The notes under the pieces: model-generated | What the model saw: only the letters and a program-made list of their open reading frames with translations | Databases searched by the model: none | What the model was told of the DNA's origin: nothing | Position numbers and translations under genes: made by a program | DNA from: an uncultured Gemmata sp. | Lineage (GTDB): Bacteria > Planctomycetota > Planctomycetia > Gemmatales > Gemmataceae | DNA length: 64,000 nucleotides | Direction: 5' to 3' | Assembly: GCA_937924775.1 (NCBI GenBank) | Contig: CALDUT010000019.1 | Span: 1 to 64,000 of the forward strand | In this document: one piece after another, positions 1 to 64,000 of the stretch | Position numbering within the stretch: the first letter of the stretch is position 1 | How the letters are laid out: each line of letters begins with the position of its first letter

Positions 1-86
1 CGGTCGCGAAGCTCGGCCCAAACCTCCCAAGGGGCATCAGGCCAAGCCAGCTTCAGGGCTTCCCATTCGTCATGTGGGTTAATCAT
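1..86 (-). CDS. partial small ORF, unknown function, cut by window edge
   Basis: A minus-strand ORF opens with ATG at 86-84 behind a good ribosome site (GAGGTG on the minus strand) and runs off the left edge after about 28 codons. The visible peptide is Trp- and acid-rich (MINPHDEWEALKLAWP...). Its start overlaps the stop of the upstream minus-strand reading frame (79..283) by a few bases, as in translationally coupled mobile-element genes. I do not recognise the family. Confidence 0.4.
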   Translation of the reverse strand, partial: MINPHDEWEALKLAWPDAPWEVWAELRD

Positions 87-283
87 GATCACCTCTTTGG
101 AATTGTACCCCTGTAGAGGCGACGATAGCCAGGATGGCGGCCTTGATGTAATCCGGCAGTGTCGGCCAGGCGTCGATCAGTTCGGCCAAGTCGGGGTCGA
201 TTGAGGAATCTGCTGCGCAGGATGCGACACACTGGTGGGCCGATGCGGTGAATCGCCTAGGATTATGAGGCTTTTGTGGGCGG
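79..283 (-). pseudogene. relic of a recombinase-gene tail next to an att-like tRNA fragment
   Basis: On the minus strand an open frame comes out of the antisense of the tRNA-Arg fragment (reading GVEPVTFGSGGRR, a string typical of ORFs that run across tRNA genes) and ends at TAA 81-79. The last third reads DPDLAELIDAWPTLPDYIKA and AAILAIVAS, a pattern I associate from memory with ORFs at the 3' end of planctomycete tyrosine-recombinase genes. No start codon and no catalytic Arg-His-Arg-Tyr region is present, and a stop lies at 373-375, so only a tail remains. The assignment is an inference from short motifs. Confidence 0.35.
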
Positions 284-335
284 GAGCGTCGGCCTCCGGA
301 GCCGAAGGTTACAGGTTCAACTCCTGTCGGGCATA
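284..335 (+). other. 3' half of tRNA-Arg(CCG), probable att site
   Basis: The segment keeps a D-stem 3' strand (GAGC), a perfect 5-bp anticodon stem (289-293 with 301-305) around loop CTCCGGA with anticodon CCG, a 5-nt variable loop, a perfect 5-bp T stem (311-315 with 323-327) around TTCAACT, and the acceptor 3' strand CGGGCAT at 328-334. The matching acceptor 5' strand and D arm are missing upstream, so this is not a functional tRNA. Such 3' tRNA fragments are the usual product of integrase insertion into a tRNA gene. The orientation puts the element to the left of the fragment. Confidence 0.6.
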
Positions 336-814
336 CTATACAGAGTGAAGTTTCACAAGTCGTTGGCCAAAGTCAACTTAGCCTCTTTTTTAGAGCCTCA
401 TCAACGGATTATGCAAGATACCACAAGTTCCTAAGATACATACTTAACCATCAAACTGTAGCTACATCTCGACCACTCAAACTCAGCTATCATCCAGCAC
501 ACTTCCTCCCGATAGCGCTAACTATGAAGGTATCGTAGCTGTAATCCCAGTGCAAAAAAGAATAAGTTCAACCATGGCAAGCACTTAATATCATGAATCC
601 AGCGTAGCTGACAAGGCGTATCGTTTTGGATTGCCCAGTGAAACCCAAAGACGCTCGGTCCGATTCAACCTCACTCTCTCGGAATCATCGGTTCATTTTT
701 AAAATTTCTGAAAGACCGCCTAACGGCATTCCGTCTGCATTCATTACATTACACCGCGTGCGGAGTACAGAACACCGCATAGCAGACCTCGTACTGGTTG
801 ATCCAACGTGCAGT
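336..814. other. no gene recognised between tRNA fragment and GntR relic
   Basis: No reading frame here has a convincing start, ribosome site or protein pattern. An 85-codon open frame at 626-883 exists, but only its last ~22 codons (from 815) resemble protein, where they form the N-terminus of the broken GntR regulator. The stretch is visibly richer in A+T than the surrounding coding DNA, which fits old non-coding or decayed sequence. Confidence 0.5.
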
Positions 815-1273
815 ATGACTGAGGCTCATCACCCGATTTCTGCCATCCCCATATCTGAGCAGATTTACGAGCATCGGCTGTAGAAAATTGCATCTGGTGA
901 ACTCCAACCGGGATGTGTTTTGGTGGAAAAGGATTTGTCAGAGCAGTTGGAAAACAGCCGAACGCCTGCCCGGGACGCCATTTTACGGCTCATCAAATAC
1001 GGCGTGGTGGACAATGTTGGTCGCTCTGTCCGTGTACGGCAAATGACCGCTTGGGATGTGTAAGACCTCTACCAAGTTCGCCGTGTCTGGGAACTTGAAG
1101 CAGTGGGTTTGGCATGCTGGCGATTTACCACCGACGACTTTGCTCAGGTGGATGCAGCCGCCCCCCGCAATATCAGCGATCCGACTCTTTTTGAACAAAC
1201 ATGTCGTCGTTTTGATGCACTTTTGCATCGCATGATCGGAGAATTACCAGGGAACAAATTACTCGCCTGCTAA
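815..1273 (+). pseudogene. GntR-family (FadR-like) regulator, two in-frame stops
   Basis: One continuous reading phase gives a GntR regulator: an N-terminal helix (SEQIYEHRL), then KIASGELQPG, EQLENSRTPARDAILRL (the winged-helix recognition segment, normally SRTPVREAL.RL), GVVDNVGRSVRVR (wing), then the start of the ligand-binding FCD domain (DLYQVRRVWELEAVGLA). It is interrupted by TAG at 881-883 and TAA at 1061-1063, and ends at TAA 1271-1273, well short of the usual ~220 residues. Members bind DNA as dimers and respond to small acids. With both stops inside conserved domains it cannot make a normal regulator. The next genes on the same strand may once have been its targets or operon partners. 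Confidence 0.75.
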
Positions 1274-1309
1274 ATTCGCAAAATTAATTAATCCTCGAGG
1301 AGATATTCT

Positions 1310-1465
1310 GTGAGATTTTTGCTAGTTATTGTCAGCATCTCATGTTTATGTAGCTATGGCAGTGAGGAGAAAATTCAGAAACCCCAGGATCCAATGCCAA
1401 AATTCGAGCTCGATGCCAAAGCTCAAAAGCAGGCCGGCGCGTTTTTCCCCGCTCGGTCATCCTGA
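1310..1465 (+). CDS. 51-aa exported/lipoprotein-like peptide, GTG start
   Basis: GTG at 1310 follows a good ribosome site (CGAGGAGA, 1295-1302). The peptide starts VRFLLVIVSISCLCSYGS, a short positive end plus hydrophobic stretch with Cys in a lipobox-like place, followed by a charged tail rich in Lys, Gln and Pro. The stop TGA (1463-1465) overlaps the ribosome site of the next small ORF. It could be a real small lipoprotein or the N-terminal stump of a longer gene, because the patch around it contains a dead gene. I recognise no family. Confidence 0.4.
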   Translation: MRFLLVIVSISCLCSYGSEEKIQKPQDPMPKFELDAKAQKQAGAFFPARSS

Positions 1466-1476
1466 GGTAATGATGA

Positions 1477-1656
1477 GTGTCAAAAAAACCATTATTAGGC
1501 ATTGCAGGCATCGTACTTCTGACGATTTGGGTCCTTGGTGGCACCGACTATGGCACACTATGGAGTGCTCAGCTTGCTCCAGCCTCCACCAAGCCGGAGA
1601 AATTGATTGAAAAGTGGGATGGCCCCGGAAGATTACCGACTGATGTGGCTGAGTAA
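1477..1656 (+). CDS. 59-aa single-pass membrane peptide, GTG start
   Basis: GTG at 1477 is preceded by GAGG about 10 nt upstream. The product begins VSKKPLLGIAGIVLLTIWVL, one clear transmembrane helix (residues ~5-20), followed by GGTDYGTLWSAQ and a soluble tail ending PTDVAE. A competing ATG frame starts just upstream but lacks any protein character beyond the run of seven A at 1482-1488. It follows the 51-aa ORF by 11 nt and precedes a terminator, so the two form a small transcription unit. Function unknown. Confidence 0.45.
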   Translation: MSKKPLLGIAGIVLLTIWVLGGTDYGTLWSAQLAPASTKPEKLIEKWDGPGRLPTDVAE

Positions 1657-1701
1657 CCCAAAGACCGAGGAAAGATCGATTTGACCAATCACATGGTGTC
1701 T

Positions 1702-1735
1702 GGGGATTGTATTACAATCCCCAACCGTTTTTTAT
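1702..1735 (+). terminator. intrinsic terminator
   Basis: A perfect 9-bp inverted repeat, GGGGATTGT (1702-1710) and ACAATCCCC (1714-1722), encloses a 3-nt loop and is followed by AACCG and a run of T. It closes the small plus-strand unit at 1310-1656. Confidence 0.75.
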
Positions 1736-1756
1736 ATTCCTTCAACCACAAACCGT

Positions 1757-3742
1757 TCAGGGCATCGTGCGTTGGATGTAGAGGATCACGATGCGTTTAA
1801 GAGTTTCGGGAAGGGCTTCGAATTCCTTTTCCTCGAGTCGGCCGTCGTTGTTGGTATCGAAGCGGCGGAACAGATTACGCCCTTGCTCGGGGATGACCAC
1901 GCCCTCTTTGGGAAATCGGAAGTTCGCCACATCGACATTCAGGCCACCCAGTAGCCCACTCGAATCGTAGCTGCCAGAATCGACCACAAATTCGACATAT
2001 CCCAGATGCATTTCATCGTAGGTTTGCGGCCCCCAGCGCACGGTGCGTTTGGGGTCGGGATTGGCCGGGTTCCGATCGCTATTGTCGTACCACGCGGTGT
2101 AGATGATCGAGCTGCCGCGGGGGACTTTCACCGGCTCGGCGAAGCGGTATTGCAGTTGCCAGTTGAAGTCGTAGTGCGGCACATCGAGCAGGGTTGTGGT
2201 CTGCCCGTCGGGGGTTTTGAGGGCGTATTGCATGGCCTTGCCGCGGAGGTGGGCGTGCGGGAAGAGGGCCAGAATCCGAGCTTCAAATGGCACTTTAGGA
2301 ATCGTGGCGGTCACTTTGTGATTATCGGCCCCCGGGGGTATGGCCATCATGGGGTTGGCAATACCGACCACATGCACTTCGTGCCGCGGTTTTTCCTTGG
2401 CGAAGATCAGGCCGAGTTTGGTTTGATCGCTCGTGGCTTTACCGTTGGGAGTGTAGTGAATTTGGAAGCGGAGCGTGGCTCCCTTAGGCAGTTTCTTTCC
2501 ATAGCCTTCGGGGTAAATCAGCGTGCCGTTCCCAGGAACGTAAGCCGCAAAGAACCCGGTGGCTTCCGTGATGGGCATACGCTGCCCCGGGGGGGTGGCA
2601 AAGATCAACACATGGTGGACCACGTCCCGCGCGGTGGGTTGCACTTCCAAAGCTTGAACCCAGCGATCTTCATCGAAATTCGTCTCCACGCTAACGTTCT
2701 GATAGGGCATCGTACCTTCGGCTTTCACAGCAATCGGCCGCGGAATTTGAAACACCACATCCGGGGAGCCGATCAGCCAGCCGCTTTCGAAGTTCCGCGG
2801 CAGCGGGGCATCGGCCGCATCACCCTTTTGGAGATCACCGGCCAGCCATGCCAACAGGTCGTTTTTATCTGCGTCAGGCAGAGTGCGATCGTTGGAGAAC
2901 GGAGAAGCCTCCCCCTTCTTGGGGGCGGCGGCGAACCACGGCGGCATGGTGCCTTTGGCCACAACCTTGCGAATCATGCCCTTATGGGCAACGACATCAT
3001 CGTAAGTATCGAGTGCGAAAGGAGCTACGCCACCAACCCGGTGACACTCGACACAATGCGTTAGGATGATCCGCTCGATCCGGGCGTGGTAGGTGAGCGG
3101 AACCGCCGGGGCTTTGGCGGCATCCGGGGCCAGTTCGCAACCGGGCGCGGTGGTGGCTTCGATCACGGGGTTTTTCTTGTTCAGCAGATCGGTGAGAGCC
3201 ACTTTGAGGTAGTTGAAGCGTGGGGCCTCCAAGGCATAGCCCAGGCCGTATTGATCGTCGATCGCGCCGCGGTAGCGAAGCGTCCGAGCCGAGTCCAGAA
3301 CAAATACTTCTGTGGTGGACGTGGCTCCCAAAGCCGCGGTCAGAACGCCGTCGGTATCATGCACATAACGGCCGGCAAAGTCATGATCGGCCGGCTTGTC
3401 GGTCTTGGTGGGGTTGACAAACAGAAACGCGACTTTCTTCTCCGCAAATTCTTTCTCCAGTCGCTGGAGAACAGGTGTATACTTTTTGCACAGGGGGCAA
3501 GTGCTGTTAGTGAAGGCCACTACGGTTAGCGGATATGTCCGAAAATCGGACAGCTTACCCGGCCGCCCGTTGAGATCCGTGAAAGCCACATCCGGCACCA
3601 AGCGGCCAATGCCCGCGTCGGCGGCCAGGCGTACCCGCGGGGCTTCCTTGGGGTTCGGATCAACGGAGGGGGTCGCCGACCGTTCCTCGGCTATCACCGG
3701 CGCCGCAAGGCTGAGAAACAGGACTGTAGCAATCAGGCGCAT
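1757..3742 (-). CDS. secreted redoxin / cytochrome c / copper monooxygenase-like / EF-hand fusion
   Basis: This 661-residue exported protein has a signal peptide (residues 1-18), a thioredoxin-fold redoxin domain (about 45-190) with active-site pair C82-P-L-C85, a c-type heme motif C230-V-E-C-H234, then a region resembling copper type II ascorbate-dependent monooxygenases (VVHHVLIF, HYTPNG, HAHLRG supply candidate Cu-binding histidines). It ends with an EF-hand loop, D629-TNNDGRLEEK-E640. The same order is familiar from planctomycete proteins named for their redoxin domain; their substrate is unknown to me. The N-terminal thiol pair, the heme and the copper-type histidines suggest periplasmic electron transfer to an oxidation reaction. 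It is a single gene facing the relic patch. Confidence 0.75.
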   Translation of the reverse strand: MRLIATVLFLSLAAPVIAEERSATPSVDPNPKEAPRVRLAADAGIGRLVPDVAFTDLNGRPGKLSDFRTYPLTVVAFTNSTCPLCKKYTPVLQRLEKEFAEKKVAFLFVNPTKTDKPADHDFAGRYVHDTDGVLTAALGATSTTEVFVLDSARTLRYRGAIDDQYGLGYALEAPRFNYLKVALTDLLNKKNPVIEATTAPGCELAPDAAKAPAVPLTYHARIERIILTHCVECHRVGGVAPFALDTYDDVVAHKGMIRKVVAKGTMPPWFAAAPKKGEASPFSNDRTLPDADKNDLLAWLAGDLQKGDAADAPLPRNFESGWLIGSPDVVFQIPRPIAVKAEGTMPYQNVSVETNFDEDRWVQALEVQPTARDVVHHVLIFATPPGQRMPITEATGFFAAYVPGNGTLIYPEGYGKKLPKGATLRFQIHYTPNGKATSDQTKLGLIFAKEKPRHEVHVVGIANPMMAIPPGADNHKVTATIPKVPFEARILALFPHAHLRGKAMQYALKTPDGQTTTLLDVPHYDFNWQLQYRFAEPVKVPRGSSIIYTAWYDNSDRNPANPDPKRTVRWGPQTYDEMHLGYVEFVVDSGSYDSSGLLGGLNVDVANFRFPKEGVVIPEQGRNLFRRFDTNNDGRLEEKEFEALPETLKRIVILYIQRTMP

Positions 3743-4030
3743 TGTTGAAACTCACCATCGGTGTGAGAGCATCATTCTGCGGGTAATATACCTAATGGGG
3801 GGTGAGGAAGTTTCAAATCGCCAATCTTTCCCAAGAAATCCCCTCTTCTGTGCTACACACCAACGCGGCCCGGCTCTGTTGGGCGGTTGGCAATAATCCG
3901 AGGGAGCCGTCTGTCGCCCCGAAGTAGGTTCCCAAGGACATCGCGAATCCGTGTGATTATTCACAATCCGGTTCTGAACCGGGAGGGCTCGGTTCAAAGC
4001 TGGTTGTGCAACTTGGCCGATACCAACCGA

Positions 4031-5467
4031 TCACGCGATAATATCAGTCACCACATGGCCTTTAACGTCTGTGAGGCGCATGTCGCGGCCGGCGTGCCGG
4101 TAGGTGAGCTTCGTGTGGTCAAGCCCCAAGAGGTGCAAGATCGTGGCGTGCCAATCGTGAACATGCATCCTGCCATCCACGGCTTCGAAACCGTAATCGT
4201 CGGTGCGGCCATAGCGGAGGCCGCCTTTGACGCCGCCGCCGGCCATCCACATGGTGTAGCCGCGGGAGTTGTGGTCGCGGCCGTCGCCCTGGCCAGTGGG
4301 GGTCCGGCCAAACTCCCCGCCCCAAATCACCAAGGTATCTTTCAGGAGGCCGCGTTGTTGCAAATCGGTCAGCAAGCCCGCGATCGGTTTGTCGATGGCC
4401 GCACAACTGGTGGTGAGAGAATCCTTCAGCGCGCGGTGATGGTCCCAACCGCCGAGGGTGACTTCGACAAAGCGAACGCCGGCCTCCAGGAAGCGGCGGG
4501 CCAGGAGCAACTGTTGGCCGAAAGCCCCGCCACGAGCCGGTCCAAAGCCGCCGCCACCCAAACCGCCACCGCCGCGGCCACTGTCGATCCCGTAGAGCCG
4601 CTGCGTGGCTGTGGTTTCCTTCGAGAGGTCCATCAGTTTGGGCATCTCGGCTTGCATGCGGAAGGCTAATTCATAAGAGCTGATCAACCCCTCAATACCG
4701 GGGTTGTCCCCGCCTTCTGCCAGCGCGTTGTGATTGAGCGATTGCAGGAAATCGAGTTCAATTCGTTGCTGCTGGGCGGTTTGTTTGGGATTTCTCAGAT
4801 TGGCAACCTGTTGTCCGGCGGCACCGATGCCCCCACCAAAGCCCCCACGGCCAATCCGCGTGCCTTGGTACACCGCCGGAAGGAAGGCACTGCCATAATT
4901 CACCGGGCCGCCATTGCCGCCGGAGGGTGAAATTGTGATGAAACCCGGCAGATTCTGATTCTCGGTACCCAAACCATAAACAATCCATGCCCCCATGCTG
5001 GGTCGGGGGAATTGGAAGATGCCGCAGTGCATCTGGATAAACGCCTGCGGGTGATTGGGTAAATCGCAATACATGCCATTGAGGAGGCACAACTCGTCGG
5101 CATGGCGGGCCAGTTCGGGAAATAGTTCAGAAATGTACAAGCCACTTTGGCCGTGTTGAGCGAATTTGAACGGCGAGGCGAGCAACCGGCCTCCGAAACG
5201 CCCCGGACCGCGGGGAACCGCTTTGCCATCGTCGGCCTGCAGTTTCGGCTTGTAGTCGAAGGTATCAACATGGCTGGGCCCGCCGTCCATGCACAAGAAC
5301 AACACCCGCTTGGCCTTGGCTGGGAAATGGGACGTTTTGGGGGCCAGCGGATTGTTGGCCCCCACTTCCGCCGCGGCGCCAGCCGCCTGTTCGTGGGCTA
5401 ATGCGGCGAACGCGAGATAACCGAACCCAACCGACGTCGTTTTCAGTAACTGGCGCCGTGTCAACAT
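4031..5467 (-). CDS. DUF1501 family secreted protein
   Basis: The best start is ATG at 5467 behind a GGGGG ribosome site, giving 478 residues beginning MLTRRQLLKTTSVGFGYLAF, a Tat-type leader. DUF1501 belongs to the alkaline-phosphatase/sulfatase fold; typical stretches are VLFLCMDGGPSHVDTFDYKP, LCLLNGMYCD, WGGEFGRTP and the closing HDWHATILHLLGLDH. The enzymatic role of the family is not established. Two Gly-rich insertions are seen, GRGGFGGGIG and GRGGGGLGGGGFGPARGG. The gene lies 132 nt downstream of the DUF1549/DUF1553 gene on the same strand, the standard planctomycete pairing, so both products probably work together outside the cytoplasm. Confidence 0.85.
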   Translation of the reverse strand: MLTRRQLLKTTSVGFGYLAFAALAHEQAAGAAAEVGANNPLAPKTSHFPAKAKRVLFLCMDGGPSHVDTFDYKPKLQADDGKAVPRGPGRFGGRLLASPFKFAQHGQSGLYISELFPELARHADELCLLNGMYCDLPNHPQAFIQMHCGIFQFPRPSMGAWIVYGLGTENQNLPGFITISPSGGNGGPVNYGSAFLPAVYQGTRIGRGGFGGGIGAAGQQVANLRNPKQTAQQQRIELDFLQSLNHNALAEGGDNPGIEGLISSYELAFRMQAEMPKLMDLSKETTATQRLYGIDSGRGGGGLGGGGFGPARGGAFGQQLLLARRFLEAGVRFVEVTLGGWDHHRALKDSLTTSCAAIDKPIAGLLTDLQQRGLLKDTLVIWGGEFGRTPTGQGDGRDHNSRGYTMWMAGGGVKGGLRYGRTDDYGFEAVDGRMHVHDWHATILHLLGLDHTKLTYRHAGRDMRLTDVKGHVVTDIIA

Positions 5468-5599
5468 GTTCCGAGTCCCCCCAGGGAATGAAAAAAATTC
5501 GCAGACCATCCAAAACCCGATTGGTGACGAGCGTGCCAAGTCCAACGTTGGGGCCACTGGCCGTGGCGTGGAACCGGCTGCCACGGCACGGCAGAACAA

Positions 5600-8164
5600 C
5601 TATTTGCGGTATTGGAACTCCGCACTGGCGAATAGCGCCTGTGTGAAAGCCGACCAGGTTTCTCGTTCACGCCGGACGACCGGAACGCGATCCTTCGCCA
5701 ACTGCTCCTGATACGCCTTGAGGAACTTCTGGGCATTTTGCAGTTCCTTCTGGTTCGGTGGCCGGCCGTAGAACGCGAGATACGCCTGCCGGATGCGTTC
5801 GGTATCGGTCGTGGTGGTTTTTAGCAGCTTCTCCGCTGCCGCCTCAGCCGCCCGGATGACGAACGGATTGTTTAGGAGGAACAACCCCTGCGCCGGCACG
5901 GTGGTGGTGGGGCGATCGGCCGCGATCAGGCTGGGATCGGGGGCATCGAAGAGTGCCAGAGCTTCAGGCAGGTTGTCGCGGATGATCGGCAGATAGACCG
6001 AGCGGTGAACGTTCCGCGGGTCGTTGATGGCTTGGGTGATATTCGCCCCGCCTGGGCGGCCGAACGCATTGACCGGCCCTTCCCCGGCTCGCGCCACCAC
6101 CGAGCCGACCGGCGGTTGTGGGTTCAACTGCCCGCTGACCGCCAGCATGCAATCGCGGAGGGCTTCGGCATCCAGCCGCCGGGGCGCCATGCGCCAGACG
6201 TAGACGTTATCGGGATCGATGTCGTAGTTCGGTTTGTGGTTTTTGGAATCCAATTGATAGGCGTCGGTGAGAACAATCGACTTGATCAATTGTTTCACAC
6301 TCCAGCCGTTGTCCATAAATTGAACAGCCAGATAGTCGAGCAACTCCGGGTGCGACGGCGGCTGGCCGGCGGCCCCGAAGTTGTCTGGCGTGGGGACCAA
6401 GCCCCGTCCAAACAGATGTAGCCAAACCCGGTTCACCATCACCCGCGCCGTTAAGGGGTTATCTTTCGATGCGATCCAATTGGCTAAGTCGAGCCGTCCG
6501 CTTTGGCCGGGGGTGATTTTCAGCGGTGCTTTTGTGAGAACCTGGAGCGTGCCGCGGGGAACGCGGGTGGCCGAGGGCTTGTCCGGCTCGCCACGCTCGT
6601 AGATTGGGCTATCGGCGATAGTGAAGGTGCCCGCCCGACCGCCGAAACCACCGCCACCCAAACCGCCTGGACCGCGCGGCAGACCGCCGACCCCTCCTCC
6701 CTTGGGAGTAGGTTTGTCGCGTACGCCCATGGCTAATAACTTCGGGTTCCCCTCCGCATCGAAGGCCTCCAGCCGCGCCCGCAGTAGCGACACCTGCCCA
6801 CGCGGAAAGAGGGTGCGGATGAAGTCGGTTTGTTCCGCGATTTGTTTGTTGAGGTCTTCGATTTGTTTCTCGATGCGGGCGCGTTCTTCGGGGGTCAGTT
6901 TCTCAGGGGTACCCGGCGGCAGGCCACAGTCTTTGGGCAGTGTCAGGATCGGCGACGGACGATTGCTTTGGATGAAACGGATGGTTCCGTAGCAGGTTTC
7001 CGTACTGCGGAAAATGCCCGCCAAGGCGTAATAATCTTTCTGGGGTATTGGGTCGAACTTGTGATCGTGGCAGCGGGCACAAGCCGCCGTCAGACCGAGA
7101 AAGGCCTGGAACGTAACGTCGATCTGTTCATCGGCGATATCGAGTTCAAATTGGAGGCCATTTTGTTCGTTGAGTGTCTTGGCCCCCAAGGCGAGAAAAC
7201 CGGTGGCGATCATCCGTTCGGCCCTGACTTTCGGGTCGGACCCGCCCATCAGATCGCCGGCGAGCTGCTCTTTGATGAATTGATCGTAGGGTTTATCGGT
7301 ATTGAAGGCATTGATGACATAATCGCGATAACGCCATGCATGCGGGTAGTTCATGTTCACGGTCTTGCCGGAACTTTCCGCGTACCGGGCCAGATCGAGC
7401 CAGTGGCGGCCCCAACGTTCGCCGAAGTGGGGGCTGTTCAAAAGTTGGTCAACCACTTTGGCGAAGGCGTTGGGGTCGGGGTCCGCGACGAATGCTTCGA
7501 CCGCTTCGGGAGAGGGAGGCAAACCGATCAGATCGAGGTAAACTCGGCGAATGAGGGTGCGTTTGTCGGCCTGAGGGGCCCGCGTCAATCCGTGCTTGTC
7601 TAGTTCGGTGATCAGGAAGGCATCGATGGGATGGGTACCGGCCTTGGCCGTTGGGGGAACCGGGGGGCGAACCGGAGGCTGGAAGGCCCAAAACTCACGG
7701 CCTTTGACGAGGTCGATTTCATACTTGGGGGGCAATTTGGCGGCTTTCCCGTCGCGGGGGTCGGGAGCGCCCATCTTCACCCATGTTTCAAAATCGGCGA
7801 TGATGGGGTCGGGAAGTTTGCCCTTCGGGGGCATTGCCGTGTCTGGATTTTTCGACCGCAGGGAGAGAATCAGTTTGCTGCGCTCAGGATTGCCCGGCTG
7901 GATGATTGGCCCACTGTCTCCGCCGCGGCGGATACCCTCGCGAGTGTCGAGAACCAACCCCCCTTTGATTTTGTCCGCTTCCGCGGAGTGGCATTGGTAA
8001 CAGTGTTCGATCAAAACCGGGCGGATTTTCTTCTCGAAGAAGGCGATGTGTTCCTGAGTGGGCTGTTCAATAAATGTACTGACCCGCGGCGGCTGGGCCC
8101 GCAGGCTCGAAGTCCCCATCCAAACGATCGCACTCGTTGCTGCCACCAGGACCAACCGCGTCAT
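5600..8164 (-). CDS. DUF1549/DUF1553 protein with N-terminal cytochrome c (PSD1-type)
   Basis: An 854-residue exported protein. After a signal peptide (1-23) comes a planctomycete cytochrome c domain with heme motif C55-YQ-C-H59 and the usual GGLVLDTREG. Next is DUF1549 (HPIDAFL through FGERWGRHWLDLARYAESSG), a Gly-rich linker near residues 480-510 (GGLGGGGFGG), and DUF1553 (NPLTARVMVNRVW, GWSVKQLIKSIV, ending in the helical FASAEFQYRK). The family is abundant in Planctomycetes and is suspected to act in degradation of complex polysaccharides, but the reaction is unproven. It is the first gene of a two-gene unit with the DUF1501 gene downstream. Confidence 0.9.
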   Translation of the reverse strand: MTRLVLVAATSAIVWMGTSSLRAQPPRVSTFIEQPTQEHIAFFEKKIRPVLIEHCYQCHSAEADKIKGGLVLDTREGIRRGGDSGPIIQPGNPERSKLILSLRSKNPDTAMPPKGKLPDPIIADFETWVKMGAPDPRDGKAAKLPPKYEIDLVKGREFWAFQPPVRPPVPPTAKAGTHPIDAFLITELDKHGLTRAPQADKRTLIRRVYLDLIGLPPSPEAVEAFVADPDPNAFAKVVDQLLNSPHFGERWGRHWLDLARYAESSGKTVNMNYPHAWRYRDYVINAFNTDKPYDQFIKEQLAGDLMGGSDPKVRAERMIATGFLALGAKTLNEQNGLQFELDIADEQIDVTFQAFLGLTAACARCHDHKFDPIPQKDYYALAGIFRSTETCYGTIRFIQSNRPSPILTLPKDCGLPPGTPEKLTPEERARIEKQIEDLNKQIAEQTDFIRTLFPRGQVSLLRARLEAFDAEGNPKLLAMGVRDKPTPKGGGVGGLPRGPGGLGGGGFGGRAGTFTIADSPIYERGEPDKPSATRVPRGTLQVLTKAPLKITPGQSGRLDLANWIASKDNPLTARVMVNRVWLHLFGRGLVPTPDNFGAAGQPPSHPELLDYLAVQFMDNGWSVKQLIKSIVLTDAYQLDSKNHKPNYDIDPDNVYVWRMAPRRLDAEALRDCMLAVSGQLNPQPPVGSVVARAGEGPVNAFGRPGGANITQAINDPRNVHRSVYLPIIRDNLPEALALFDAPDPSLIAADRPTTTVPAQGLFLLNNPFVIRAAEAAAEKLLKTTTTDTERIRQAYLAFYGRPPNQKELQNAQKFLKAYQEQLAKDRVPVVRRERETWSAFTQALFASAEFQYRK

Positions 8165-8405
8165 AGATCCGGACTCCTGCTAGAGTTGATCGAGAGAGCA
8201 TCCGCGAGTATCCCAGTTTATTGAACACCAAAAACGCTCCGCAGGCCGTGCTCTCATCATTTTTTCCCGGATAATGAGAAATGCATTACCAGCTGGATGC
8301 CATCTGTCACAGATTCGATCACTCCCATGAGCCCCTACCATCCGACAGTGTTCGCGGTTATCATGGTGGAGCTGCCGTTGGCTTCGAGAACTGTTGGAAT
8401 TGACC

Positions 8406-11400
8406 ATGAAGAACCTGTTGTTGTTGTTATCGCTACTGAGCCTTCTAGGTCTCACGGCATCGGGCTTCGGCCAAGAGCGCAAGCCGGTGCGGTTGTTCGC
8501 TGAAGCCGAGGATTTCACGGTCACCGCGCCGGGCTGGAAGGTGTTGCCCTTCCGGGACAACTACTACGCCGGCACCTTCGCTATCACGTTTTTGTCGCGG
8601 ATGGGTTGCCTCAGCGCGGGGGAGCTGGCCGACGACCAAAAAGCTATTGCCGAGCAAACGATCACGATTCCCTACGCTGACACTTACGAACTGTTGGTGC
8701 GTTATGAACAGCCGTTTCAATTCAGCGTCGAATTCACCATAGAGGTGGAACAAGGCGGTAAAGTGGTGGCGAGTTTCCCCTGCGGTCGACTGGATCAGCC
8801 CAAGATTTGGGCCTTCAACAACCATCAGCGGGTGCCGATGGAACGCTACACGTGGAGCGGTACCGACAACATCGTCTGGCAACAACCGGGGAACGTCCAA
8901 CTCGCCGCCGGGGCGGCCAAACTCCGCCTCATCGCAACGGCGCAAAAAGATGGCGACAAACCCCGTATCAATGCCGCCCAGCGGAATGTCGATGTCATTT
9001 GCCTCACCAATGATACCGCGGGGATGGAAGCCCAAAAGAAGGCCAAATATCTCGAATTCGATGGCTGGCTGGTCCAAGAGGGAGACTTGTTTGTCCGCTT
9101 CACCAACCCACAGGATGGCTTAGGTCCGTGCGTACCGGTGGTGGCCCCCTTCGAACAGGGGCAACATTCGCCGTATTACGTCCATATCCGTGACTGGCCG
9201 ACACAACAAGTGCTGAAAAGCGGCCGTACCGTGACAGCCACCCAATTCATCAACGTCGGTCCGCGTTCAGACCAGGTGAAGCCGGAAGTGTTAGCCAAAA
9301 TCGTCGAACTGCCGCCGGGAGCCATCCCAGAGTCCGAATACTTGCAACCCGGCGACACCAGCGGCTGGGTGCCTCTGGGTCCGGTCATTGACGCCCTGCA
9401 CCACTGTCAGTGGTTTCCCAAAGCCATTTACAAAGCGAAAGTCAATAATACCATCGACTTACGACTCGAATTCGGGGTTCCCGACGGCCGCGGGGGCATC
9501 CGCGTGGTGAAGGATATTCGCGTCCGTGGCCCGGCCCAAAACCTCTCTCCGGCCTGCTTCGACATTCCCGGGTGTGTTCATCCCAATCCCGATCTGCTGG
9601 CCGCGATGCGAAAACGCTATTGGGTGCCAGAAATTCGCACCCAGAAAGAGGTTCTAGATTGGCTCAACGCGGAAGTGGCCAAATTCCCCAAAATCGGCCG
9701 CGTGCCCCAGCGATTCCCGATTTACAACATTATGGGCTTCAGCGGGGCCCTGAATGCCTTCCCCGAAGCGAAACAATTGGCTTTGGCACTCGGCGACAAT
9801 ACCGCGGTGAATGCCGCCGGCAAGAAGCGGGAGTTGGTAGCCCACTGGAGTGATCCATCGGTGGAGTGGATCAAAAAGCAGGAAGCCAGCCGCAAAAATG
9901 GATTCGACGATCTTTTCATCGTCAGTTACGGCGATGAAATTCACCTCCCGGCCATTCCTTTGAAAGATGATGAGTTCGCCCGATGGCTGAACGATCGCGG
10001 CATCGCAGTGGAAGGAGAAGTGAAGTACACCACCGACAAGAAACATCCCCTTTACTACTATTCGCAAATCGCGGCCAAAGAAAAGGGAGCCGCCAAGTAC
10101 GCCGCCGGTACTGCGTATTACCTCGCCAAAGGTGTCCGCACGGGGGCCAACTACTCCCCACATGCCAACTATCTGGTCACGGAGATCGACTACATCCGTC
10201 CCTTCAAACTCAAAGCCATGTCGATGCCGTGGACGGAAGACTACGCGTGGCAGATTGCCGAATTCAGCCCGCAGGTGGTCGGATATTTGGTCAGCGGGTT
10301 GCGTGCCGGGGCGAAATACGACAATCTGCCCATCCACATGTATGTGATGCCGCACTCGCCCGGCCAAATTCCCAGCGAATTCCGCCAAAGTTTCTACACC
10401 AGCATCGCCCACGGGGCCAAGATCATCAACTACTTTTGCGCAACCCCCTCGGCCGTGGGCTATACCGAAAACTACGTTGATAGTTACGACTTGCCGATGT
10501 GGAAGGAAATCTACACCTGCACGCACGAAGCCGGCCTTTTCGAAGACTACATCCTCGATGGCCAGGTTCGCCCGGCCAAAGTCGGACTTCTCCTCTCGAG
10601 TACCGACGAAATCCTCACCGGGGTCAACAACTTCACTCTCGCGTTGCACAACAATGAACGCAAAGCGCTCTACTACGCCTTGCGGCATTCGCAAACGCCC
10701 GTCGATTTCCTCAGCGAAGACGACGTGATCGAAGGCCGAGCCAAGGACTACAAAGTCATCTATCTGACGCAGCAATATTTGCACTCGAAGTGCTTGGAGG
10801 CCTTGCAGAAATGGTGCGAAGCCGGGGGCACCGTGGTGGCGATGGCCGGCGGCGGCTTCTGGAACGAATTCCAGAAGGAAAACCCGGCCGCAGAGAAGTT
10901 CTACGGGGCCACAGGGCTGAAAATCGACACCGACCCCAAACTCGTCTCTCAATATCTGACCAAAGAGAACGTCCCGTTTCTCGCCAAGCACGACTTACCC
11001 CGCTACGAGCCGATCGACACGGTGCAGTGGTGTATCCGCGGATTGCCGAAAGTCGAACCGGCCCCCAATCCGGTGCCCGAGCATATCTTCAATGTCCCAG
11101 TGATCGCGTGGAAACAGCCGCTGACAGTCAGCGATGGTACCGTGATTGGGAAATTCCAAGATGGTTCGCCCGCGGTGGTGATGAAACGGCATGGCGCGGG
11201 CCGGGCCATCCTGTTCGGTTTCTTACCGGGGCAAGCCTATCTGCAAAGCGGGCTGCCGCCTCGGCCAGTGGATCGCGGGGCGAACGCTGAAAGCTTCTCT
11301 CATTATCTGCCCACCTCCATGCGGCTGCCGCTCCTCGCCCGGCTGACCGACGATTTCCTCGGGCCCAACGCTGGCGACGCCAAACCGGTCATCACCACCG

Positions 11401-11648
11401 ATGGCCTGGTAGAAACCACCTGCATCGACACACCGGCTTCCAACGGCCAACCAGCCAAGCTAGCCGTACCGCTGATCAATTGGTCCGGGACCGCGATTCC
11501 GACCCTGACAGTTAGCATTCGGACCAAGAGCCCAGTGAGCAAAGTCCGCAGTGTGGAACGCGGCGAACTGAAATTCACGCCCCTCAAAGACGGAATCCAA
11601 CTGCAACTACCGCTGAAGGTCGCGGATATGCTACTGATCGATTTCTGA
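8406..11648 (+). CDS. large secreted glycosidase-like protein
   Basis: ATG at 8406 gives 1080 residues with a signal peptide (MKNLLLLLSLLSLLGLTASG). The N-terminal ~170 residues look like a beta-sandwich carbohydrate-binding type module (RLFAEAEDFTV, GLQ-type repeats of short strands). The centre could be a TIM-barrel-like region (SMPWTEDYAWQIAEFSPQVV, YVMPHSPGQIP). Near residues 740-830 the sequence turns into a class I amidotransferase-like beta-galactosidase trimerisation pattern (TPVDFLSEDDVIEG, VIYLTQQYLHSKCLEALQKW, GGTVVAMAGGG). I cannot name catalytic residues, so 'glycosidase' is inferred from the trimerisation-like domain only. It is followed at 77 nt by a secreted propeller, which suggests shared control. 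Confidence 0.6.
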   Translation: MKNLLLLLSLLSLLGLTASGFGQERKPVRLFAEAEDFTVTAPGWKVLPFRDNYYAGTFAITFLSRMGCLSAGELADDQKAIAEQTITIPYADTYELLVRYEQPFQFSVEFTIEVEQGGKVVASFPCGRLDQPKIWAFNNHQRVPMERYTWSGTDNIVWQQPGNVQLAAGAAKLRLIATAQKDGDKPRINAAQRNVDVICLTNDTAGMEAQKKAKYLEFDGWLVQEGDLFVRFTNPQDGLGPCVPVVAPFEQGQHSPYYVHIRDWPTQQVLKSGRTVTATQFINVGPRSDQVKPEVLAKIVELPPGAIPESEYLQPGDTSGWVPLGPVIDALHHCQWFPKAIYKAKVNNTIDLRLEFGVPDGRGGIRVVKDIRVRGPAQNLSPACFDIPGCVHPNPDLLAAMRKRYWVPEIRTQKEVLDWLNAEVAKFPKIGRVPQRFPIYNIMGFSGALNAFPEAKQLALALGDNTAVNAAGKKRELVAHWSDPSVEWIKKQEASRKNGFDDLFIVSYGDEIHLPAIPLKDDEFARWLNDRGIAVEGEVKYTTDKKHPLYYYSQIAAKEKGAAKYAAGTAYYLAKGVRTGANYSPHANYLVTEIDYIRPFKLKAMSMPWTEDYAWQIAEFSPQVVGYLVSGLRAGAKYDNLPIHMYVMPHSPGQIPSEFRQSFYTSIAHGAKIINYFCATPSAVGYTENYVDSYDLPMWKEIYTCTHEAGLFEDYILDGQVRPAKVGLLLSSTDEILTGVNNFTLALHNNERKALYYALRHSQTPVDFLSEDDVIEGRAKDYKVIYLTQQYLHSKCLEALQKWCEAGGTVVAMAGGGFWNEFQKENPAAEKFYGATGLKIDTDPKLVSQYLTKENVPFLAKHDLPRYEPIDTVQWCIRGLPKVEPAPNPVPEHIFNVPVIAWKQPLTVSDGTVIGKFQDGSPAVVMKRHGAGRAILFGFLPGQAYLQSGLPPRPVDRGANAESFSHYLPTSMRLPLLARLTDDFLGPNAGDAKPVITTDGLVETTCIDTPASNGQPAKLAVPLINWSGTAIPTLTVSIRTKSPVSKVRSVERGELKFTPLKDGIQLQLPLKVADMLLIDF

Positions 11649-11724
11649 TCACGTTTTCTGACCCGTTCTTCCTGAAGAGCTGGTTTGGACCCCCCCCATT
11701 AACATTACTATACAAATAAACAAA

Positions 11725-13023
11725 ATGATGATTCCCCGACCCCTACTGAGTCTGTTCACCCTGACCCTCCTGCCAAACCTAGCGTGGGGGCAGGGCCCGC
11801 CACCAGCAAAGGCTCCCTTCCCGTATGTGTGGGCCACAGCCTACCATGTTCTGCCCGGTACCCACACCGACGAATCCGGCTACTTCTCGCTTTGTGAAGG
11901 GCCCAATGGCAAGATCTACATCGGGACCGCGGCCTACGGCTTCAATGCCTACCTGGTCGAATTCGACCCTACAACCGGTCGGCAACGGATCGCCGTAGAT
12001 GTGAATAAAGCCTGCGGATTGGAAACCCCAGCCAAGCCGACTTACGCTGCCCAAGCCAAGATTCATACCCGCAACTTTGTGGCCCCCAGTGGCAAAATCT
12101 ACATCGGCAGCAAACAGGGTTACCGCCGCGACAAGAACGACACCGCGGACTACCCCGGCGGCTATGTGATGGTCTACGATCCGGCCACCGACACCACTGA
12201 AAACCTCGGGATGCCCTACCGGGGTGAAGGGGTCAACGATGTGACCGCAGATGAGAAAGCCGGTTTGGTGTACGTCGTCACTTGCGAAGATCATCATTGG
12301 ATGATTCTTGATCTCAAAACGAAGAAATATCGCGAGCCGGACCCCCATCTGCGGCTGACCCCCTACGCGCAAACGCTTTTGGACTATCGCGGCCGTGCCG
12401 TCGTTTTGACGCGCGACTTCCGACTGGCTCGCTTTGACCCGAAAACCCACCAACTGGAATTGCTCGAGCTGGTCTCTGACGGCCAACCGGTCGGGCGGGT
12501 TGACGACAACCTCGGCCCGGCGTGCTGGGCCATCACCACCGACGGGAAAACGGCTTACTTGGTGCGAATGTCGGATTCGACGCTCTTCCGCATCGACTTG
12601 GCCGCGGAGGGGAGGAAAATCCCGGTGGCGGATTTGGGGCGCATGATCGCCGGCAAAGGCTTCGACTCACGAGGTTCACTGATCGTTGGGCACGATGGGA
12701 AAGTCTACGCCCTGTATCGTGTCGATAACGACACTGGGTTCGGCAAGGGTTACCTGCACCATCTGGTGAGCTACGATCCCCAATCGCGCCAGATGCGGGA
12801 TCATGGAGTCTTGGGGGTGAAGAACCCCGATTGGTTCGACTTTTCGCCGGGTCCCAACGGCCGGCCAAAGCCGTGGACCCACGGCTTCCACAAACTGCCT
12901 GATGGCACTTATACCCCGCTCCACGCTCACATGGCGCTGATCCACGCCAAAGACGGAACCTTTTACGCTACCAGCATTTACCCCTTCACGCTCTTGCGGA
13001 TCGAGGCCAAAGCAGTGAAGTGA
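11725..13023 (+). CDS. secreted beta-propeller protein
   Basis: This 432-residue product has a signal peptide (MMIPRPLLSLFTLTLLPNLAWG) and then repeated strands with the spacing of a six- or seven-bladed propeller: GPNGKIYIGTAAYG, APSGKIYIGSKQGY, GLVYVVTCEDHHW, GKTAYLVRMSD, DGKVYALYRV, DGTFYATSIYP. Such propellers are found in lactonases and PQQ or sugar-binding proteins; no catalytic set can be seen. It follows the large glycosidase-like gene by 77 nt, with an AT-rich gap containing TACTATACAAAT before the start, so it may also have its own promoter. Confidence 0.65.
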   Translation: MMIPRPLLSLFTLTLLPNLAWGQGPPPAKAPFPYVWATAYHVLPGTHTDESGYFSLCEGPNGKIYIGTAAYGFNAYLVEFDPTTGRQRIAVDVNKACGLETPAKPTYAAQAKIHTRNFVAPSGKIYIGSKQGYRRDKNDTADYPGGYVMVYDPATDTTENLGMPYRGEGVNDVTADEKAGLVYVVTCEDHHWMILDLKTKKYREPDPHLRLTPYAQTLLDYRGRAVVLTRDFRLARFDPKTHQLELLELVSDGQPVGRVDDNLGPACWAITTDGKTAYLVRMSDSTLFRIDLAAEGRKIPVADLGRMIAGKGFDSRGSLIVGHDGKVYALYRVDNDTGFGKGYLHHLVSYDPQSRQMRDHGVLGVKNPDWFDFSPGPNGRPKPWTHGFHKLPDGTYTPLHAHMALIHAKDGTFYATSIYPFTLLRIEAKAVK

Positions 13024-13062
13024 CAGACGGCTGCGCTAGTTGTTCAGGGAAATGCTGTGTTT

Positions 13063-13100
13063 TCGTCGAAAAAAAGAAGGGCCGGTTGCCACAACCGGCC
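13063..13100 (-). terminator. intrinsic terminator for the rhodanese/CoADR operon
   Basis: GGCCGGTTG (13080-13088) and CAACCGGCC (13092-13100) form a perfect 9-bp stem with a 3-nt loop. Read on the minus strand it is followed by CTTCTTTTTTTC, the T tract expected just past the stop of the gene ending at 13144. Confidence 0.75.
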
Positions 13101-13143
13101 TTCGCGAATCGTCCTCTCCGGGTTGGCGGAAAGATGGGGTTAG

Positions 13144-14793
13144 CTACTGGGGGTTTTGCCCCGCGGCGAAGAGGCGGTAGGTTTTGTAGCCACCGCTGAG
13201 GTTGGACGCCTGAAAGCCGGATTGCAGCAAGATGCGGGTCGCGATGTAGCCCCGCTGGCCCACCTGGCAATACGGTAGAATCAACCGGTCTTTGGGCAAT
13301 TCCCCCAAGCGAGCGCGGAGTTCATCCACGGGAATATTCACCGCCCCCGGAACGTGTCCTGCGGCGAATTCCTCACGGGTGCGGACATCGAGCAACACGG
13401 CATCGATTTGCTCGCGGAGGGATTCCCAATCGGTTTGCGGATGGTCACCCCGCAAAAGCCCGCCGGCGACAAAACCGGCCATGTTGATGGGGTCTTTGGC
13501 CGAACCAAATTGCGGGGCGTAACACAATTCCATCTCTTCGAGATCAAAGACGGTTTGTCGAGCCTGGATCGCCACGGCGATCACATCAATCCGTTTATCC
13601 ACGCCCGCTCCGCCGATGCCTTGGGCCCCCCAAATACGACCAGTGGTCGGATCAAACAGCACCTTGAGTGTCATCGCTTCCGCCCCCGGGTAGTAACTGG
13701 CATGATGCGTGGGGTGGACGTAAACCTTGCGGTAGGGTTTGCACAGGCGTTTGAGGGTCTTTTCGGAAAGCCCGGTCATCGCGGCGGTGGTGTTGAAGAA
13801 CCCCAAAATCGCGGTTCCTTGTGTGCCGCGGTACTTGGTGCGCCGGCCCAGAGCATTTTCGGCGGCGATACGCCCTTGGCGGTTGGCCGGGCCCGCAAGC
13901 GGAATCTGCGTCGGTTCCCCCAGGACAAAATCCGTGGTTTCGATGGCATCGCCCACCGCGTAAATGTCCGGATCGCTCGTTTGCAGGTATTGATTAACGC
14001 GAATCCCACCCCGGGGGCCGACGTCGAGCTTCGCCTCCACGGCCAGCTTATTCTCCGGCCGCACGCCGATGCCGAAAATCACCACCTGCGCTATCCGCTT
14101 GGCTCCGGACGTGAGGGTTACTTCCAGGCCGTCGGTATGGGCGGCGATAGCCTCGGCACTTTGACCCAAAAGGACTTCGACACCCTTGTCCTTCATGGCC
14201 GCCACCAGTGGTGTCGTCATTTCGGCATCGAAGGGCGCCAGCACTTGCTCGTTGCGATCCAAAATGGTGGTAGCGATACCGCGATGGACGAAGTTTTCGG
14301 CCAATTCGATGCCGATGAAGCCTCCGCCCACAATCACCGCTTGCTTGACGCCGACATCCACCGCGTGTTTGATGCGGTCAGTATCCGCCAGGTTGCGCAA
14401 GGTGAAGACGTTGGGCAAATCCGCCCCAGGTATCGATGGCCGAATCGGTGCGGCCCCGGGTGCTAACAGCAGCTTGTCATAGCTTTCGTCATAGACACGG
14501 CCGCTGGCCAAGTCCCGAACACGCACGGTTTTCGCAGCCCGGTTGATGGCTTCCACTTCACTGCGTGTCCGCACAATCAGGCGGAAACGTTCCCGAAGCC
14601 GATCAGGGGAGGTGACCAGCAGCTTGTCGCGGCTGGCAATCACCCCACCGATGTGATATGGCAACCCGCAATTGGCGAAGGAAACATCCGGTCCGCGCTC
14701 GAAGATGACAATTTCGGCTTCTTCCGACAATCGACGGGCGCGAGCGGCGGCCGAGGCTCCGCCCGCGACACCGCCAACAATCACGAATTTCAT
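13144..14793 (-). CDS. CoA-disulfide reductase-like flavoprotein with C-terminal rhodanese
   Basis: The start is ATG at 14793, which shares one base with the TGA of the upstream rhodanese gene. The 549-residue protein opens with an FAD-binding GGVAGGASAAARARR (7-21), carries the single redox cysteine C42 in SFANCGLPYHIGG, a central NAD(P)H-binding VIVGGGFIGIELAEN, and a second FAD motif DIYAVGDAIE. After a dimerisation domain the last ~100 residues are a rhodanese with the persulfide cysteine C509 in CQVGQRG. This is the CoADR-RHD architecture, known to reduce CoA disulfide, polysulfide or related persulfides. Together with the upstream rhodanese and the ArsR regulator it suggests a sulfane-sulfur handling operon in the cytoplasm. 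Confidence 0.9.
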   Translation of the reverse strand: MKFVIVGGVAGGASAAARARRLSEEAEIVIFERGPDVSFANCGLPYHIGGVIASRDKLLVTSPDRLRERFRLIVRTRSEVEAINRAAKTVRVRDLASGRVYDESYDKLLLAPGAAPIRPSIPGADLPNVFTLRNLADTDRIKHAVDVGVKQAVIVGGGFIGIELAENFVHRGIATTILDRNEQVLAPFDAEMTTPLVAAMKDKGVEVLLGQSAEAIAAHTDGLEVTLTSGAKRIAQVVIFGIGVRPENKLAVEAKLDVGPRGGIRVNQYLQTSDPDIYAVGDAIETTDFVLGEPTQIPLAGPANRQGRIAAENALGRRTKYRGTQGTAILGFFNTTAAMTGLSEKTLKRLCKPYRKVYVHPTHHASYYPGAEAMTLKVLFDPTTGRIWGAQGIGGAGVDKRIDVIAVAIQARQTVFDLEEMELCYAPQFGSAKDPINMAGFVAGGLLRGDHPQTDWESLREQIDAVLLDVRTREEFAAGHVPGAVNIPVDELRARLGELPKDRLILPYCQVGQRGYIATRILLQSGFQASNLSGGYKTYRLFAAGQNPQ

Positions 14794-15443
14794 CAGTTGC
14801 CTCCGGCTTGAGGTTGAACGGCACACGCAGTCGCCGCGGGGACCGAGGATGCAGGCACAGCACAAGTCGCGGTAGTCACGGCCGGTGTGGGCACCGCGCA
14901 GCTTGAACCCGCCTCGAGTTGATTCCACGGCATCCGAGCCAGCAAGAGGGCCATACCACAAGTATCGGTGACTCCGGCAAAGACCAACCCTGCCCCCACG
15001 AACGCCGCGATGGCCAAGAACCCCGGATGGACCCACACCCCTAACGCAACGCCCAACAATACCAGAGAACCGGCGGCAATGCGAACCTGGCGTTCGAGCG
15101 AAATCGCTTTCGGGCCACGATTCACGGGCAAACCGGCGTTCACCCATGCACTGGTACCACCTTCGACATTGATAATGTTCGTAAACCCGGCGGCCAGGAA
15201 CTTTTCACAGGCTTGTTTGCCTCGCGATCCCGATTTACATATAATGTACAAAGGTTGATCTGCTGCCACAGTACGCGAAGCCATCACGGCTTTGGGGTCC
15301 AGTTCGGTCAGGGGGATGTTGCGGGCAAACGGGCAATGCACTTCGCGAAACTCCACCGGGGTTCGCACGTCAATAACTTCAACCGGCTCGCCGCGTTGTT
15401 TGCGGGCATACAATTCCGCGGGAGAAATGGTGGGTACGCTCAT
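14793..15443 (-). CDS. membrane-anchored rhodanese (YgaP-like)
   Basis: ATG at 15443 with AGGAGA seven nucleotides upstream gives 216 residues starting MSVPTISPAELYARKQRGEP. The rhodanese domain (about 1-110) carries EVIDVRTPVEF and the catalytic loop C69-KSGSRG. Two hydrophobic helices follow (LVLLGVALGVWV and LAIAAFVGAGLVFAGVT), the DUF2892-type pair seen in YgaP, then a Cys/Ala/Pro-rich tail with repeated CAVP motifs. It would move sulfane sulfur at the inner face of the membrane and hand it to the flavoprotein encoded directly downstream, with which it overlaps by one base. The Cys-rich tail is unusual and could bind metal or persulfide. Confidence 0.85.
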   Translation of the reverse strand: MSVPTISPAELYARKQRGEPVEVIDVRTPVEFREVHCPFARNIPLTELDPKAVMASRTVAADQPLYIICKSGSRGKQACEKFLAAGFTNIINVEGGTSAWVNAGLPVNRGPKAISLERQVRIAAGSLVLLGVALGVWVHPGFLAIAAFVGAGLVFAGVTDTCGMALLLARMPWNQLEAGSSCAVPTPAVTTATCAVPASSVPAATACAVQPQAGGN

Positions 15444-15544
15444 AATCATTCTCCTGAAAGGTTGATACATCGAGACTTCCGGACATCTCGAACCGAGAAA
15501 AAGGTTTCCAACCAGTAGAGGACTTTTCGGACACTCCGAAACTT

Positions 15545-15850
15545 TTACGACACCCCAAACCGGTGCCGGATGCACTGCATAAACTGTGCTAAGCACGGCT
15601 CGGTGATGGTGTAGTAAACATTACGGCCGTCGCGGTGAGGGGCGAGCAAGCCGCACCGTTGCATCAGCCGCAAATGCCCTGAAGCGATGTTACTCGGAAT
15701 GCCGCACGCTTCGGCCAGTTCCCCCACCGTATAGCGGTTATGGAGCAGCATTTCGACTATCCGTAAACGGTGCGGGTGTGCCAGAATCTTCAGGTACTCC
15801 GCGGCTTCTGTCAGCCGATCCAGAGGAAGGAGTGGTAACTCCGATGTCAT
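15545..15850 (-). CDS. ArsR/SmtB-family repressor
   Basis: A 101-residue winged-helix protein: LAHPHRLRIVEMLLHNRYTVGELAEA, then the recognition helix region GIPSNIASGHLRLMQRCGLL and wing HRDGRNVYYTI. It has few cysteines (C50, C66, C87, C93 approximately), so sensing by thiol oxidation or persulfidation, as in BigR/SqrR relatives, is possible but not proven. It is the first gene of an operon with the membrane rhodanese and the CoADR-rhodanese protein, and a palindrome overlaps its own promoter, so autorepression is likely. Confidence 0.85.
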   Translation of the reverse strand: MTSELPLLPLDRLTEAAEYLKILAHPHRLRIVEMLLHNRYTVGELAEACGIPSNIASGHLRLMQRCGLLAPHRDGRNVYYTITEPCLAQFMQCIRHRFGVS

Positions 15851-15869
15851 TTCTCAACCTCACTACTAC

Positions 15870-15897
15870 AATATATCTCGATATTTCGACATGTCAA
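15870..15897 (-). promoter_or_regulatory. sigma-70 promoter with overlapping ArsR operator
   Basis: On the minus strand TTGACA (15897-15892), a 16-nt spacer, and TATATT (15875-15870) make a near-consensus promoter ending about 20 nt before the arsR start codon. The spacer and -10 box carry the imperfect palindrome AATATCGAGATATATT, the AT-rich dyad type bound by ArsR repressors, so bound repressor would block RNA polymerase directly. Confidence 0.7.
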
Positions 15898-16099
15898 GAG
15901 ATAAATGCGTAACACACGTTCCAGAACCGCCCTTCAGAAGTCTCTGGAGCTGATACTCGCGACCGCGGGGCGGGTTTTCAGCAACCCTCTTTTTTTCCCA
16001 CTGAATTTTTATCTTCAGGAAAAAAGAGGCTGCGGATGGGAATGCCGCAGCTGAGATGAGATGGGTAAGTCACGGGCTTTGGGAGGAGGTTATTGTTGG

Positions 16100-16142
16100 T
16101 TGAGTCGCGGGTATGTGTCAGGATCGCACACCCGCGACTCAA
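16100..16142. other. 13-bp perfect hairpin
   Basis: TTGAGTCGCGGGT (16100-16112) and ACCCGCGACTCAA (16130-16142) form a perfect 13-bp stem around 17 nt. It lies 25 nt past the stop of the minus-strand DUF1552 gene but is not followed by a T tract on either strand, so it may protect the 3' end of the mRNA or act as a site for a protein rather than as a classic terminator. Confidence 0.6.
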
Positions 16143-16166
16143 TCAAATCCACTTATCCCAGCGTGG

Positions 16167-17486
16167 CTACACCAGCCCGGTGAGAACGCCGTCGCGGCAG
16201 AAGCTGGGGTTGCCGAAAGTCTTGATTTCGTGGCCGAAGGCGTGAGCGAAGGCCATCAAGAGCCGGTTGTGGGGCACTTTCCCGTATTTGAGCGAGCGAC
16301 CCATCTTGAAGTCTAGCCCCCCGCCGACCAACACAAACGGGATGTTGTCGAGCGTGTGCGAGTTGCCCTTGCCCAATTCGTTGGTCCAGACGATCAGGGT
16401 GTTATCCAGCAAGCTGCCGGGGCCGCCCGGTTCGGGGGTTTCCGCGAGCCGCTTGGCCAAGTACGCCACTTGCTCACAATACCACCTGTTGATTTTCACC
16501 AGCTTCTCTTGGGCGGGGAGATTGCTATCGGGTTCGTGCGACAGGGTATGGTGCCCCTCATCGACCCCCAGCCACTTCATCCGGGCGTTGCCGACCGAGT
16601 TGGTGATTTGGTAGGTGGCAACCCGGGCGAAGTCGGCCACGAAACTTTGGACCAACAGGTCGAGTTGCGTTTGGGAAATCTTGGGCATGTTGTCGTTGTC
16701 GCGACGGATGCCCGGTTCTAGTTGGGGCACGGGGTGTTCTTTGGCCGCGGCTTGCTGTTCTCGCAGTTCGCGTTCCATGTCGCGGACAAACGCCGCGTGT
16801 TCGTCGAGCAAGCGTTTGTCGGCGGCATCGACTTGTTCACTGACTTTCTTGAGATCGTCCTGGATAGCATCCAAAACGCTCGCGAGGGCTTGGTTGTCTT
16901 TGGCCCGACCGTAGAGTTTGTTGAACAGTTGGTAGGGGTCGTCGATGGGGGTGAGGGGTTTGTTGGGGCCGGCATAGCTCCAGCGGGTCCAAGTGTCGGC
17001 CCGTTCAGGCACCATCACGCCCAATTCGAGCGAGCCGAAGCGCGTCCGCGTCGCCGGGTTCTTTTGCAGGAAATTCTTGATTTCTTGATCGATGGAGATG
17101 CCCTTAGACCAACCGGCGGGGGTGTCGGAACCACCTTGGATATTACCGGGGAACAGTTCAATACCGGTCAGCAGGCAGCCAATCCCACGCATGTGGCCAT
17201 CGCCATCGCCGCGGATGCGGTCGCAGACCCCGTGTAGCACCAACATCTGCTTTTTGAACGGTTCCAGCGGTGTCAGAATGGGCTTCAGTCGGAAGTTCTC
17301 GCCGACTTCATCGGGCCAGAAGTCGTTGGGAACGATCCCATTGGGGCTGAAGATGAAGACAATCCGTTTTTTCCGCTGCGTCTGATTGGCGAAGCCGAGG
17401 CTGGGCAAATTCATCACAAACGGCAGGGCGGCAGCGCTGAGGCCCATGTCGCGGAGGAATTCGCGGCGGCTGCGGGTAACCGGCAT
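16167..17486 (-). CDS. DUF1552 family secreted protein
   Basis: ATG at 17486 with GGAG upstream gives 439 residues. The leader [20 protein letters not shown] is a Tat-type signal. DUF1552 patterns are clear: [36 protein letters not shown], and the C-terminal [20 protein letters not shown]. The family shares the alkaline-phosphatase-like fold with DUF1501 and is normally paired, as here, with a DUF1592/1588/1585 cytochrome protein encoded 60 nt upstream on the same strand. Function unproven; presumably periplasmic. Confidence 0.88.
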
Positions 17487-17546
17487 AGATAAGCTCCGAA
17501 GGTGGGACACAAACGGCAGGACGAACAATCTTGGGCAGGGACTCCA

Positions 17547-19880
17547 CTACCTCTTGTCGCGGGATGGGCTATCCCGGTCCACGGGTGGAGGATCAGGGGC
17601 CGTCATAGCAGCCATGACGGCGATTTCCACAATCAATTTTCGCATATTGAGGTTGTTTTCGGCAAACATTTTTCGCAAGTCTTCCGGTTTGGTCAAGCCA
17701 TAGGCCCGCACCGGTTGCTTGACGAAGAAATGAAATGCCTGCTGAGCGAAGGCATAGTGCGTTTCTTCGCTGTCGGCGAGGAATTGGGCCAGCTGCTTGG
17801 CCCCGCTGAAGGTCACGGTTTTGCCGGCACGCGTTTCGTAACTGCCGGTGGCGTCGATGGTTTTGCCGCGTTCTTTGTCGCGGAAGCGGCCCACAGCATC
17901 GAAATTCTCCAGAGCAAACCCCAAGGGATTCATGATCCCGTGACAACTGGCACAGGCCATCGGCTGGGTTTGGAGAGTGACGCGTTCCCGGGTGGTCAGG
18001 TTGGGGTGCAATTCCGGTGCCAACGGGGTGAAGGCCTCCATCGGCGGGCGGATCGCAATCCCCAAAAGCCCGCGGCCGATGTAGACCCCGCGATGGATGG
18101 GCGAACTTTCACTCTCGTAGGCGAGAGCGGCCAGCATATACGGGTGCGTCAGAATCCCGCTGCGATCCCGGGATTCAAACGTCACTTTCTTGAAACCCTT
18201 CTCGGGGGCCACACTATAACCGTAAAACTTCGCCAACCGCTCGTTGAGGTAGGTTTCGTCGGCCAAAAGCAGTTGGCGGAAGTCCGACGTGGGACTCCAC
18301 ATCACGTCGTGGAGGAACAGTTCTAAAGACGTCAGCAAATCGTTGACCAAGGCCGCGTCGAAGTCCGGGAAGCGCTTCTTGTCCTTCACCAACTCCTTCA
18401 CCTGATCGAGTTTCAACCAAGTGAGAAGGAATTCGTGCACTTTGGCCTTGCCGCGTGGGTCCTGCAGCAGCCGTTCGGCGTGTTTGAGCAGCTCATCGCG
18501 GTCAGTGAGCTGGTTGGCCGCGGCGGCGTCGAGCAGCTCTTTGTCGGGAGGGCCGTCCCAAAGGGTGTACGCCAACCGCGTGGCGATGGCGTAGGAGTCC
18601 GCAGCGCGTCTGGCGTTGGGGTATAAAAACCGCGGTGACTTCAGAACCAGTAGCACCACGCGTTTGAGGGCCAATTCCGTGTCGCCACCGGCGGCTTCGA
18701 ATGGCCGGTCGATGTAGAAGGCTTTTTCGGCATCGCTGAGTGGCTGGCGGAAGGCCCGTTCCGCATAGGTACGGCAAAAGGCTCGGATTTTGGCGGTGCG
18801 GTCGGGGTCGCGGGGTTGCAGCCCGGCCAATTCATTGAGGTTGGCGACAATATAAGCCGCAGCTTCCAGAGCGCCTTCGGTGGTGGCGTTGTCCCATTCC
18901 TTGGAGACGGTGGTCCCACGCTCCCAGCCAAGGCTGCGGTCGTCGGGGGGAAACGGTACCGAAACCACACCGACTTCCGGGAAGCGCTGCGGTGTGAGGA
19001 AACGGTTGGGAATCACTTCGATAGCCCGATGGGGCCGTCTCCAATTCAGCGAAATGAACGCGGGCTTGGGGGGGGAGTTAGGGTTCTTCTTCGAATCGTC
19101 CACCCCCTGTTTGGCTTTGAAAAACTCTAGACGGATGGGGTAAGCGCGGCCACCGAGCAAGAAAATCGGTTCGGCAAATTCTGTGTCGGAGCCCGATTTC
19201 ACGAAGCGGTCGATCAGCGGGGTGCGCAAGTCGTTGACCCACAGCCGGGTGGCATGATCGGTGCGGACCACGAATTCGTAAAGGCCCGTTTCGGGAGCCC
19301 ACACCGAACCTTCCCAACGAATGCAGAACTGGTGAACGTCGAATTGGTCGTTGGGGCCGGATTTGCCGAAATCGAAGTTCACTTCGGGGTCGATCCGGTC
19401 GAGCAGTCGGGCTTTGGGCTGGAAGTTGCGGGCGTTGTAGTATTCACCGCGCAGCCCGGTTCGTCCGTCGGGCTTGGGCGCAGGACGGAAGCTACCGATC
19501 AGATCCGCGATACTGTTGCGGTATTGTTTGACGGTCAGCCGAGCTAGCTCGATGCGCGGGGGGTTGAGCCGAGCTTGGGCATCAGGAGAGTAGAACGCGT
19601 CATAAATGTATTCAGCGACACGCCTTGCGCCTTCGGCATCGAGAGCGTCCGGGTCCCCTTCGGGCATGGTCCGATCGATGAGCTTGGCCAGTTGGGCCAC
19701 GCTGCGATCGCCCACCAGCGGCAGTTCATACCTTTTCGTCCCTTCGCCTTTGGCCCCGTGACAGCGGGCGCACATTTGCTTGTAAATCTGCTCCCCGGTA
19801 CGATTTTCTGCAACCAAGGCGGGAGCGAAGACCACAAGGGCAACCCAACTGGCAGCCGTTTTCATCAGTGTGTGGGTCAT
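17547..19880 (-). CDS. cytochrome c / PA14 / DUF1592-DUF1588-DUF1585 protein
   Basis: I take ATG at 19880 (777 residues); the internal ATG at 19865, directly before the hydrophobic MKTAASWVALVVFAPALVA leader, is an alternative. A c-type cytochrome domain comes first (MCARCHGAKGEG), then a PA14-like sugar-binding domain (LRGEYYNARNF, WEGSVWAPETGLYEFVVRT), followed by DUF1592 (FCRTYAERAFRQPLSDAE), DUF1588 (RSGILTHPYMLAALAYESES, CASCHGIMNPLGFALENFD with a second heme-like CASCH) and DUF1585 at the end. The layout is typical of planctomycete proteins linked to polysaccharide use. It leads the two-gene unit with the DUF1552 gene. Confidence 0.88.
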   Translation of the reverse strand: MTHTLMKTAASWVALVVFAPALVAENRTGEQIYKQMCARCHGAKGEGTKRYELPLVGDRSVAQLAKLIDRTMPEGDPDALDAEGARRVAEYIYDAFYSPDAQARLNPPRIELARLTVKQYRNSIADLIGSFRPAPKPDGRTGLRGEYYNARNFQPKARLLDRIDPEVNFDFGKSGPNDQFDVHQFCIRWEGSVWAPETGLYEFVVRTDHATRLWVNDLRTPLIDRFVKSGSDTEFAEPIFLLGGRAYPIRLEFFKAKQGVDDSKKNPNSPPKPAFISLNWRRPHRAIEVIPNRFLTPQRFPEVGVVSVPFPPDDRSLGWERGTTVSKEWDNATTEGALEAAAYIVANLNELAGLQPRDPDRTAKIRAFCRTYAERAFRQPLSDAEKAFYIDRPFEAAGGDTELALKRVVLLVLKSPRFLYPNARRAADSYAIATRLAYTLWDGPPDKELLDAAAANQLTDRDELLKHAERLLQDPRGKAKVHEFLLTWLKLDQVKELVKDKKRFPDFDAALVNDLLTSLELFLHDVMWSPTSDFRQLLLADETYLNERLAKFYGYSVAPEKGFKKVTFESRDRSGILTHPYMLAALAYESESSPIHRGVYIGRGLLGIAIRPPMEAFTPLAPELHPNLTTRERVTLQTQPMACASCHGIMNPLGFALENFDAVGRFRDKERGKTIDATGSYETRAGKTVTFSGAKQLAQFLADSEETHYAFAQQAFHFFVKQPVRAYGLTKPEDLRKMFAENNLNMRKLIVEIAVMAAMTAPDPPPVDRDSPSRDKR

Positions 19881-20072
19881 GGACTTTTCGCAATGAGCTT
19901 TTGACAAAGAGAATGGGCGAGGCCGGCAGGTTAAAGTCAGTCTGCGGAGAAATCGCCGCGAAGTCAAGGATTCTATGGCCCGACTGCTCAGGCGTGACCC
20001 GATTGATACCTCAAACCCCACCGGCCCAAAGATTCCCCCTTTTCACCAATTTCTCAGAATGGAGACCCTCCC

Positions 20073-20984
20073 ATGCGGTGGCTATTGACGCTTCTTCCCC
20101 TGGGGGCGTTAGTGTTCGCGATTCCGGCGCGGTCGCAGGCCGACGATCCGCCCCAGAAACTTCGCATTATCGTTTTCGGTGCCCACCCGGACGATGCCGA
20201 ACTCAAAGCCGGCGGCACTGCGGCCAAGTGGGCCCAATTGGGGCACGCGGTGAAGATGGTGTCTGTCACCAATGGGGATATTGGCCATTGGCGGGAAGCC
20301 GGCGGGCCACTGGCCAAACGCCGCCTGGCAGAAGTGCAACGGGCCGACAAAATTCTCGGCGTAACGTGTGAAGTCCTCGACATTCCCGATGGTGAACTCG
20401 AACCGAATTTGGAAAACCGCAAAAAGATCACCCGGCTGATTCGCGAATGGAAAGCCGATATTGTCATCGCCCACCGGCCGTGGGATTATCACCCTGACCA
20501 CCGCTATGTAGGTGTTTTGGTGCAAGACGCCGCCTTCATGGTGCAAGTTCCGCACTTCTGCCCGGATACCCCGGCACTCAAAGTCAATCCCTTGTTTCTC
20601 TACTCCAGCGACAATTTCCAGAAACCCTATCGCTTCAAGCCGGATATTGTTGTGGCCATCGACGATGTGATTGAAACCAAATTCGATGCCCTGCACGAAC
20701 TGGAATCCCAGCTTTACGAAGGCGGGGCCCTCGGCAGCGAGGAGCAGTTCCGGTTGGTACCACCGGCCAGCGATGTCGCCGCCCGCAAGCAGTGGTTCCG
20801 CGAGAAACACCCCTGGGCCCGCCGCGATGCCGACGTAGCCAACAAATACCGTGAGGAACTCCTCCAATACTACGGAGCCGAGAAGGGCAAACAGGTGAAG
20901 TACGCGGAAGCCTTCGAGATTTGCGAATATGGCCGCCGCGTCAACGAGGCCCAAATTCGCACACTGTTCCCGTTCTATCCATAA
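20073..20984 (+). CDS. secreted PIG-L/LmbE-family deacetylase
   Basis: A 303-residue protein with signal peptide MRWLLTLLPLGALVFAIPARS. The zinc-site signature FGAHPDDAELKAGG (about 37-50) and the distal HRPWDYHPDHRYVG (about 133-146) identify the PIG-L deacetylase family, whose members remove N-acetyl groups from glycans or GlcNAc-type substrates. GAGG precedes the start at a poor distance (AATGGAGACCCTCCC is the likely ribosome site). It is divergent from the DUF1592-type gene and followed at 40 nt by the 2-hydroxyacid dehydrogenase gene. Confidence 0.88.
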   Translation: MRWLLTLLPLGALVFAIPARSQADDPPQKLRIIVFGAHPDDAELKAGGTAAKWAQLGHAVKMVSVTNGDIGHWREAGGPLAKRRLAEVQRADKILGVTCEVLDIPDGELEPNLENRKKITRLIREWKADIVIAHRPWDYHPDHRYVGVLVQDAAFMVQVPHFCPDTPALKVNPLFLYSSDNFQKPYRFKPDIVVAIDDVIETKFDALHELESQLYEGGALGSEEQFRLVPPASDVAARKQWFREKHPWARRDADVANKYREELLQYYGAEKGKQVKYAEAFEICEYGRRVNEAQIRTLFPFYP

Positions 20985-21024
20985 AGTGGATCAGGAGCAG
21001 GCAAGATATAATCGACGATGAGGA

Positions 21025-21954
21025 ATGGCTATGCGGCCGCGGGTCTTGGTGGATCTGCCAATATCGCCAGTGGTAGTGGAATTGCTCGGCGGGCGGGTGG
21101 AACTGGTCCCGTGGGATTACCCCGGAGCCGTCGATGCCATCTACACCTATGGCCACCCGATCGTCGATGCGGCCTTGATGGACCGCTCTCCGAATTTGCA
21201 AGTGATCAGCAACTTCGGAGTAGGGGTCGATCACATCGATCTGAACGCGGCCAATGCGCGGGGAATTCCGGTGGGCAACACCCCAGGCATTCTCGACGGG
21301 GCCACTGCCGATATGGCCTTCGCCCTGCTTCTGGCGGCCGGCCGGCGCGTGGTGGAAGGCGATCGCTACGCCCGCAGCCCCCAATTCACCCGCTACGACC
21401 CATCGATTATGCTGGGCCGCGAAGTCCACTCCAGTACGCTGGGCATCTTCGGCATGGGCCGTATTGGCCGGCAGGTGGCGTTGCGGGCCGCCGGCTTCGG
21501 CATGAAGGTGCTGTACCACAACCGGAATCGCAATGATGAAGCCGAAGTGGTGCTGAAGGCCACCTACGCCAGCAAAGAGGAACTGCTGACCACCGCGGAT
21601 TACATTGTTTTGACGATGCCGCTGACACCAGAAACCCGCGGCTACATCGGCCAGGCGGAATTGGCGCAGATGAAGCCGACCGCGGTTCTGGTCAACGTGG
21701 CCCGCGGTGCCGTGGTCGATACTGAGGCCCTCACGGAGGCCTTGCAAGACCGGCGGATCTTTGCGGCCGCCTTGGATGTCACCGATCCGGAACCGTTGCC
21801 CCGCGATCACCCGCTCTTACAGCTCGACAACGTCATTATTACCCCGCATTTGGGCAGTGCAACGGAAGAGACCCGCCGCCGCATGGCCGTGGTTTCGGTA
21901 GAAAACCTCTTCGCAGGGCTAGCAGGAAGCGAATTGCCTCACCGCGTGGTGTAG
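21025..21954 (+). CDS. D-isomer 2-hydroxyacid dehydrogenase (glyoxylate/hydroxypyruvate reductase-like)
   Basis: The 309-residue cytosolic enzyme has the Rossmann motif GIFGMGRIGRQVA and the three catalytic residues of the family: Arg in VNVARGAVVDT, Glu in DPEPLPRDHPL, His in TPHLGSATEETR. The N-terminal VISNFGVGVDHIDLNAANARG is typical of the glyoxylate/hydroxypyruvate reductase branch. It would reduce a 2-oxoacid with NAD(P)H; the exact substrate cannot be read from sequence. It may be co-transcribed with the PIG-L gene 40 nt upstream. Confidence 0.88.
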   Translation: MAMRPRVLVDLPISPVVVELLGGRVELVPWDYPGAVDAIYTYGHPIVDAALMDRSPNLQVISNFGVGVDHIDLNAANARGIPVGNTPGILDGATADMAFALLLAAGRRVVEGDRYARSPQFTRYDPSIMLGREVHSSTLGIFGMGRIGRQVALRAAGFGMKVLYHNRNRNDEAEVVLKATYASKEELLTTADYIVLTMPLTPETRGYIGQAELAQMKPTAVLVNVARGAVVDTEALTEALQDRRIFAAALDVTDPEPLPRDHPLLQLDNVIITPHLGSATEETRRRMAVVSVENLFAGLAGSELPHRVV

Positions 21955-22075
21955 CGATTCAGCCACGCCAGAGATGTCGTGCACCTGCATGGATCCAGAC
22001 TTGTCACGCCAATGTAACAAAATGTAACAAACAACCAGAAGATTGTTGACTTCTGTACACTTATCGCTCAGTATA

Positions 22076-22107
22076 CAAAAAGGCACACGACAGCTATGAG
22101 TCGTGTG
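22076..22107 (-). terminator. intrinsic terminator
   Basis: CACACGAC (22084-22091) and GTCGTGTG (22100-22107) form a perfect 8-bp stem with an 8-nt loop. On the minus strand it is followed by CCTTTTTG, about 20 nt past the stop of the gene ending at 22126. Confidence 0.7.
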
Positions 22108-22125
22108 GCCACACAGTTGTGGACG

Positions 22126-25100
22126 TCAGGGCACGCGGAAGCGTCGGTCAATCCGCGTGAGGTTACCCTGTTTGTCCTTGACGCTGACGGTGAGATGGCC
22201 CCGTTCGAGCGCGAGTGGTTGGTCGAGCTTCAATTCATAAACGCCGCCACCACGGGCTTGAAACTTCGGGGCCAGATTCTCTCCGGCGGGCACACCATTG
22301 ACGGCAAAATCCGCCACGACCGTGAAGCTCGACAGGTCCAATCCGCTGCCGTAGTCGTACATACCGATGAGGAAGCGCTCCAGTTTCGCGTTGGTTCCCG
22401 GTTGCGGGTCGGTGAGCGTGAGTGTGGGGCGCTGGTCGTCGAGGAACCAGCCGTAGTGGGTCGCGTCGGGATTGGCTGGATCGTACCTGAGATCAATTGG
22501 ACACCCCAAATCGATCCAGCGGACGAGCGTCAGCCGGTCTTCATCTGAAAGCGGTTGAACTTTTCCGCTGGCCACAGCGTCGGGGGGTGGCATGATGCTG
22601 CCGGTGAAGTCGAGATCGGCACGATTCCGATTAGCGGGCGTGTTGGGTACAGGTTGGCCTTTGAGGGCGAGGGTTCGTGGATCACCCGGAGTGGTTTCGG
22701 TGGGGAAATCATCGTTGCTCCAGCCGTCGAGCCGTTCACCGTAGATTTTCCAGATCAGGAGGCTACGACGCGATTGGAACATCCGAATGTAGCGGCTGGC
22801 GTTGGCTCCTCGCCACGAACCGATGATCGGCTTGTAGCCAAAGCGGCCCGCGGCATCCATCGCCAGCCGGTAGTAGGTTCCGGGGACGTCGTTGTTGTCG
22901 GGCAGGTTGACGATCGCGTCGTCGTCGAGAACGAGATTGGCCGCAGGTTTGGCACCGTTCTTCTGGGTGTGGCAAGCGGCACAACTGCGTTCGAGAATGG
23001 GTTTCACATCCCGCCAGTACTCCACGTTCTTGACCCGCGGTTCGTAGCGCAACCCGGTGGAGTTCTCACGATCCCACTTTTGGCCGCTTTGGTCGTGAGT
23101 TTTGGTGGTCAAGAGCGGGGTTTGTGTGGTGAGATCAAAGAGAGCATAGTCGGCTTTGGCAGCCGCGGTGCGTTCGAACTCTGTGGGTTTTTGGCTGTGG
23201 GCATGGCAGCCGCCGCAGTCGGTGCGGATTTCGCCCGGGCGCAGCTGGTGCCAGGTTTGCGACATATTCAGCACCATGCCCCGATGATCGAGGGTTTGGA
23301 AGGTAAAGGCGACATCGGCCGGAATCTTGGCAAGGAAGCTCGTATCCGGGTTACCGTCAGGATCGAGGGGTTGCTGGTCGCCGGTGAATTTCCGCAGAGG
23401 AATTTCACCCAGAATGCGGAGCCGCTCGTTGGCGTGGCTGCGGAAGGTGCGGCCGGAGTTGGGTCCTTTGTTGCGGTCGGTTGTGGGCTCCATCACCAGA
23501 ATGCGGACGGCGTGGATGTCGTCGTTGGAGTAGCGGCCCGCATCGGCGCCTTGGTTGACCCAATTGAGCGAGACTCCATCTTGAGTGGTGTTGAAAGGGT
23601 CGAGATCTTCGTAGCCCCCGGTGGTATCGACGCCCCCGGAGAAGGTCGCGGTCACGCTGCCTTTCTTCACCCAGCCGTTGGGGTAGCTTTCCCGTTTGTA
23701 GAAGCTGGATGTACCGATAAGGGCAAACGGTGTTCCCGCGGGCAGGTGCTTGGAGCGGCTGCCGTCGTTGACCAGGGCCGGCCGTTGTTGGGGTTCATCA
23801 ATCCCATAGATGCGTTTGTAGGGCACCAGGGCCCGCGGCCATTGTACGTTGAACTTGGGATCGTGCTGGATCTTCAGCAGTTGCCCCGGTTCGTTCACCG
23901 GTTGGCCGTTTTTGAGCAGGTACAGTCCGCCGTTGACCGCCGGTTGATGAACGGTATAGCCACCGTTGACCGGCCCGGGCGACCACACCAACAGCAAGTG
24001 ATTATCGGGTGCCGCCGAGGGATGGGTCACTTTCCCGACCCGGGGGGCTTTGTCAGGCCCGCGCAGGGGGGGCCGGGTGTTGGGGTTGGCGTAATCGGCC
24101 GGCCCTTCGTCGGCCCGTGCAAAGGGGGTGAGCGATTCAATACCATACGGGCTGAACGGATAGCGGCGGATCCGCGCCTGACCGTTGTCGGTACGACCAT
24201 GACGCAGCGGCGGATTCCGCGGATCGAGCGTGTACGCCGGGCCGAACGCAGCCCCATAGGGGGCATTCCGTGGGAATTTCACCAAACTGCCAAAGCCGCT
24301 ACTGGTCTGGTTGTAGTATTCCTCCGCGACAATCGAGCCGTCGGACAGTTGCGTTTGGAAGTGCCACGCACTGGGGTTCGCCCCCGTATTGAAGGCACTC
24401 ACCAGCGGTCCCCAGTTCGTGCCATCGGGGTGGATCTGCCACAATCCCCACAGGGTACTGGAACGCAGCCCTTGCGACTCCAGCGAACTGAACATCACTC
24501 GGCCATCAGTCAGGACCACCGGATGCAGAGCCATTCCCAAATTGAGATGGCCGATGCACTCGACGTTACTCCCGTCGTCGTCCATCACAAAAAGCTGCAG
24601 GGTATGTGGTAGGCGTTTGGGGGGTTTGAAGCCATTGCGGTTGCTGGTGAAGATCACTTTTCCCCCCGGCAACGGGCACGGCCCCATGTTGAAGACACCG
24701 TATTCGTAGTAGTCTTTGCCCGGCTCGGGTGTGCGGAAATCCTTGCTCCAATTGCCTGCACCAGTATTGGGGGTGAATTCCTGGTGGGTGAGCCGAACAA
24801 TTTTCCGAGTTTTGACGTGGATTTTGTAAATGTCGGCCCCCGCGGACGTGCTGTGAGAAACACTGGCCCCTTTCAGATCATGGAACAGCGTGTAGTACAC
24901 CCATTCCCCATCGAACGACACCATCGGATCGGTAACCGACCCGGCTCCGCCGCGGACAAGAACTTCTTCGCTACCATCTGGGTGCAAAAGCATCAGATCG
25001 GCCCCGGGGTCCATGAACACCGGGTTAGAGATTTCCGGCCAATTGGTGCCGACGGCATCGCCTTTGCGGGGAGCACGAACGTAGACGATGTCGTAGTCGA

Positions 25101-25230
25101 TCTTGACGTCGGGATCATTGGCCACGGAGGGGGGCGAAATATCGAGAGGCCTACTGAGATCTGGCGATTGGGCCACAGCCCCGGCAACGATTAGCAAACC
25201 GACCAACACGAGGAGGATACGACTTGCCAT
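22126..25230 (-). CDS. hydrazine-synthase-alpha-like secreted protein with two heme motifs
   Basis: ATG at 25230 behind AAGGA gives 1034 residues with signal peptide MASRILLVLVGLLIVAGAVA. The first ~500 residues are a TolB/WD40-like propeller (GEWVYYTLFHD, PLPGGKVIFTSNRNG, LQLFVMDDDGSNVE, LTDGRVMFSSLESQG). Then come two c-type heme sites, CGGCH near residue 670 and CAACH near residue 749, the latter in a planctomycete cytochrome context (VKPILERSCAACH). This order of propeller plus two heme domains is that of the HzsA-related family, named after the anammox hydrazine synthase alpha subunit but present in many planctomycetes without anammox. I see no HzsB/C partners nearby, so hydrazine synthesis should not be assumed. 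Confidence 0.7.
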   Translation of the reverse strand: MASRILLVLVGLLIVAGAVAQSPDLSRPLDISPPSVANDPDVKIDYDIVYVRAPRKGDAVGTNWPEISNPVFMDPGADLMLLHPDGSEEVLVRGGAGSVTDPMVSFDGEWVYYTLFHDLKGASVSHSTSAGADIYKIHVKTRKIVRLTHQEFTPNTGAGNWSKDFRTPEPGKDYYEYGVFNMGPCPLPGGKVIFTSNRNGFKPPKRLPHTLQLFVMDDDGSNVECIGHLNLGMALHPVVLTDGRVMFSSLESQGLRSSTLWGLWQIHPDGTNWGPLVSAFNTGANPSAWHFQTQLSDGSIVAEEYYNQTSSGFGSLVKFPRNAPYGAAFGPAYTLDPRNPPLRHGRTDNGQARIRRYPFSPYGIESLTPFARADEGPADYANPNTRPPLRGPDKAPRVGKVTHPSAAPDNHLLLVWSPGPVNGGYTVHQPAVNGGLYLLKNGQPVNEPGQLLKIQHDPKFNVQWPRALVPYKRIYGIDEPQQRPALVNDGSRSKHLPAGTPFALIGTSSFYKRESYPNGWVKKGSVTATFSGGVDTTGGYEDLDPFNTTQDGVSLNWVNQGADAGRYSNDDIHAVRILVMEPTTDRNKGPNSGRTFRSHANERLRILGEIPLRKFTGDQQPLDPDGNPDTSFLAKIPADVAFTFQTLDHRGMVLNMSQTWHQLRPGEIRTDCGGCHAHSQKPTEFERTAAAKADYALFDLTTQTPLLTTKTHDQSGQKWDRENSTGLRYEPRVKNVEYWRDVKPILERSCAACHTQKNGAKPAANLVLDDDAIVNLPDNNDVPGTYYRLAMDAAGRFGYKPIIGSWRGANASRYIRMFQSRRSLLIWKIYGERLDGWSNDDFPTETTPGDPRTLALKGQPVPNTPANRNRADLDFTGSIMPPPDAVASGKVQPLSDEDRLTLVRWIDLGCPIDLRYDPANPDATHYGWFLDDQRPTLTLTDPQPGTNAKLERFLIGMYDYGSGLDLSSFTVVADFAVNGVPAGENLAPKFQARGGGVYELKLDQPLALERGHLTVSVKDKQGNLTRIDRRFRVP

Positions 25231-25368
25231 GTCATTCCTTGTCGGAGTGAGCATCAGCGATGGGGTAAAAGCAGTCTCCAATCTAGATCACCCGTGTTCC
25301 CCACAGAACGCCGTAGCCGGGAGAAGAGAATCCCGGCTACTGGGGTTGGCACACGTCCGGAGAACCTA

Positions 25369-25908
25369 TCACTTCAGTGCCGCGTTGGCCGCATCCACAA
25401 TCTCCTTGGCTTTGTCCGCGGCTTCCTTGGTGGTTTTGAAGGCGAAGTTCTTCGTGATCACGCCCCCTTTCTTATAAACCAAAACGGTGACGGCGGCTTC
25501 TTTGTTCAGCTCATATTTGCTCGGGCCATCCTTGTCGACCGCCACGGTCAAGGGGGTGGTGAGTTTGTGGGTGGATTGGATTTTCTCAAAGTCCGCCGCT
25601 TCGACGCCGCTGATACCGACAACCACGGTGCCGAGGTCTTTGTTATTTTTTTGCACCTCATCCACGGCTTTGACCAAGGTCACCAGATTGTCATCGGCTT
25701 TTTGGGTGAAAATGAGGACGACGGCGGGGCGTCCTTCACCGTTGTACTTGCAGACATAGCACAATTCCTTACCGGCCTTTTCCCCGGTAATAGCCTTCAC
25801 GTTGAACGCGCCACCGATCTTCTCTTTCGGCCCCGACTTCAATTCGTCGGCCACGGCGACGGAAAACGACAAACCAACCACAGCTGCCAACGCAAGCGTC
25901 CGGATCAT
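25369..25908 (-). CDS. secreted thioredoxin-fold-like protein with CxxC
   Basis: ATG at 25908 behind AGGAG gives 179 residues with signal peptide MIRTLALAAVVGLSFSVAVA. The mature part holds the pair C50-YV-C53 followed by KYNGEGRPAVVLIF, resembling a redoxin-like beta strand after an active-site cysteine pair, then VVVGISGVEAADFEK and a C-terminal TVLVYKKGGVITKNFAF strand pair as in thioredoxin folds. It is probably exported and redox active or structural. It resembles the protein encoded at 40157-40939 in the spacing C-x2-C-x-Y then PVV-x-IF. I do not know a formal family name. Confidence 0.65.
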   Translation of the reverse strand: MIRTLALAAVVGLSFSVAVADELKSGPKEKIGGAFNVKAITGEKAGKELCYVCKYNGEGRPAVVLIFTQKADDNLVTLVKAVDEVQKNNKDLGTVVVGISGVEAADFEKIQSTHKLTTPLTVAVDKDGPSKYELNKEAAVTVLVYKKGGVITKNFAFKTTKEAADKAKEIVDAANAALK

Positions 25909-26100
25909 AGAGAGACTCCTTGTGGTAAACCGCGAGAAAACCACTCCACCCGCGAGGCGAAAGCCATAGAGAGCGTAAGCACCCTTTACGCGATGGCCAG
26001 AGCCGCTTGGGAGCCAATCGGCAGGTGCTTTTGTGGCTTGCACGCCCCACAGGCACTCCTACAGACGCATTGAGGGGGGGGCGTTATTCAGCAGGGACTA

Positions 26101-27561
26101 TTAAAAATCCCACGTTTCCGCTCCCTTGTGGCGAGGCCGGATATCCGGTTGATTCCTGGGCCGGGTCGCCGATGCCAACCCGCGAACAATGTCCGGGTTC
26201 TCATCCAGAGCGTCGGCAGATTCGTTGGCGGTCTCAGTCGCTTTGGCCTCGCCTTTGGCCCGCAAAATGAGGCGAATGGCCACTTCGGAAAACGGGAACT
26301 GGTCGCGGAGTGATTTGGTCAAGTAGCGCAGATAGGAGTCGTCGAATAGCTCAGGACCATTTGTGAATAGCACAATGGTGGGGGGGTGAACGCCAATTTG
26401 TGTCGCGTAGAACACCTTGGGCTGACGGTTACCGCTGAGGGGTGGCGGGTTGGCGTCGATCGCAGCCCGTAGGGCCCGGTTGAGATCACCGGTATTGACC
26501 CGGACCCCTGCTTGCTTGTGCAACTGCACCGCCAATTGCAGCAAACGCAGGGTATTCTTGCCTTTTTTCGCCGTGATAAACGCAATCGGAACGTGTTCGA
26601 GCATCGGGAACATCGCCCGGACGTAATTCGCCATCCGCTGGGTATCAACCCGGTCTTTGACCAAATCCCACTTGTTGACTACGAAAATCGCCGGTTTGTA
26701 CTCTTCCATGATGTATTCGGCGAGTTGCTTATCGACGCGGCTGATACGATGACGGGCATCGAAGAAATGTAACACCACATCGGCCCGGCGGATGGACCGC
26801 TGCGCCCGATGCAGGCTGTAGTATTCAATGTCGTTTGCCAGCGACGTTTTCTTGCGCACGCCGGCTGTGTCGATAGCGATGTAAGTTTTACCGTCCCGTT
26901 CAAAGCGCACATCCACACTATCGCGAGTTGTCCCCGGAACTTCGGAAACGATGACCCGTTCGGCCCCCGCAAGGCTATTGATGAAGGTGCTTTTGCCCGC
27001 GTTCCGTCGGCCTACGATGGCGATCTTGAGGGCCGGCTCCGCGGGGGGGCTTTCGCCGGTGTCGGACGGCAAGCGGCAGAGAATCGCTGCAAACAGTTCC
27101 TCCTTGCCGATTTTTTGTTCCGCACTAACACACAGCGGCTCACCATACCCCAAGCGGAAGAATTCCCCTGCCTGTTGCGCCAGTTTTTCGGTATCGGCCT
27201 TATTGGCTACAAGAATGATGGGTTTACGGACCGCCCGGAGCCGTTGCGCCACCTCTTCATCCAACGGCAGCACGCCTTCCCGCACATCGACCATAAACAG
27301 AATCACCGCGGCTTGATCGATGGCGATTTGAATTTGCCGTTCGACATCCGCGGCCAGATTATCGGCATCGACGATACCCACACCACCGGTATCCATCAAT
27401 TCCCACACGCGGCCCCCCTGTTCGATGAGCGTTGAAACGCGATCGCGGGTGACACCGGCGGTCGGATCGACTATGCTGATCCGCCGACCGGCCAACCAAT
27501 TGAAAAGCGACGATTTCCCAACGTTGGGCCGCCCCACAATAGCAACAATCGGCACAGCCAC
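26101..27561 (-). CDS. der: ribosome-assembly GTPase Der (EngA)
   Basis: The gene starts with GTG at 27561 behind GAGGTGG. The 486-residue protein has two tandem GTPase domains: the first with GRPNVGKSS (10-18), DTGGVG and NKAD; the second with GRRNAGKST, DTAGVRKK and NKWD. A C-terminal KH-like domain follows (FYATQIGVHPPTIVLFTNGP). The tail beyond it (SADALDENPDIVRGL...) is longer than in many homologues. Der acts in assembly of the 50S ribosomal subunit. The gene is followed downstream by no partner; upstream lies the flagellar protein gene. Confidence 0.95.
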   Translation of the reverse strand: MAVPIVAIVGRPNVGKSSLFNWLAGRRISIVDPTAGVTRDRVSTLIEQGGRVWELMDTGGVGIVDADNLAADVERQIQIAIDQAAVILFMVDVREGVLPLDEEVAQRLRAVRKPIILVANKADTEKLAQQAGEFFRLGYGEPLCVSAEQKIGKEELFAAILCRLPSDTGESPPAEPALKIAIVGRRNAGKSTFINSLAGAERVIVSEVPGTTRDSVDVRFERDGKTYIAIDTAGVRKKTSLANDIEYYSLHRAQRSIRRADVVLHFFDARHRISRVDKQLAEYIMEEYKPAIFVVNKWDLVKDRVDTQRMANYVRAMFPMLEHVPIAFITAKKGKNTLRLLQLAVQLHKQAGVRVNTGDLNRALRAAIDANPPPLSGNRQPKVFYATQIGVHPPTIVLFTNGPELFDDSYLRYLTKSLRDQFPFSEVAIRLILRAKGEAKATETANESADALDENPDIVRGLASATRPRNQPDIRPRHKGAETWDF

Positions 27562-27601
27562 GACACCACCTCAGGACCAATCCGGACAAACCCGTTGCGT
27601 G

Positions 27602-28381
27602 TTAGGCGATTAAGTCTAGTGTCGCTTGCAGGGTGGCGTTTTCAACCTGAATCGCTCGTGTATTGAAGGCAAAGGCCCGTTGGGCCAAAATGAGATGGAC
27701 CAATTCCGTTGCCAGATCGACATTCGATTGTTCCAGAAAACCTTGGTTAAGGGTACCCAAACCGTTGGTGCCTGGGACATTGGTGATCGCCAGACCGCTG
27801 TTGGGCGCCGGAGCGAACACGGTATCGCCAATGCGTAACAACCCAGCGGGATTCTGGAAAGCGGTCAGTTGGATTTGACCAAGAGTGACGACGCCGTTGG
27901 GCGTAACCGCCATGACGGTACCATCCGCGGCGATAGAAACCGAACTGGCATCCGTGGGAACAGTGATGTCACCGACCAAAAGGTAACCATCCGCGGTGAT
28001 GAGTTGCCGATTCGCGTTCAGGTCAAAGTTGCCAGCCCGAGTGTAACCGAGGGTGCCATCGGGTAGCTGTACTGCAAAGAAGCCCCGGCCGGTGATGGCG
28101 AGGTCGAAGGGTTCTCCGGTGCGTTGCAAACGGCCTTGGGTGAACAAACCCACGATATCGTCTACGAGAGTGCCGAAGCCGAGCTGATTGCCCGACGGCG
28201 GCGTGAACCCAGTTGTCGGGCCAGCCGCCGCGAAGGCCGAATACAACGCATCTTGAAAGGTGATTTGGGCGGTTTTGTAGCCGATGGTATTCGCATTGGC
28301 CACATTGTTACCCACGACTTCCAGAAATCGCGACGCGGCCTGAAGCCCCGTGTTGCTAACGGCTAGCGCAGTGATCGCCAT
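27602..28381 (-). CDS. flagellar basal-body rod/hook protein (FlgG/FlgE-like)
   Basis: The 259-residue protein has the rod-protein N-terminal motif SRFLEVVGNNVANANTIGYK, the central hook-type GRGFFAVQLPDGTLGYTRAGNF, and the C-terminal SNVDLATELVHLILAQRAFAFNTR helix that packs the axial core. Length and the absence of a large D2 insertion fit FlgG or a short FlgE. No other flagellar genes are in the window. The ATG at 28381 has only a weak ribosome site. Confidence 0.88.
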   Translation of the reverse strand: MAITALAVSNTGLQAASRFLEVVGNNVANANTIGYKTAQITFQDALYSAFAAAGPTTGFTPPSGNQLGFGTLVDDIVGLFTQGRLQRTGEPFDLAITGRGFFAVQLPDGTLGYTRAGNFDLNANRQLITADGYLLVGDITVPTDASSVSIAADGTVMAVTPNGVVTLGQIQLTAFQNPAGLLRIGDTVFAPAPNSGLAITNVPGTNGLGTLNQGFLEQSNVDLATELVHLILAQRAFAFNTRAIQVENATLQATLDLIA

Positions 28382-28386
28382 GGCAT

Positions 28387-29037
28387 CGATCCGGGGTGAT
28401 ACTCACGCAGTTGTCATCTTTTCGGCTGTGCCGTTGCCAAAACCTTCTTTTCTCATGATACCATGATAGGGCCGGTTTAGGTCTAGCAATAGCATCGGCC
28501 TTGCGACCGCTGCCGCCCCCACAACTGCGGTATTCGCCCTAGGTCCGAAACTCCTCCTGTATCGACCCATCCTTGCTTCCCCCTTCACCATCGGAAATCC
28601 TCCGGGGGTCGCGATCCCAACCCATCCTTGGGGCGAAAGACCAAACCATTATTGTACCACATTCCAAAACCGAAACCACCCGCAGTCGCCCCCTGGCCAG
28701 AATGACCGCGACAGATCCGGATCAACCTCAGTGGCTCGCGGCTTCACAATACCCAACCGATCGTCCAAGCTTCCGCCACGGCGAATTGCGGATGATCAAG
28801 ATTCCTTGAGCCAATGAACTGGGCCACAGAAGGTCCGCAGCCGGAGGAGCCACCGTGGAACCAACAGCAAACCATGCGTCTGTCCTCAATCGCCCAAGTA
28901 GAGCCGCCAGTGCTCCGTCAGCCGATGATTGCGAAAGAGCCAACAATTCTCGTTGCCATCTGTGGTGGGGATTTTTACATTCAGCGTCATTCCGATTGTT
29001 GATTGTTGAATGTCCCCAAACCCCACCCGGAGACACC
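28387..29037. other. 650-nt gap, no convincing gene
   Basis: The gap separates the flagellar gene (minus) from the MFS gene (plus). The longest frames lack ribosome sites and protein-like composition. A short frame at 28702-28809 (MTATDPDQPQWLAASQYP...) looks slightly protein-like but has no support. Promoters for both divergent genes must lie here; I cannot pick them with confidence. Confidence 0.4.
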
Positions 29038-30435
29038 ATGTCGGCGGAAACGGCCTCCCCCACGCACGAACGGTCCTTGCGTTTCCAACTGTCGGTGATG
29101 ATGTTTCTCCAGTTTTTCATCTGGGGAGCATGGTTTGAACTCGGCTTCGACTATATCCCGAAACTGGGCTTCAACGGCGATTGGCAACAGCCGCTCATCT
29201 TTGGTGCTTTCAATGTCGGGGCGTTGGTGGCCCTGTTCTTCAGCACTCAATTTGCCGACCGGAAATTCGCCGCGGAGAAGTTTCTGGCCTTTAGCCACTT
29301 GGTCGGTGGGGCGTCGATTCTGGGGCTGTTTTTCATTCGCCCCAATCCGACCAACCCCGACGAAGTGAATGCCGCGTTCTGGCCATTTTTTGGTCTGATG
29401 CTGATTCACTCGATCTTTTACGTTCCCACCATCTCGATCACCAACTCCATTGCCTTTGCGAACTTGCGCGACCCGGCCCGCGACTTTGGACCCGTGCGGG
29501 TCTGGGGGACCATCGGCTGGATCGCCGCCAGTTGGCCGTTCATTTTCTTACTCGTGGATTGGGACGCCGTCGCCCAGACCAACACCACCGGAGCTGTGGA
29601 TTGGCTGGAAACGGTTCTGGGCACCTCGCTGGTGGGCGAACCCGCGATGGCGATGAAGCGGTACATCTTCCTGTTGGCCGCAGTGGCGTCGTTCCTGCTA
29701 GCGGCTTACAGCCTCCGCTTGCCGCATACGCCGCCCAAGCCAGCCACCGGGCAAGACGCAATCGCGTGGCTGAAGGCCCTGCGCTATCTGAAAAAGCCCT
29801 TTATCGCGGTGCTATTCGTGGTCACGTTCATCGATGCCGCTGTACACCAGAGCTTCTTCTTTTGGACATTCACATTCCTGGGACCGAAAGCCGATGGCGG
29901 CGCGGTTGACATCAACGCTAACTGGGTCGCTCCGGTCATGAAGATCGGACAGATTGCCGAAATTCTGACGATGCTCGTCTTGGGTTATGTGCTGAAATCG
30001 CTCGGCTGGCGCTACACGATGATTGTGGGCGTGTTAGGTCATGCGGGCCGGTTTGCCGTGTTCGCGTTCTACCCAGAACCGTGGGCGGCGATCGCTGTCA
30101 ACGCCTTGCATGGCATCTGCTATGCGTTCTTCTTCGCGACCGTGTACATCTTCGTAGACGAATACTTCCCGAAGGATGTTCGCGCCAGCGCCCAGGGGTT
30201 GTTCAACGTGTTGATTTTGGGCGTGGGGCCGTTTGTGGCGAATTTCGTGTGCGGGCGGCTGAAGGAAGCCTACGCAGTGGGCAACACCGTCGATTACAAA
30301 GTCGTTTTCCAATTTTCGATGGGAGCCGCTTTGGTGGCCGCGCTCCTGTTGCTACTGTTCTTCCATCCGCCGCGGTCGGTCTCACAGGAGCCAGTCATTG
30401 ACAAACCAGAGGAACAAGCCCCACCGCTGGCATAG
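29038..30435 (+). CDS. MFS transporter, nucleoside-permease (NupG)-like
   Basis: ATG at 29038 with CGGAGA upstream gives 465 residues; a longer upstream frame is not protein-like. About twelve membrane helices are visible, starting LSVMMFLQFFIWGAWFELGF, with PTISITNSIAFANL and FGPVRVWGTIGWIAASWPFI matching the nucleoside:H+ symporter branch of the major facilitator superfamily. Later helices include FVVTFIDAAVHQSFFFWTFT and FNVLILGVGPFVANFVCGRL. The substrate is likely a nucleoside or another small metabolite, taken up with protons. It stands alone. Confidence 0.85.
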   Translation: MSAETASPTHERSLRFQLSVMMFLQFFIWGAWFELGFDYIPKLGFNGDWQQPLIFGAFNVGALVALFFSTQFADRKFAAEKFLAFSHLVGGASILGLFFIRPNPTNPDEVNAAFWPFFGLMLIHSIFYVPTISITNSIAFANLRDPARDFGPVRVWGTIGWIAASWPFIFLLVDWDAVAQTNTTGAVDWLETVLGTSLVGEPAMAMKRYIFLLAAVASFLLAAYSLRLPHTPPKPATGQDAIAWLKALRYLKKPFIAVLFVVTFIDAAVHQSFFFWTFTFLGPKADGGAVDINANWVAPVMKIGQIAEILTMLVLGYVLKSLGWRYTMIVGVLGHAGRFAVFAFYPEPWAAIAVNALHGICYAFFFATVYIFVDEYFPKDVRASAQGLFNVLILGVGPFVANFVCGRLKEAYAVGNTVDYKVVFQFSMGAALVAALLLLLFFHPPRSVSQEPVIDKPEEQAPPLA

Positions 30436-31047
30436 GAACCGGACTACCCCGGTATTGTCTACTCACCAAACCGTGAAGTTCGCTTCCTGGGCTTCGCTCT
30501 GGCGCAGAAGCCAGAAAGCGTATTCAAAAGTCGGCGATGCGACACCACCGCGGGGATCATCTTTTCCACATCGACCGGGGTTCGATCTCAGCTTGCTGAT
30601 GTTGCTGATGTAGGAGGGCGCTGATGTAGGGGGGCATTCAGCCCGTGCGAAACGAGCTACTGCCGTGCCGCCTGATAAGCCAGGGCCAGTATAGATAGTT
30701 AGCCTTTATTATTTATAATAGATATTGACGGTTTGAGTTAAAGAAGCATCTGCCGTTGTCCTCTCAAGGGTCAAAACTTCCGCATTCTCTCGATGCACAG
30801 TTGCCACCTTCCTAAAATTAGTATACGCAATTTCATTGCTTTGTCAACCGAGATCTGGCAAGAAATTCACGAAATTGTCTTTGCGGTGGTGGACTCTGGC
30901 GTGTGTGGCCCATGCTACCCGGGGTCCTGCGGCAAACCGACCTTCGTCGAGAGTTTCTTCAAGAGAAGATGAAGAGGATTCGGAAACCATCCTTCCTTCG
31001 CGAATCGGGGCTGTCTAGCCCAAAGAAAGGATGAGGGATCACCCCAT
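30436..31047. other. 612-nt gap with a short coding relic
   Basis: At the left end, a minus-strand frame ending at TGA 30465-30463 reads FEYAFWLLRQSEAQEANFTV, protein-like and in phase for about 40 codons upstream but without a start, so it is probably the 3' remnant of a lost gene. The middle holds three copies of GCTGATGT within 45 nt (30594-30640) and an AT-rich patch at about 30690-30730. No intact gene is seen. Confidence 0.4.
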
Positions 31048-32376
31048 TTAGGAAGCTTTCAACCAGCGGCGGACCGAACGAACCCACCGGTACGGGAGAC
31101 ACGATAAGGCCGATTCGAGTGTCTGCTGCAGGATCTGGGATTGCAGTTCCAGATTGCGAATTTGCTGCCGAAACATTCGCCGCTCGGATTCGCGCGTGAG
31201 TACGTTCCACCGCAACGGTTCTGTGCCACCCGCCAACGCCACACACAGTTTCGACGCTTGAAAAATATCCGTCACGGCGAATAGGGTCGTATCTACCCAC
31301 AGTTTCTCGCCGTCGTATCCCCAAAAGGGATGCCGGAGCCGCGGTTCGCCGTCGCTGGGCAGCTCGGCAATGGCGTTATCGTCGAACCATGCCAAGAGAG
31401 TGGGATCGTCGCGGAGATGCTCGCGCACGATCGCGATCAACCGCCGGCGATCTTCAGCATTCGGCATCCACAAGGCCCGGATCAATAACTCCGTCCACAA
31501 CTGCCGATCGAGAACCAAATCCGGCCGATCTGGGAAAAATCGCATCTTGGCTTGGAGAAAGGCATCAGGAACCACCGTCGGCACGATGCCGAAATCGGGA
31601 AACCACGGATGGGTGCGGATCCCGTCGCGTTCATTCAATTCCAGAAACTCGCGCCCCACCGTGTTCTGCGACTGTTGCAGCCGGGCCGCCATATTGTTAC
31701 TGAAGGCCGATAACCCATAGATCGAAAACGGGGCCGAACTGTAGGCAAAATCCCCAGCGACCCAGGCAAAGGCCACGCAACTGTAAGTATCCGGATACGG
31801 CGAGGAGTACACTTGCCCCGTCTGTTGTCGAACCTGCTCCAGAATGTCGCGATGGACGACGCCGTGATAGTTGCCCGGCAGAACGTTGATGTCGATTTCA
31901 TTGCGCCCCAGTTGTTCAATGCATTCGATGCTGTTGAGCCGGCGCAACTCGCGTGCCAGCGGTATGCTGAGCAAGTTGGCATCGCGCCGATCGGCCAAGT
32001 CGGGCCAGGTGTAGGTAGCTGTGGCCCATTTGACAGCGCGAACACGCTGGCGGTCCACAATCGCATCGATTTCGTGGAGAGCATGCGGCAGCACCGCATC
32101 ATCATTGCCGATCACCATCACCCACTCGCCCCGGGTCGCAGCGACCGCAGTATTCCAGCTTTCCGTCATGGCCAAAAGCCGCTCGGAGCGAACGTAGCGC
32201 AAACGGGGCTCCGCCATCATTTCAACGACGTTACGAACCCCCGGACCACTGGCGTTATCAAAGACGACCACCTCATAGCTGTCATGATCTACCGCCAGGC
32301 AGCTTTGCAAAGTGGCCTTCAGGGTCACGGCTCGTTCCCGCGCCGGGACGACGATACTGTAACGCGGATGGTTCAC
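31048..32376 (-). CDS. family 2 glycosyltransferase
   Basis: The 442-residue protein begins YSIVVPARERAVTLKATLQSC and carries YEVVVFDNASG and GEWVMVIGNDDAVLP, the nucleotide-sugar-binding fold of GT2 enzymes with a GNDD segment in the place of the DxD metal motif. It lacks membrane helices, so it should act in the cytoplasm on a lipid- or protein-linked acceptor. The C-terminal ~200 residues (GETHER with FRQQIRNLELQSQILQQTLE, a short coiled coil) are not assignable. No other sugar genes are adjacent, so the glycan is unknown. Confidence 0.82.
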   Translation of the reverse strand: MNHPRYSIVVPARERAVTLKATLQSCLAVDHDSYEVVVFDNASGPGVRNVVEMMAEPRLRYVRSERLLAMTESWNTAVAATRGEWVMVIGNDDAVLPHALHEIDAIVDRQRVRAVKWATATYTWPDLADRRDANLLSIPLARELRRLNSIECIEQLGRNEIDINVLPGNYHGVVHRDILEQVRQQTGQVYSSPYPDTYSCVAFAWVAGDFAYSSAPFSIYGLSAFSNNMAARLQQSQNTVGREFLELNERDGIRTHPWFPDFGIVPTVVPDAFLQAKMRFFPDRPDLVLDRQLWTELLIRALWMPNAEDRRRLIAIVREHLRDDPTLLAWFDDNAIAELPSDGEPRLRHPFWGYDGEKLWVDTTLFAVTDIFQASKLCVALAGGTEPLRWNVLTRESERRMFRQQIRNLELQSQILQQTLESALSCLPYRWVRSVRRWLKAS

Positions 32377-33227
32377 ACTTTCCCCCCATCATTCTGGCCC
32401 GATTAGCACACCATGAATGCGGCGGCATGAAATACCACGCCAAAGACTCGAATGACTCTGCGATCAACGGAGATGGGGCCTCCTGCCCCAGATGGATTCG
32501 GGCATTCTGCGTGGTCTTGCCCCTCAGCTAGTTACTTACCGCGACAGCGCCAGGGCTTCCCCAGCCCACCGCTGGTGGTCGGTTAAGTCTTGAAACCCGG
32601 ACTCCTTACCATAGTGGTCGAAATCGATGGCAACGAACTGCCGCTTCTTCTGCACCGAACCGCCAAGCCCGATATACCACGACGCCATCGGTCATCACCA
32701 GATCAGTTTTCCGATTGGGGAAAAGCCGTCGACTGGGCCGACTCGGGGAGCGGCAGGATGCGCCTGGACGCACTATTGGCGATTTAAGTTATTATGAAGA
32801 AAGAACTTGCGAAAAATTTCCACCAATGGCACCACACGTAGCACCCGGCCGTCGCCACGCCATCGCGGCCCTGATTGGCTCCCGCGACTACGGAGGCTCC
32901 ACTGACGAGCATCGCGAACGCGTTCCATTGCAGGCTCGATGCTTGATTGCGGAATCGGGGTGAACGGGCCGCAGAAACCGGAACCCAGCAGCGGTGGTGG
33001 GATAAATCTCGCGGAACCCCCTTGCTTCTGGCGAAGTCCGGGGCAACAATACTGCTGACAACCACACCAACGATGCACCGGCTTTTGGCCGCACGCGTCG
33101 GGGTGTCGGGCTGCGAATGCCGACGGTCGCACAACCGTTCGATTCGCCCCGGCAGCCGCGGCGTGGGGGGCGACCCAAGCCGGTGTCGGTGTTTCTGAGC
33201 CACGCACCGTTGATGATGAGGCCGATT
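32377..33227. other. 850-nt gap with a probable decayed minus-strand gene
   Basis: On the minus strand, a frame ending at TAA 32538-32536 reads QFVAIDFDHYGKESGFQDLT then DHQRWAGEALALSR, and a neighbouring frame just upstream reads LVMTDGVVVYRAWRFGAEEA, as if a frameshift separates two parts of one gene. Neither part has a start with a ribosome site. The right half (32800-33227) has long open frames on both strands but none with convincing composition. The nusA promoter should be here. No rimP is seen ahead of nusA. Confidence 0.4.
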
Positions 33228-34676
33228 ATGGTGGTCAAAAAAGAGAAGAATCCCGGAGAAGCGATCCTCAAGCTCGTCGAAACACTGCACGAGGAACGCA
33301 AAATCTCCAAAGAAACGATTTTCAAGGGGATTGCCACCGCTATTCAAGTTGCGGCCGAACGCCATTTTGGTGTCGAAGAAGGGGTTTTCGTGCACATTGA
33401 CGAAGCCACAGGCAACATCATCGCCCGCTATGGCGAAAACGAGCTAGACCCCGAAACGCTGGGACGCATCGCAGCGCAATCGGCCAAGCAGATGATCATT
33501 CAGAAGATTCGCGAAGCCGAGTCGGATACGGTCTACAACGAATTCACTGGGAAAAAGTACGAATTAGTAGTGGGTACGGTCACCCGCGTCGATGCCGGCA
33601 CGGCCATTGTTTCATTGGGAAAAACCGAGGCCCTGTTGCCCCGCAGTGAACAAATTCCTGGGGAAACCCACCATGTGGGCGAGCGGGTCAAGGCCATCAT
33701 TATGGAAGTGCGGAAGCAGGGCCATCGCGTCAAAGTGGTGCTGTCCCGCTGTCATCCGGAGTTTGTCAAAGCCTTGTTTGAAGAAGAGATCCCGGAAATT
33801 GAGGAGCGGATTATCGACATCCGAGCCGTCGCCCGGGAAGCCGGTTACCGCTCCAAGGTGGCCGTTTCCAGTATCGATTCGAAAGTCGATGCGGTTGGGG
33901 CTTGTGTCGGGGTTCGTGGCAGCCGGATCAAGAACATCATCGAAGAACTCAACGGGGAACGCATCGATATTGTGCGCTGGAACGATTCCCTCCAGGTGCT
34001 GATTCCCAACGCCTTGCAGCCGGCTCAGATTTCCGATGTCTTCCCCTATCCCCGGTTGGGTCGGGCGATTGTTCTGGTCACCGACGATCAATTGTCCTTG
34101 GCCATCGGTCGCCGCGGGCAAAACGTGCGGCTGGCTTCCAAGCTCGTGGGTTGGGACATCGAAATCATGACACACGACGAACTGGCCGAAGCCCTCGAAC
34201 GGGCAGAACGCTGGTTTGGCCAGTTGCCCCACGCCTCCACCGAACTGACCAACGCCCTTATTGAGGAAGGCTTCCTCTCCTACAACGACATCACGTGCAT
34301 CGACGCCGCCAGCTTGGCGGAATTCACCGGCTTACCAGAAGATCAAGCCGATGAAGTGGTGATGTATGCCGAAGAATACGCCGAAGTGATGGAACGCAGC
34401 GTTGAAGAGGAACGCCGACAGGCCGAGGAGGCTGCTGAACAAGCTCGCCTGGAAGCGGAAGCCCAAGCGGCCATGAACGCTGAAACCATCACAACGGCCG
34501 ACGAAGCCGCCGCAACAACAACAGCGGCAGAAACCGAGCCGGGGGCGACCGCCGCCGACACCGCGTCGGAGGTGCTGTCAGAAGATGAACCCACTGCGGC
34601 CGAGGAGACGCCCGACGAGGCCGCTGCGGGTTCTGCCGTGGTCGCGACGGCCGAAGAAGCCGGCCCCGAATCCTGA
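33228..34676 (+). CDS. nusA: transcription termination/antitermination factor NusA
   Basis: ATG at 33228, seven nucleotides after GAGG, gives 482 residues; codons upstream in the same frame are not conserved-looking. The N-terminal RNA-polymerase-binding domain (to ~125), S1 domain (YELVVGTVTRVDAGTAIVSLG), KH1 (VVLSRCHPEFVKALFEEEIP and ACVGVRGSRIKNIIEELNGE) and KH2 (IVLVTDDQLSLAIGRRGQNV) are in order. One helix-hairpin-helix-type segment follows, then an acidic Ala/Glu-rich tail of about 70 residues. It starts the nusA-infB-DUF503-rbfA cluster found in many bacteria. Confidence 0.95.
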   Translation: MVVKKEKNPGEAILKLVETLHEERKISKETIFKGIATAIQVAAERHFGVEEGVFVHIDEATGNIIARYGENELDPETLGRIAAQSAKQMIIQKIREAESDTVYNEFTGKKYELVVGTVTRVDAGTAIVSLGKTEALLPRSEQIPGETHHVGERVKAIIMEVRKQGHRVKVVLSRCHPEFVKALFEEEIPEIEERIIDIRAVAREAGYRSKVAVSSIDSKVDAVGACVGVRGSRIKNIIEELNGERIDIVRWNDSLQVLIPNALQPAQISDVFPYPRLGRAIVLVTDDQLSLAIGRRGQNVRLASKLVGWDIEIMTHDELAEALERAERWFGQLPHASTELTNALIEEGFLSYNDITCIDAASLAEFTGLPEDQADEVVMYAEEYAEVMERSVEEERRQAEEAAEQARLEAEAQAAMNAETITTADEAAATTTAAETEPGATAADTASEVLSEDEPTAAEETPDEAAAGSAVVATAEEAGPES

Positions 34677-34871
34677 ACAGCAACCGCCAGCCGGTGTGCG
34701 TTTTTTGTTCCCCGTCGTCGCGGCCGGGGCACTTCCCGCGAGCTGCCCTTTTCAGGACACGGGGCCAGATTAGAATAGAACGCAACGGGGCGAATTGGGT
34801 TGACCTGACTGACCCGCTGGAAGGCGGGATGTTTCCCGGGGGTGGCTCGCAGCCCACCAGAGGAGTACCGC

Positions 34872-37800
34872 TTGTCGAATCCGCAGACGAAAGACACCAA
34901 AGAAAAAAAGGTCCGGGTTTTTAACCTGGCTAAGGAACTGAACGTCGAGAGCAAAGTTCTACTCGACTACTGTAAGGAATTGGGATTCACCGGAATCACC
35001 AATCAGCTGAGCGGCTTGGAGCCCGGCCAAGCCGAGGCGCTCAAGGAACGCGTCAAAAAGGGGCCAAAACCCGGCAGCGTCCCCCTGCCGGTACCCGGTA
35101 GCCCGCCGAAGTCCATCATTCCCCCGGCGGCAAAACTCGAAAAGACCATTCAAAACTTGCCCAAGGCGGCTCCCAAACCCGCTGCGAAATCCGCGGAGAC
35201 GGCCCCCGCGGCGCCCCCGCCCTCGACGGCTCCTGCGGCTGTCGAAACGCTCCCGGCCGCAGTGACCCCGACGCCAACTCCCGTGGTTACCCCAACCCTC
35301 CCCCCCGGAGAACGGCCGACACCGGCCACCCCGCCGGCGGCCGCAGCCTCCGCGACGCCACCAGTAAGCCCTGAAGCTCCCGCGGCAACGCCAACGCCAC
35401 CGGCTCCCTCCACCCCACCGACGCCCACACCCACAGCCGCCACCGTGCCACCGCCCCCGGTCCCGGCCCCCACCCCACCCGCACCGCCGCCGGTGCCGCG
35501 GAATGTCATCCCCACGCTGCCTGGCAGCGGAATTCGCAACTTGAACACAGGGCGATCCGGAACTGTCAGCGTTCCACGCACCACACCGGCTCCCACCAGC
35601 CCAACGCCCGCGGCTTCGACTGCCGGCCCCGCATCCCCGGTGTCACCGGCGACCTCACCGCCCATGCCCCCGACGCCGCCCCCCCCAACCCCAGCCGCCA
35701 CAGCTTCGGGTGGTCCCACCGCGCCAACAGGACCCACCACCGGACCGGCGCCCCCCCCGGCCGCAACCCCCGCTGCGCCCAAAAGCCCCCCCCCTTTGCC
35801 TAAGAACATCATTCCGCCGACGGCCACGCCCCCGACGCGGCCCGCGGTGTTGAATCGACCGCCGCAAGTTCCACCACCAAAACACCTTGCGCCGGCACGA
35901 ACATCAGCCAACCAAGCCCCGCCACCAGGAAGCCAACGCGCGGCTCCCTCGGGTGGCGCGGCCGGCCCCCGGCCTAGCGGCCCCGGACCGGGCGGAGGAG
36001 GCCCCCCCAGTGGCGGCCCGCCGTCAACTCGTCCGCCAATGCCGCCCAGCAAACCGGCCGGACCGGCCAAAAGTGGCTCCAGCCAATCGGTGAAGCTGAC
36101 CCCCGAAATGATCGAACGCTTGCGGGCCGCCAGTGCCCGCGGGCAACGGGTGTCGATGACCGAAATCGTCCGCACCCCCGCCGGCGGTGGCAAAACCAGC
36201 GAACCGCCCACCCGCCCCAGCGGACCCCAACGCGGTGGCGGCCGCAGTGCCAGCTTGGATAGCGAGGACGACGAGGACAAGAAAAAAGGCGTCATTGGCC
36301 GCGAGGCCCGCCACAAAGGGCGGACGGACAAAGGCCGTCAGTCCGGCCCCCGGGTCGACCGCAGCTCGATCGTGATTGGCGCAGGCGGCGTCGAGACGAT
36401 TGAAGAGCAGTTTGGCTCCCGACGTGGCCCCCGGGCTGCGCTACTGCGGAAAGCCAAACGCGAAAAGGTGGAGGTCAAGAAGGAAGGGAAGGTGGAAATT
36501 GCCCTTCCTATCACCGTGCGCGGCCTCTCCGAAGCCATTGGGATGAAGGTGGGCGAATTGATTCTGCGTCTTAAGAAAGAGACCAATTCGCTCTATTCCA
36601 TCAATGCGCCGGTGGATTTCGATACGGCGGCTCTCATTGCGATCGAGAAGAACATTGAGCTGGTCGCGAAGAAACAAAAGACCGCCGAAGAGCAACTCAT
36701 CGAAGACTTCGAACGCATGGCCCGGGAAGTCGACCCGGCCAAACTGCGTCCGCGGCCACCGATCGTCACCATCATGGGCCACGTCGACCATGGCAAAACC
36801 ACCCTGCTCGACAAGATTCGTCAGTCGAATGTAGCTGCGGGTGAAGTGGGGGGCATCACCCAATCCATCCGGGCGTGGTCGGTCACGCACCGGGTGGCCG
36901 ACCCAGAGCACCCCGATCAGAATCTGATCGATAAACGCATCACCTTCCTCGATACCCCGGGGCACGAAGCCTTCACCAAGATGCGGGCCCGCGGGGCCAA
37001 TGTGACGGATATTGCCGTCATCGTGGTCGCCGCCACCGATGGCGTCATGCCGCAAACGGAGGAAGCGATCGCCCACGCCCGGGCCGCCGGTGTGCGGATC
37101 ATCGTGGCCATCAACAAAATCGATGCTCCCAACGCCAACATCGAACGCACCCGCCGCCAACTGTACCAACTGGAACTTTTACCCGATAACATGGGCGGCG
37201 ACACCCAATTCGTGGAATGTTCCGCCCTCACCGGGCAAGGCATCGACGATCTGCTCACTGCCATCTCGATTGAGGCGGAACTGAACCTCGCCGACAAGCT
37301 ACAAGCCGACCCGGATCGCCCCGCCACCGGAACGTGCCTAGAAGCCTATATGAGTTCCGATGAAGGCGTCATGGCGACACTCCTGGTGCAGCAGGGCACC
37401 CTCAAGGTGGGCGATATCGTCCTGTGCGGGGCCACCTATGGTCGCGTGCGGGCCATGTACAACGATTTGGGACAACCCATCACCGAAGCCGGCCCCAGCA
37501 CCCCGGTACGGATCACCGGTCTGGACCGTGTTCCCAATGCCGACGACCCGTTCTACGTCGTTGAGGAGTTGGCCACGGCCAAAGAAATCGCCGAAGCGCG
37601 TGAGAAGAAGGAACGCGAAGAGAAATTGCTCAAAGCGGCCCCCGTGGTCGACATGGCCGCTCTCACCGCGGCCCGCAGCAAGCAGAAGATCACCGAATTG
37701 AAGGTGATTCTCAAAGCCGATGCCCGCGGTTCGGTCGAAGCGATTCGCAAAGAACTCGAAAAGCTGACGCACGAAGAAGTTACGACGCGCGTTCTCCACG

Positions 37801-38324
37801 CGGGCATCGGGGCGATCACCGAATCGGATGTCCAACTGGCTCTCACCAGCCCCAGCGATACGCTCATTGTCGGCTTCAACGTCACCGCCGACGATGCAGC
37901 TTTGAAACTGGCCGAAGAGCGTGGCATCAGCCTGCGCGAATACCAGATCATCTACAACTTGGTCGATGATGTGAAGGCCGCGTTGGAAGGGCGGCTCAAA
38001 CCGGTTGAGGAAGTCATTCACTTGGGCCGGGCGGTGGTGCGGCAAATCTTCAAAGTCGGGAAAGTCGGCACCATCGCCGGTTGCTACGTCACCAGCGGTG
38101 TGATCGAACGGACCGCCCGCGTGCGGGTGATCCGGGGGGGGGTCGTGGTTTATCCGCCGGCCGATAAAGTGGTCGGCCTGGATAGCCTCAAACGGTTTAA
38201 GGATGATGTCCGCGAAGTCCGCGAGGGCTTTGAGTGCGGTTTGAAAATCTCCGGTTTCGACGATGTCAAAGTGGACGATGTTATTGAAGCCTTCAAGATT
38301 GAAGTGCGCCAACGAACCCTCTGA
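34872..38324 (+). CDS. infB: translation initiation factor IF-2 with a very long Pro/Ala linker
   Basis: The start is TTG at 34872, six nucleotides after AGAGGAG; this places the IF2_N motif ([20 protein letters not shown]) at the N-terminus as expected. The protein has 1150 residues. About residues 60-420 are a low-complexity Pro/Ala/Thr/Gly linker. The GTPase domain holds [12 protein letters not shown] (~635), [18 protein letters not shown] and NKIDAPNAN (~749), followed by the EF-Tu-like domain 2, the IF-2 domain and the C-terminal fMet-tRNA-binding domain. The switch I segment differs from the usual GGITQHIGAY. IF-2 delivers initiator tRNA to the 30S subunit. Confidence 0.95.
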
Positions 38325-38332
38325 GGCATACT

Positions 38333-38371
38333 AGCGCGGCCGCAGAAGCGCATAACGCCATCGGCCGCGCT
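38333..38371. other. 10-bp hairpin between infB and the DUF503 gene
   Basis: AGCGCGGCCG (38333-38342) and CGGCCGCGCT (38362-38371) pair perfectly across 19 nt, starting nine nucleotides after the infB stop. There is no T tract, so it may tune read-through or protect mRNA rather than end transcription. Confidence 0.55.
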
Positions 38372-38430
38372 AACCTCATAGGCCCTGCCAGCACGGCAAG
38401 CGGGGGTTCTTACAAAAAAACGACAAACTC

Positions 38431-38724
38431 ATGGTCGTCGGTACCCTATCCGCCCGGCTTCTGGTTCGCGACTCCCGATCACTCAAGGACAAACGCCAAG
38501 TGGTACGGAGCATTCTTGACCGGATGCGCAACCGCTTCAACGTCTCGGCCGCCGAAGTGGACACTCATGACGACGTAAAATTGGTAACGCTGGCGTTCGC
38601 TGTTGTCGGCTTCGAAACGGCCGCGGTGCAAGGGGTACTGCACACCATCGCCCACGCCCTGCGGGCACACCCGGTGGCGGAGTACCTCGGCAGTGAAGTC
38701 GTCGTGGGTACGAAAGTCGTATAA
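38431..38724 (+). CDS. DUF503 (YlxP-like) protein
   Basis: A 97-residue protein matching DUF503: MVVGTLSARLLVRDSRSLKD, KRQVVRSILDRMRNRFNVSA and AEVDTHDDVKLVTLAFAVVG. It has a ferredoxin-like fold and is found between infB and rbfA in many bacteria, where a role in ribosome function or translation is suspected. Here it sits 106 nt after infB and 45 nt before rbfA. Confidence 0.9.
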   Translation: MVVGTLSARLLVRDSRSLKDKRQVVRSILDRMRNRFNVSAAEVDTHDDVKLVTLAFAVVGFETAAVQGVLHTIAHALRAHPVAEYLGSEVVVGTKVV

Positions 38725-38769
38725 ATTCCTAACTCCTGCGGCTCGGCAGCCGTAGAGCGAGTGATCATC

Positions 38770-39210
38770 ATGAAACCGCATCGACTAGCGCGCGTGTCGG
38801 AAGTGATTCGGGAAACCGCAGCCAATACCATTTTGTTCGAACTGAAAGACCCCCGGGTCAAAGGCGTGACGGTCACACGCACCGAGGTCTCCCCCGATTT
38901 GCAACACGCAAAAATCTACGTTTCCATCATGGGAACGGAGAAAGAACAACAACTGACCATGCACGGGCTCAAAAGTGCCGCGGGATTCATCCAAACCAAA
39001 ATCGCCGATCGATTGACCTCCCGTTATGTTCCGCATGTAACCTTCGTTATGGATGAAGGCGTCAAGAAAAGCATTGCCATTGCGCGGATCATCCGCGAAG
39101 AGAACGAACGGCGGGCCGCAAATCCACCGCCCGCCGACACCGAGAATACCACCGACGCCACCGAAGCCGATGCTTCCGAACAACCTCCGGAAAGTTCGAC
39201 CAACAATTGA
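38770..39210 (+). CDS. rbfA: 30S ribosome-binding factor RbfA
   Basis: I choose ATG at 38770 (MKPHRLARVSEVIRETAANT); GTG at 38761 in the same frame is the alternative. The KH-like fold of RbfA is seen in VKGVTVTRTEVSPDLQHAKI, YVSIMGTEKEQ and VPHVTFVMDEGVKKSIAIAR. The last ~35 residues form an acidic Pro/Thr/Glu-rich tail that is not part of the usual domain. RbfA helps 16S rRNA maturation at the 5' end helix. It closes the cluster. Confidence 0.93.
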   Translation: MKPHRLARVSEVIRETAANTILFELKDPRVKGVTVTRTEVSPDLQHAKIYVSIMGTEKEQQLTMHGLKSAAGFIQTKIADRLTSRYVPHVTFVMDEGVKKSIAIARIIREENERRAANPPPADTENTTDATEADASEQPPESSTNN

Positions 39211-39333
39211 CCGGTGCCCACAACCGTGCGCCTGAGTATGAGTTGAATCACCCCGCGTGCCGAACCCCCGCGCCCCGCGTGCCCGCGGCTCATTGAGGAG
39301 CCAGGGTTTTTCTTGGGAAATGGAGCCCACCGA

Positions 39334-40131
39334 ATGCCGGCCATCACCAATAAGCAGCAGCTGTTAACGCAAGTCCAAGCGGCCCTCAAAAAGCGATTCG
39401 CCCTCCCGGCCGTCGAGGTGGAATCACGCCGCCCCCTTTTGGAGGAATTGATTTACGCCATCTGTCGGGAAGGCAGCACCACACCCGAGGCCGACGCGGC
39501 CTTTGAGCGGCTGAAGAAATCGTTTGTGGATTGGAACGAAATCCGTGTCTCCACGGTTCAGGAAGTGGCCGATGTACTCCGGCCTCTGCCCCAAGCCGGA
39601 CTCCGCGCCGGCTGGATCATCGGCGTTCTCCAAGCCGTTTTCGAGTTGAATTACTCCTTCGAAATCGGCGACATGGAAAAGAAAGGCCTCAAGCATGCCG
39701 CCAAACAAATTTCCCGGTACTTCAACACCAAAGACTTGGAAACCAAAGGACTGAAGCAAGCGGCCAAGCAAATTGCCCGCTTCAAGCAGGTCAACGATTT
39801 TGCGGTCGCGTGGGTGGTGCAGCGGTCGTTGGGCGGGCATGCCATCCCCCTCGATGGCCCCACGCTGCGTGTCCTGCAGCGGCTGGGCGTGGTGGATGCC
39901 GATGTGGATCTGGAGGATTTGGAATCCCTCCGCAGCGGGCTGGAACACGTCATTCCCAAAGCCCGCGGACCGGAATTCACTGAGTTGATGAGCCTGCACG
40001 CCAAGGACATCTGCACCGAGAAGGATCCGCTGTGTAGCAAATGCCCGGTGGTAACCGAATGCCCCACCGGGCAGGAAGCGACGGCGAAGAAAAGCGATAA
40101 AAACGACGGCAAGCCCAAAAAATCCCGGTGA
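39334..40131 (+). CDS. endonuclease III-like Fe-S protein with internal duplication
   Basis: ATG at 39334 with GGAG upstream gives 265 residues. The C-terminal C227-x6-C234-x2-C237-x5-C243 is the [4Fe-4S] loop of the endonuclease III/MutY superfamily, and LDGPTLRVLQRLGVV matches the segment carrying the catalytic Asp region (normally VDTHV.R...RLG). In contrast, the LPGVG.KTA hairpin with the catalytic lysine is not recognisable. Residues 113-151 hold two copies of an 18-residue unit (MEKKGLKHAAKQISRYF and LETKGLKQAAKQIARF). The end is a Lys-rich tail. It probably binds damaged DNA but may lack normal lyase chemistry. Confidence 0.78.
   Translation: MPAITNKQQLLTQVQAALKKRFALPAVEVESRRPLLEELIYAICREGSTTPEADAAFERLKKSFVDWNEIRVSTVQEVADVLRPLPQAGLRAGWIIGVLQAVFELNYSFEIGDMEKKGLKHAAKQISRYFNTKDLETKGLKQAAKQIARFKQVNDFAVAWVVQRSLGGHAIPLDGPTLRVLQRLGVVDADVDLEDLESLRSGLEHVIPKARGPEFTELMSLHAKDICTEKDPLCSKCPVVTECPTGQEATAKKSDKNDGKPKKSR
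39670..39786 (+). repeat. in-frame tandem duplication, two 54-nt units
   Basis: Units 39670-39723 and 39733-39786 encode 18 residues each, separated by 9 nt (Asn-Thr-Lys). They share KGLK-AAKQI-R in both copies. The repeat adds about 21 residues just before the position of the helix-hairpin-helix of the gene. Confidence 0.75.
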
Positions 40132-40156
40132 TTTGCTTCCCCGCTTCACAGCACGA

Positions 40157-40939
40157 TTATTTCTGGCCGGTCAGCATCGCTTTGGTCGCCTGGAGAATTT
40201 CGCCAATCTTTTCGTCGGTGAGATCGTCCGGAGCTAATTCCCACCGCTGCTGAATGCGGAAGCGATGGTAAATGATCACGGTGATCGGCACCCGCTCGCC
40301 AATCCCGAAAGTCCGAATCGCCGGGGACGAAACCGGTACCAATCCGATGGGCACATGATCCGCTTGGACTTTGGCCGCAAAGGCTCGGATTTCATCGGCG
40401 TAACTATCGCGGTTCTCGTCGTCGGGGTACTCCTTCGGCACTTCGAGGCGTTCTTCGCTGCCATCGGGCTTCTTGACGGCCACAATCTTGGACCCGCCGT
40501 CGAGTCGCAAATACATAGCGAAGGCCGACAACTTATCAGAAGCATATTTGGGTATCAGATTATCGACCCCCTGGATGAGCTTGCCCAAGCCACTTTGTTC
40601 GTCCAGATTCTTCAGTTCGCTGCGGACGAAGATCGCCACCACGGGAGCCAACCCATACTCGCATATTAGGCAATGGATCTTGCCGGTGCGGTTCCGCGGA
40701 TCGGGAGATTCCCGGCCATCAGGGCTCACAATCGGCTTTTTGAAACGATTATCGACGACCAATTGGGCCCGGAACGTACCGGGCACGACATTCGCTAGAG
40801 TGGCCCCGGCGATTATCGCAGTGGCCGCCTCCAAAGCGGATGGGGTGGCCGAGGGAGACGCGGACTGTTGGGCCGGTACCGTCAGGGCGATGCCGGTCAA
40901 CGTCCCCGCGGCCAGAATTGTGGATCGCAACGGCATCAT
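40157..40939 (-). CDS. secreted protein with CxxC, thioredoxin-fold-like
   Basis: A 260-residue protein with signal peptide (MMPLRSTILAAGTLTGIALT VPAQQ; split across the cleavage region). The mature part has C90-LI-C93 followed by EYGLAPVVAIFVRSEL, then LRLDGGSKIVAVKKPDG, VPIGLVPVSSPAIRTFGIGE and a C-terminal VPITVIIYHRF strand. The order of CxxC, PVV-x-IF strand, middle helix and late TVxVY-type strand parallels the shorter protein at 25369-25908, so the two look like distant paralogues. Role unknown; exported and possibly redox related. Confidence 0.6.
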   Translation of the reverse strand: MMPLRSTILAAGTLTGIALTVPAQQSASPSATPSALEAATAIIAGATLANVVPGTFRAQLVVDNRFKKPIVSPDGRESPDPRNRTGKIHCLICEYGLAPVVAIFVRSELKNLDEQSGLGKLIQGVDNLIPKYASDKLSAFAMYLRLDGGSKIVAVKKPDGSEERLEVPKEYPDDENRDSYADEIRAFAAKVQADHVPIGLVPVSSPAIRTFGIGERVPITVIIYHRFRIQQRWELAPDDLTDEKIGEILQATKAMLTGQK

Positions 40940-41110
40940 TTCATCTCCCCCGAAACCGCGCAGATGATATTGTTACATTGACGGCGCGCGGATGCCCCGT
41001 CAAGCGTGGGAGCGAGTATATCCTTGTAACGGCCGCGGCGTTCTCGGTAAGATCGGTACAGCGGCCCTGTCGGCATCTCCGGTATTGCCAGCGGATGTGG
41101 TATTTACGCT

Positions 41111-42637
41111 ATGGCTATTGAATTACGCTGCCCGGATTGCCGGGCGAAACTTCGCCTGAAAGCCGCCCCCCAACCGGGCACCGACATCGAATGCCCCAAG
41201 TGCGAAGCGGTTTTCACAGCTCCCGATCTCGATGACGACGATGCGGACACCCCGCCGCCTAAGAAGAAAAAAATCCCCGAAGTTGCCTCGAAAGCCAAAG
41301 CCGCTGACCAAAAAACGGACAGCCCGAAAGCCCCGCTTCCCCGCGGGCCACGCAAACGCCGCGCCAAAAAGAAAGAAACTAGCAAGTTGTCGTTGATTCT
41401 GATGATCGGGGCCGCGGTGGTGATGGTTGGCGTCATGAGCGGCACCCTCATCTGGTTTTTTACGCGAACCTCCAAAGCCGTCGAAATGTTTTACTATGTG
41501 CCCGAAGATGCCCAATTCGCCATCGGCATCAACATCGGGCATGCCCAAAAGTACCCCAAATTCTATGAACAGGTGAAATCCTCGCAAGAAGGCACCGACT
41601 TCAAAATCGCCGGGCAAACCATCGCCAAAGCCGCCGGTACCGACTTCGAGGCCCTGATCGATTACATGGTCCGAGCCGATTCCTTCAGCCAAGGGTCGGC
41701 GATCGTCTTTCGCACCAAGGAAGAATTCGATAGCGAAGCCCTCGCCAAAATCCCCAATGCGACCAAGAAAACCGCGTCAGGTGTCACGTATTATGTGACT
41801 CCCAACATTCTGCCGGGCGGTCAGAGCGGGATCGTGTTTGCACCCACCAATCGGCTGATTGTCGTTTGCCGCAGGGACATGGAAAATAAGCCGGCGTTCC
41901 AGAAAATGCTCACCGGGCACGCCGATAATCGCGAAAAAACGCTCGGGATTCGCATGGGCCCGCTCGGAAAACGCATCACTCGCGGCACTTTCTGGCAGAT
42001 GACGCTCTACGACAACAACGTTCGCCCCCCCAGCCCACCGCAAACGCAACCGACGACTCCCGGCGGTGCTGGTGGCGCCCCCCAGCAACCCGGCGACGAT
42101 ACCGAAGAACAATTCAAACGGGTACAAGCCGAAGCCCTCAACGGGGCCCAAGGCATGGGCGTGAAAGCCAGCCTCGGCAGCCGCGAAGTCCGCTTCGAGA
42201 TTGTTGTGTGGCACAAAGATAGTGACAAAGCTTCCGAATATGCCAAAAAGATGCAAGACAGTGAACTCGGCAAAGGGGATGAAGGCGAACCGCCGCGATG
42301 GTTCAAGAACAAAACGCAAGGACTGGGCGACCGCAAAGTGGCCGCGCAGTTACTTTCCAACATCGGTTTCGGTTCCTCTGGAGAACTCTTCTACGCGAAA
42401 AGTGCCGTTGAAACGGTCGATATGCAACAACAAGCGGGGACAATCATTCTGAAAGTCACTGGGCAATCGAAAGACGCTACCGGCGGTGGCCCCGGTGTTA
42501 TGCCGGGGACGCGTCGCCGCCGCGGGATCCACAACCGATCGATCCGGCGCACCGGCCGATGCCCCTGGGCCGCTCCGCTGGCAACCGCTGCCCCGTGCCA
42601 GCTGAAACCCACTGGTGTCGCGGGGGAAACCCTGTGA
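41111..42637 (+). CDS. zinc-ribbon (MJ0042-type) single-pass membrane protein
   Basis: The 508-residue product starts with a zinc ribbon, LRCPDCRAKLRLKA then IECPKCEAVFTAP (two CPxC pairs), continues with a Lys/Pro-rich cytoplasmic linker, one membrane helix (LSLILMIGAAVVMVGVMSGT LIWFF region, ~100-122) and an outer domain of about 350 residues of unknown fold (VPEDAQFAIGINIGHAQK). Such N-terminal MJ0042 ribbons are frequent in Gemmataceae proteins. The last ~35 residues are Arg-rich and unlike the rest; a frameshift near 42497 would give a Pro-rich end instead. It overlaps the start of queC. Confidence 0.65.
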   Translation: MAIELRCPDCRAKLRLKAAPQPGTDIECPKCEAVFTAPDLDDDDADTPPPKKKKIPEVASKAKAADQKTDSPKAPLPRGPRKRRAKKKETSKLSLILMIGAAVVMVGVMSGTLIWFFTRTSKAVEMFYYVPEDAQFAIGINIGHAQKYPKFYEQVKSSQEGTDFKIAGQTIAKAAGTDFEALIDYMVRADSFSQGSAIVFRTKEEFDSEALAKIPNATKKTASGVTYYVTPNILPGGQSGIVFAPTNRLIVVCRRDMENKPAFQKMLTGHADNREKTLGIRMGPLGKRITRGTFWQMTLYDNNVRPPSPPQTQPTTPGGAGGAPQQPGDDTEEQFKRVQAEALNGAQGMGVKASLGSREVRFEIVVWHKDSDKASEYAKKMQDSELGKGDEGEPPRWFKNKTQGLGDRKVAAQLLSNIGFGSSGELFYAKSAVETVDMQQQAGTIILKVTGQSKDATGGGPGVMPGTRRRRGIHNRSIRRTGRCPWAAPLATAAPCQLKPTGVAGETL

Positions 42638-43335
42638 ACGGCACCAGCTGGCCCCCCCGCGACGCCAACAGCCCGTTGGCCGTTCTCGTCAGCGGTGGCC
42701 TGGATAGTGCGATTTTGCTGGCCGAAGCGGTTCGTGCCTACCCGCGAGTGTATCCGGTGTATGTTCGCACCGGACTCTACTGGGAAACGGTAGAACGCGA
42801 ATATCTTGAGCGTTTTCTGCATTCGATTCGGTGCCCCGCCTTGCAACCCCTAGTCGTTCTCGATCAACCGATTGGCGACGTTTACGGCACGCACTGGAGC
42901 ATTTCCGGCAAAGGCGTCCCAACGGCCCAGACCCCCGACGACGCGGTCTTCCTCCCCGGCCGCAACGTGCTGCTCTTGGCCAAACCCCTGCTGTGGTGTC
43001 ATCTCAACGGCGTACCGGAAATCGCAACTGCCCCCTTGGGAACCAACCCCTTCCCCGATGCGACCCCCGCGTTTTACGATAACTTCGCCGCGATCGTCAG
43101 CTCGGCCATCACCGGCCAGGTCCGCGTGCTACGCCCCTATGCCGCGCTTCACAAAGTCGATGTGTTGCGACGTGGCCACGGCTTGCGGTTAGAACATACG
43201 TTCTCGTGTATCCGGCCGCGCCATGGCCAGCATTGCGGAACTTGCAATAAATGTGCGGAACGCCAGGCCGGATTCCGAGAAGCCGAAATAACCGACCCCA
43301 CCGAATACGCGGACTTGGGACACGCTAACGGTTAG
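42634..43335 (+). CDS. queC: 7-cyano-7-deazaguanine synthase QueC-like
   Basis: The start is GTG at 42634, which overlaps the TGA of the upstream gene (GTGA) and follows a GGGGGAA ribosome site. The 233-residue protein has the ATP-pyrophosphatase P-loop LVSGGLDS (18-25) and the zinc site C192, C201, C204, C207 (HCGTCNKCAERQAGF). QueC converts 7-carboxy-7-deazaguanine to preQ0 with ATP and ammonia. Length and Cys spacing fit the family. With queD at 148 nt downstream it forms part of the queuosine/7-deazaguanine route; queE and queF are not in the window. Confidence 0.88.
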   Translation: MNGTSWPPRDANSPLAVLVSGGLDSAILLAEAVRAYPRVYPVYVRTGLYWETVEREYLERFLHSIRCPALQPLVVLDQPIGDVYGTHWSISGKGVPTAQTPDDAVFLPGRNVLLLAKPLLWCHLNGVPEIATAPLGTNPFPDATPAFYDNFAAIVSSAITGQVRVLRPYAALHKVDVLRRGHGLRLEHTFSCIRPRHGQHCGTCNKCAERQAGFREAEITDPTEYADLGHANG

Positions 43336-43482
43336 CAGCCCCCGGGGAGAAACGATGGTCCCCGTCCGCAGGAGAAAAGACCCACACTCGAGGGACAAAC
43401 GGCGTTTCTTGAAGGCTCCGGAAACCGTTTCGGCCGACGCAGCAGATGGAGAATAGCGCTCACCAGCCCTTGCGGAGAAGCG

Positions 43483-43944
43483 ATGTTTCGCGTTACCAAA
43501 GAAATTCACTTCTGCTACGGTCACCGGCTGCTGAACTACGCCGGCAAATGCCGCCACCTGCATGGCCACAACGGCCGGGCTGTGATCACGCTGGAAGCGG
43601 AAGCTCTTGATACTCTTGGTATGGTCGTGGATTTTTCGGAAATCAAACGGATTGTCGGACGCTGGATCGACGAACAACTCGATCACCGCATGCTTCTGCA
43701 CGAAGCCGATCCGATTATCCCCGAGCTGATCCGTCAGGGCGAACCCTTCGTCACGCTCAACGCCAACCCGACGGCGGAAAACATCGCCCGACTCATTTTC
43801 GAACGGACCACGGCCCACGGTCTACCGGTCGTCGAAGTGACGCTGTGGGAAACGGAAACATCGTTCGCCACCTATCGCCCCCAAAACCCTGAAACCGGCC
43901 CGCCGTTACGGATGCGTGAAGTCGCGGCTCGCCCCACGATCTAA
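43483..43944 (+). CDS. queD: 6-carboxy-tetrahydropterin synthase QueD-like
   Basis: A 153-residue member of the PTPS/QueD family. Zinc ligands H14 (CYGHRL), H27 and H29 (CRHLHGHN) and catalytic C23 are present, followed by DFSEIKRIVGRWIDEQLDHR (the Asp/His of the family) and the substrate-binding Glu in VTLWETETSFA. QueD makes 6-carboxy-tetrahydropterin from dihydroneopterin triphosphate, the first step after GTP cyclohydrolase. Adjacent to queC on the same strand. Confidence 0.9.
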   Translation: MFRVTKEIHFCYGHRLLNYAGKCRHLHGHNGRAVITLEAEALDTLGMVVDFSEIKRIVGRWIDEQLDHRMLLHEADPIIPELIRQGEPFVTLNANPTAENIARLIFERTTAHGLPVVEVTLWETETSFATYRPQNPETGPPLRMREVAARPTI

Positions 43945-44088
43945 CAGTGGTTTGTCCATCCACCGATTTTCGCCTCCACCGCTTCACTTCGACTTGCGGA
44001 CCGCACGAAAATTGGTTCCAATGCCATACTGAATCGCTCTTGGCGCACGGATGCACCCCGGGAGTCCCCCGGCTACGGAATTGTCGCC

Positions 44089-47000
44089 ATGATGGCCCCG
44101 CTGCCGAACCCCAGCTCGTTTGGCAACCGGCCCGAACTTCCGCGGGTCCGCCTCGACGTCCGTACCGATACCGGACGGACCAGCCACTTCGACCTCGACC
44201 GCGACGAATTCCTCATCGGCAGTGCCGCGGGCTGCGACTTGCGTCTGCCCGCATCAGCACTGCCCGCTGTCGCTCTTCGACTCACCCGACAGCCCGAGGG
44301 TTGGCGCCTCCGCCGCGTGGCCCCAGCCATTCCAGTGGTCATCAACGATACAAGCCTGACCACCAATAGCCCTTACTTGCTACATCCGGGCGATACCATC
44401 CGGATCGCCGGCTACACGATCACGGTACAATTCCTGGCCCCAGCTGCTGCATCCTATCTGGCCCCACAATTCGTGCCACTCGACGACGTTCCGCTGGCCG
44501 AACCGGCTCACGAACCCCCCCCCGCCCCAACCTCTTCAACCTCTCTGGATGAAGAATACCGACGGCTCGAACAACGCCGGCAGAAACTCGAAGCCGAAGA
44601 GGCTGACCGCCGCGCCGCCTGGGAAACCCAAAACGCCGACCTGATTCGCCGCCAACGCGAACTCGATCGCCTGACTGAAGAACTCCAGACCGATAAAGCC
44701 CAATGGCACGAACGGCGGGCCGCGATCGAACAAGAACTCGCCCAGCAACACGCCGCTGCCGCGGAACGGCTCCGCCGCGAATTGGAAGAACTCCGGCAAC
44801 AATGCCTCGCCGAATGCCAGCGGCAACGGGACGAATTGCAAAAGGAACGGGAACAATTCCAGGCCGAACGCGCAGCCTTCGAACCCCAGCGACAACAGCT
44901 CCGCGAGGAGCAAAACCGACTGGCCGCGCAAGTCCAAGAACTCACGCGGCAACGGGAAACCTTCGCCGCCGATCGCGACATCTTTGAGAAAATGCGGGCT
45001 TCGTTCGCTACGCAAACGCAGGCCGACGAAGAGCGGCTCAAAGTGTGGGAATCGGAACTTTTGGCCCGCCAGGCTGAGCTGACCCGCCGAGAGGAGCTGC
45101 TCCGCACCGCACGCGAAGAATTCGACCAAGAACGCTGCCGCTTTCACAGCGATGTTATCGCTCTGGAGCGTCGCCTGATGGCCGTCGAACAGGCAGAACG
45201 GACCATCACCACCCGTACCCAGGAACTCGATAACCGATTGGAACAGCTGCAACGCGAAGCCCGTGAATGGGAAGAAACCGTCTGGTTGGCCACCGCGGAA
45301 CAAGAACGGCTCCGCGCCGAAGCCGAACGGCTCGACCGACAGAAGGCGGAACTCGATGCACAGTCGGCCCTGCTGGCCGAGCGCGCAGCGCAAATCGAAG
45401 CGCAGCAAGCGGTTGTGGCAGTCATGCGGGCAAAACTGGAACGCACCCGTCACGACATCGAACGCGAAGCCTGGCAATTGGCCGCCGCCCGTCTCCGGGA
45501 AGAAGAAGCCCAAGCCGAACTCCGCCGACGCATCCAAGAGGCCGAAGAACTCCGGGCCACGCTCAACGCAGCTCAGGCCGATACCGAACAGGAACGCCGC
45601 CGGCTCGACGAGCGCGATTCCCTTTTAGCCGCGGGGCTCGCCGAAATTCAGGCCCAACGCGAAGCTCTGGCCGCGGAAGCCAAACGCTTGCAAGAACGCG
45701 AGGCGGAACTCGACCTGCGCACTGCGGAGCTCGCCGAGCAAACCGGCATGCTCAAAGGCCGACTCACCCAAGCCCTCGACCTCCAGTCCCGCCTGGAAGC
45801 CGATCGCGTCGCCATCCGCGAGCGTGAAGCGGCCTTAGCGCAATCGGAAGAAGCCCGTCTCGCTTTCCAAGAACAATTACGCCGCCGTTCCGAAGAATTG
45901 GCCCTGCGGGCCAAAGAACTGGAGGAAACCGCCCGGCAACTGGCTGCCGAGCGGGCGGCCATCGCCGAAGCCCAGGCAGAATTCGTGGCCACCCGCCAAG
46001 CCGCCGAAGAGGAACTCGCGGCCCGTCGCCAGCAACTCGATTCTGAAGCCCAACGCTGGCAGCAACACGCCGCCACCTTCGCCCAGAAAGAAGAAGCCCT
46101 CGCACGGCAAGTGGCCCGGCTCAAAGACGTCGGCGCGGCGGTGGCAGCGGAGCGCAAAAGCCTCGCGGAAGCCCGCGCCGCTTGTGAGGCCGAACGCTCC
46201 CAGTTGGAGGAATTCCGCCAGAGGATGGCCGCGGAATGGGAAACTCTGCAGGCTCAAGCCCCCGAACTGGAGGAACAAACCCGCCTGGCCCTCGAACGGT
46301 TGGCCAACGCCCGCGAAATGCTCCGCGGCCACTTAAGCGAATTGAACGAATTCGCCCGGCTGAGCCGCACAGACCTTGAAACGGCCCGCACGCAACTTCA
46401 GGCCGAAGCCGAACGCATTCGCCAGCAACACGAACTGCTCGAACGGGCCAAAGATGAACACCGCGTCGCCGTCAGTGCCTTCCGCCAACAAATCATCGAG
46501 TGGCAAGGCACCATCGCCGAAATCCGGCGGCAATTGACGGCCAGCGAAACGCGTCTGGAAGCCAAAGCCGTGGCGGCCACCGAAGCCGCCACCGCGGCCG
46601 CTGATGCAACCCGCCAATTGGCGGAAGAAACCGAACGTCTGCGGCGGGAACGCGAAGAGCTGACAGCGCGCCGTACCGAAATGGAACGGCATCTGGCCGA
46701 GATGCGCGAATGGTACCGCAAGAAACTCCGCGAATTGGCCCGCAGCAATGTCCAAGATGCCAGCCCGGAGCTGAAGATTCACAACCCCGGGCCGGCGACG
46801 GCAGCGTCTTCGCCCTCCGCCGGTCCGCTCGCCCCCTTGGCGGTCGATGAACTCGAACCCGGGGATCGCCAATTGGGCGAACTCCTCCAATCGGCTGGGT
46901 TGGTTGATCCCGATACGCTCACCGCCCTGTGGGCCGAAGCGCACCGGCAACGGCGCACCCTGCGACAAGTACTCCTTGCCAGCGGAGCGATCACACTGTA

Positions 47001-47856
47001 CCAACTGGCCCTGATCGAAGCCGGGAATCTCGACGCCCTCGTTCTCGGCCGTTTCCGCGTCATCGACCGGCTGCGGGTCTCGGCCAAAGAAGCGGTTTAT
47101 CGGGTATTCGATCCGCAACGGGCTGGTTCGGGGCACAGTGGCGTCTTCCTTCTGCGGCATCTGGGCGAGGAGGAAATGCAGGATGCCATCCATCCCGACG
47201 AATTCCGGCAGCGGTTCTCGGCCGCGCGCGACGCGGCCCACCCCCACCTGGCCACGGTCGTCGAAGTACTCGACATCAACGGTCGGCCTGCGGTTGTGAT
47301 AGAATGGCTCAATGGGTTAGTGAGCGCCGACTGGCCACCGTTTGCCGCCCATCCGGGGTGTTGGGTGCGTTTGGCCACCATGGCCGCTGGGGCTATCGAA
47401 GCCGCTCACCGGGTGGGGCTCGTTCACGGTCGGTTAACGTCCGATTCCTTCCTGCTGACCCCCGAGGGAGTGCTGAAGGTCCTCGGTTTTGGGGAACCCC
47501 TGTGGCTGGGCGTTGGTCCGGTGCCGGCCGAAGTATCCTTCGCGACCGACCTGCGGGCGTTTGGTCAGGTCCTTTTTGGCTGGTCGCAGCTCTTGGGCAA
47601 GAAACGCAGTACGCGGTCGAAAGCGTTTCCCGAAACGCTCTGGAACGTCATCCGGCGGTTGGAGGCCGACGCCGAACCGCCGATGGCCGACACCGTCGCC
47701 GCGGCCCAACCCTATGCTTCCGCGGCCGATCTGCTCGCCGACCTGCAGCGGATCGCCCGAGAAACACCCTTCAGCGACGATGCGTGGGAGCGACTGCTCA
47801 AATATGTCGCCGACCATGCCCCCGATACACACATTCCCGCACGAAAAGCAGGCTGA
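44089..47856 (+). CDS. degenerate FHA - long coiled coil - GspE-N-like - pseudokinase protein
   Basis: A single 1255-residue ORF. Residues ~15-125 resemble an FHA domain (FLIGSAAGCDLRLPASAL ... VINDTSLTTNSPYLLHPGD), but the usual GR and S-x-x-H phosphothreonine-binding residues are replaced. Residues ~150-905 are an almost unbroken coiled coil of Glu/Arg/Ala/Gln heptads. Residues ~928-985 (LGELLQSAGLVDPDTL, ITLYQLALIEAGNLDALVLG) match the small domain that precedes the kinase in many planctomycete Ser/Thr kinases. The final ~240 residues follow a kinase fold with every catalytic motif altered: HRD region VHGRLTSDSFLL, DFG region VLGFGEP, and FLLRHL where the VAIK lysine is expected. It is probably a cytoplasmic scaffold; no membrane helix is seen. 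Confidence 0.75.
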   Translation: MMAPLPNPSSFGNRPELPRVRLDVRTDTGRTSHFDLDRDEFLIGSAAGCDLRLPASALPAVALRLTRQPEGWRLRRVAPAIPVVINDTSLTTNSPYLLHPGDTIRIAGYTITVQFLAPAAASYLAPQFVPLDDVPLAEPAHEPPPAPTSSTSLDEEYRRLEQRRQKLEAEEADRRAAWETQNADLIRRQRELDRLTEELQTDKAQWHERRAAIEQELAQQHAAAAERLRRELEELRQQCLAECQRQRDELQKEREQFQAERAAFEPQRQQLREEQNRLAAQVQELTRQRETFAADRDIFEKMRASFATQTQADEERLKVWESELLARQAELTRREELLRTAREEFDQERCRFHSDVIALERRLMAVEQAERTITTRTQELDNRLEQLQREAREWEETVWLATAEQERLRAEAERLDRQKAELDAQSALLAERAAQIEAQQAVVAVMRAKLERTRHDIEREAWQLAAARLREEEAQAELRRRIQEAEELRATLNAAQADTEQERRRLDERDSLLAAGLAEIQAQREALAAEAKRLQEREAELDLRTAELAEQTGMLKGRLTQALDLQSRLEADRVAIREREAALAQSEEARLAFQEQLRRRSEELALRAKELEETARQLAAERAAIAEAQAEFVATRQAAEEELAARRQQLDSEAQRWQQHAATFAQKEEALARQVARLKDVGAAVAAERKSLAEARAACEAERSQLEEFRQRMAAEWETLQAQAPELEEQTRLALERLANAREMLRGHLSELNEFARLSRTDLETARTQLQAEAERIRQQHELLERAKDEHRVAVSAFRQQIIEWQGTIAEIRRQLTASETRLEAKAVAATEAATAAADATRQLAEETERLRREREELTARRTEMERHLAEMREWYRKKLRELARSNVQDASPELKIHNPGPATAASSPSAGPLAPLAVDELEPGDRQLGELLQSAGLVDPDTLTALWAEAHRQRRTLRQVLLASGAITLYQLALIEAGNLDALVLGRFRVIDRLRVSAKEAVYRVFDPQRAGSGHSGVFLLRHLGEEEMQDAIHPDEFRQRFSAARDAAHPHLATVVEVLDINGRPAVVIEWLNGLVSADWPPFAAHPGCWVRLATMAAGAIEAAHRVGLVHGRLTSDSFLLTPEGVLKVLGFGEPLWLGVGPVPAEVSFATDLRAFGQVLFGWSQLLGKKRSTRSKAFPETLWNVIRRLEADAEPPMADTVAAAQPYASAADLLADLQRIARETPFSDDAWERLLKYVADHAPDTHIPARKAG

Positions 47857-47975
47857 GACGAGGGATGGGGATTCAACTCAGGCCCCCCCGGGATGACGCC
47901 CCCGGGTACGGCCACTGAATTGCCCACCGCGATAGCCCGTTTTTTTAACCTCGGCCCCTTCCACAGCCATAACGC

Positions 47976-48770
47976 TCAGTAATCGAAGGCGTTTTCCCCC
48001 AATCCCACGTTCAATTTCACATCGCTGAAACTGTACGCTTCGATCAAGTCTCCACTTTGGGACCCGGTTTTGGGTTGGTCGTAAGCTTCGTAACGCAGCG
48101 GCAGTTTGGTTTCTTTGTCGATGTAGAGCAGCATTTGGTAGGCCGTGCGGAAGGCATGCGGGCGGCGGAGGAGAACCTCATAGCGAACAACATTGCGGCC
48201 CGCGAATTGATAATCGCCGCGGTAAACTTCGATCGGATTGTTGAGCGTTTTCTCCCGGGCTACGGCAGCGGCCACACGGTCGACAAGGGCCGTCATGGTC
48301 CATTGGGTCACTGGGTGGCGATTGGCGGCGAGGAATTTGGCATCGTTGAGTTCCAGGGTTTGGAAACCTTTCGCCCCCGCGACCCCGGCAGGGCGGTAAC
48401 GCATCCGATCGGCCTTGCGGGTGGCACTGTAAGCCACTTCCATACCGGCGACCGATTCCGGCCGGGCGAAGCGCACATACACCCCGGCCGGATGCGTCCG
48501 AACTTTCATCTCCGCAACCTGCTCGGCTGAAATTTTGCCATTAACTAGTTCTTGCCGGGTGAACGTGCAAGTGTAATCGCGAACTTTGCCCAACGCCGTT
48601 CGCGATTCACTCAACACCGTGACAAACGATTCCCGGGGGTTTTTCTCCCCATCGCCGGAACCACTGTCGGCTTTGGCCACGGCGGGCCCTTGACGTGGCT
48701 GCGCCACGACGGCCGCTCCGCCCACGATCCAACCCGCGCAAGCGACAATCGCCCACATTTTCATGCGCAT
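47976..48770 (-). CDS. DUF1571 family secreted protein
   Basis: The 264-residue protein has a signal peptide (MRMKMWAIVACAGWIVGGAA) and the DUF1571 pattern: VRDYTCTFTRQELVNGKI, MKVRTHPAGVYVRFARP, MRYRPAGVAGAKGFQTLEL, MLLYIDKETKLPLRYEAYD. The fold is related to LolA/LolB-type lipoprotein carriers by prediction in the family, with unknown ligand. A GGGGGAG ribosome site precedes ATG 48770. Monocistronic, next to a divergent-looking outer-membrane gene on the same strand. Confidence 0.82.
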   Translation of the reverse strand: MRMKMWAIVACAGWIVGGAAVVAQPRQGPAVAKADSGSGDGEKNPRESFVTVLSESRTALGKVRDYTCTFTRQELVNGKISAEQVAEMKVRTHPAGVYVRFARPESVAGMEVAYSATRKADRMRYRPAGVAGAKGFQTLELNDAKFLAANRHPVTQWTMTALVDRVAAAVAREKTLNNPIEVYRGDYQFAGRNVVRYEVLLRRPHAFRTAYQMLLYIDKETKLPLRYEAYDQPKTGSQSGDLIEAYSFSDVKLNVGLGENAFDY

Positions 48771-48899
48771 TCTTCGCTCCCCCCCAAGCAGCTTTTACAG
48801 ACCATTGGCTGTGGGCCATAGCACGAAGAGGGCTGCGAGAAAAGAGCAATTTCCGAGGATGAGAAATGAAAAAATAGTGAACAAATTTGCAAAATCGAA

Positions 48900-50291
48900 T
48901 TAATAGCGCAAAATAAAGTCAACGGTAAAGCGGTTTCGAAAGAGATCGCGCCGTCCGGCGAAGGGAATTTCAAACGCGGCCCCTAGTTGGGCACTTTCGG
49001 TAATTTTCACACGCCCACCGAAGGCGCCGGTCAACAAACCGGTGCCGCCCGCTTGGCCGCCAAAATTGATCAAATCCCTTCCCTCTGCGCCGATCGGTGT
49101 ACTTCGACCTGTATTGGTGACCACAAACCAATTCAACTCCACCAGCGGGTAGAACCGGTGGGCATTCATGACGTCGAAGTCCAAATGAGCTGAGAGCCAA
49201 TAATAACTGCTCCGCTGATTGTTGGTGGCAAAGGCGAAGCCAGTGTTCGCCAGGAAATTAAAACTGCCAAACTGAAAATCACGCAGAAAGTTCTGGGCAT
49301 AACTGAGGTATGGGGCGATCGACAGATTCCCCGTAGTCTGGAACGCACGACGGGAACCCACGGGCAACTGGAATTGCAAACCAGCGGCGGCGAGAATCCC
49401 GTTTTCTTCGCCGCGGTAGAAGGTCCATTTCGGACCCAGCCACAGTTCGGCGAAGCCCGATTCATCGTCGAAGCGTGAGGCCGAACCCGGGTTGATCCAG
49501 ATTCCCCCCAGTTTGTGGAACACGAACGACCAACGGTCGGATAGGGCCAGTCGCCCTTGCACCCCGAAGTAGGAAATGTTGCCCCCGAGAAAATCGGGCT
49601 GGCTGGAGGGGATCCTCTGGTAAATGAAGATCGGGCGGACCTCTGTGAGCGACCGGGGGTCTTCAAACAGAAACGGATTGGTCACAGGCGAGATGAAGCC
49701 GTCGAACATATGATCGCTTCGGAACCAACCGCCTGCGCGTTGGCCGAAAATTATCTCCATGGTCTCGCCCCACTGTCCCCATTTTGCCGAAGAATTTGTG
49801 GACTCTTGCTGTGGCGAGGGGAAACGATGCCGCTCAGATGAAGGCCGATTCAAGAATTCGGCCACTGGATCGTGCGCGGGGGGCTGGTACGCCGTCTGTG
49901 CGATCGCTTTATCGACAATTGCCGACGGTACTGGTGTACTGGTGATGGTCGCCGTACCGGTCGAATCGGTGTACCGCGGCGGCCCCAGAGTCGCGGCCCG
50001 GACGCGTTCGGTCGGATGCTCGGGCGGCGCTGTTCGCGCACCCGGGGTTCGCTCAGCAGGGGTTGATGACGACGGGGGTGAGGATGGCCAAGGTTTGGGA
50101 TCAGCAACGCCCACCGGCGCGCCCAAAATCGGCGGTGGAAGTTGCGTTCGGGCCTGAACTTCCGCGGGGGGCGGCGGGCCTTCCCCCGCATCCAGAGGGC
50201 TGATGGGGCCAAGCGGTTGCGCTGTGGCGGGAGGGCAAACTCCAACCACTATCGACGCAACAGCAGCCCACAACCAACCCACACGGGGCAT
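48900..50291 (-). CDS. outer-membrane beta-barrel-like protein
   Basis: A 463-residue exported protein (signal peptide to about residue 24, PPATAQP). Residues 25-170 are a Pro/Ser/Thr-rich disordered segment. From ~200 on, amphipathic strands alternate with turns (SYFGVQGRLALSDRWSFVFHKL, FGSFNFLANTGFAFATNN, SSYYWLSAHLDFDVMNAHRF) and the chain ends RFTVDFILRY with an aromatic final residue, as in outer-membrane barrels. It resembles planctomycete barrel proteins of unknown cargo. No partner is evident. Confidence 0.65.
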   Translation of the reverse strand: MPRVGWLWAAVASIVVGVCPPATAQPLGPISPLDAGEGPPPPAEVQARTQLPPPILGAPVGVADPKPWPSSPPSSSTPAERTPGARTAPPEHPTERVRAATLGPPRYTDSTGTATITSTPVPSAIVDKAIAQTAYQPPAHDPVAEFLNRPSSERHRFPSPQQESTNSSAKWGQWGETMEIIFGQRAGGWFRSDHMFDGFISPVTNPFLFEDPRSLTEVRPIFIYQRIPSSQPDFLGGNISYFGVQGRLALSDRWSFVFHKLGGIWINPGSASRFDDESGFAELWLGPKWTFYRGEENGILAAAGLQFQLPVGSRRAFQTTGNLSIAPYLSYAQNFLRDFQFGSFNFLANTGFAFATNNQRSSYYWLSAHLDFDVMNAHRFYPLVELNWFVVTNTGRSTPIGAEGRDLINFGGQAGGTGLLTGAFGGRVKITESAQLGAAFEIPFAGRRDLFRNRFTVDFILRY

Positions 50292-50584
50292 AACCGGTCT
50301 CCCTACCAGGGTTGACCATCGGCAAGATTGGGAAATAGTTGTTGGCTCACGAAGAGAGGGGTGATGGCGTAGGCGATTCGCTCACCCGCCGCTTTCACCC
50401 GGATAACCTATTCCCGTTTATCTTGCCTCCTTCCCTCGGCCCGACATCCTGCCGGGTATCATTTCCATCGGCGGATGAGGCGAGCCGCGTGAAGACTTCA
50501 CCAAGAAATCACAGCCACAAGTGGCTCGCAGCCCCTATAACCGGACAACATCCAGACGCGAGAGGAATTCGAGGAGATTGGCAC

Positions 50585-51451
50585 ATGAAACGACACAACA
50601 GCGTAATGATCCTGGCCGCAGTGATCAGCGGCGGACTGTTAGGAAGTTTTGCCATCGGCTGGTGGTCCGGAGGGCACGAAACGATCGCCGAAGCGACCGC
50701 GGCCCGCCTGCCCGACGATGTACCAGCTTTCTTCCGAAACGGTGGCAAACACCTGGCCCACTTTGCGGTTGATCCCGACCGATGGAAAAATCGCGACACG
50801 CCCTTTCTCCGCGCTGAAGAAGAAGGTAACCACTACCTCGACATGGAAGACCTCGACGGTTGCCAGCTCCCTGCAACCCACCGCTTCGACGCCATGAAAA
50901 TGATCTACACCGAGTTGAAGAAGGAACCCAACAAGGTTGGCTTGTTGCCCTATGCCATCATGGAGAACTACGAAAAATTAGTGGTGGCTTTCGCGGATTA
51001 TCGCAAAAACCCCACGAATAGTTCCATTCCGATGAAGTGTTTGGTTCACGGCGGGGTCTTGTGTCACTACACCGGAGATGCCGCGATGCCCCTGCACACC
51101 ACGCGCGATTACGACGGTCGCCGGCAACCCGATGGCAGCGTTCAACAAAAAGGCATCCACGCGAAGATCGACGGCTTCCCCGAGAAGAACCAGATCACTG
51201 CGGAGGAAGTCTGCCGCGGATTGGAGGCCAAGAAAATTGACGATGTGTGGGCCTATGTGAACAAATTCATTGCTGAATCGCACACGCATGTAGCCCAATG
51301 CTATGAATTGGACGCCGCCGGGGCTTTCGATAAGCCCACCGCGGAAAGCCGGGCCTTCATTCTCGCCCGTGTCCGCGCGGGGGCCCAATTCACCCTCGAT
51401 TTGTGGTACAACGCCTGGCTACAAAGTGCCAGGCTGCGTGGAGCCTGGTGA
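50585..51451 (+). CDS. S1/P1-nuclease/phospholipase C-like zinc enzyme
   Basis: ATG at 50585 follows CGAGGAG by ten nucleotides; the longer upstream frame is not protein-like. The 288-residue product has a membrane-anchoring or signal helix (MILAAVISGGLLGSFAIGWW). A set of candidate Zn ligands fits the S1/P1 nuclease and phospholipase C superfamily: W27/H31 (WWSGGHETIA), H83-x2-D86 (GNHYLDMED), H155, H161-x3-D165 and H171 (HGGVLCHYTGDAAMPLHTT), and H192 (KGIHAKID). It is probably exported and cleaves phosphodiesters; the substrate is unknown. It ends 27 nt from the convergent MGH1 gene. Confidence 0.75.
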   Translation: MKRHNSVMILAAVISGGLLGSFAIGWWSGGHETIAEATAARLPDDVPAFFRNGGKHLAHFAVDPDRWKNRDTPFLRAEEEGNHYLDMEDLDGCQLPATHRFDAMKMIYTELKKEPNKVGLLPYAIMENYEKLVVAFADYRKNPTNSSIPMKCLVHGGVLCHYTGDAAMPLHTTRDYDGRRQPDGSVQQKGIHAKIDGFPEKNQITAEEVCRGLEAKKIDDVWAYVNKFIAESHTHVAQCYELDAAGAFDKPTAESRAFILARVRAGAQFTLDLWYNAWLQSARLRGAW

Positions 51452-51478
51452 CGCCAAAACCCCTCCACCGACTGACGG

Positions 51479-54355
<2,877 letters not shown>

Positions 54356-54556
54356 GATAAGCGTCCTCGGGCCTCAAGCGATGGGCGATGGGTTAACGGA
54401 TGTCAACTATCCCCATCGAGCCGGCTCGCGCCGAAAAGAGCCGAGTTTTCGGAAGTTTAGCTCACCGGAGAAGGATTGTCCGTTGTAAGCGGTTTCTCTT
54501 GTCGCTAGTTTGAAATTGTTTCTCCGCCCAAACGGAACTCGTGATGGAAGTAGCTT

Positions 54557-55855
54557 ATGCGTACCGGTGTTCTTAGCTGTGTGCTTTGTCTGGTGCTAGG
54601 CTGGGCGGCTTGGGCCGCGGAAACTTGGCCGGGCTTTCGCGGGCCCCAAGGCGATGGCCGGGCCAGTAGCGCCAATGTACCGATCAAGTGGAGCGAAACC
54701 GAGAACATCCGCTGGAAGACCGCGATCCACGGCAAGGGGTGGTCGTCGCCGGTAGTCTGGGGCAAGCAAGTGTGGGTGACAACGGCTGACGAAGTTCCTG
54801 GCGAGAAAGAACCGCCGAAGAACGGCGGGGCGCCGTCGAACCCAGTGAAGGAGGTGAGTTTCTTCGCGGTGTGCGTCGATCGCACCACGGGAGCGATTGT
54901 TCACGACATTCGCCTGCGCACCGAGAAGAACCCCGCGTACTGCCACCCCTTCAACAGTTATGCCTCACCGACGCCATTCATTGAGGAAGGCCGACTGTAT
55001 GCCCATTTCGGCAGCCACGGGACGTTCTGTCTGGATACCACCACCGGCAAGGTCTTGTGGGAACGGCTTGATCTGGAATGCGATCACTTCCGTGGGCCTG
55101 GTTCTTCACCGGTGGTTTATGGTGATCTGCTCTACCTGATCTTCGACGGTTTCGATGTGCAGTATGTCACTGCGCTGGATAAGAAAACGGGTAAAACCCG
55201 ATGGAAGACCCACCGCAACATCAAATACAGCACCGACAATGGCGACAACAAGAAAGCCTACGCCACGCCCGCCCTCTTCACCGTACAGGGTCAGGACATG
55301 CTCGTGTGCCCATCCGCGGAATGCACCATCGCCTACAACCCCTTAACCGGTCAAGAGTTGTGGCGATTCACGCACGGCGGTATGAACGGTTCGTGCCGGC
55401 CGGTGATGGCTAACGGCCGGCTCTACATCAACAGCGGCCACACCAAAAAGCTGTTTGCCCTCAAACCCGAACTGCTGTGCGGCGAAGTTCCCAAAGAAGC
55501 GATTGCCTGGCAAACGGGCAAAGACGTCTGCTTGCGTTCCTCGATGCTGGTTGAGGGCGAGTTGTTGTTCATGGTGTCCGATACCGGGATTGCCAGTTGT
55601 TTGAACGCGCAAACCGGGGAGGTGTACTGGAACGAACGGCTCGATGGCGAATTCACCGCTTCTCCTGTCTCCGCTGGAGGGCATGTGTACTTCTGCAGTC
55701 AGACCGGACGCATCACCGTCGTGACGGCGACTCGCCAGTTTAACATTGTCTCCGAGAATCGCCTGGCCGACGGTTTTATGGCTTCGCCCGCCATCGCTGA
55801 CAACGAATTGTTTTTGCGAACGAAAACGCACCTATACAGCATCGGCCCGAAGTGA
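54557..55855 (+). CDS. secreted PQQ-like beta-propeller protein
   Basis: ATG at 54557 with GGAAG upstream yields 432 residues with signal peptide MRTGVLSCVLCLVLGWAAWA. Repeated blade motifs typical of the PQQ-binding-like propeller follow: WPGFRGPQGDGRA, GWSSPVVWGKQVWVTTAD, DTTTGKVLWERLDLE, ALDKKTGKTRWKTHRN, YNPLTGQELWRFTHG, LNAQTGEVYWNERLDG. No quinone-cofactor catalytic residues can be identified, so a binding or assembly role is more likely than dehydrogenase activity. It is divergent from the MGH1 gene across a 200-nt gap. Confidence 0.82.
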   Translation: MRTGVLSCVLCLVLGWAAWAAETWPGFRGPQGDGRASSANVPIKWSETENIRWKTAIHGKGWSSPVVWGKQVWVTTADEVPGEKEPPKNGGAPSNPVKEVSFFAVCVDRTTGAIVHDIRLRTEKNPAYCHPFNSYASPTPFIEEGRLYAHFGSHGTFCLDTTTGKVLWERLDLECDHFRGPGSSPVVYGDLLYLIFDGFDVQYVTALDKKTGKTRWKTHRNIKYSTDNGDNKKAYATPALFTVQGQDMLVCPSAECTIAYNPLTGQELWRFTHGGMNGSCRPVMANGRLYINSGHTKKLFALKPELLCGEVPKEAIAWQTGKDVCLRSSMLVEGELLFMVSDTGIASCLNAQTGEVYWNERLDGEFTASPVSAGGHVYFCSQTGRITVVTATRQFNIVSENRLADGFMASPAIADNELFLRTKTHLYSIGPK

Positions 55856-55879
55856 AGCCCACACGCCTGAATGCCGCTG

Positions 55880-55905
55880 TAAATGAAAAGGGGCCAGGCC
55901 CCGCA
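55880..55905 (-). terminator. possible intrinsic terminator for the SGNH gene
   Basis: GGGGC (55890-55894) and GCCCC (55898-55902) can pair around CAG; on the minus strand the stem is followed by TTTTCATTT. It lies about 100 nt past the stop at 56002, so it may serve that gene; the stem is short. Confidence 0.35.
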
Positions 55906-55944
55906 ACGCATCGGTCCGGCGGGGCGAGAGCGTGACAAACGGTA

Positions 55945-55986
55945 GGCCGTGGGAAACGAAGGGATGCTAGTTCGAGCCCCACGGCC
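55945..55986. other. 9-bp inverted repeat between convergent genes
   Basis: GGCCGTGGG (55945-55953) and CCCACGGCC (55978-55986) pair perfectly across 24 nt, 16 nt from the stop of the minus-strand SGNH gene. No T tract follows on either strand. Confidence 0.5.
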
Positions 55987-56001
55987 GGTCCTGGCGGCTC
56001 G

Positions 56002-56733
56002 CTACTTTAACAACTTCGCAATATCATCTTTGATAGCTTCTGCCCAGATGGCGTAGCCTTCCGCACTTAAATGCAGAAAATCGGGCATGATCCGCCGTTC
56101 CAAACCGCCGTCTTTATTCAAGAAACGGCTACCGATGTCCTTGTAGAAAACTTTCTTGTTGTCAGCATACTTAGCGATAATCTCGTTGATCGCGGGAATC
56201 TTCTTGTGGAGTTTTTCCGCGGGGCACACCGTATCCTCTTTGCTGACCCCACCACCGCTGCGCGGGAAGACACCCAAGAGGAGAATCTTCATCTCCGGCT
56301 TTTGCCGTTGCAGTTCGTCGATGATGGCTTTGATGCCACCAGCGATCTGCTCCGGGCTGTGCGCCGCGGTGTTGTTGGTGCCGATCATAATGACGGCCAA
56401 CTTCGGCTTGAGCGGTTCAATCTCCTTGCCTTCGGTGATCCGCCACAGCACATGGCCGGTTTGGTCCCCGCCAATGCCGAGGTTGATGGGTTTGAATTGG
56501 GCAAAATGTTCGGCCCAGGCTTTTTTACCGTTGCCCTCCCAACCTTGCGTGATGGAATCGCCGATGAAGATCACATCGCCTTCACCTTTTTTGACGATTT
56601 CCAGGAATTGCTTGTGCCGGGGGATGTCGCGGTTGAGAGGTTTGGCCGCGGGGTTGTCTTTCGGGTCTTGCCCGGCCGCGGCCAGAGTGAGGACCGCAAT
56701 AGCCCCCAGAGGAAGGAAGTACTGCTTAAGCAT
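56002..56733 (-). CDS. secreted SGNH/GDSL hydrolase
   Basis: A 243-residue protein with signal peptide MLKQYFLPLGAIAVLTLAAA. Block I VIFIGDSITQGW carries the nucleophile S60, block II is NLGIGGDQTG, block III IMIGTNNTAAH, and block V DFLHLSAEG supplies D218 and H221. This branch resembles PAF-acetylhydrolase/rhamnogalacturonan-acetylesterase-like enzymes that remove acyl groups from lipids or glycans. AGAA precedes ATG at about 7 nt. It is divergent from the second DUF1501 gene. Confidence 0.88.
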   Translation of the reverse strand: MLKQYFLPLGAIAVLTLAAAGQDPKDNPAAKPLNRDIPRHKQFLEIVKKGEGDVIFIGDSITQGWEGNGKKAWAEHFAQFKPINLGIGGDQTGHVLWRITEGKEIEPLKPKLAVIMIGTNNTAAHSPEQIAGGIKAIIDELQRQKPEMKILLLGVFPRSGGGVSKEDTVCPAEKLHKKIPAINEIIAKYADNKKVFYKDIGSRFLNKDGGLERRIMPDFLHLSAEGYAIWAEAIKDDIAKLLK

Positions 56734-56910
56734 GCTATTCTCCAGAAGGCGTCGATCAGGGTTTTGGGGTGACAGTAGGTGTGGGAGAGTGATCGACTCG
56801 CTGGGGAGTAGTATCGCTCCAACCCCGGAGGATGGCTAGCGGGGAATTTTTCGTTGCTTTCCCTGATATTTTCGAGATATTTGAGTTCACTCGCCAGCGA
56901 TGAGGTTGGT

Positions 56911-58332
56911 ATGCACCAGTTCCATCATCCCCGTTTCTCGCGTCGAGAAGCCTTGCAGGCCGGGGCCATCGGTCTGTTGGGCTTAGGGATCAGCGACTGG
57001 CAACGACTGCGGGCGGAGACAGCGGGTACCGCCCAAAGCGTGATTTTCATTTTTCTCTCCGGCGGATTGGCTCAGCACGAAAGCTTTGACCCCAAACCCG
57101 AGGCCCCCGACACGATCCGTGGCGAATTTGGTACCATCCCCACGCAAACCCCGGGGTTGCGCATCAGTGAGCATCTGCCCCGATTGGCGGCTTGCTCGAA
57201 AAAATGGGCATTGGTGCGGTCCCTGACGCACTCATCGAATGATCACTCCCTCGGCCATCACATCCTGCTAACCGGGCGGAGCGATTCGCCCCCCGGGTTC
57301 AAACCGAACAAACCCCAACCCACCGATCACCCGAGCATCGCGGCGATCGTGGGTGCGGTGGCCCCCGCGAGAAATAACCTGCCGCCGGCGATTGTGCTGC
57401 CAGAGAAGCTCGTGCACAACACGGGCCGCATCATTCCCGGTCAGTTTGCCGGGGTGATGGGGCGTGGCCGCGACCCGTGGTTCCTTGAAGCCAGCCCCTT
57501 TGAACCCAAAGCGTACGGAGCATTCCCCGCATTCGAGTTCGATCATCAACAACGTCCGTATGAACGCCGGCGTAAGAACTTCACCATTCCTGATCTGAGT
57601 CTGCCCCAGGATATCGGAAGCGAACGCTTCAGTGATCGTCTGAATATCCTCCAGCATATCGACACCCAGCGGCAAACTCTCGATCGGCTTGCCAGCACCG
57701 GGGCGTTCGACCGCCGCCGCGCCGACGCCATCAGCCTCCTGACCGATGCCCGCGTGCGAGCCGCGTTCGATCTCCGCCAAGCTAGCGCCAAAGACCTCGA
57801 TCGCTACGGCCGCCATTCCTTCGGCTGGTCGCTGCTGATGGCGGCCCGGCTCGTCGAAGCAGGGGTTCGTCTCGTCCAGGTGAATCTCGGCAACAACGAA
57901 ACGTGGGACACCCACGGCAATGCCTTCCCGCATTTGAAGGAGAAGTTATTGCCGCCGATGGATCAAAGCGTATCGGCCCTGGTCACCGATTTGGAGCAGC
58001 GGGGCTTGCTCGCCAGTACGCTCATCGTCATGGCCAGTGAATTTGGCCGCACCCCGAAAATCAGCACCCTGACCCCGCACTACAAAGGCCCGGGACGCGA
58101 CCACTGGGGCGCGGTACAGAGCCTGTGGCTAGCCGGTGGCGGCGTCCGCGGGGGGCGGGTGGTTGGTTCGTCCGACAAGAACGGGGCCTACCCCGCCACC
58201 GATCCCCAAATGCCCGAAAACTTCGCAGCGACGATCTACGCCGCACTCGGTTTGCCCAAAACGATCGCCTGGTACGATGTCGAAAATCGTCCCCATCACC
58301 TGTACCACGCCGACCCCATGCCTGTGTTCTAA
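56911..58332 (+). CDS. second DUF1501 family secreted protein
   Basis: ATG at 56911 behind GAGGT gives 473 residues with Tat-like leader RFSRREALQAGAIGLLGLGI. DUF1501 segments: VIFIFLSGGLAQHESFDPKP, RSLTHSSNDHSLGHHILLTG, LVQVNLGNNETWDTHGNAFP, ASEFGRTPKI and RDHWGAVQSLWLAGGGVRGG. It differs from the protein at 4031-5467 in lacking the Gly-rich insertions and in standing without a DUF1549/DUF1553 partner. Same alkaline-phosphatase-like fold; role unknown. Confidence 0.85.
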   Translation: MHQFHHPRFSRREALQAGAIGLLGLGISDWQRLRAETAGTAQSVIFIFLSGGLAQHESFDPKPEAPDTIRGEFGTIPTQTPGLRISEHLPRLAACSKKWALVRSLTHSSNDHSLGHHILLTGRSDSPPGFKPNKPQPTDHPSIAAIVGAVAPARNNLPPAIVLPEKLVHNTGRIIPGQFAGVMGRGRDPWFLEASPFEPKAYGAFPAFEFDHQQRPYERRRKNFTIPDLSLPQDIGSERFSDRLNILQHIDTQRQTLDRLASTGAFDRRRADAISLLTDARVRAAFDLRQASAKDLDRYGRHSFGWSLLMAARLVEAGVRLVQVNLGNNETWDTHGNAFPHLKEKLLPPMDQSVSALVTDLEQRGLLASTLIVMASEFGRTPKISTLTPHYKGPGRDHWGAVQSLWLAGGGVRGGRVVGSSDKNGAYPATDPQMPENFAATIYAALGLPKTIAWYDVENRPHHLYHADPMPVF

Positions 58333-58591
58333 TGCCCTCACCCCCGCCGATCGCTCCCGAGTTGGCAGCCATCCTAAACGTAAACGGTTCCGCCCACAGA
58401 ACCGCATGCCGGCCCATCGGGGCATGCTGTTGCACACAGCCTCTGTCCGCTGGTTGAAGCCAAACCCGGCATCCCCCAATGCGGCAAAATAGCAAGAACA
58501 CGCTATTGTTGACCGTAGAAGGGAGTGTTAGGTTGCCAGCAGTGTGGATTGTACCGGCTCAGTTGAACCCTCTCCGCTCTGGAGGCCGGTC

Positions 58592-59422
58592 ATGGAAACG
58601 AATGGTCCGTGTGCGGCACTCGCACCATCGCAACGGCTCTTGCGCCGTTTGGACGATTCCCGCACCGCGGAGGCTCTTGAACGTTTGCTCGACCGGCTTG
58701 ACTTGGTCGCTTTTGCGCTGGAAGCCGCCGATGGCTTCCTCCGCCGCGGCGAACAACTCACCGACAACATCCACGACGCCCTTCAGGAAGTGGCGGCTCC
58801 TTCTGTTGACACCGCGGCGGTTTGGGTGGAACAGTTACCACAACTCGTCGCTGCGGCGACGAAATTGACCCCGGTACCGACGTCACCCGCAGTGACGCGT
58901 TTCCTCGCCTCGGGATTCCTCGAACGTTTGGCAGCACCAGCGACGCTCACCGCCTTGCAACAACTTCTCGACCATCTCCCAGTGTTGGCCTTCGTACTCG
59001 AAAGTTTCGACGGTTTGCTCCGCCGCGGCGAGGAATTGACTGAGAACGTGGCCGAAAGTCTCCACGAAGCCTGTAGGCTTACACTCCCCTTCGAAGCGAA
59101 GACGCTGCAACAGATTCTGAACGGGGTCCCCAAAGTCATCGATGCTGTCACCGCACTCATCCACACTGGGCTGTTCGACCCCGAAGTGGTCGCGGTCTTA
59201 GTGGAAGTCGGGCGGCAGATGGCTGGTCCTTATAATGAGGCGAAGTATCGGCCGGATAGCCCGGTCGGCCCGTGGGGGTTGTTCAAGGCCCTGCGCGATC
59301 CCGATGTGCAACGGGCCCTGGGTGTGGGCCTGTACATCGTCAAACGCTATGGTCAAACCTTCAACCGCTCGGAGGTCAGCCCGCCCCCCGCACACCCCTT
59401 GAGGACAGCCAACGATGCATGA
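58592..59422 (+). CDS. DUF1641 protein of the hydrogenase locus
   Basis: ATG at 58592 follows GGAGG by six nucleotides (276 residues). The sequence contains an internal repeat: LLDRLDLVAFALEAADGFLR RGEQLTDN (about 28-60) and LLDHLPVLAFVLESFDGLLR RGEELTEN (about 125-158), each an amphipathic helical pair, followed by a conserved-looking VGPWGLFKALRDPDVQRALG. This is the DUF1641 pattern found beside group 1h [NiFe]-hydrogenases and formate dehydrogenases; its role is unknown. Its TGA overlaps the hypA start by 8 nt, so it is translated with hypA. Confidence 0.7.
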   Translation: METNGPCAALAPSQRLLRRLDDSRTAEALERLLDRLDLVAFALEAADGFLRRGEQLTDNIHDALQEVAAPSVDTAAVWVEQLPQLVAAATKLTPVPTSPAVTRFLASGFLERLAAPATLTALQQLLDHLPVLAFVLESFDGLLRRGEELTENVAESLHEACRLTLPFEAKTLQQILNGVPKVIDAVTALIHTGLFDPEVVAVLVEVGRQMAGPYNEAKYRPDSPVGPWGLFKALRDPDVQRALGVGLYIVKRYGQTFNRSEVSPPPAHPLRTANDA

Positions 59423-59759
59423 ACTCTCCCTAGCGAATCGTTTGGTGCAACTGGCGGAAGCCACCGCGACCGAGGCCGGCGCGCAACGCGTGATCGCCGT
59501 GACGCTACGCGTGGGGGATCTGTCCGGGGTCGCTCTCGATGCTCTCCGCTTTGCCTACGATGTGGCGGCGGCCGGAACACGGTTGGAAGGTTCGCGATTG
59601 GAGCTGCGCCGCGTCGGCGTGCGGGTCTTTTGTAACCCCTGCCAACGGGAAGTGGAACTGCTAAGTGTGCAAAATTTCCGTTGTCCCCTGTGTGGCACGC
59701 CCAGCGGCGATGTCCGCGCCGGCCGGGAACTGGAGATCGAGTCCCTCGAGGTCGAATAA
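59415..59759 (+). CDS. hypA: hydrogenase nickel-incorporation protein HypA
   Basis: The 114-residue product starts MHELSL, so the Ni-binding His2 is present, and carries the zinc pairs C73-NP-C76 and C90-PL-C93. Central LRVGDLSGVALDALRFAYDV is typical. HypA delivers nickel to the hydrogenase large subunit together with HypB, which follows at 15 nt. The reading frame is intact, unlike the structural genes downstream. Confidence 0.93.
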   Translation: MHELSLANRLVQLAEATATEAGAQRVIAVTLRVGDLSGVALDALRFAYDVAAAGTRLEGSRLELRRVGVRVFCNPCQREVELLSVQNFRCPLCGTPSGDVRAGRELEIESLEVE

Positions 59760-59774
59760 CCCGGGAGCAGGACC

Positions 59775-60491
59775 ATGACGATCCCCCGCATTCTCGAAGT
59801 TCGCCAAGGCTTGCTTAAGAAAAACGACGCGATTGCCGCAACTCTGCGGACACAATACCAGACCGCGGGTACTTTTGTGGTCAATCTCGTCTCCAGCCCC
59901 GGTACCGGCAAAACACTGTTCCTCGAACGCACCCTCGCGGCCTTGCGTGACCGCGGCTACCGTCCCGCGGCTTTGGTCGGCGATCTGGAAACGGACAACG
60001 ACGCGCTCCGCCTGGCCCGCAGTGGTGCCCCCGTCCGGCAGATCAACACCCACGGTATCTGCCATCTGGAAGCCGATATGATCGAACGCCATCTTGTGGG
60101 CTGGAACCTCACTGACTTCGACTTCCTCTTCATTGAGAACGTCGGCAATCTCGTTTGCACCTCCAGCTACGACCTGGGCGAACACCTCCGCGTGGTGCTT
60201 CTGGCAGTAACCGAGGGCGAAGACAAACCCCTGAAGTATCCCACGCTGTTCAACACCGCGGATGTGGGCCTCATCACCAAGGCGGATCTCGCCGCGGTCT
60301 GTGAATTCGATCCACTGATAGCGGAACGCAACATTCACGCCGTGCGGCCGGGCCTGCCACTTCTGACCGTCTCCGCGAAAACCGGGCTCGGCATGGCCGC
60401 ATGGTTCGATTTCCTGGTTGCGCATCGTCACCAGCACAACACCGCTCGGTCGGAGGGCTGCCGTGAATCACGCGTCCATTGTCAGCCGTAG
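59775..60491 (+). CDS. hypB: hydrogenase-maturation GTPase HypB
   Basis: A 238-residue GTPase with P-loop SSPGTGKT (40-47), GDLETDNDALRLA, the dimer/metal-site segment THGICHLEADMIE (His and Cys as Ni/Zn ligands), IENVGNLVCTSSYDLGEH, and the base-recognition NTADVGLITKADL. It lacks the N-terminal CxxCGC or His-rich nickel store seen in some HypB. The frame is intact; its last residues overlap the start of a decayed histidine-kinase gene. Confidence 0.92.
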   Translation: MTIPRILEVRQGLLKKNDAIAATLRTQYQTAGTFVVNLVSSPGTGKTLFLERTLAALRDRGYRPAALVGDLETDNDALRLARSGAPVRQINTHGICHLEADMIERHLVGWNLTDFDFLFIENVGNLVCTSSYDLGEHLRVVLLAVTEGEDKPLKYPTLFNTADVGLITKADLAAVCEFDPLIAERNIHAVRPGLPLLTVSAKTGLGMAAWFDFLVAHRHQHNTARSEGCRESRVHCQP

Positions 60492-60916
60492 CCTCACCCC
60501 CGGCGCGAGGGTCGCCCGGAAACAGAAGCGGCTCTACCAAGCTGTGGAAATTCTGCGATCCGCCGTGGAGCTGCTGGGTCGGCAAACTCAGTCCACAGGC
60601 ATAGCGGAGGTCGCGGCCTTGTTTGTCGCGCGAATGACCCAGGCCGAACGCGTGGGTTTGGATGGATAGATAACGACGCGTTCCAACTGCACGCGGTCGT
60701 CGAGAACGGCCGACCACAGGCCACCGTGATCGGCCGCTCCGAAGAATTTGACGCCATCACCCGAGCTCGCCGTACACAACGGCCCATGATCGAAGCAGAT
60801 TATATAGCCGTCCCATCGGCGGCGAATTCCATCTGAAATCGGGACCGTGTGGAACCACCATCGACGTGCGAATAGCGATCCATCACGGCGAACCGACCGA
60901 GTGTCATTCTGATTGA
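60463..60916 (+). pseudogene. histidine kinase remnant, frameshifted and internally deleted
   Basis: A GTG at 60463 (GGAGG upstream) opens a frame reading VEILRSAVELLGRQ and IAEVAALFVARMTQAERVG that stops at 60669. A second frame continues as FGWIDNDAFQLHAVVENGRP QATVIG and ends at 60832. A third reads PIGGEFHLKSGPCGTTIDVR IAI (60812-60880), the C-terminal G2 box of a HATPase domain, ending at TGA 60914-60916. Sensor, dimerisation and most of the ATPase core are missing, so only pieces of a GAF-type sensor kinase remain. It sits directly before the response-regulator relic, its natural partner. Confidence 0.6.
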
Positions 60917-61532
60917 CGATCATGCCCTGGTCCGCCGCGGACTGGCGGCCCTGTTGAACCAAAGCAAGCGGTTCAAAGTGGTCGCTGAAGGCAACCAATG
61001 GTGAGGAGGCGTTGGAATTGGCCCGAGCAGTCCCCCCGCGGATGTTCTGCTTCTGGATCTGGCCATGCCGCGGCTGAATGGGTTGGAAGTAGTCAGCCGG
61101 CTAGCAGATCGGCCGGATCGGCTACGGCTGTTGATTGTGTCGATGTATGACGATGCGGCTTTCGTAGCCCGTGCGTTGCGGGAAGGAGCCGATGGCTATA
61201 TCCTCAAACAAGCATTGGAAGATGACCTCTTCCGAGCATTGGACGCGGTTTGCGCCGGCCAAATCTACCTCTGCCCGCTCATCGAGCGCAAACGGATACA
61301 GGCGGTGGAGCTGAGCGACAGCGATATCACCGAGCGGGAGCGCGAAGTGCTGCAACTGATCGCGGATAGATTGACAACCGCTGAGGTGGCTGAGCGTCTC
61401 TTCATCAGCCCACATACCGCGACACGCCACCGGGCGAATCTCATGCGCAAGCTGAATGTTCATAACCCCGCGGAATTGCTGCGTGCAGCCGCCGCCCGCG
61501 GACTCATCATTCTGCCGCAGCGAACAGACTAA
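60882..61532 (+). pseudogene. NarL/FixJ-type response regulator with two frameshifts
   Basis: The receiver domain reads SVILIDDHALVRRGLAALLN (acid pair present), then NGEEALELARAVP in the next phase, then ADVLLLDLAMPRLNGLEV back in the first phase (phospho-Asp in LLLDLAMP). The +1 slip is near 60995 and the -1 slip in the C6 run at 61032-61037, with a TGA at 61002-61004 between. The rest is intact: ADGYILKQALEDDLFRAL and the LuxR helix-turn-helix REREVLQLIADRLTTAEVAE. No ATG is found; ATC at 60882 sits where a start would be expected. A shorter product from ATG 61065 could still make the DNA-binding half. Confidence 0.75.
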
Positions 61533-61567
61533 CCGAACCCCTTTTTCTTGTGGATGGGAGGTTCCCT

Positions 61568-62536
61568 GTGGCGACGCTTCTGTGGCTCCAGGGCGGGGCT
61601 TGCAGTGGTAACACGATGTCGTTCCGGAATGCGGAAGAACCTAGCGTATGCGATTTGGTGACCGATTTTGGCATTGAAGTGATCTGGCACCCCTCGTTGG
61701 GATTGGAGTTGGGGGATCATGTGAAAATCTTGCTCTACGATCTCATCAACGGTCGACGACCGTTGGACATTTTTGTCTTCGAAGGCACCGTCATTCTTGG
61801 CCCTCATGGGACTGGTCGGTTCAACATGTTTGCCGATCGACCCATGAAAGATTGGGTCCGCGAATTGAGCCAAGTGGCCAATGCCGTAGTAGCCATCGGC
61901 GATTGCGCATGTTGGGGGGTATCCCGGCGACCGCCCCGAATCCGGTTGATAATGTGGGGCTGCAATATGTGAAGCGGGCCCACGGTGGCTATCTGGGGGC
62001 GGATTTCCGCAGCCGCTGGGGGTTGCCGGTCATCAATATTCCCGGCTGTCCGGCCCACCCCGATTGGGTCACACAAATTCTTGTGGCAATCGCCACCGGC
62101 CGCGCCAAAGACATCACGTTGGACGATCTCCAACGCCCGGTGACGTTTTTCAAGACGTTCACGCAATTTGTATGTACGCGCGTTCAGTTATTCGAGTAAA
62201 GCAATCCCCCAAAGAATTGGGCCAAAGCACCCGCACTGGTTATCTGTTCTACGAGTTCGGCTGCCGTGGCCCGATGACGCATTCCCCCTGCAACCGGATT
62301 TTGTGGAACCGGCAGTCGAGCAAGACCCGGCCGGCATGCCCTGCACGGGCTGCACAGAACCCGAATTCCCCTTCTACGATCTGATGCCCGGGACAGTCTC
62401 CAAAACGCAGAAAATCAGCGGGGTGATTCCCAAAGACGTTCCCGCGGGCGTCGATCATGTCACCTACATGGCTCACGCGGCCGCCGCCAAGATCGCGGCT
62501 CCCAAGTGGTCAAAAGAGGACATGTTTGTCGTCTGA
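61568..62536 (+). pseudogene. hhyS: group 1h-like [NiFe]-hydrogenase small subunit, frameshifted
   Basis: GTG at 61568 follows GGAGG by six nucleotides. The pieces, in order but in different phases, spell the small subunit: LLWLQGGACSGNTMSF, EEPSVCDLVTDFGIEVIWHP, IFVFEGTV, MKDWVRELSQVANAVVAIGD CACWG, then (shift in the G6 run 61914-61919) VINIPGCPAHPDWV and FVCTRVQLFE, then (shift at 62197-62210) ELGQSTRTGYLFYEFGCRGP, then (shift near 62330) GMPCTGCTEPEFPFYDL to a natural end KWSKEDMFVV. All Fe-S Cys segments are still readable. The EEPSVCDLVTDFGIE and HPSLG stretches favour group 1h, the high-affinity type. No full-length protein can be made. Confidence 0.85.
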
Positions 62537-62591
62537 TTTTTCACTCTATGTGCAAATTTATACCTAACCTGAAACTCTCCCGGAGTTCCCC

Positions 62592-64000
62592 ATGACCACC
62601 ACTCTCCTGCCCCCCCAATACCCAACGGATCAGCCCCTTGGACCGGGTCGAAGGCGACCTCGACCTCAATATTCAGGTCGATAACGGCGTTGTTACCAAC
62701 GCCTGGACCGAAGCAAGCATGTTCCGCGGCTTCGAGATCATCCTGAAAGGGAAAGACCCGCAAGCCGGCTTGATCGTCACGCCGCGGATCTGCGGTATCT
62801 GTGGTGGGAGCCATTTGTACAAAGCCGCCTATGCTCTGGATACCGCGTGGCGCACGCAGGTGCCGCCCAGCGCCACCTTGGTGCGTAATATCGCCCAAGC
62901 CTGTGAAACCCTGCAATCCATCCCGCGATGGTTTTATGCTCTGTTCGCTATTGATCTTACCAACAAGAACTATGCGAAATCCCTGTTTTACCCGGAAGCG
63001 GTGAGGCGGTTCGCCCCCTTCGTTGGCAGCAGTTACGAACCGGGAGTCACACTCTCCGGCAAACCGGTGGAAATCTACGCGATCTTTGGCGGGCAGTGGC
63101 CGCATAGCAGCTTCATGATTCCCGGCGGTGTGATGTGTGCCCCAACACTCTCCGATGTTACGCGAGCGATCTCGATTCTGGAGTATTGGAAAAACGAATG
63201 GCTCGAAAAACGCTGGCTGGGTTGCTCGGTAGATCGTTGGCTAGAAAACAAAACCTGGAACGATGGTCTGCGTTGGGTGGAGGAAAATGACGCTCAACGC
63301 CACAGCGACTGCGGTTTCTTTCTCCGTATGGGGATGGACATTGGTCTGGACAAATACGGTGAGGGCTGCGGAGCGTATCTGGCCACGGGAACCTATTTCC
63401 AACCGGAATTGTACGAACGGCCGACCATCGAAGGCCGCAATGCAGCTCTCATCAACCGCAGCGGCGTCTGCGACGGCCACGACTTCCACGACTTTGATCA
63501 AGCCCATGTCCGCGAAGATGTCACCCACAGTTTCTATAAGGGCAATTCCTTATTGCACCCGTGAGAGGGTGTCACGGAACCGATCGACCCAGCCGAAGGA
63601 CACAAGCAAGGCAAGTACAGTTGAGCGAAGTCGCCGCGGTATTTGGTGCCAGGGAAAGGACAGATTCCTCTGGAAGCTGGTCCTGTGGCTCGACAGGTGA
63701 TCGCCGGCCGCCCCGGAGCTGCGAAACATCAAGACTACGACCCACTCTTTCTCGACGCCATCAAAACTGTTGGTCCGAGCGTGCTAGTCCGGGTGATGGC
63801 CCGGATGCACGAAGCCGCCAAATACTACAAGCTCGCGCGCCAGTGGCTTGGAGAATTGGACTTACACGACAAGTTCTATTCCAAACCGACTGAACATGCC
63901 GAAGGAAAAGGCTTCGGCAGTACCGAAGCGGCCCGCGGCAGTCTTTCCGACTGGATCGTCATCAAAAATGGGAAAATCGAGAACTACCAAGTGGTGACAC
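62592..64000 (+). pseudogene. hhyL: group 1h-like [NiFe]-hydrogenase large subunit, broken, runs off the window
   Basis: ATG 62592 (CGGAG upstream) begins MTTTLLPP, then an extra C in the C7 run (62610-62616) shifts the phase; the true continuation is ISPLDRVEGDLDLNI. The nickel-site motif TPRICGICGGSHLYKAAYAL is intact. TGA codons at 63562-63564 and 63622-63624 fall where Trp is expected (LLHP-W-EGVTEP and GKYS-W-AKSPRY). Beyond them the frame is open and conserved: IPLEAGPVARQVIAG, AARGSLSDWIVIKNGKIENY. The C-terminal DPC..C..H lies outside the window. It is therefore a pseudogene by one frameshift and two nonsense changes. Confidence 0.85.

Follow-up and report, generated by a model that had tools for sequence, protein, structure and literature searches.

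An FHA-fold head, a long coiled-coil rod and a degenerate kinase fold in one Gemmata protein: a candidate tether or scaffold

We analysed a window of 64,000 nucleotides from an uncultured Gemmata sp. (contig CALDUT010000019.1, positions 1 to 64,000 of the forward strand). One gene, at 44089..47856 on the plus strand, encodes a protein of 1255 residues. Its ATG start is supported by orthologs, as the reading frame begins at a 'MMAPLPNP' N-terminus that is conserved in other Gemmata-group orthologs. From the N- to the C-terminus, the protein is made up of an FHA fold (residues 18-118), a proline-rich linker, a coiled coil (about 152-888), a short linker, a pre-kinase helical module (925-985), a kinase fold (986-1235) and a short tail. 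The first-pass annotation had read the gene as an FHA-like domain joined to a long coil, a pre-kinase domain and a kinase fold, and had named structure prediction of both ends as a check. AlphaFold2 for both ends, Pfam for the head and periodicity for the coil all agree with this architecture; family alignments gave predicted FHA and kinase folds, each with a pLDDT of about 91. Hydropathy showed no transmembrane segment in the 1255 residues. They hold no Walker A motif either, so the protein does not qualify as an SMC-type rod ATPase. SMC-like NCBIfam matches scored far below their cut-offs and lay in the coil, and we attribute them to coil composition. No phage families were matched.

Directly upstream, on the same strand, are queC and queD of the queuosine pathway (42559-43944); when other orthologous regions were examined, this pair was not found beside the gene. 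A DUF1571 protein (47976-48770, minus strand) is convergent with the gene. This and other downstream neighbours are shared only with G012, the nearest relative, the contig of which stops upstream. The reading frame at 50339-51451 has a weak S1/P1 nuclease-like match that falls short of the Pfam cut-off (E 2.4e-5). When orthologous regions were compared, no gene neighbour was conserved across genera. Large clusters of neighbours were rejected as a context signal, as they were mostly reverse-strand reading frames overlapping the gene itself.

The head (residues 18-118, 44140..44442, plus strand) is predicted to form an FHA beta-sandwich with a pLDDT of 91.1. The best solved structures for this model in Foldseek were FHA domains, with Ki67 first (E 1.7e-7). 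In Pfam, the best match was Yop-YscD_cpl both when the full protein was searched (E 8.5e-7, compared with 0.028 for FHA) and when the domain was searched alone (E 7.3e-8, compared with 6.4e-4 for FHA); this match is a reflection of the degenerate FHA fold. A phosphothreonine-binding FHA domain carries the Arg of GR, the Ser and His of SxxH, and an Asn. In the head, S45, P59 and A62 replace the Arg and Ser that bind phosphate and the conserved His, and N86 is retained. Over 57 FHA domains of the family, the phosphate-binding Arg and Ser were found in none, the His in three and the Asn in 54. The three that keep the His all belong to an outlying order represented by three genomes. Judging from these residues, phospho-reading by the head is unlikely.

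The coiled coil (residues 152-888, 44542..46752, plus strand) is a rod of about 710-735 residues. Its large hydrophobic residues show a heptad-like periodicity above that of all 2000 shuffles. If the coil is continuous, the rod would span about 106 nm over residues 176-888 at 0.1485 nm per residue. The last 160 coil residues are its best conserved portion. This stretch (residues 725-885, 46261..46743, plus strand) terminates in the EMREWYRKKLRELA motif, and its dN/dS is below the whole-rod value in nearly all pairs. Among the 59 full-length members, a single exact length was found for segment 355-450 in 53, for 450-600 in 49 and for 725-876 in 46, and the length over 355-876 clusters at 507-532. 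Indels in the rod are 7, 11, 4 and 18 residues long and preserve the coil register. Steps of 7 or 11 residues, taken once or twice, account for 55 of 65 length differences, compared with 25% of the integers up to 20; these differences are not independent events, because the members are related. The rod thus appears to be under register control. In two Gemmataceae genera (L088 6457-8706, of 750 residues, and L086 7040-10507), both ends are present and the coil is short or disrupted; therefore, not every lineage requires a full rod. A coil of some 106 nm with a conserved register and a conserved end bearing a WYRKKLR motif could also belong to a cytoskeletal element, in which rods assemble laterally or end-to-end in the manner of intermediate filaments in the Gemmatales. 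We regard this as quite unlikely because the C-terminal globular end is better conserved than the rod, which fits docking better than a pure polymer.

The pre-kinase module (residues 925-985, 46861..47043, plus strand) shows the strongest conservation in the protein, with about 70-81% identity to the consensus; it was delimited by AlphaFold2, conservation and dN/dS. It is followed by the pseudokinase domain (residues 986-1235, 47044..47793, plus strand). Residues 909-1255 were modelled with a pLDDT of 90.7 and a pTM of 0.87. VIA-align matched this model to PknA with a Z score of 19.9 over 220 residues (rmsd 3.3), in rows that span model residues 75-319 and thus barely cover the pre-kinase part. 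StkP was reached from sequence, with E 6.5e-7 from a single sequence (phmmer) and 2e-21 from a profile (hmmsearch). The tail therefore has a protein kinase-like (Hanks-type) bilobal fold. Pfam Pkinase did not match the protein, and the 58 matches to Pkinase in this genome do not include the gene.

The first-pass annotation had stated that the VAIK, HRD and DFG motifs are all replaced, and the family alignment of 64 tails bears this out, with VAIK refined to a lysine-to-arginine change. At the beta3 site, GVFLLRHL (47140..47163, plus strand), R1023 occupies the lysine position, which is Arg in 63 of the 64 tails. We assign the beta3 lysine to R1023 on the basis of the outlying order, whose sequences VAAR-ALKP and MALR-ILDP correspond to VALK-VLPR in active relatives, although the phmmer alignment puts the lysine two residues before R1023. 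At the catalytic-loop site, HGRLTSDSF (47425..47451, plus strand, equivalent to HRDxxxxN), the Asp position, 1115, is never Asp (Arg in 41, His in 14, others in nine) and the Arg of HRD is Gly in 61. The DFG site has become GFGEPLWL (47485..47508, plus strand); the DFG Asp survives in four tails and the family signature that took its place, GEPxWL, is nearly invariant. The glycine loop and the catalytic-loop Asn are gone, and Gemmatales members have throughout lost the activation segment that would lie between GEPxWL and helix F. The alpha-C Glu of StkP aligns with R1042, a position that is Arg in 49 of the 64. Homologues with intact catalytic motifs, which would have made this copy a damaged one, were sought among the family members and none was found. 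With Arg, Arg and Gly at the VAIK Lys, HRD Asp and DFG Asp and without a glycine loop, the domain does not qualify as an active Ser/Thr kinase. These residues make catalysis unlikely; R1023 leaves a small opening for nucleotide binding. SidJ and SelO retain recognisable ATP- and metal-binding residues (PMC12599244). The conserved beta3 arginine and GEPxWL could be taken to mean that the degenerate fold has a different activity, such as the AMPylation of SelO or the glutamylation of SidJ. This is very improbable, as SidJ and SelO keep such binding residues, whereas the Gemmata protein has lost its glycine loop, the Asp of HRD, the Asn of the catalytic loop, the Asp of DFG and the activation segment.

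The protein ends in the tetrapeptide RKAG-COOH (47842..47853, plus strand). An [RK]x[SAT][AG]-COOH end is shared by 58 of 67 members, compared with five of 502 other long reading frames of the same regions, and none of 32 other long reading frames within the window has it. The residues directly before this motif are variable and were modelled with low confidence. The motif could be a protease-recognition or docking tail.

Across 249 genomes of the class, profile searches found a single-copy ortholog in 54 of 61 Gemmataceae and in five of seven sister-family genomes; these counts depend on draft genomes. It was also found in three genomes of another order, which are all the genomes that represent that order. 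Carriers include Gemmata sp. IIL30, Zavarzinella formosa and Limnoglobus roseus. Apart from that order, sampled genomes from the remaining families of the class yielded no copy; therefore, the gene is not a general planctomycete factor. No further carriers turned up among 294 genomes sampled from the phylum. With the C-terminal 327 residues, each same-genus genome searched gave one strong ortholog (70-88% identical), and identities in other Gemmataceae genera were mostly 44-59%. Some Gemmataceae genomes that are 90-100% complete have no recognisable ortholog. A deeper profile run on G032, G204, G155, G213 and others gave only ordinary kinase-level scores, except for G023, which holds a cut-off end fragment at a contig edge. 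The absences from G032, G204, G155, G213, G210, G172 and G250 may be losses or assembly gaps. One match in G047 (E 5e-31) proved to be an ordinary active kinase and was excluded.

In ten pairs of orthologs, dN/dS never exceeded 0.36 in the head, rod, pre-kinase module or pseudokinase, and most values were far lower. The closest pairs weigh most because dS nears saturation in more distant ones. These ratios indicate that purifying selection acts on every domain. The listed orthologs have no internal stops. It is scarcely credible, then, that this is a functionless kinase gene in decay: all catalytic motifs are lost, but the identical losses occur order-wide, under purifying selection and without internal stops, and this conservation contradicts decay. 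The survey of Gemmataceae that the first-pass annotation had called for thus found a single ortholog with shared losses, and its view that both ends were inactivated while fold and architecture were kept describes, by the tallies of 64 tails and 57 FHA domains, a conserved state of the order.

Based on these results, we propose a model for the protein. We consider it fairly probable that it acts without catalysis, as a tether or scaffold that docks at both ends. A structural or scaffolding function had been suggested at the outset, and it is the best inference from dead motifs on conserved folds, selection and a constant rod length. Because catalysis, phospho-reading, membrane insertion and ATPase activity are all unlikely, and because the ends, rod length and C-terminal peptide are under selection, we infer a dimeric tether or scaffold. 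Its presence as a single copy in most Gemmata-type bacteria likewise argues for a physical tether or scaffold rather than a broken kinase. In our model, the long coil would oligomerise, as a dimer or higher, into a rod some 100 nm long. The FHA-fold head at one end and the pre-kinase and pseudokinase tail at the other would serve as protein-docking modules, each binding a partner, and the purpose of the rod would be to hold a fixed spacing between them. The [RK]x[SAT][AG] peptide may add a further docking or turnover signal.

A link to planctomycete cell organisation would be a guess. A more specific version of such a link, which we find doubtful, is that the protein is a lineage-specific molecular ruler in the Gemmatales, whose rod of about 100 nm sets the distance between two cellular structures. 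These could be the invaginated membrane and the nucleoid or envelope, and both docking heads would derive from inactivated phospho-signalling domains.

Pseudokinases often regulate active kinases. As the genome encodes many active kinases (58 Pkinase matches), and as the pre-kinase module and kinase-fold ancestry are common to planctomycete kinases, we also weighed a regulatory pseudokinase that docks onto, or allosterically activates, one or more of the active Ser/Thr kinases, with the coil clustering them. We judge this unlikely, since no kinase is a conserved neighbour, the FHA fold lacks its pThr contacts, and a rod of constant length and a pseudo-FHA head would be superfluous for such a role.

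Known systems offer partial parallels to a tether or scaffold. EssB/YukC acts as a dimerising scaffold, and in its pseudokinase all motifs are degraded along with the glycine loop and activation loop (PMC12599244). The Gemmata protein is similarly degraded in VAIK, HRD, DFG, the glycine loop and the activation loop. However, EssB is a transmembrane protein of the Firmicutes T7SSb, whereas the Gemmata protein has no transmembrane segment or conserved neighbours, and combines its pseudokinase with an FHA-fold head and a long rod. PrgH and YscD have FHA folds in which the pThr motif is poorly conserved or missing, and these folds are used structurally (PMC3635987). The YscD/PrgH/MxiG cytoplasmic domain (Yop-YscD_cpl, PF16697) resembles the head in its degenerate FHA fold, but is part of a ring protein of type III secretion that has neither coil nor kinase. 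These precedents for both halves in T7SSb and T3SS, together with the top Pfam match of the head, would suit a part of a secretion-like machine. This is highly improbable: no neighbours are conserved across genera, EssB and YscD are membrane proteins and this one is not, and the Pfam match mirrors the degenerate fold. By analogy, the Gemmata protein may function like EssB/YukC and YscD/PrgH, but it is a member of neither system.

MviN (Rv3910, of the ActPs3 family) and FhaA also pair a bacterial pseudokinase with an FHA domain, and the structures of the MviN pseudokinase and FhaA FHA domain were among our fold matches. In that pair, the FHA domain of a second protein reads the phosphorylated pseudokinase tail, whereas in Gemmata both folds are on one polypeptide and the FHA fold lacks pThr contacts. 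Planctomycete Ser/Thr kinases align with the pre-kinase module and kinase fold, but they keep HRDxKPxN, and in L048 and L085 the kinase is near the N-terminus rather than C-terminal to a rod.

If our reading is right, this is a family of bacterial pseudokinases that has apparently not been described before; its phospho-reader and its phospho-writer would both have been made structural as the ends of one rod. We found no literature on a planctomycete pseudokinase of this kind in open-access sources. For the known bacterial pseudokinase families (ActPs1-3, GLW, CP1, DYD and DLHK), a review gives family motifs and associated domains; the sections that we drew on contain no FHA-coil architecture, and the main text mentions neither Planctomycetes nor coiled coils (PMC12599244). 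The protein is also a conserved, single-copy structural candidate for the cell biology of Gemmata, where the organisation of internal membranes has little explanation so far. In a quick tree, a branch with SH-aLRT 99 separated all of its pseudokinases from active kinases, though the tree carries a long-branch warning. In the three-genome order, the orthologs (L047 7620-11837, L049 3738-7601 and L084 8588-12253) still carry the His of the FHA motif as well as an APE-like activation segment; their HRD is already HHN, HHA or HLA and a GEPxWL-type signature is present. By these residues the version in this related order appears less degenerate, an intermediate stage of inactivation that would show the conversion partway.

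What the first reader, a model, noticed from the sequence alone, without database searches (positions are those of the whole stretch)
58592..64000. A group 1h-like [NiFe]-hydrogenase locus caught in the middle of decay
DUF1641, hypA and hypB are intact, but the next four genes (histidine kinase, response regulator, small and large subunit) carry at least eight indels and several in-frame stops within about 3.2 kb. The first 58 kb show hardly any such damage apart from the 1-1700 scar. Conserved motifs are still readable in all pieces, so the loss is recent. A planctomycete that has just lost, or is losing, high-affinity H2 oxidation would be a useful case of trait loss.
Basis: partly seen in the sequence, partly recalled or inferred. 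Interest (0 to 1): 0.72.

Follow-up and report, generated by a model that had tools for sequence, protein, structure and literature searches.

The report
Recently broken atmospheric-hydrogen-oxidising gene cluster
A planctomycete's gene cluster for a Huc-type (group 2a) hydrogenase, an enzyme kind known to oxidise trace hydrogen, has recently been destroyed by small mutations and large deletions, while the enzyme-assembly genes inside the same cluster, probably still needed by a second hydrogenase, stay intact.

Summary
The decay is real, but the enzyme was misnamed and the damage is larger than reported. A same-genus genome (G014) carries the locus intact in full synteny; a second (G018) has the same operon without the regulator pair. 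Against G014, the own locus has small frameshifts, two nonsense codons and a lost likely start codon across the histidine kinase, response regulator, hucS, hucL and NHL genes, and four large deletions (about 1.2, 2.2, 0.53 and 0.47 kb), three beyond the window end. Each of 34 comparison genes (15,100 codons) has one open frame. The large subunit scores 915 bits against M. smegmatis HucL (group 2a) and 122 against the group 1h C. necator enzyme: group 2a, not 1h. DUF1641 is a HucM homologue. hypA, hypC and hypD have one match each in the genome, here; hypE has one above cut-off; all are intact. The only other hydrogenase found is group 3b-like. Best reading: recent loss of Huc, with maturation genes kept for the 3b-like enzyme (inferred). 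Read mapping was not possible; loss of H2 oxidation by the cell is inferred. New member of a known kind; modest interest.

The parts
58592..59422 (+). hucM homologue (DUF1641), intact
   Evidence: Pfam DUF1641; PDB 7uus chain Q 'Huc Membrane Associated Subunit', E 4e-13; no frameshift against G014
59415..59759 (+). hypA, intact, only HypA match in the genome
59775..60491 (+). hypB, intact
60463..60919 (+). histidine kinase remnant: 150 of 561 residues aligned, one small frameshift near 60656 plus internal deletion of about 1,228 bp at about 60815
60885..61532 (+). LuxR-type response regulator remnant: likely start codon lost at 60885, small frameshifting insertions near 60994 and 61036
   Evidence: domains of the G014 copy
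61568..62536 (+). hucS (group 2a small subunit) pseudogene: three small frameshifting deletions near 61921, 62199, 62333; six own-only changes at otherwise invariant sites (a start-site difference not counted)
62592..64000 (+). hucL (group 2a large subunit) pseudogene, continues to 64218 on the contig: frameshifting insertion near 62616, nonsense codons at 63562 and 63622

Best explanation
The locus is a Huc-type (group 2a) [NiFe]-hydrogenase operon that this lineage has recently lost. Shown by comparison: the syntenic operon is intact in G014, and the same operon without the kinase-regulator pair is present in G018. In the own genome the Huc-specific genes other than hucM are broken: kinase, response regulator, hucS, hucL, protease hupD (cut by a deletion), TPR gene (gone), 136-aa gene (start removed by the same deletion), NifU-Rieske hucE, NHL gene. 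hucM, hypA, hypB, hypC, hypD and hypE are intact. hypA, hypC and hypD have no second match in the genome, and hypE has only one above its cut-off. hypF is open elsewhere, and one other hydrogenase, group 3b-like, is open on another contig. Inferred: selection on Huc ended recently (roughly the last few percent of the branch since the G014 split); one or more early lesions inactivated it; small indels, GC-to-AT substitutions and deletions then accumulated. The embedded hyp genes stay because the group 3b-like enzyme still needs nickel-site assembly. The organism therefore probably no longer scavenges H2 by Huc.
For: Synteny over own 44.4-99.8 kb at about 80% nucleotide identity. Damage confined to the Huc-specific block: 34 comparison genes (4 of them hucM, hypB, hypD, hypE), 15,100 codons, have 8 alignment events, at residues 9-72, and each keeps one open frame. 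Four large deletions with both flanks in place; no match to the TPR protein, and no match to the kinase outside this locus, in the genome; only 32-35% identical paralogues of HucE parts elsewhere. Small lesions in hucS, hucL and NHL are own-derived against G014 and G018. Own-only changes at invariant sites in hucS+hucL: 10 against 1 for G014, p 0.012; hypB+hypD 1 against 1. GC-to-AT among changes in codons that differ in amino acid: broken genes 66 of 121 own against 25 of 75 G014, p 0.005; hyp genes 42 of 82 against 26 of 59, p 0.49. hypABCDE: 0 events in 3,492 bp, 7.2 expected at the damaged-gene rate, P 0.0007, a post hoc calculation. HypD, HypA, HypC one match each, HypE one above cut-off; hypF open 843 aa; group 3b-like alpha, small, NAD-binding, Fe-S and protease genes open.
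Against: No raw reads, so small indels are not individually verified; three (61036, 61921, 62616) lie in or beside runs of C or G. The amino-acid relative-rate test is not significant: broken genes 71 own against 36 G014, hyp genes 41 against 33, p 0.16; hucS+hucL alone p 0.084. This fits a very recent loss but gives weak independent proof of relaxed selection. hucM should be useless without Huc yet is intact; by rate this is unsurprising (P 0.19). Kinase and response-regulator lesions could not be polarised with G018, which lacks both genes. The need of the 3b-like enzyme for these hyp genes is general knowledge, not tested.
Confidence: 0.87

Rival explanations
1. Sequencing or assembly artefact: the operon is intact in the cell and the indels, stops and missing segments are consensus errors or misjoins.
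For: No reads available; three small indels sit in or beside C or G runs.
Against: 53 runs of six or more identical bases in 47 kb of flanks (8 in the locus), yet 34 of 34 comparison genes keep one open frame. Four large deletions keep both flanks, and the missing TPR and kinase parts have no match elsewhere in the genome. Nonsense codons and changes at invariant sites are substitutions. Clean and damaged genes follow gene function rather than distance.
Confidence: 0.06
2. Decay is real, but hyp genes are intact only because the loss is too recent or lesions fell elsewhere by chance, not because the 3b-like enzyme needs them.
For: hucM, Huc-specific, is also intact; substitution excess in broken genes is small; the rate calculation is post hoc.
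Against: Zero lesions in 3,492 bp of hypABCDE where 7.2 are expected, P 0.0007, assuming an even lesion rate; intact hyp genes lie on both sides of the damaged block; single or only above-cut-off copies plus an open second hydrogenase.
Confidence: 0.15
3. The genes are functional through recoding, such as TGA read as tryptophan or programmed frameshifting.
For: Both hucL nonsense codons are TGA where G014 and G018 have tryptophan codons.
Against: In 20 of 38 aligned genes of this region the first in-frame stop after the aligned end is TGA; several independent frameshifts, a lost likely start codon and large deletions would not be cured by it.
Confidence: 0.01
4. It is a group 1h (Hhy) locus.
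For: Group 1h operons also have conserved hypothetical genes, a HupD protease and an Fe-S protein HhyE, and Hhy too oxidises H2 to sub-atmospheric levels.
Against: HucL match 915 bits against 122 for the group 1h C. necator large subunit; small subunit 591 against 100; Rieske domain in the HucE-type gene; HucM homologue.
Confidence: 0.01

Closest known systems
Group 2a [NiFe]-hydrogenase Huc of Mycobacterium smegmatis (PDB 7utd, 7uur, 7uus)
   Same: Large and small subunits of the intact G014 copy, and the own hucL fragment, have it as by far the best solved match; HucM homologue upstream; NifU-Rieske HucE-type and NHL genes
   Different: Own copy is broken; the G014/own operon carries a kinase-regulator pair that G018 lacks
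huc-like operons on Thermus thermophilus plasmid pTHTHE1601 and a Mycobacterium intracellulare plasmid
   Same: DUF1641, hypA and hypB, small and large subunit, protease, NifU and NHL genes present; large subunit 71-74% identical to G014 and aligned in one piece
   Different: Plasmid-borne; gene order at the hyp end differs in M. intracellulare. That gene table cannot show pseudogenes, so intactness beyond the large subunit was not tested
Group 1h (Hhy) [NiFe]-hydrogenase
   Same: Also an uptake enzyme linked to trace H2 oxidation in aerobes
   Different: Sequence match is weak; HhyE is reported without the Rieske motif of HucE
Group 3b-like sulfhydrogenase of the same genome (contig C18)
   Same: [NiFe] enzyme, presumably dependent on the same Hyp proteins
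   Different: Has NAD-binding and Fe-S subunits; genes open

Membership tests
Group 2a [NiFe]-hydrogenase (Huc) | Large and small subunits closest to a solved group 2a enzyme | tested here: met
   Intact G014 copies: 915 and 591 bits to M. smegmatis Huc; own hucL fragment 579 bits
Group 2a [NiFe]-hydrogenase (Huc) | Operon with HucE Rieske protein and NHL-repeat protein | tested here: met
   NifU, Rieske and NHL domains in G014; association reported in PMC7784904 and PMC6883350, passages seen
Group 2a [NiFe]-hydrogenase (Huc) | Placement in a reference phylogeny or HydDB class | not tested
   No tree with reference sequences was built
Group 2a [NiFe]-hydrogenase (Huc) | Working enzyme oxidising H2 | not testable with these tools
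   Own genes broken; needs an assay
Group 1h [NiFe]-hydrogenase (Hhy) | Subunits closest to a group 1h enzyme | tested here: not met
   C. necator enzyme 5aa5: 122 and 100 bits only; its group 1h label from PMC10017518 passages
Pseudogene operon | Disabling lesions absent from orthologues and derived in this lineage | tested here: met
   for hucS, hucL, NHL; TPR, NifU and NHL parts present in G018. Kinase and regulator lesions not polarised with G018, which lacks them; a more distant MAG (L031) has a kinase match over residues 88-547 of 561
Pseudogene operon | Relaxed selection on the broken genes | tested here: inconclusive
   Invariant-site and GC-to-AT tests positive; relative-rate test not significant, p 0.16
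Pseudogene operon | Lesions supported by raw reads | not testable with these tools
   No reads held
Group 3b [NiFe]-hydrogenase (second enzyme, C18) | Alpha subunit closest to sulfhydrogenase, with NAD-binding and Fe-S subunits | tested here: met
   9nez sulfhydrogenase 1 alpha 228 bits; Pfam domains. NCBIfam sulfhydrogenase models match but below their cut-offs, hence '3b-like'

The most novel reading that the evidence does not exclude
Selection is carving the operon gene by gene: the parts a second hydrogenase can use are kept, and intact HucM (DUF1641) is kept too because it has been taken over by the remaining 3b-like enzyme or another membrane redox enzyme.
Probability: 0.08. Interest if true: 0.55.

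Novelty: new member of a known kind. Interest (0 to 1): 0.4.

Why it matters
Uptake of trace H2 is a widespread energy supplement in aerobes, and its gain and loss are usually inferred from presence or absence alone (my general knowledge). Here the loss is caught while the remains can still be read, with an intact syntenic relative as reference, and the boundary between broken and intact genes appears to follow function. It also warns that hyp genes, or hydrogenase fragments called as genes, do not show that a genome can oxidise H2: a search that reads through stops gives the broken large subunit the same score as the open copy of G018 (1172.5 bits each).

Tried and rejected
Group 1h assignment: rejected. 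Alternative genetic code: rejected. Decay order, with accessory genes older than catalytic ones: a first codon count suggested strong acceleration in the NHL, hucE and hupD genes, but this came from misaligned codons around deletion junctions; with masked blocks the difference vanished (accessory against hucSL p 0.30). Alignment events not counted as damage: two stops before the likely response-regulator start, a second kinase frameshift and an NHL frameshift at deletion junctions, a frameshift and a stop at the two ends of the 136-aa gene (residues 11 and 134 of 136), and one shadow ORF. The response regulator was left out of the invariant-site count because only two other homologues were at hand (6 own-only of 117, 2 G014-only of 113, several upstream of the likely start); hypE had no usable column there. 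Precedents: searches for decayed uptake or group 2a hydrogenases (20 of 33 papers listed; 15 of 98; 14 of 14), plus passages of PMC3542288, PMC4319584 and PMC10892978, showed me no described decayed huc operon; the hupL case in PMC3542288 is an excision element. These searches cover open-licence papers only, and most listed papers were not opened. No structure prediction was run.
Full report
What was checked. The window is positions 1-64000 of contig C19 (147,902 bases) of a 4.79 Mb genome in 27 contigs, 97% complete. A search for nickel-dependent hydrogenase large subunits found two loci in the genome: this one, with two in-frame TGA codons, and one on C18. In the genus search, 8 of 19 genomes, the own one included, had a large-subunit match. 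With the G014 Huc-type large subunit as query, 3 of 95 family genomes matched at E 1e-20: own, G014 and G018.

Reference locus. G014 carries the locus on a 61.8 kb contig that is collinear with own positions 44.4-99.8 kb at about 80% nucleotide identity. Its order is DUF1641, hypA, hypB, histidine kinase, response regulator, small subunit, large subunit, protease, TPR protein, 136-aa protein, NifU-Rieske protein, NHL protein, hypC, hypD, hypE. G018 has the same order without the kinase-regulator pair.

The enzyme is group 2a. The G014 large subunit scores 915 bits against the large subunit of M. smegmatis Huc (7utd) and 122 against the C. necator enzyme 5aa5; the small subunit scores 591 against 100. 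A Nature 2023 paper (PMC10017518, passages seen) calls Huc group 2a and the C. necator enzyme group 1h. Passages of PMC7784904 and PMC6883350 report Rieske-type HucE and NHL genes with group 2a operons and a Rieske motif in HucE but not HhyE. The DUF1641 protein matches the Huc membrane-associated subunit HucM at E 4e-13. The G014 large subunit is 55.9% identical to a hydrogenase on a Sphingopyxis alaskensis RB2256 plasmid; that strain's plasmid-borne enzyme is called group 2a and the strain consumed H2 to sub-atmospheric levels (PMC10305171, passages). No phylogeny was built.

The damage. A frameshift-aware protein-to-DNA alignment of 49 G014 ORFs against the own contig was split into 34 comparison genes (at least 150 aa, score over 2.5 per residue; 15,100 codons), 8 ORFs of the hydrogenase block (one a shadow ORF) and 7 short ORFs of 62-111 aa dropped, hypC among them with no event. 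hypA and hupD were not among the 49 and were aligned. The 34 include hucM, hypB, hypD and hypE. They show 8 events in 7 genes: 7 events lie in the first fifth of the ORF and one at residue 72 of 319 in an ORF that starts inside its neighbour. I read these as over-extended starts. In all 34 the own genome has one open frame reaching the end of the gene, in 32 of them at least 85% as long as the G014 ORF and in two 76%. In the hydrogenase block I count 11 small disabling events in 5,332 bp: kinase 1, response regulator 3 (one the lost likely start codon), hucS 3, hucL 3 (two nonsense codons), NHL 1. Four large deletions remove about 1,228 bp of the kinase, about 2.2 kb from the protease through the TPR gene into the 136-aa gene, 531 bp in frame from hucE (its NifU domain), and about 474 bp from the end of hucE into the NHL gene. 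The exact split of the 2.2 kb deletion is poorly defined (39 of 141 positions matched in that fit); its size rests also on the flanking blastn pieces. In the own genome the TPR protein has no match and the kinase none outside this locus; parts of HucE have only 32-35% identical matches elsewhere. The TPR result is an empty answer, although the same protein finds its homologue in G018 by tblastn. Three-way alignments show the small lesions in hucS, hucL and NHL to be own-derived.

Selection. Between own and G014, hucS and hucL are still highly conserved (dN/dS 0.03 and 0.04, dS about 1.15). With masked blocks and G018 as outgroup, own-only against G014-only amino-acid changes are 34/13 in hucS+hucL, 37/23 in the accessory genes, 24/11 in hucM and 41/33 in hypABCDE. 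None differs clearly from hyp on amino acids (p 0.084, 0.49, 0.22; pooled broken genes p 0.16). At codon positions 1+2 hucM differs (p 0.033, not corrected for several tests), hucS+hucL and the accessory genes do not (p 0.18, 0.22). Excess changes are about 0.009 per site in hucS+hucL and 0.016 in the accessory genes, which against dS near 1 between the two genomes puts the loss in roughly the last few percent of the branch. That is an estimate resting on non-significant excesses. Two other tests favour relaxed constraint. At columns invariant in the other homologues (12 for hucS and hucL), hucS+hucL have 10 own-only changes (a start-site difference set aside; one is a nonsense codon) against 1 in G014, while hypB+hypD have 1 and 1. 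One own-only change replaces a hucS cysteine (C228Y) that, as I recall, is a distal-cluster ligand in standard [NiFe] enzymes. Among changes in codons that differ in amino acid, GC-to-AT makes up 66 of 121 in own against 25 of 75 in G014 (p 0.005), with no such shift in hyp genes (p 0.49).

Why the hyp genes stay. HypA, HypC and HypD families have one match each in the genome, all in this locus; HypE has one match above cut-off and two weaker ones on other contigs. HypB copy number was not searched. HypF lies on C10 with an open frame of 843 aa. The C18 hydrogenase has open genes for the alpha subunit (best solved match sulfhydrogenase 1), small subunit, NAD-binding subunit, Fe-S subunit and a maturation protease. 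At the lesion rate of the damaged genes, hypABCDE (3,492 bp) should carry 7.2 lesions and carry none (P 0.0007), while intact hucM is unsurprising (P 0.19). The calculation is post hoc and assumes an even lesion rate. That [NiFe] enzymes need Hyp proteins is general knowledge, not tested here.

Verdict. A recently decayed huc operon with the maturation genes inside it intact. The kind of event is well known; the example is clean and useful for a specialist. Read mapping would settle the small lesions; the large deletions already make a pure sequencing artefact unlikely.

Noticed in passing
window 1-1756: Start of the contig, no ORF of 120 aa or more; GC of 1-2000 is 0.50 against 0.56-0.66 in the other 2 kb windows; a weak Rfam tRNA match at 266-329 (30.5 bits) not found by ARAGORN.
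   Followed up: partly
L016 (G018:C1:2705001-2725000): G018 has a second, distant hydrogenase (about 25% identical large subunit, 32% small subunit) and a HypA/HypB-like pair within about 7 kb downstream of its huc operon.
   Followed up: no
window 60463-61532 and L015: The kinase-regulator pair is present in G014 (broken in own), not matched in the G018 stretch, and matched in a more distant planctomycete MAG (L031); its role in huc control is unknown. The own kinase N-terminal remnant is only about 53% identical to G014.
   Followed up: no
contig position 64974 (L005 4974): The 531 bp deletion in hucE is in frame and removes the NifU domain while Rieske-like cysteine-histidine motifs stay readable.
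   Followed up: partly
L040 and L039: Closely related huc-like operons sit on plasmids of Thermus thermophilus and Mycobacterium intracellulare, which may point to transfer; HucL is found in 3 of 95 family genomes searched.
   Followed up: no
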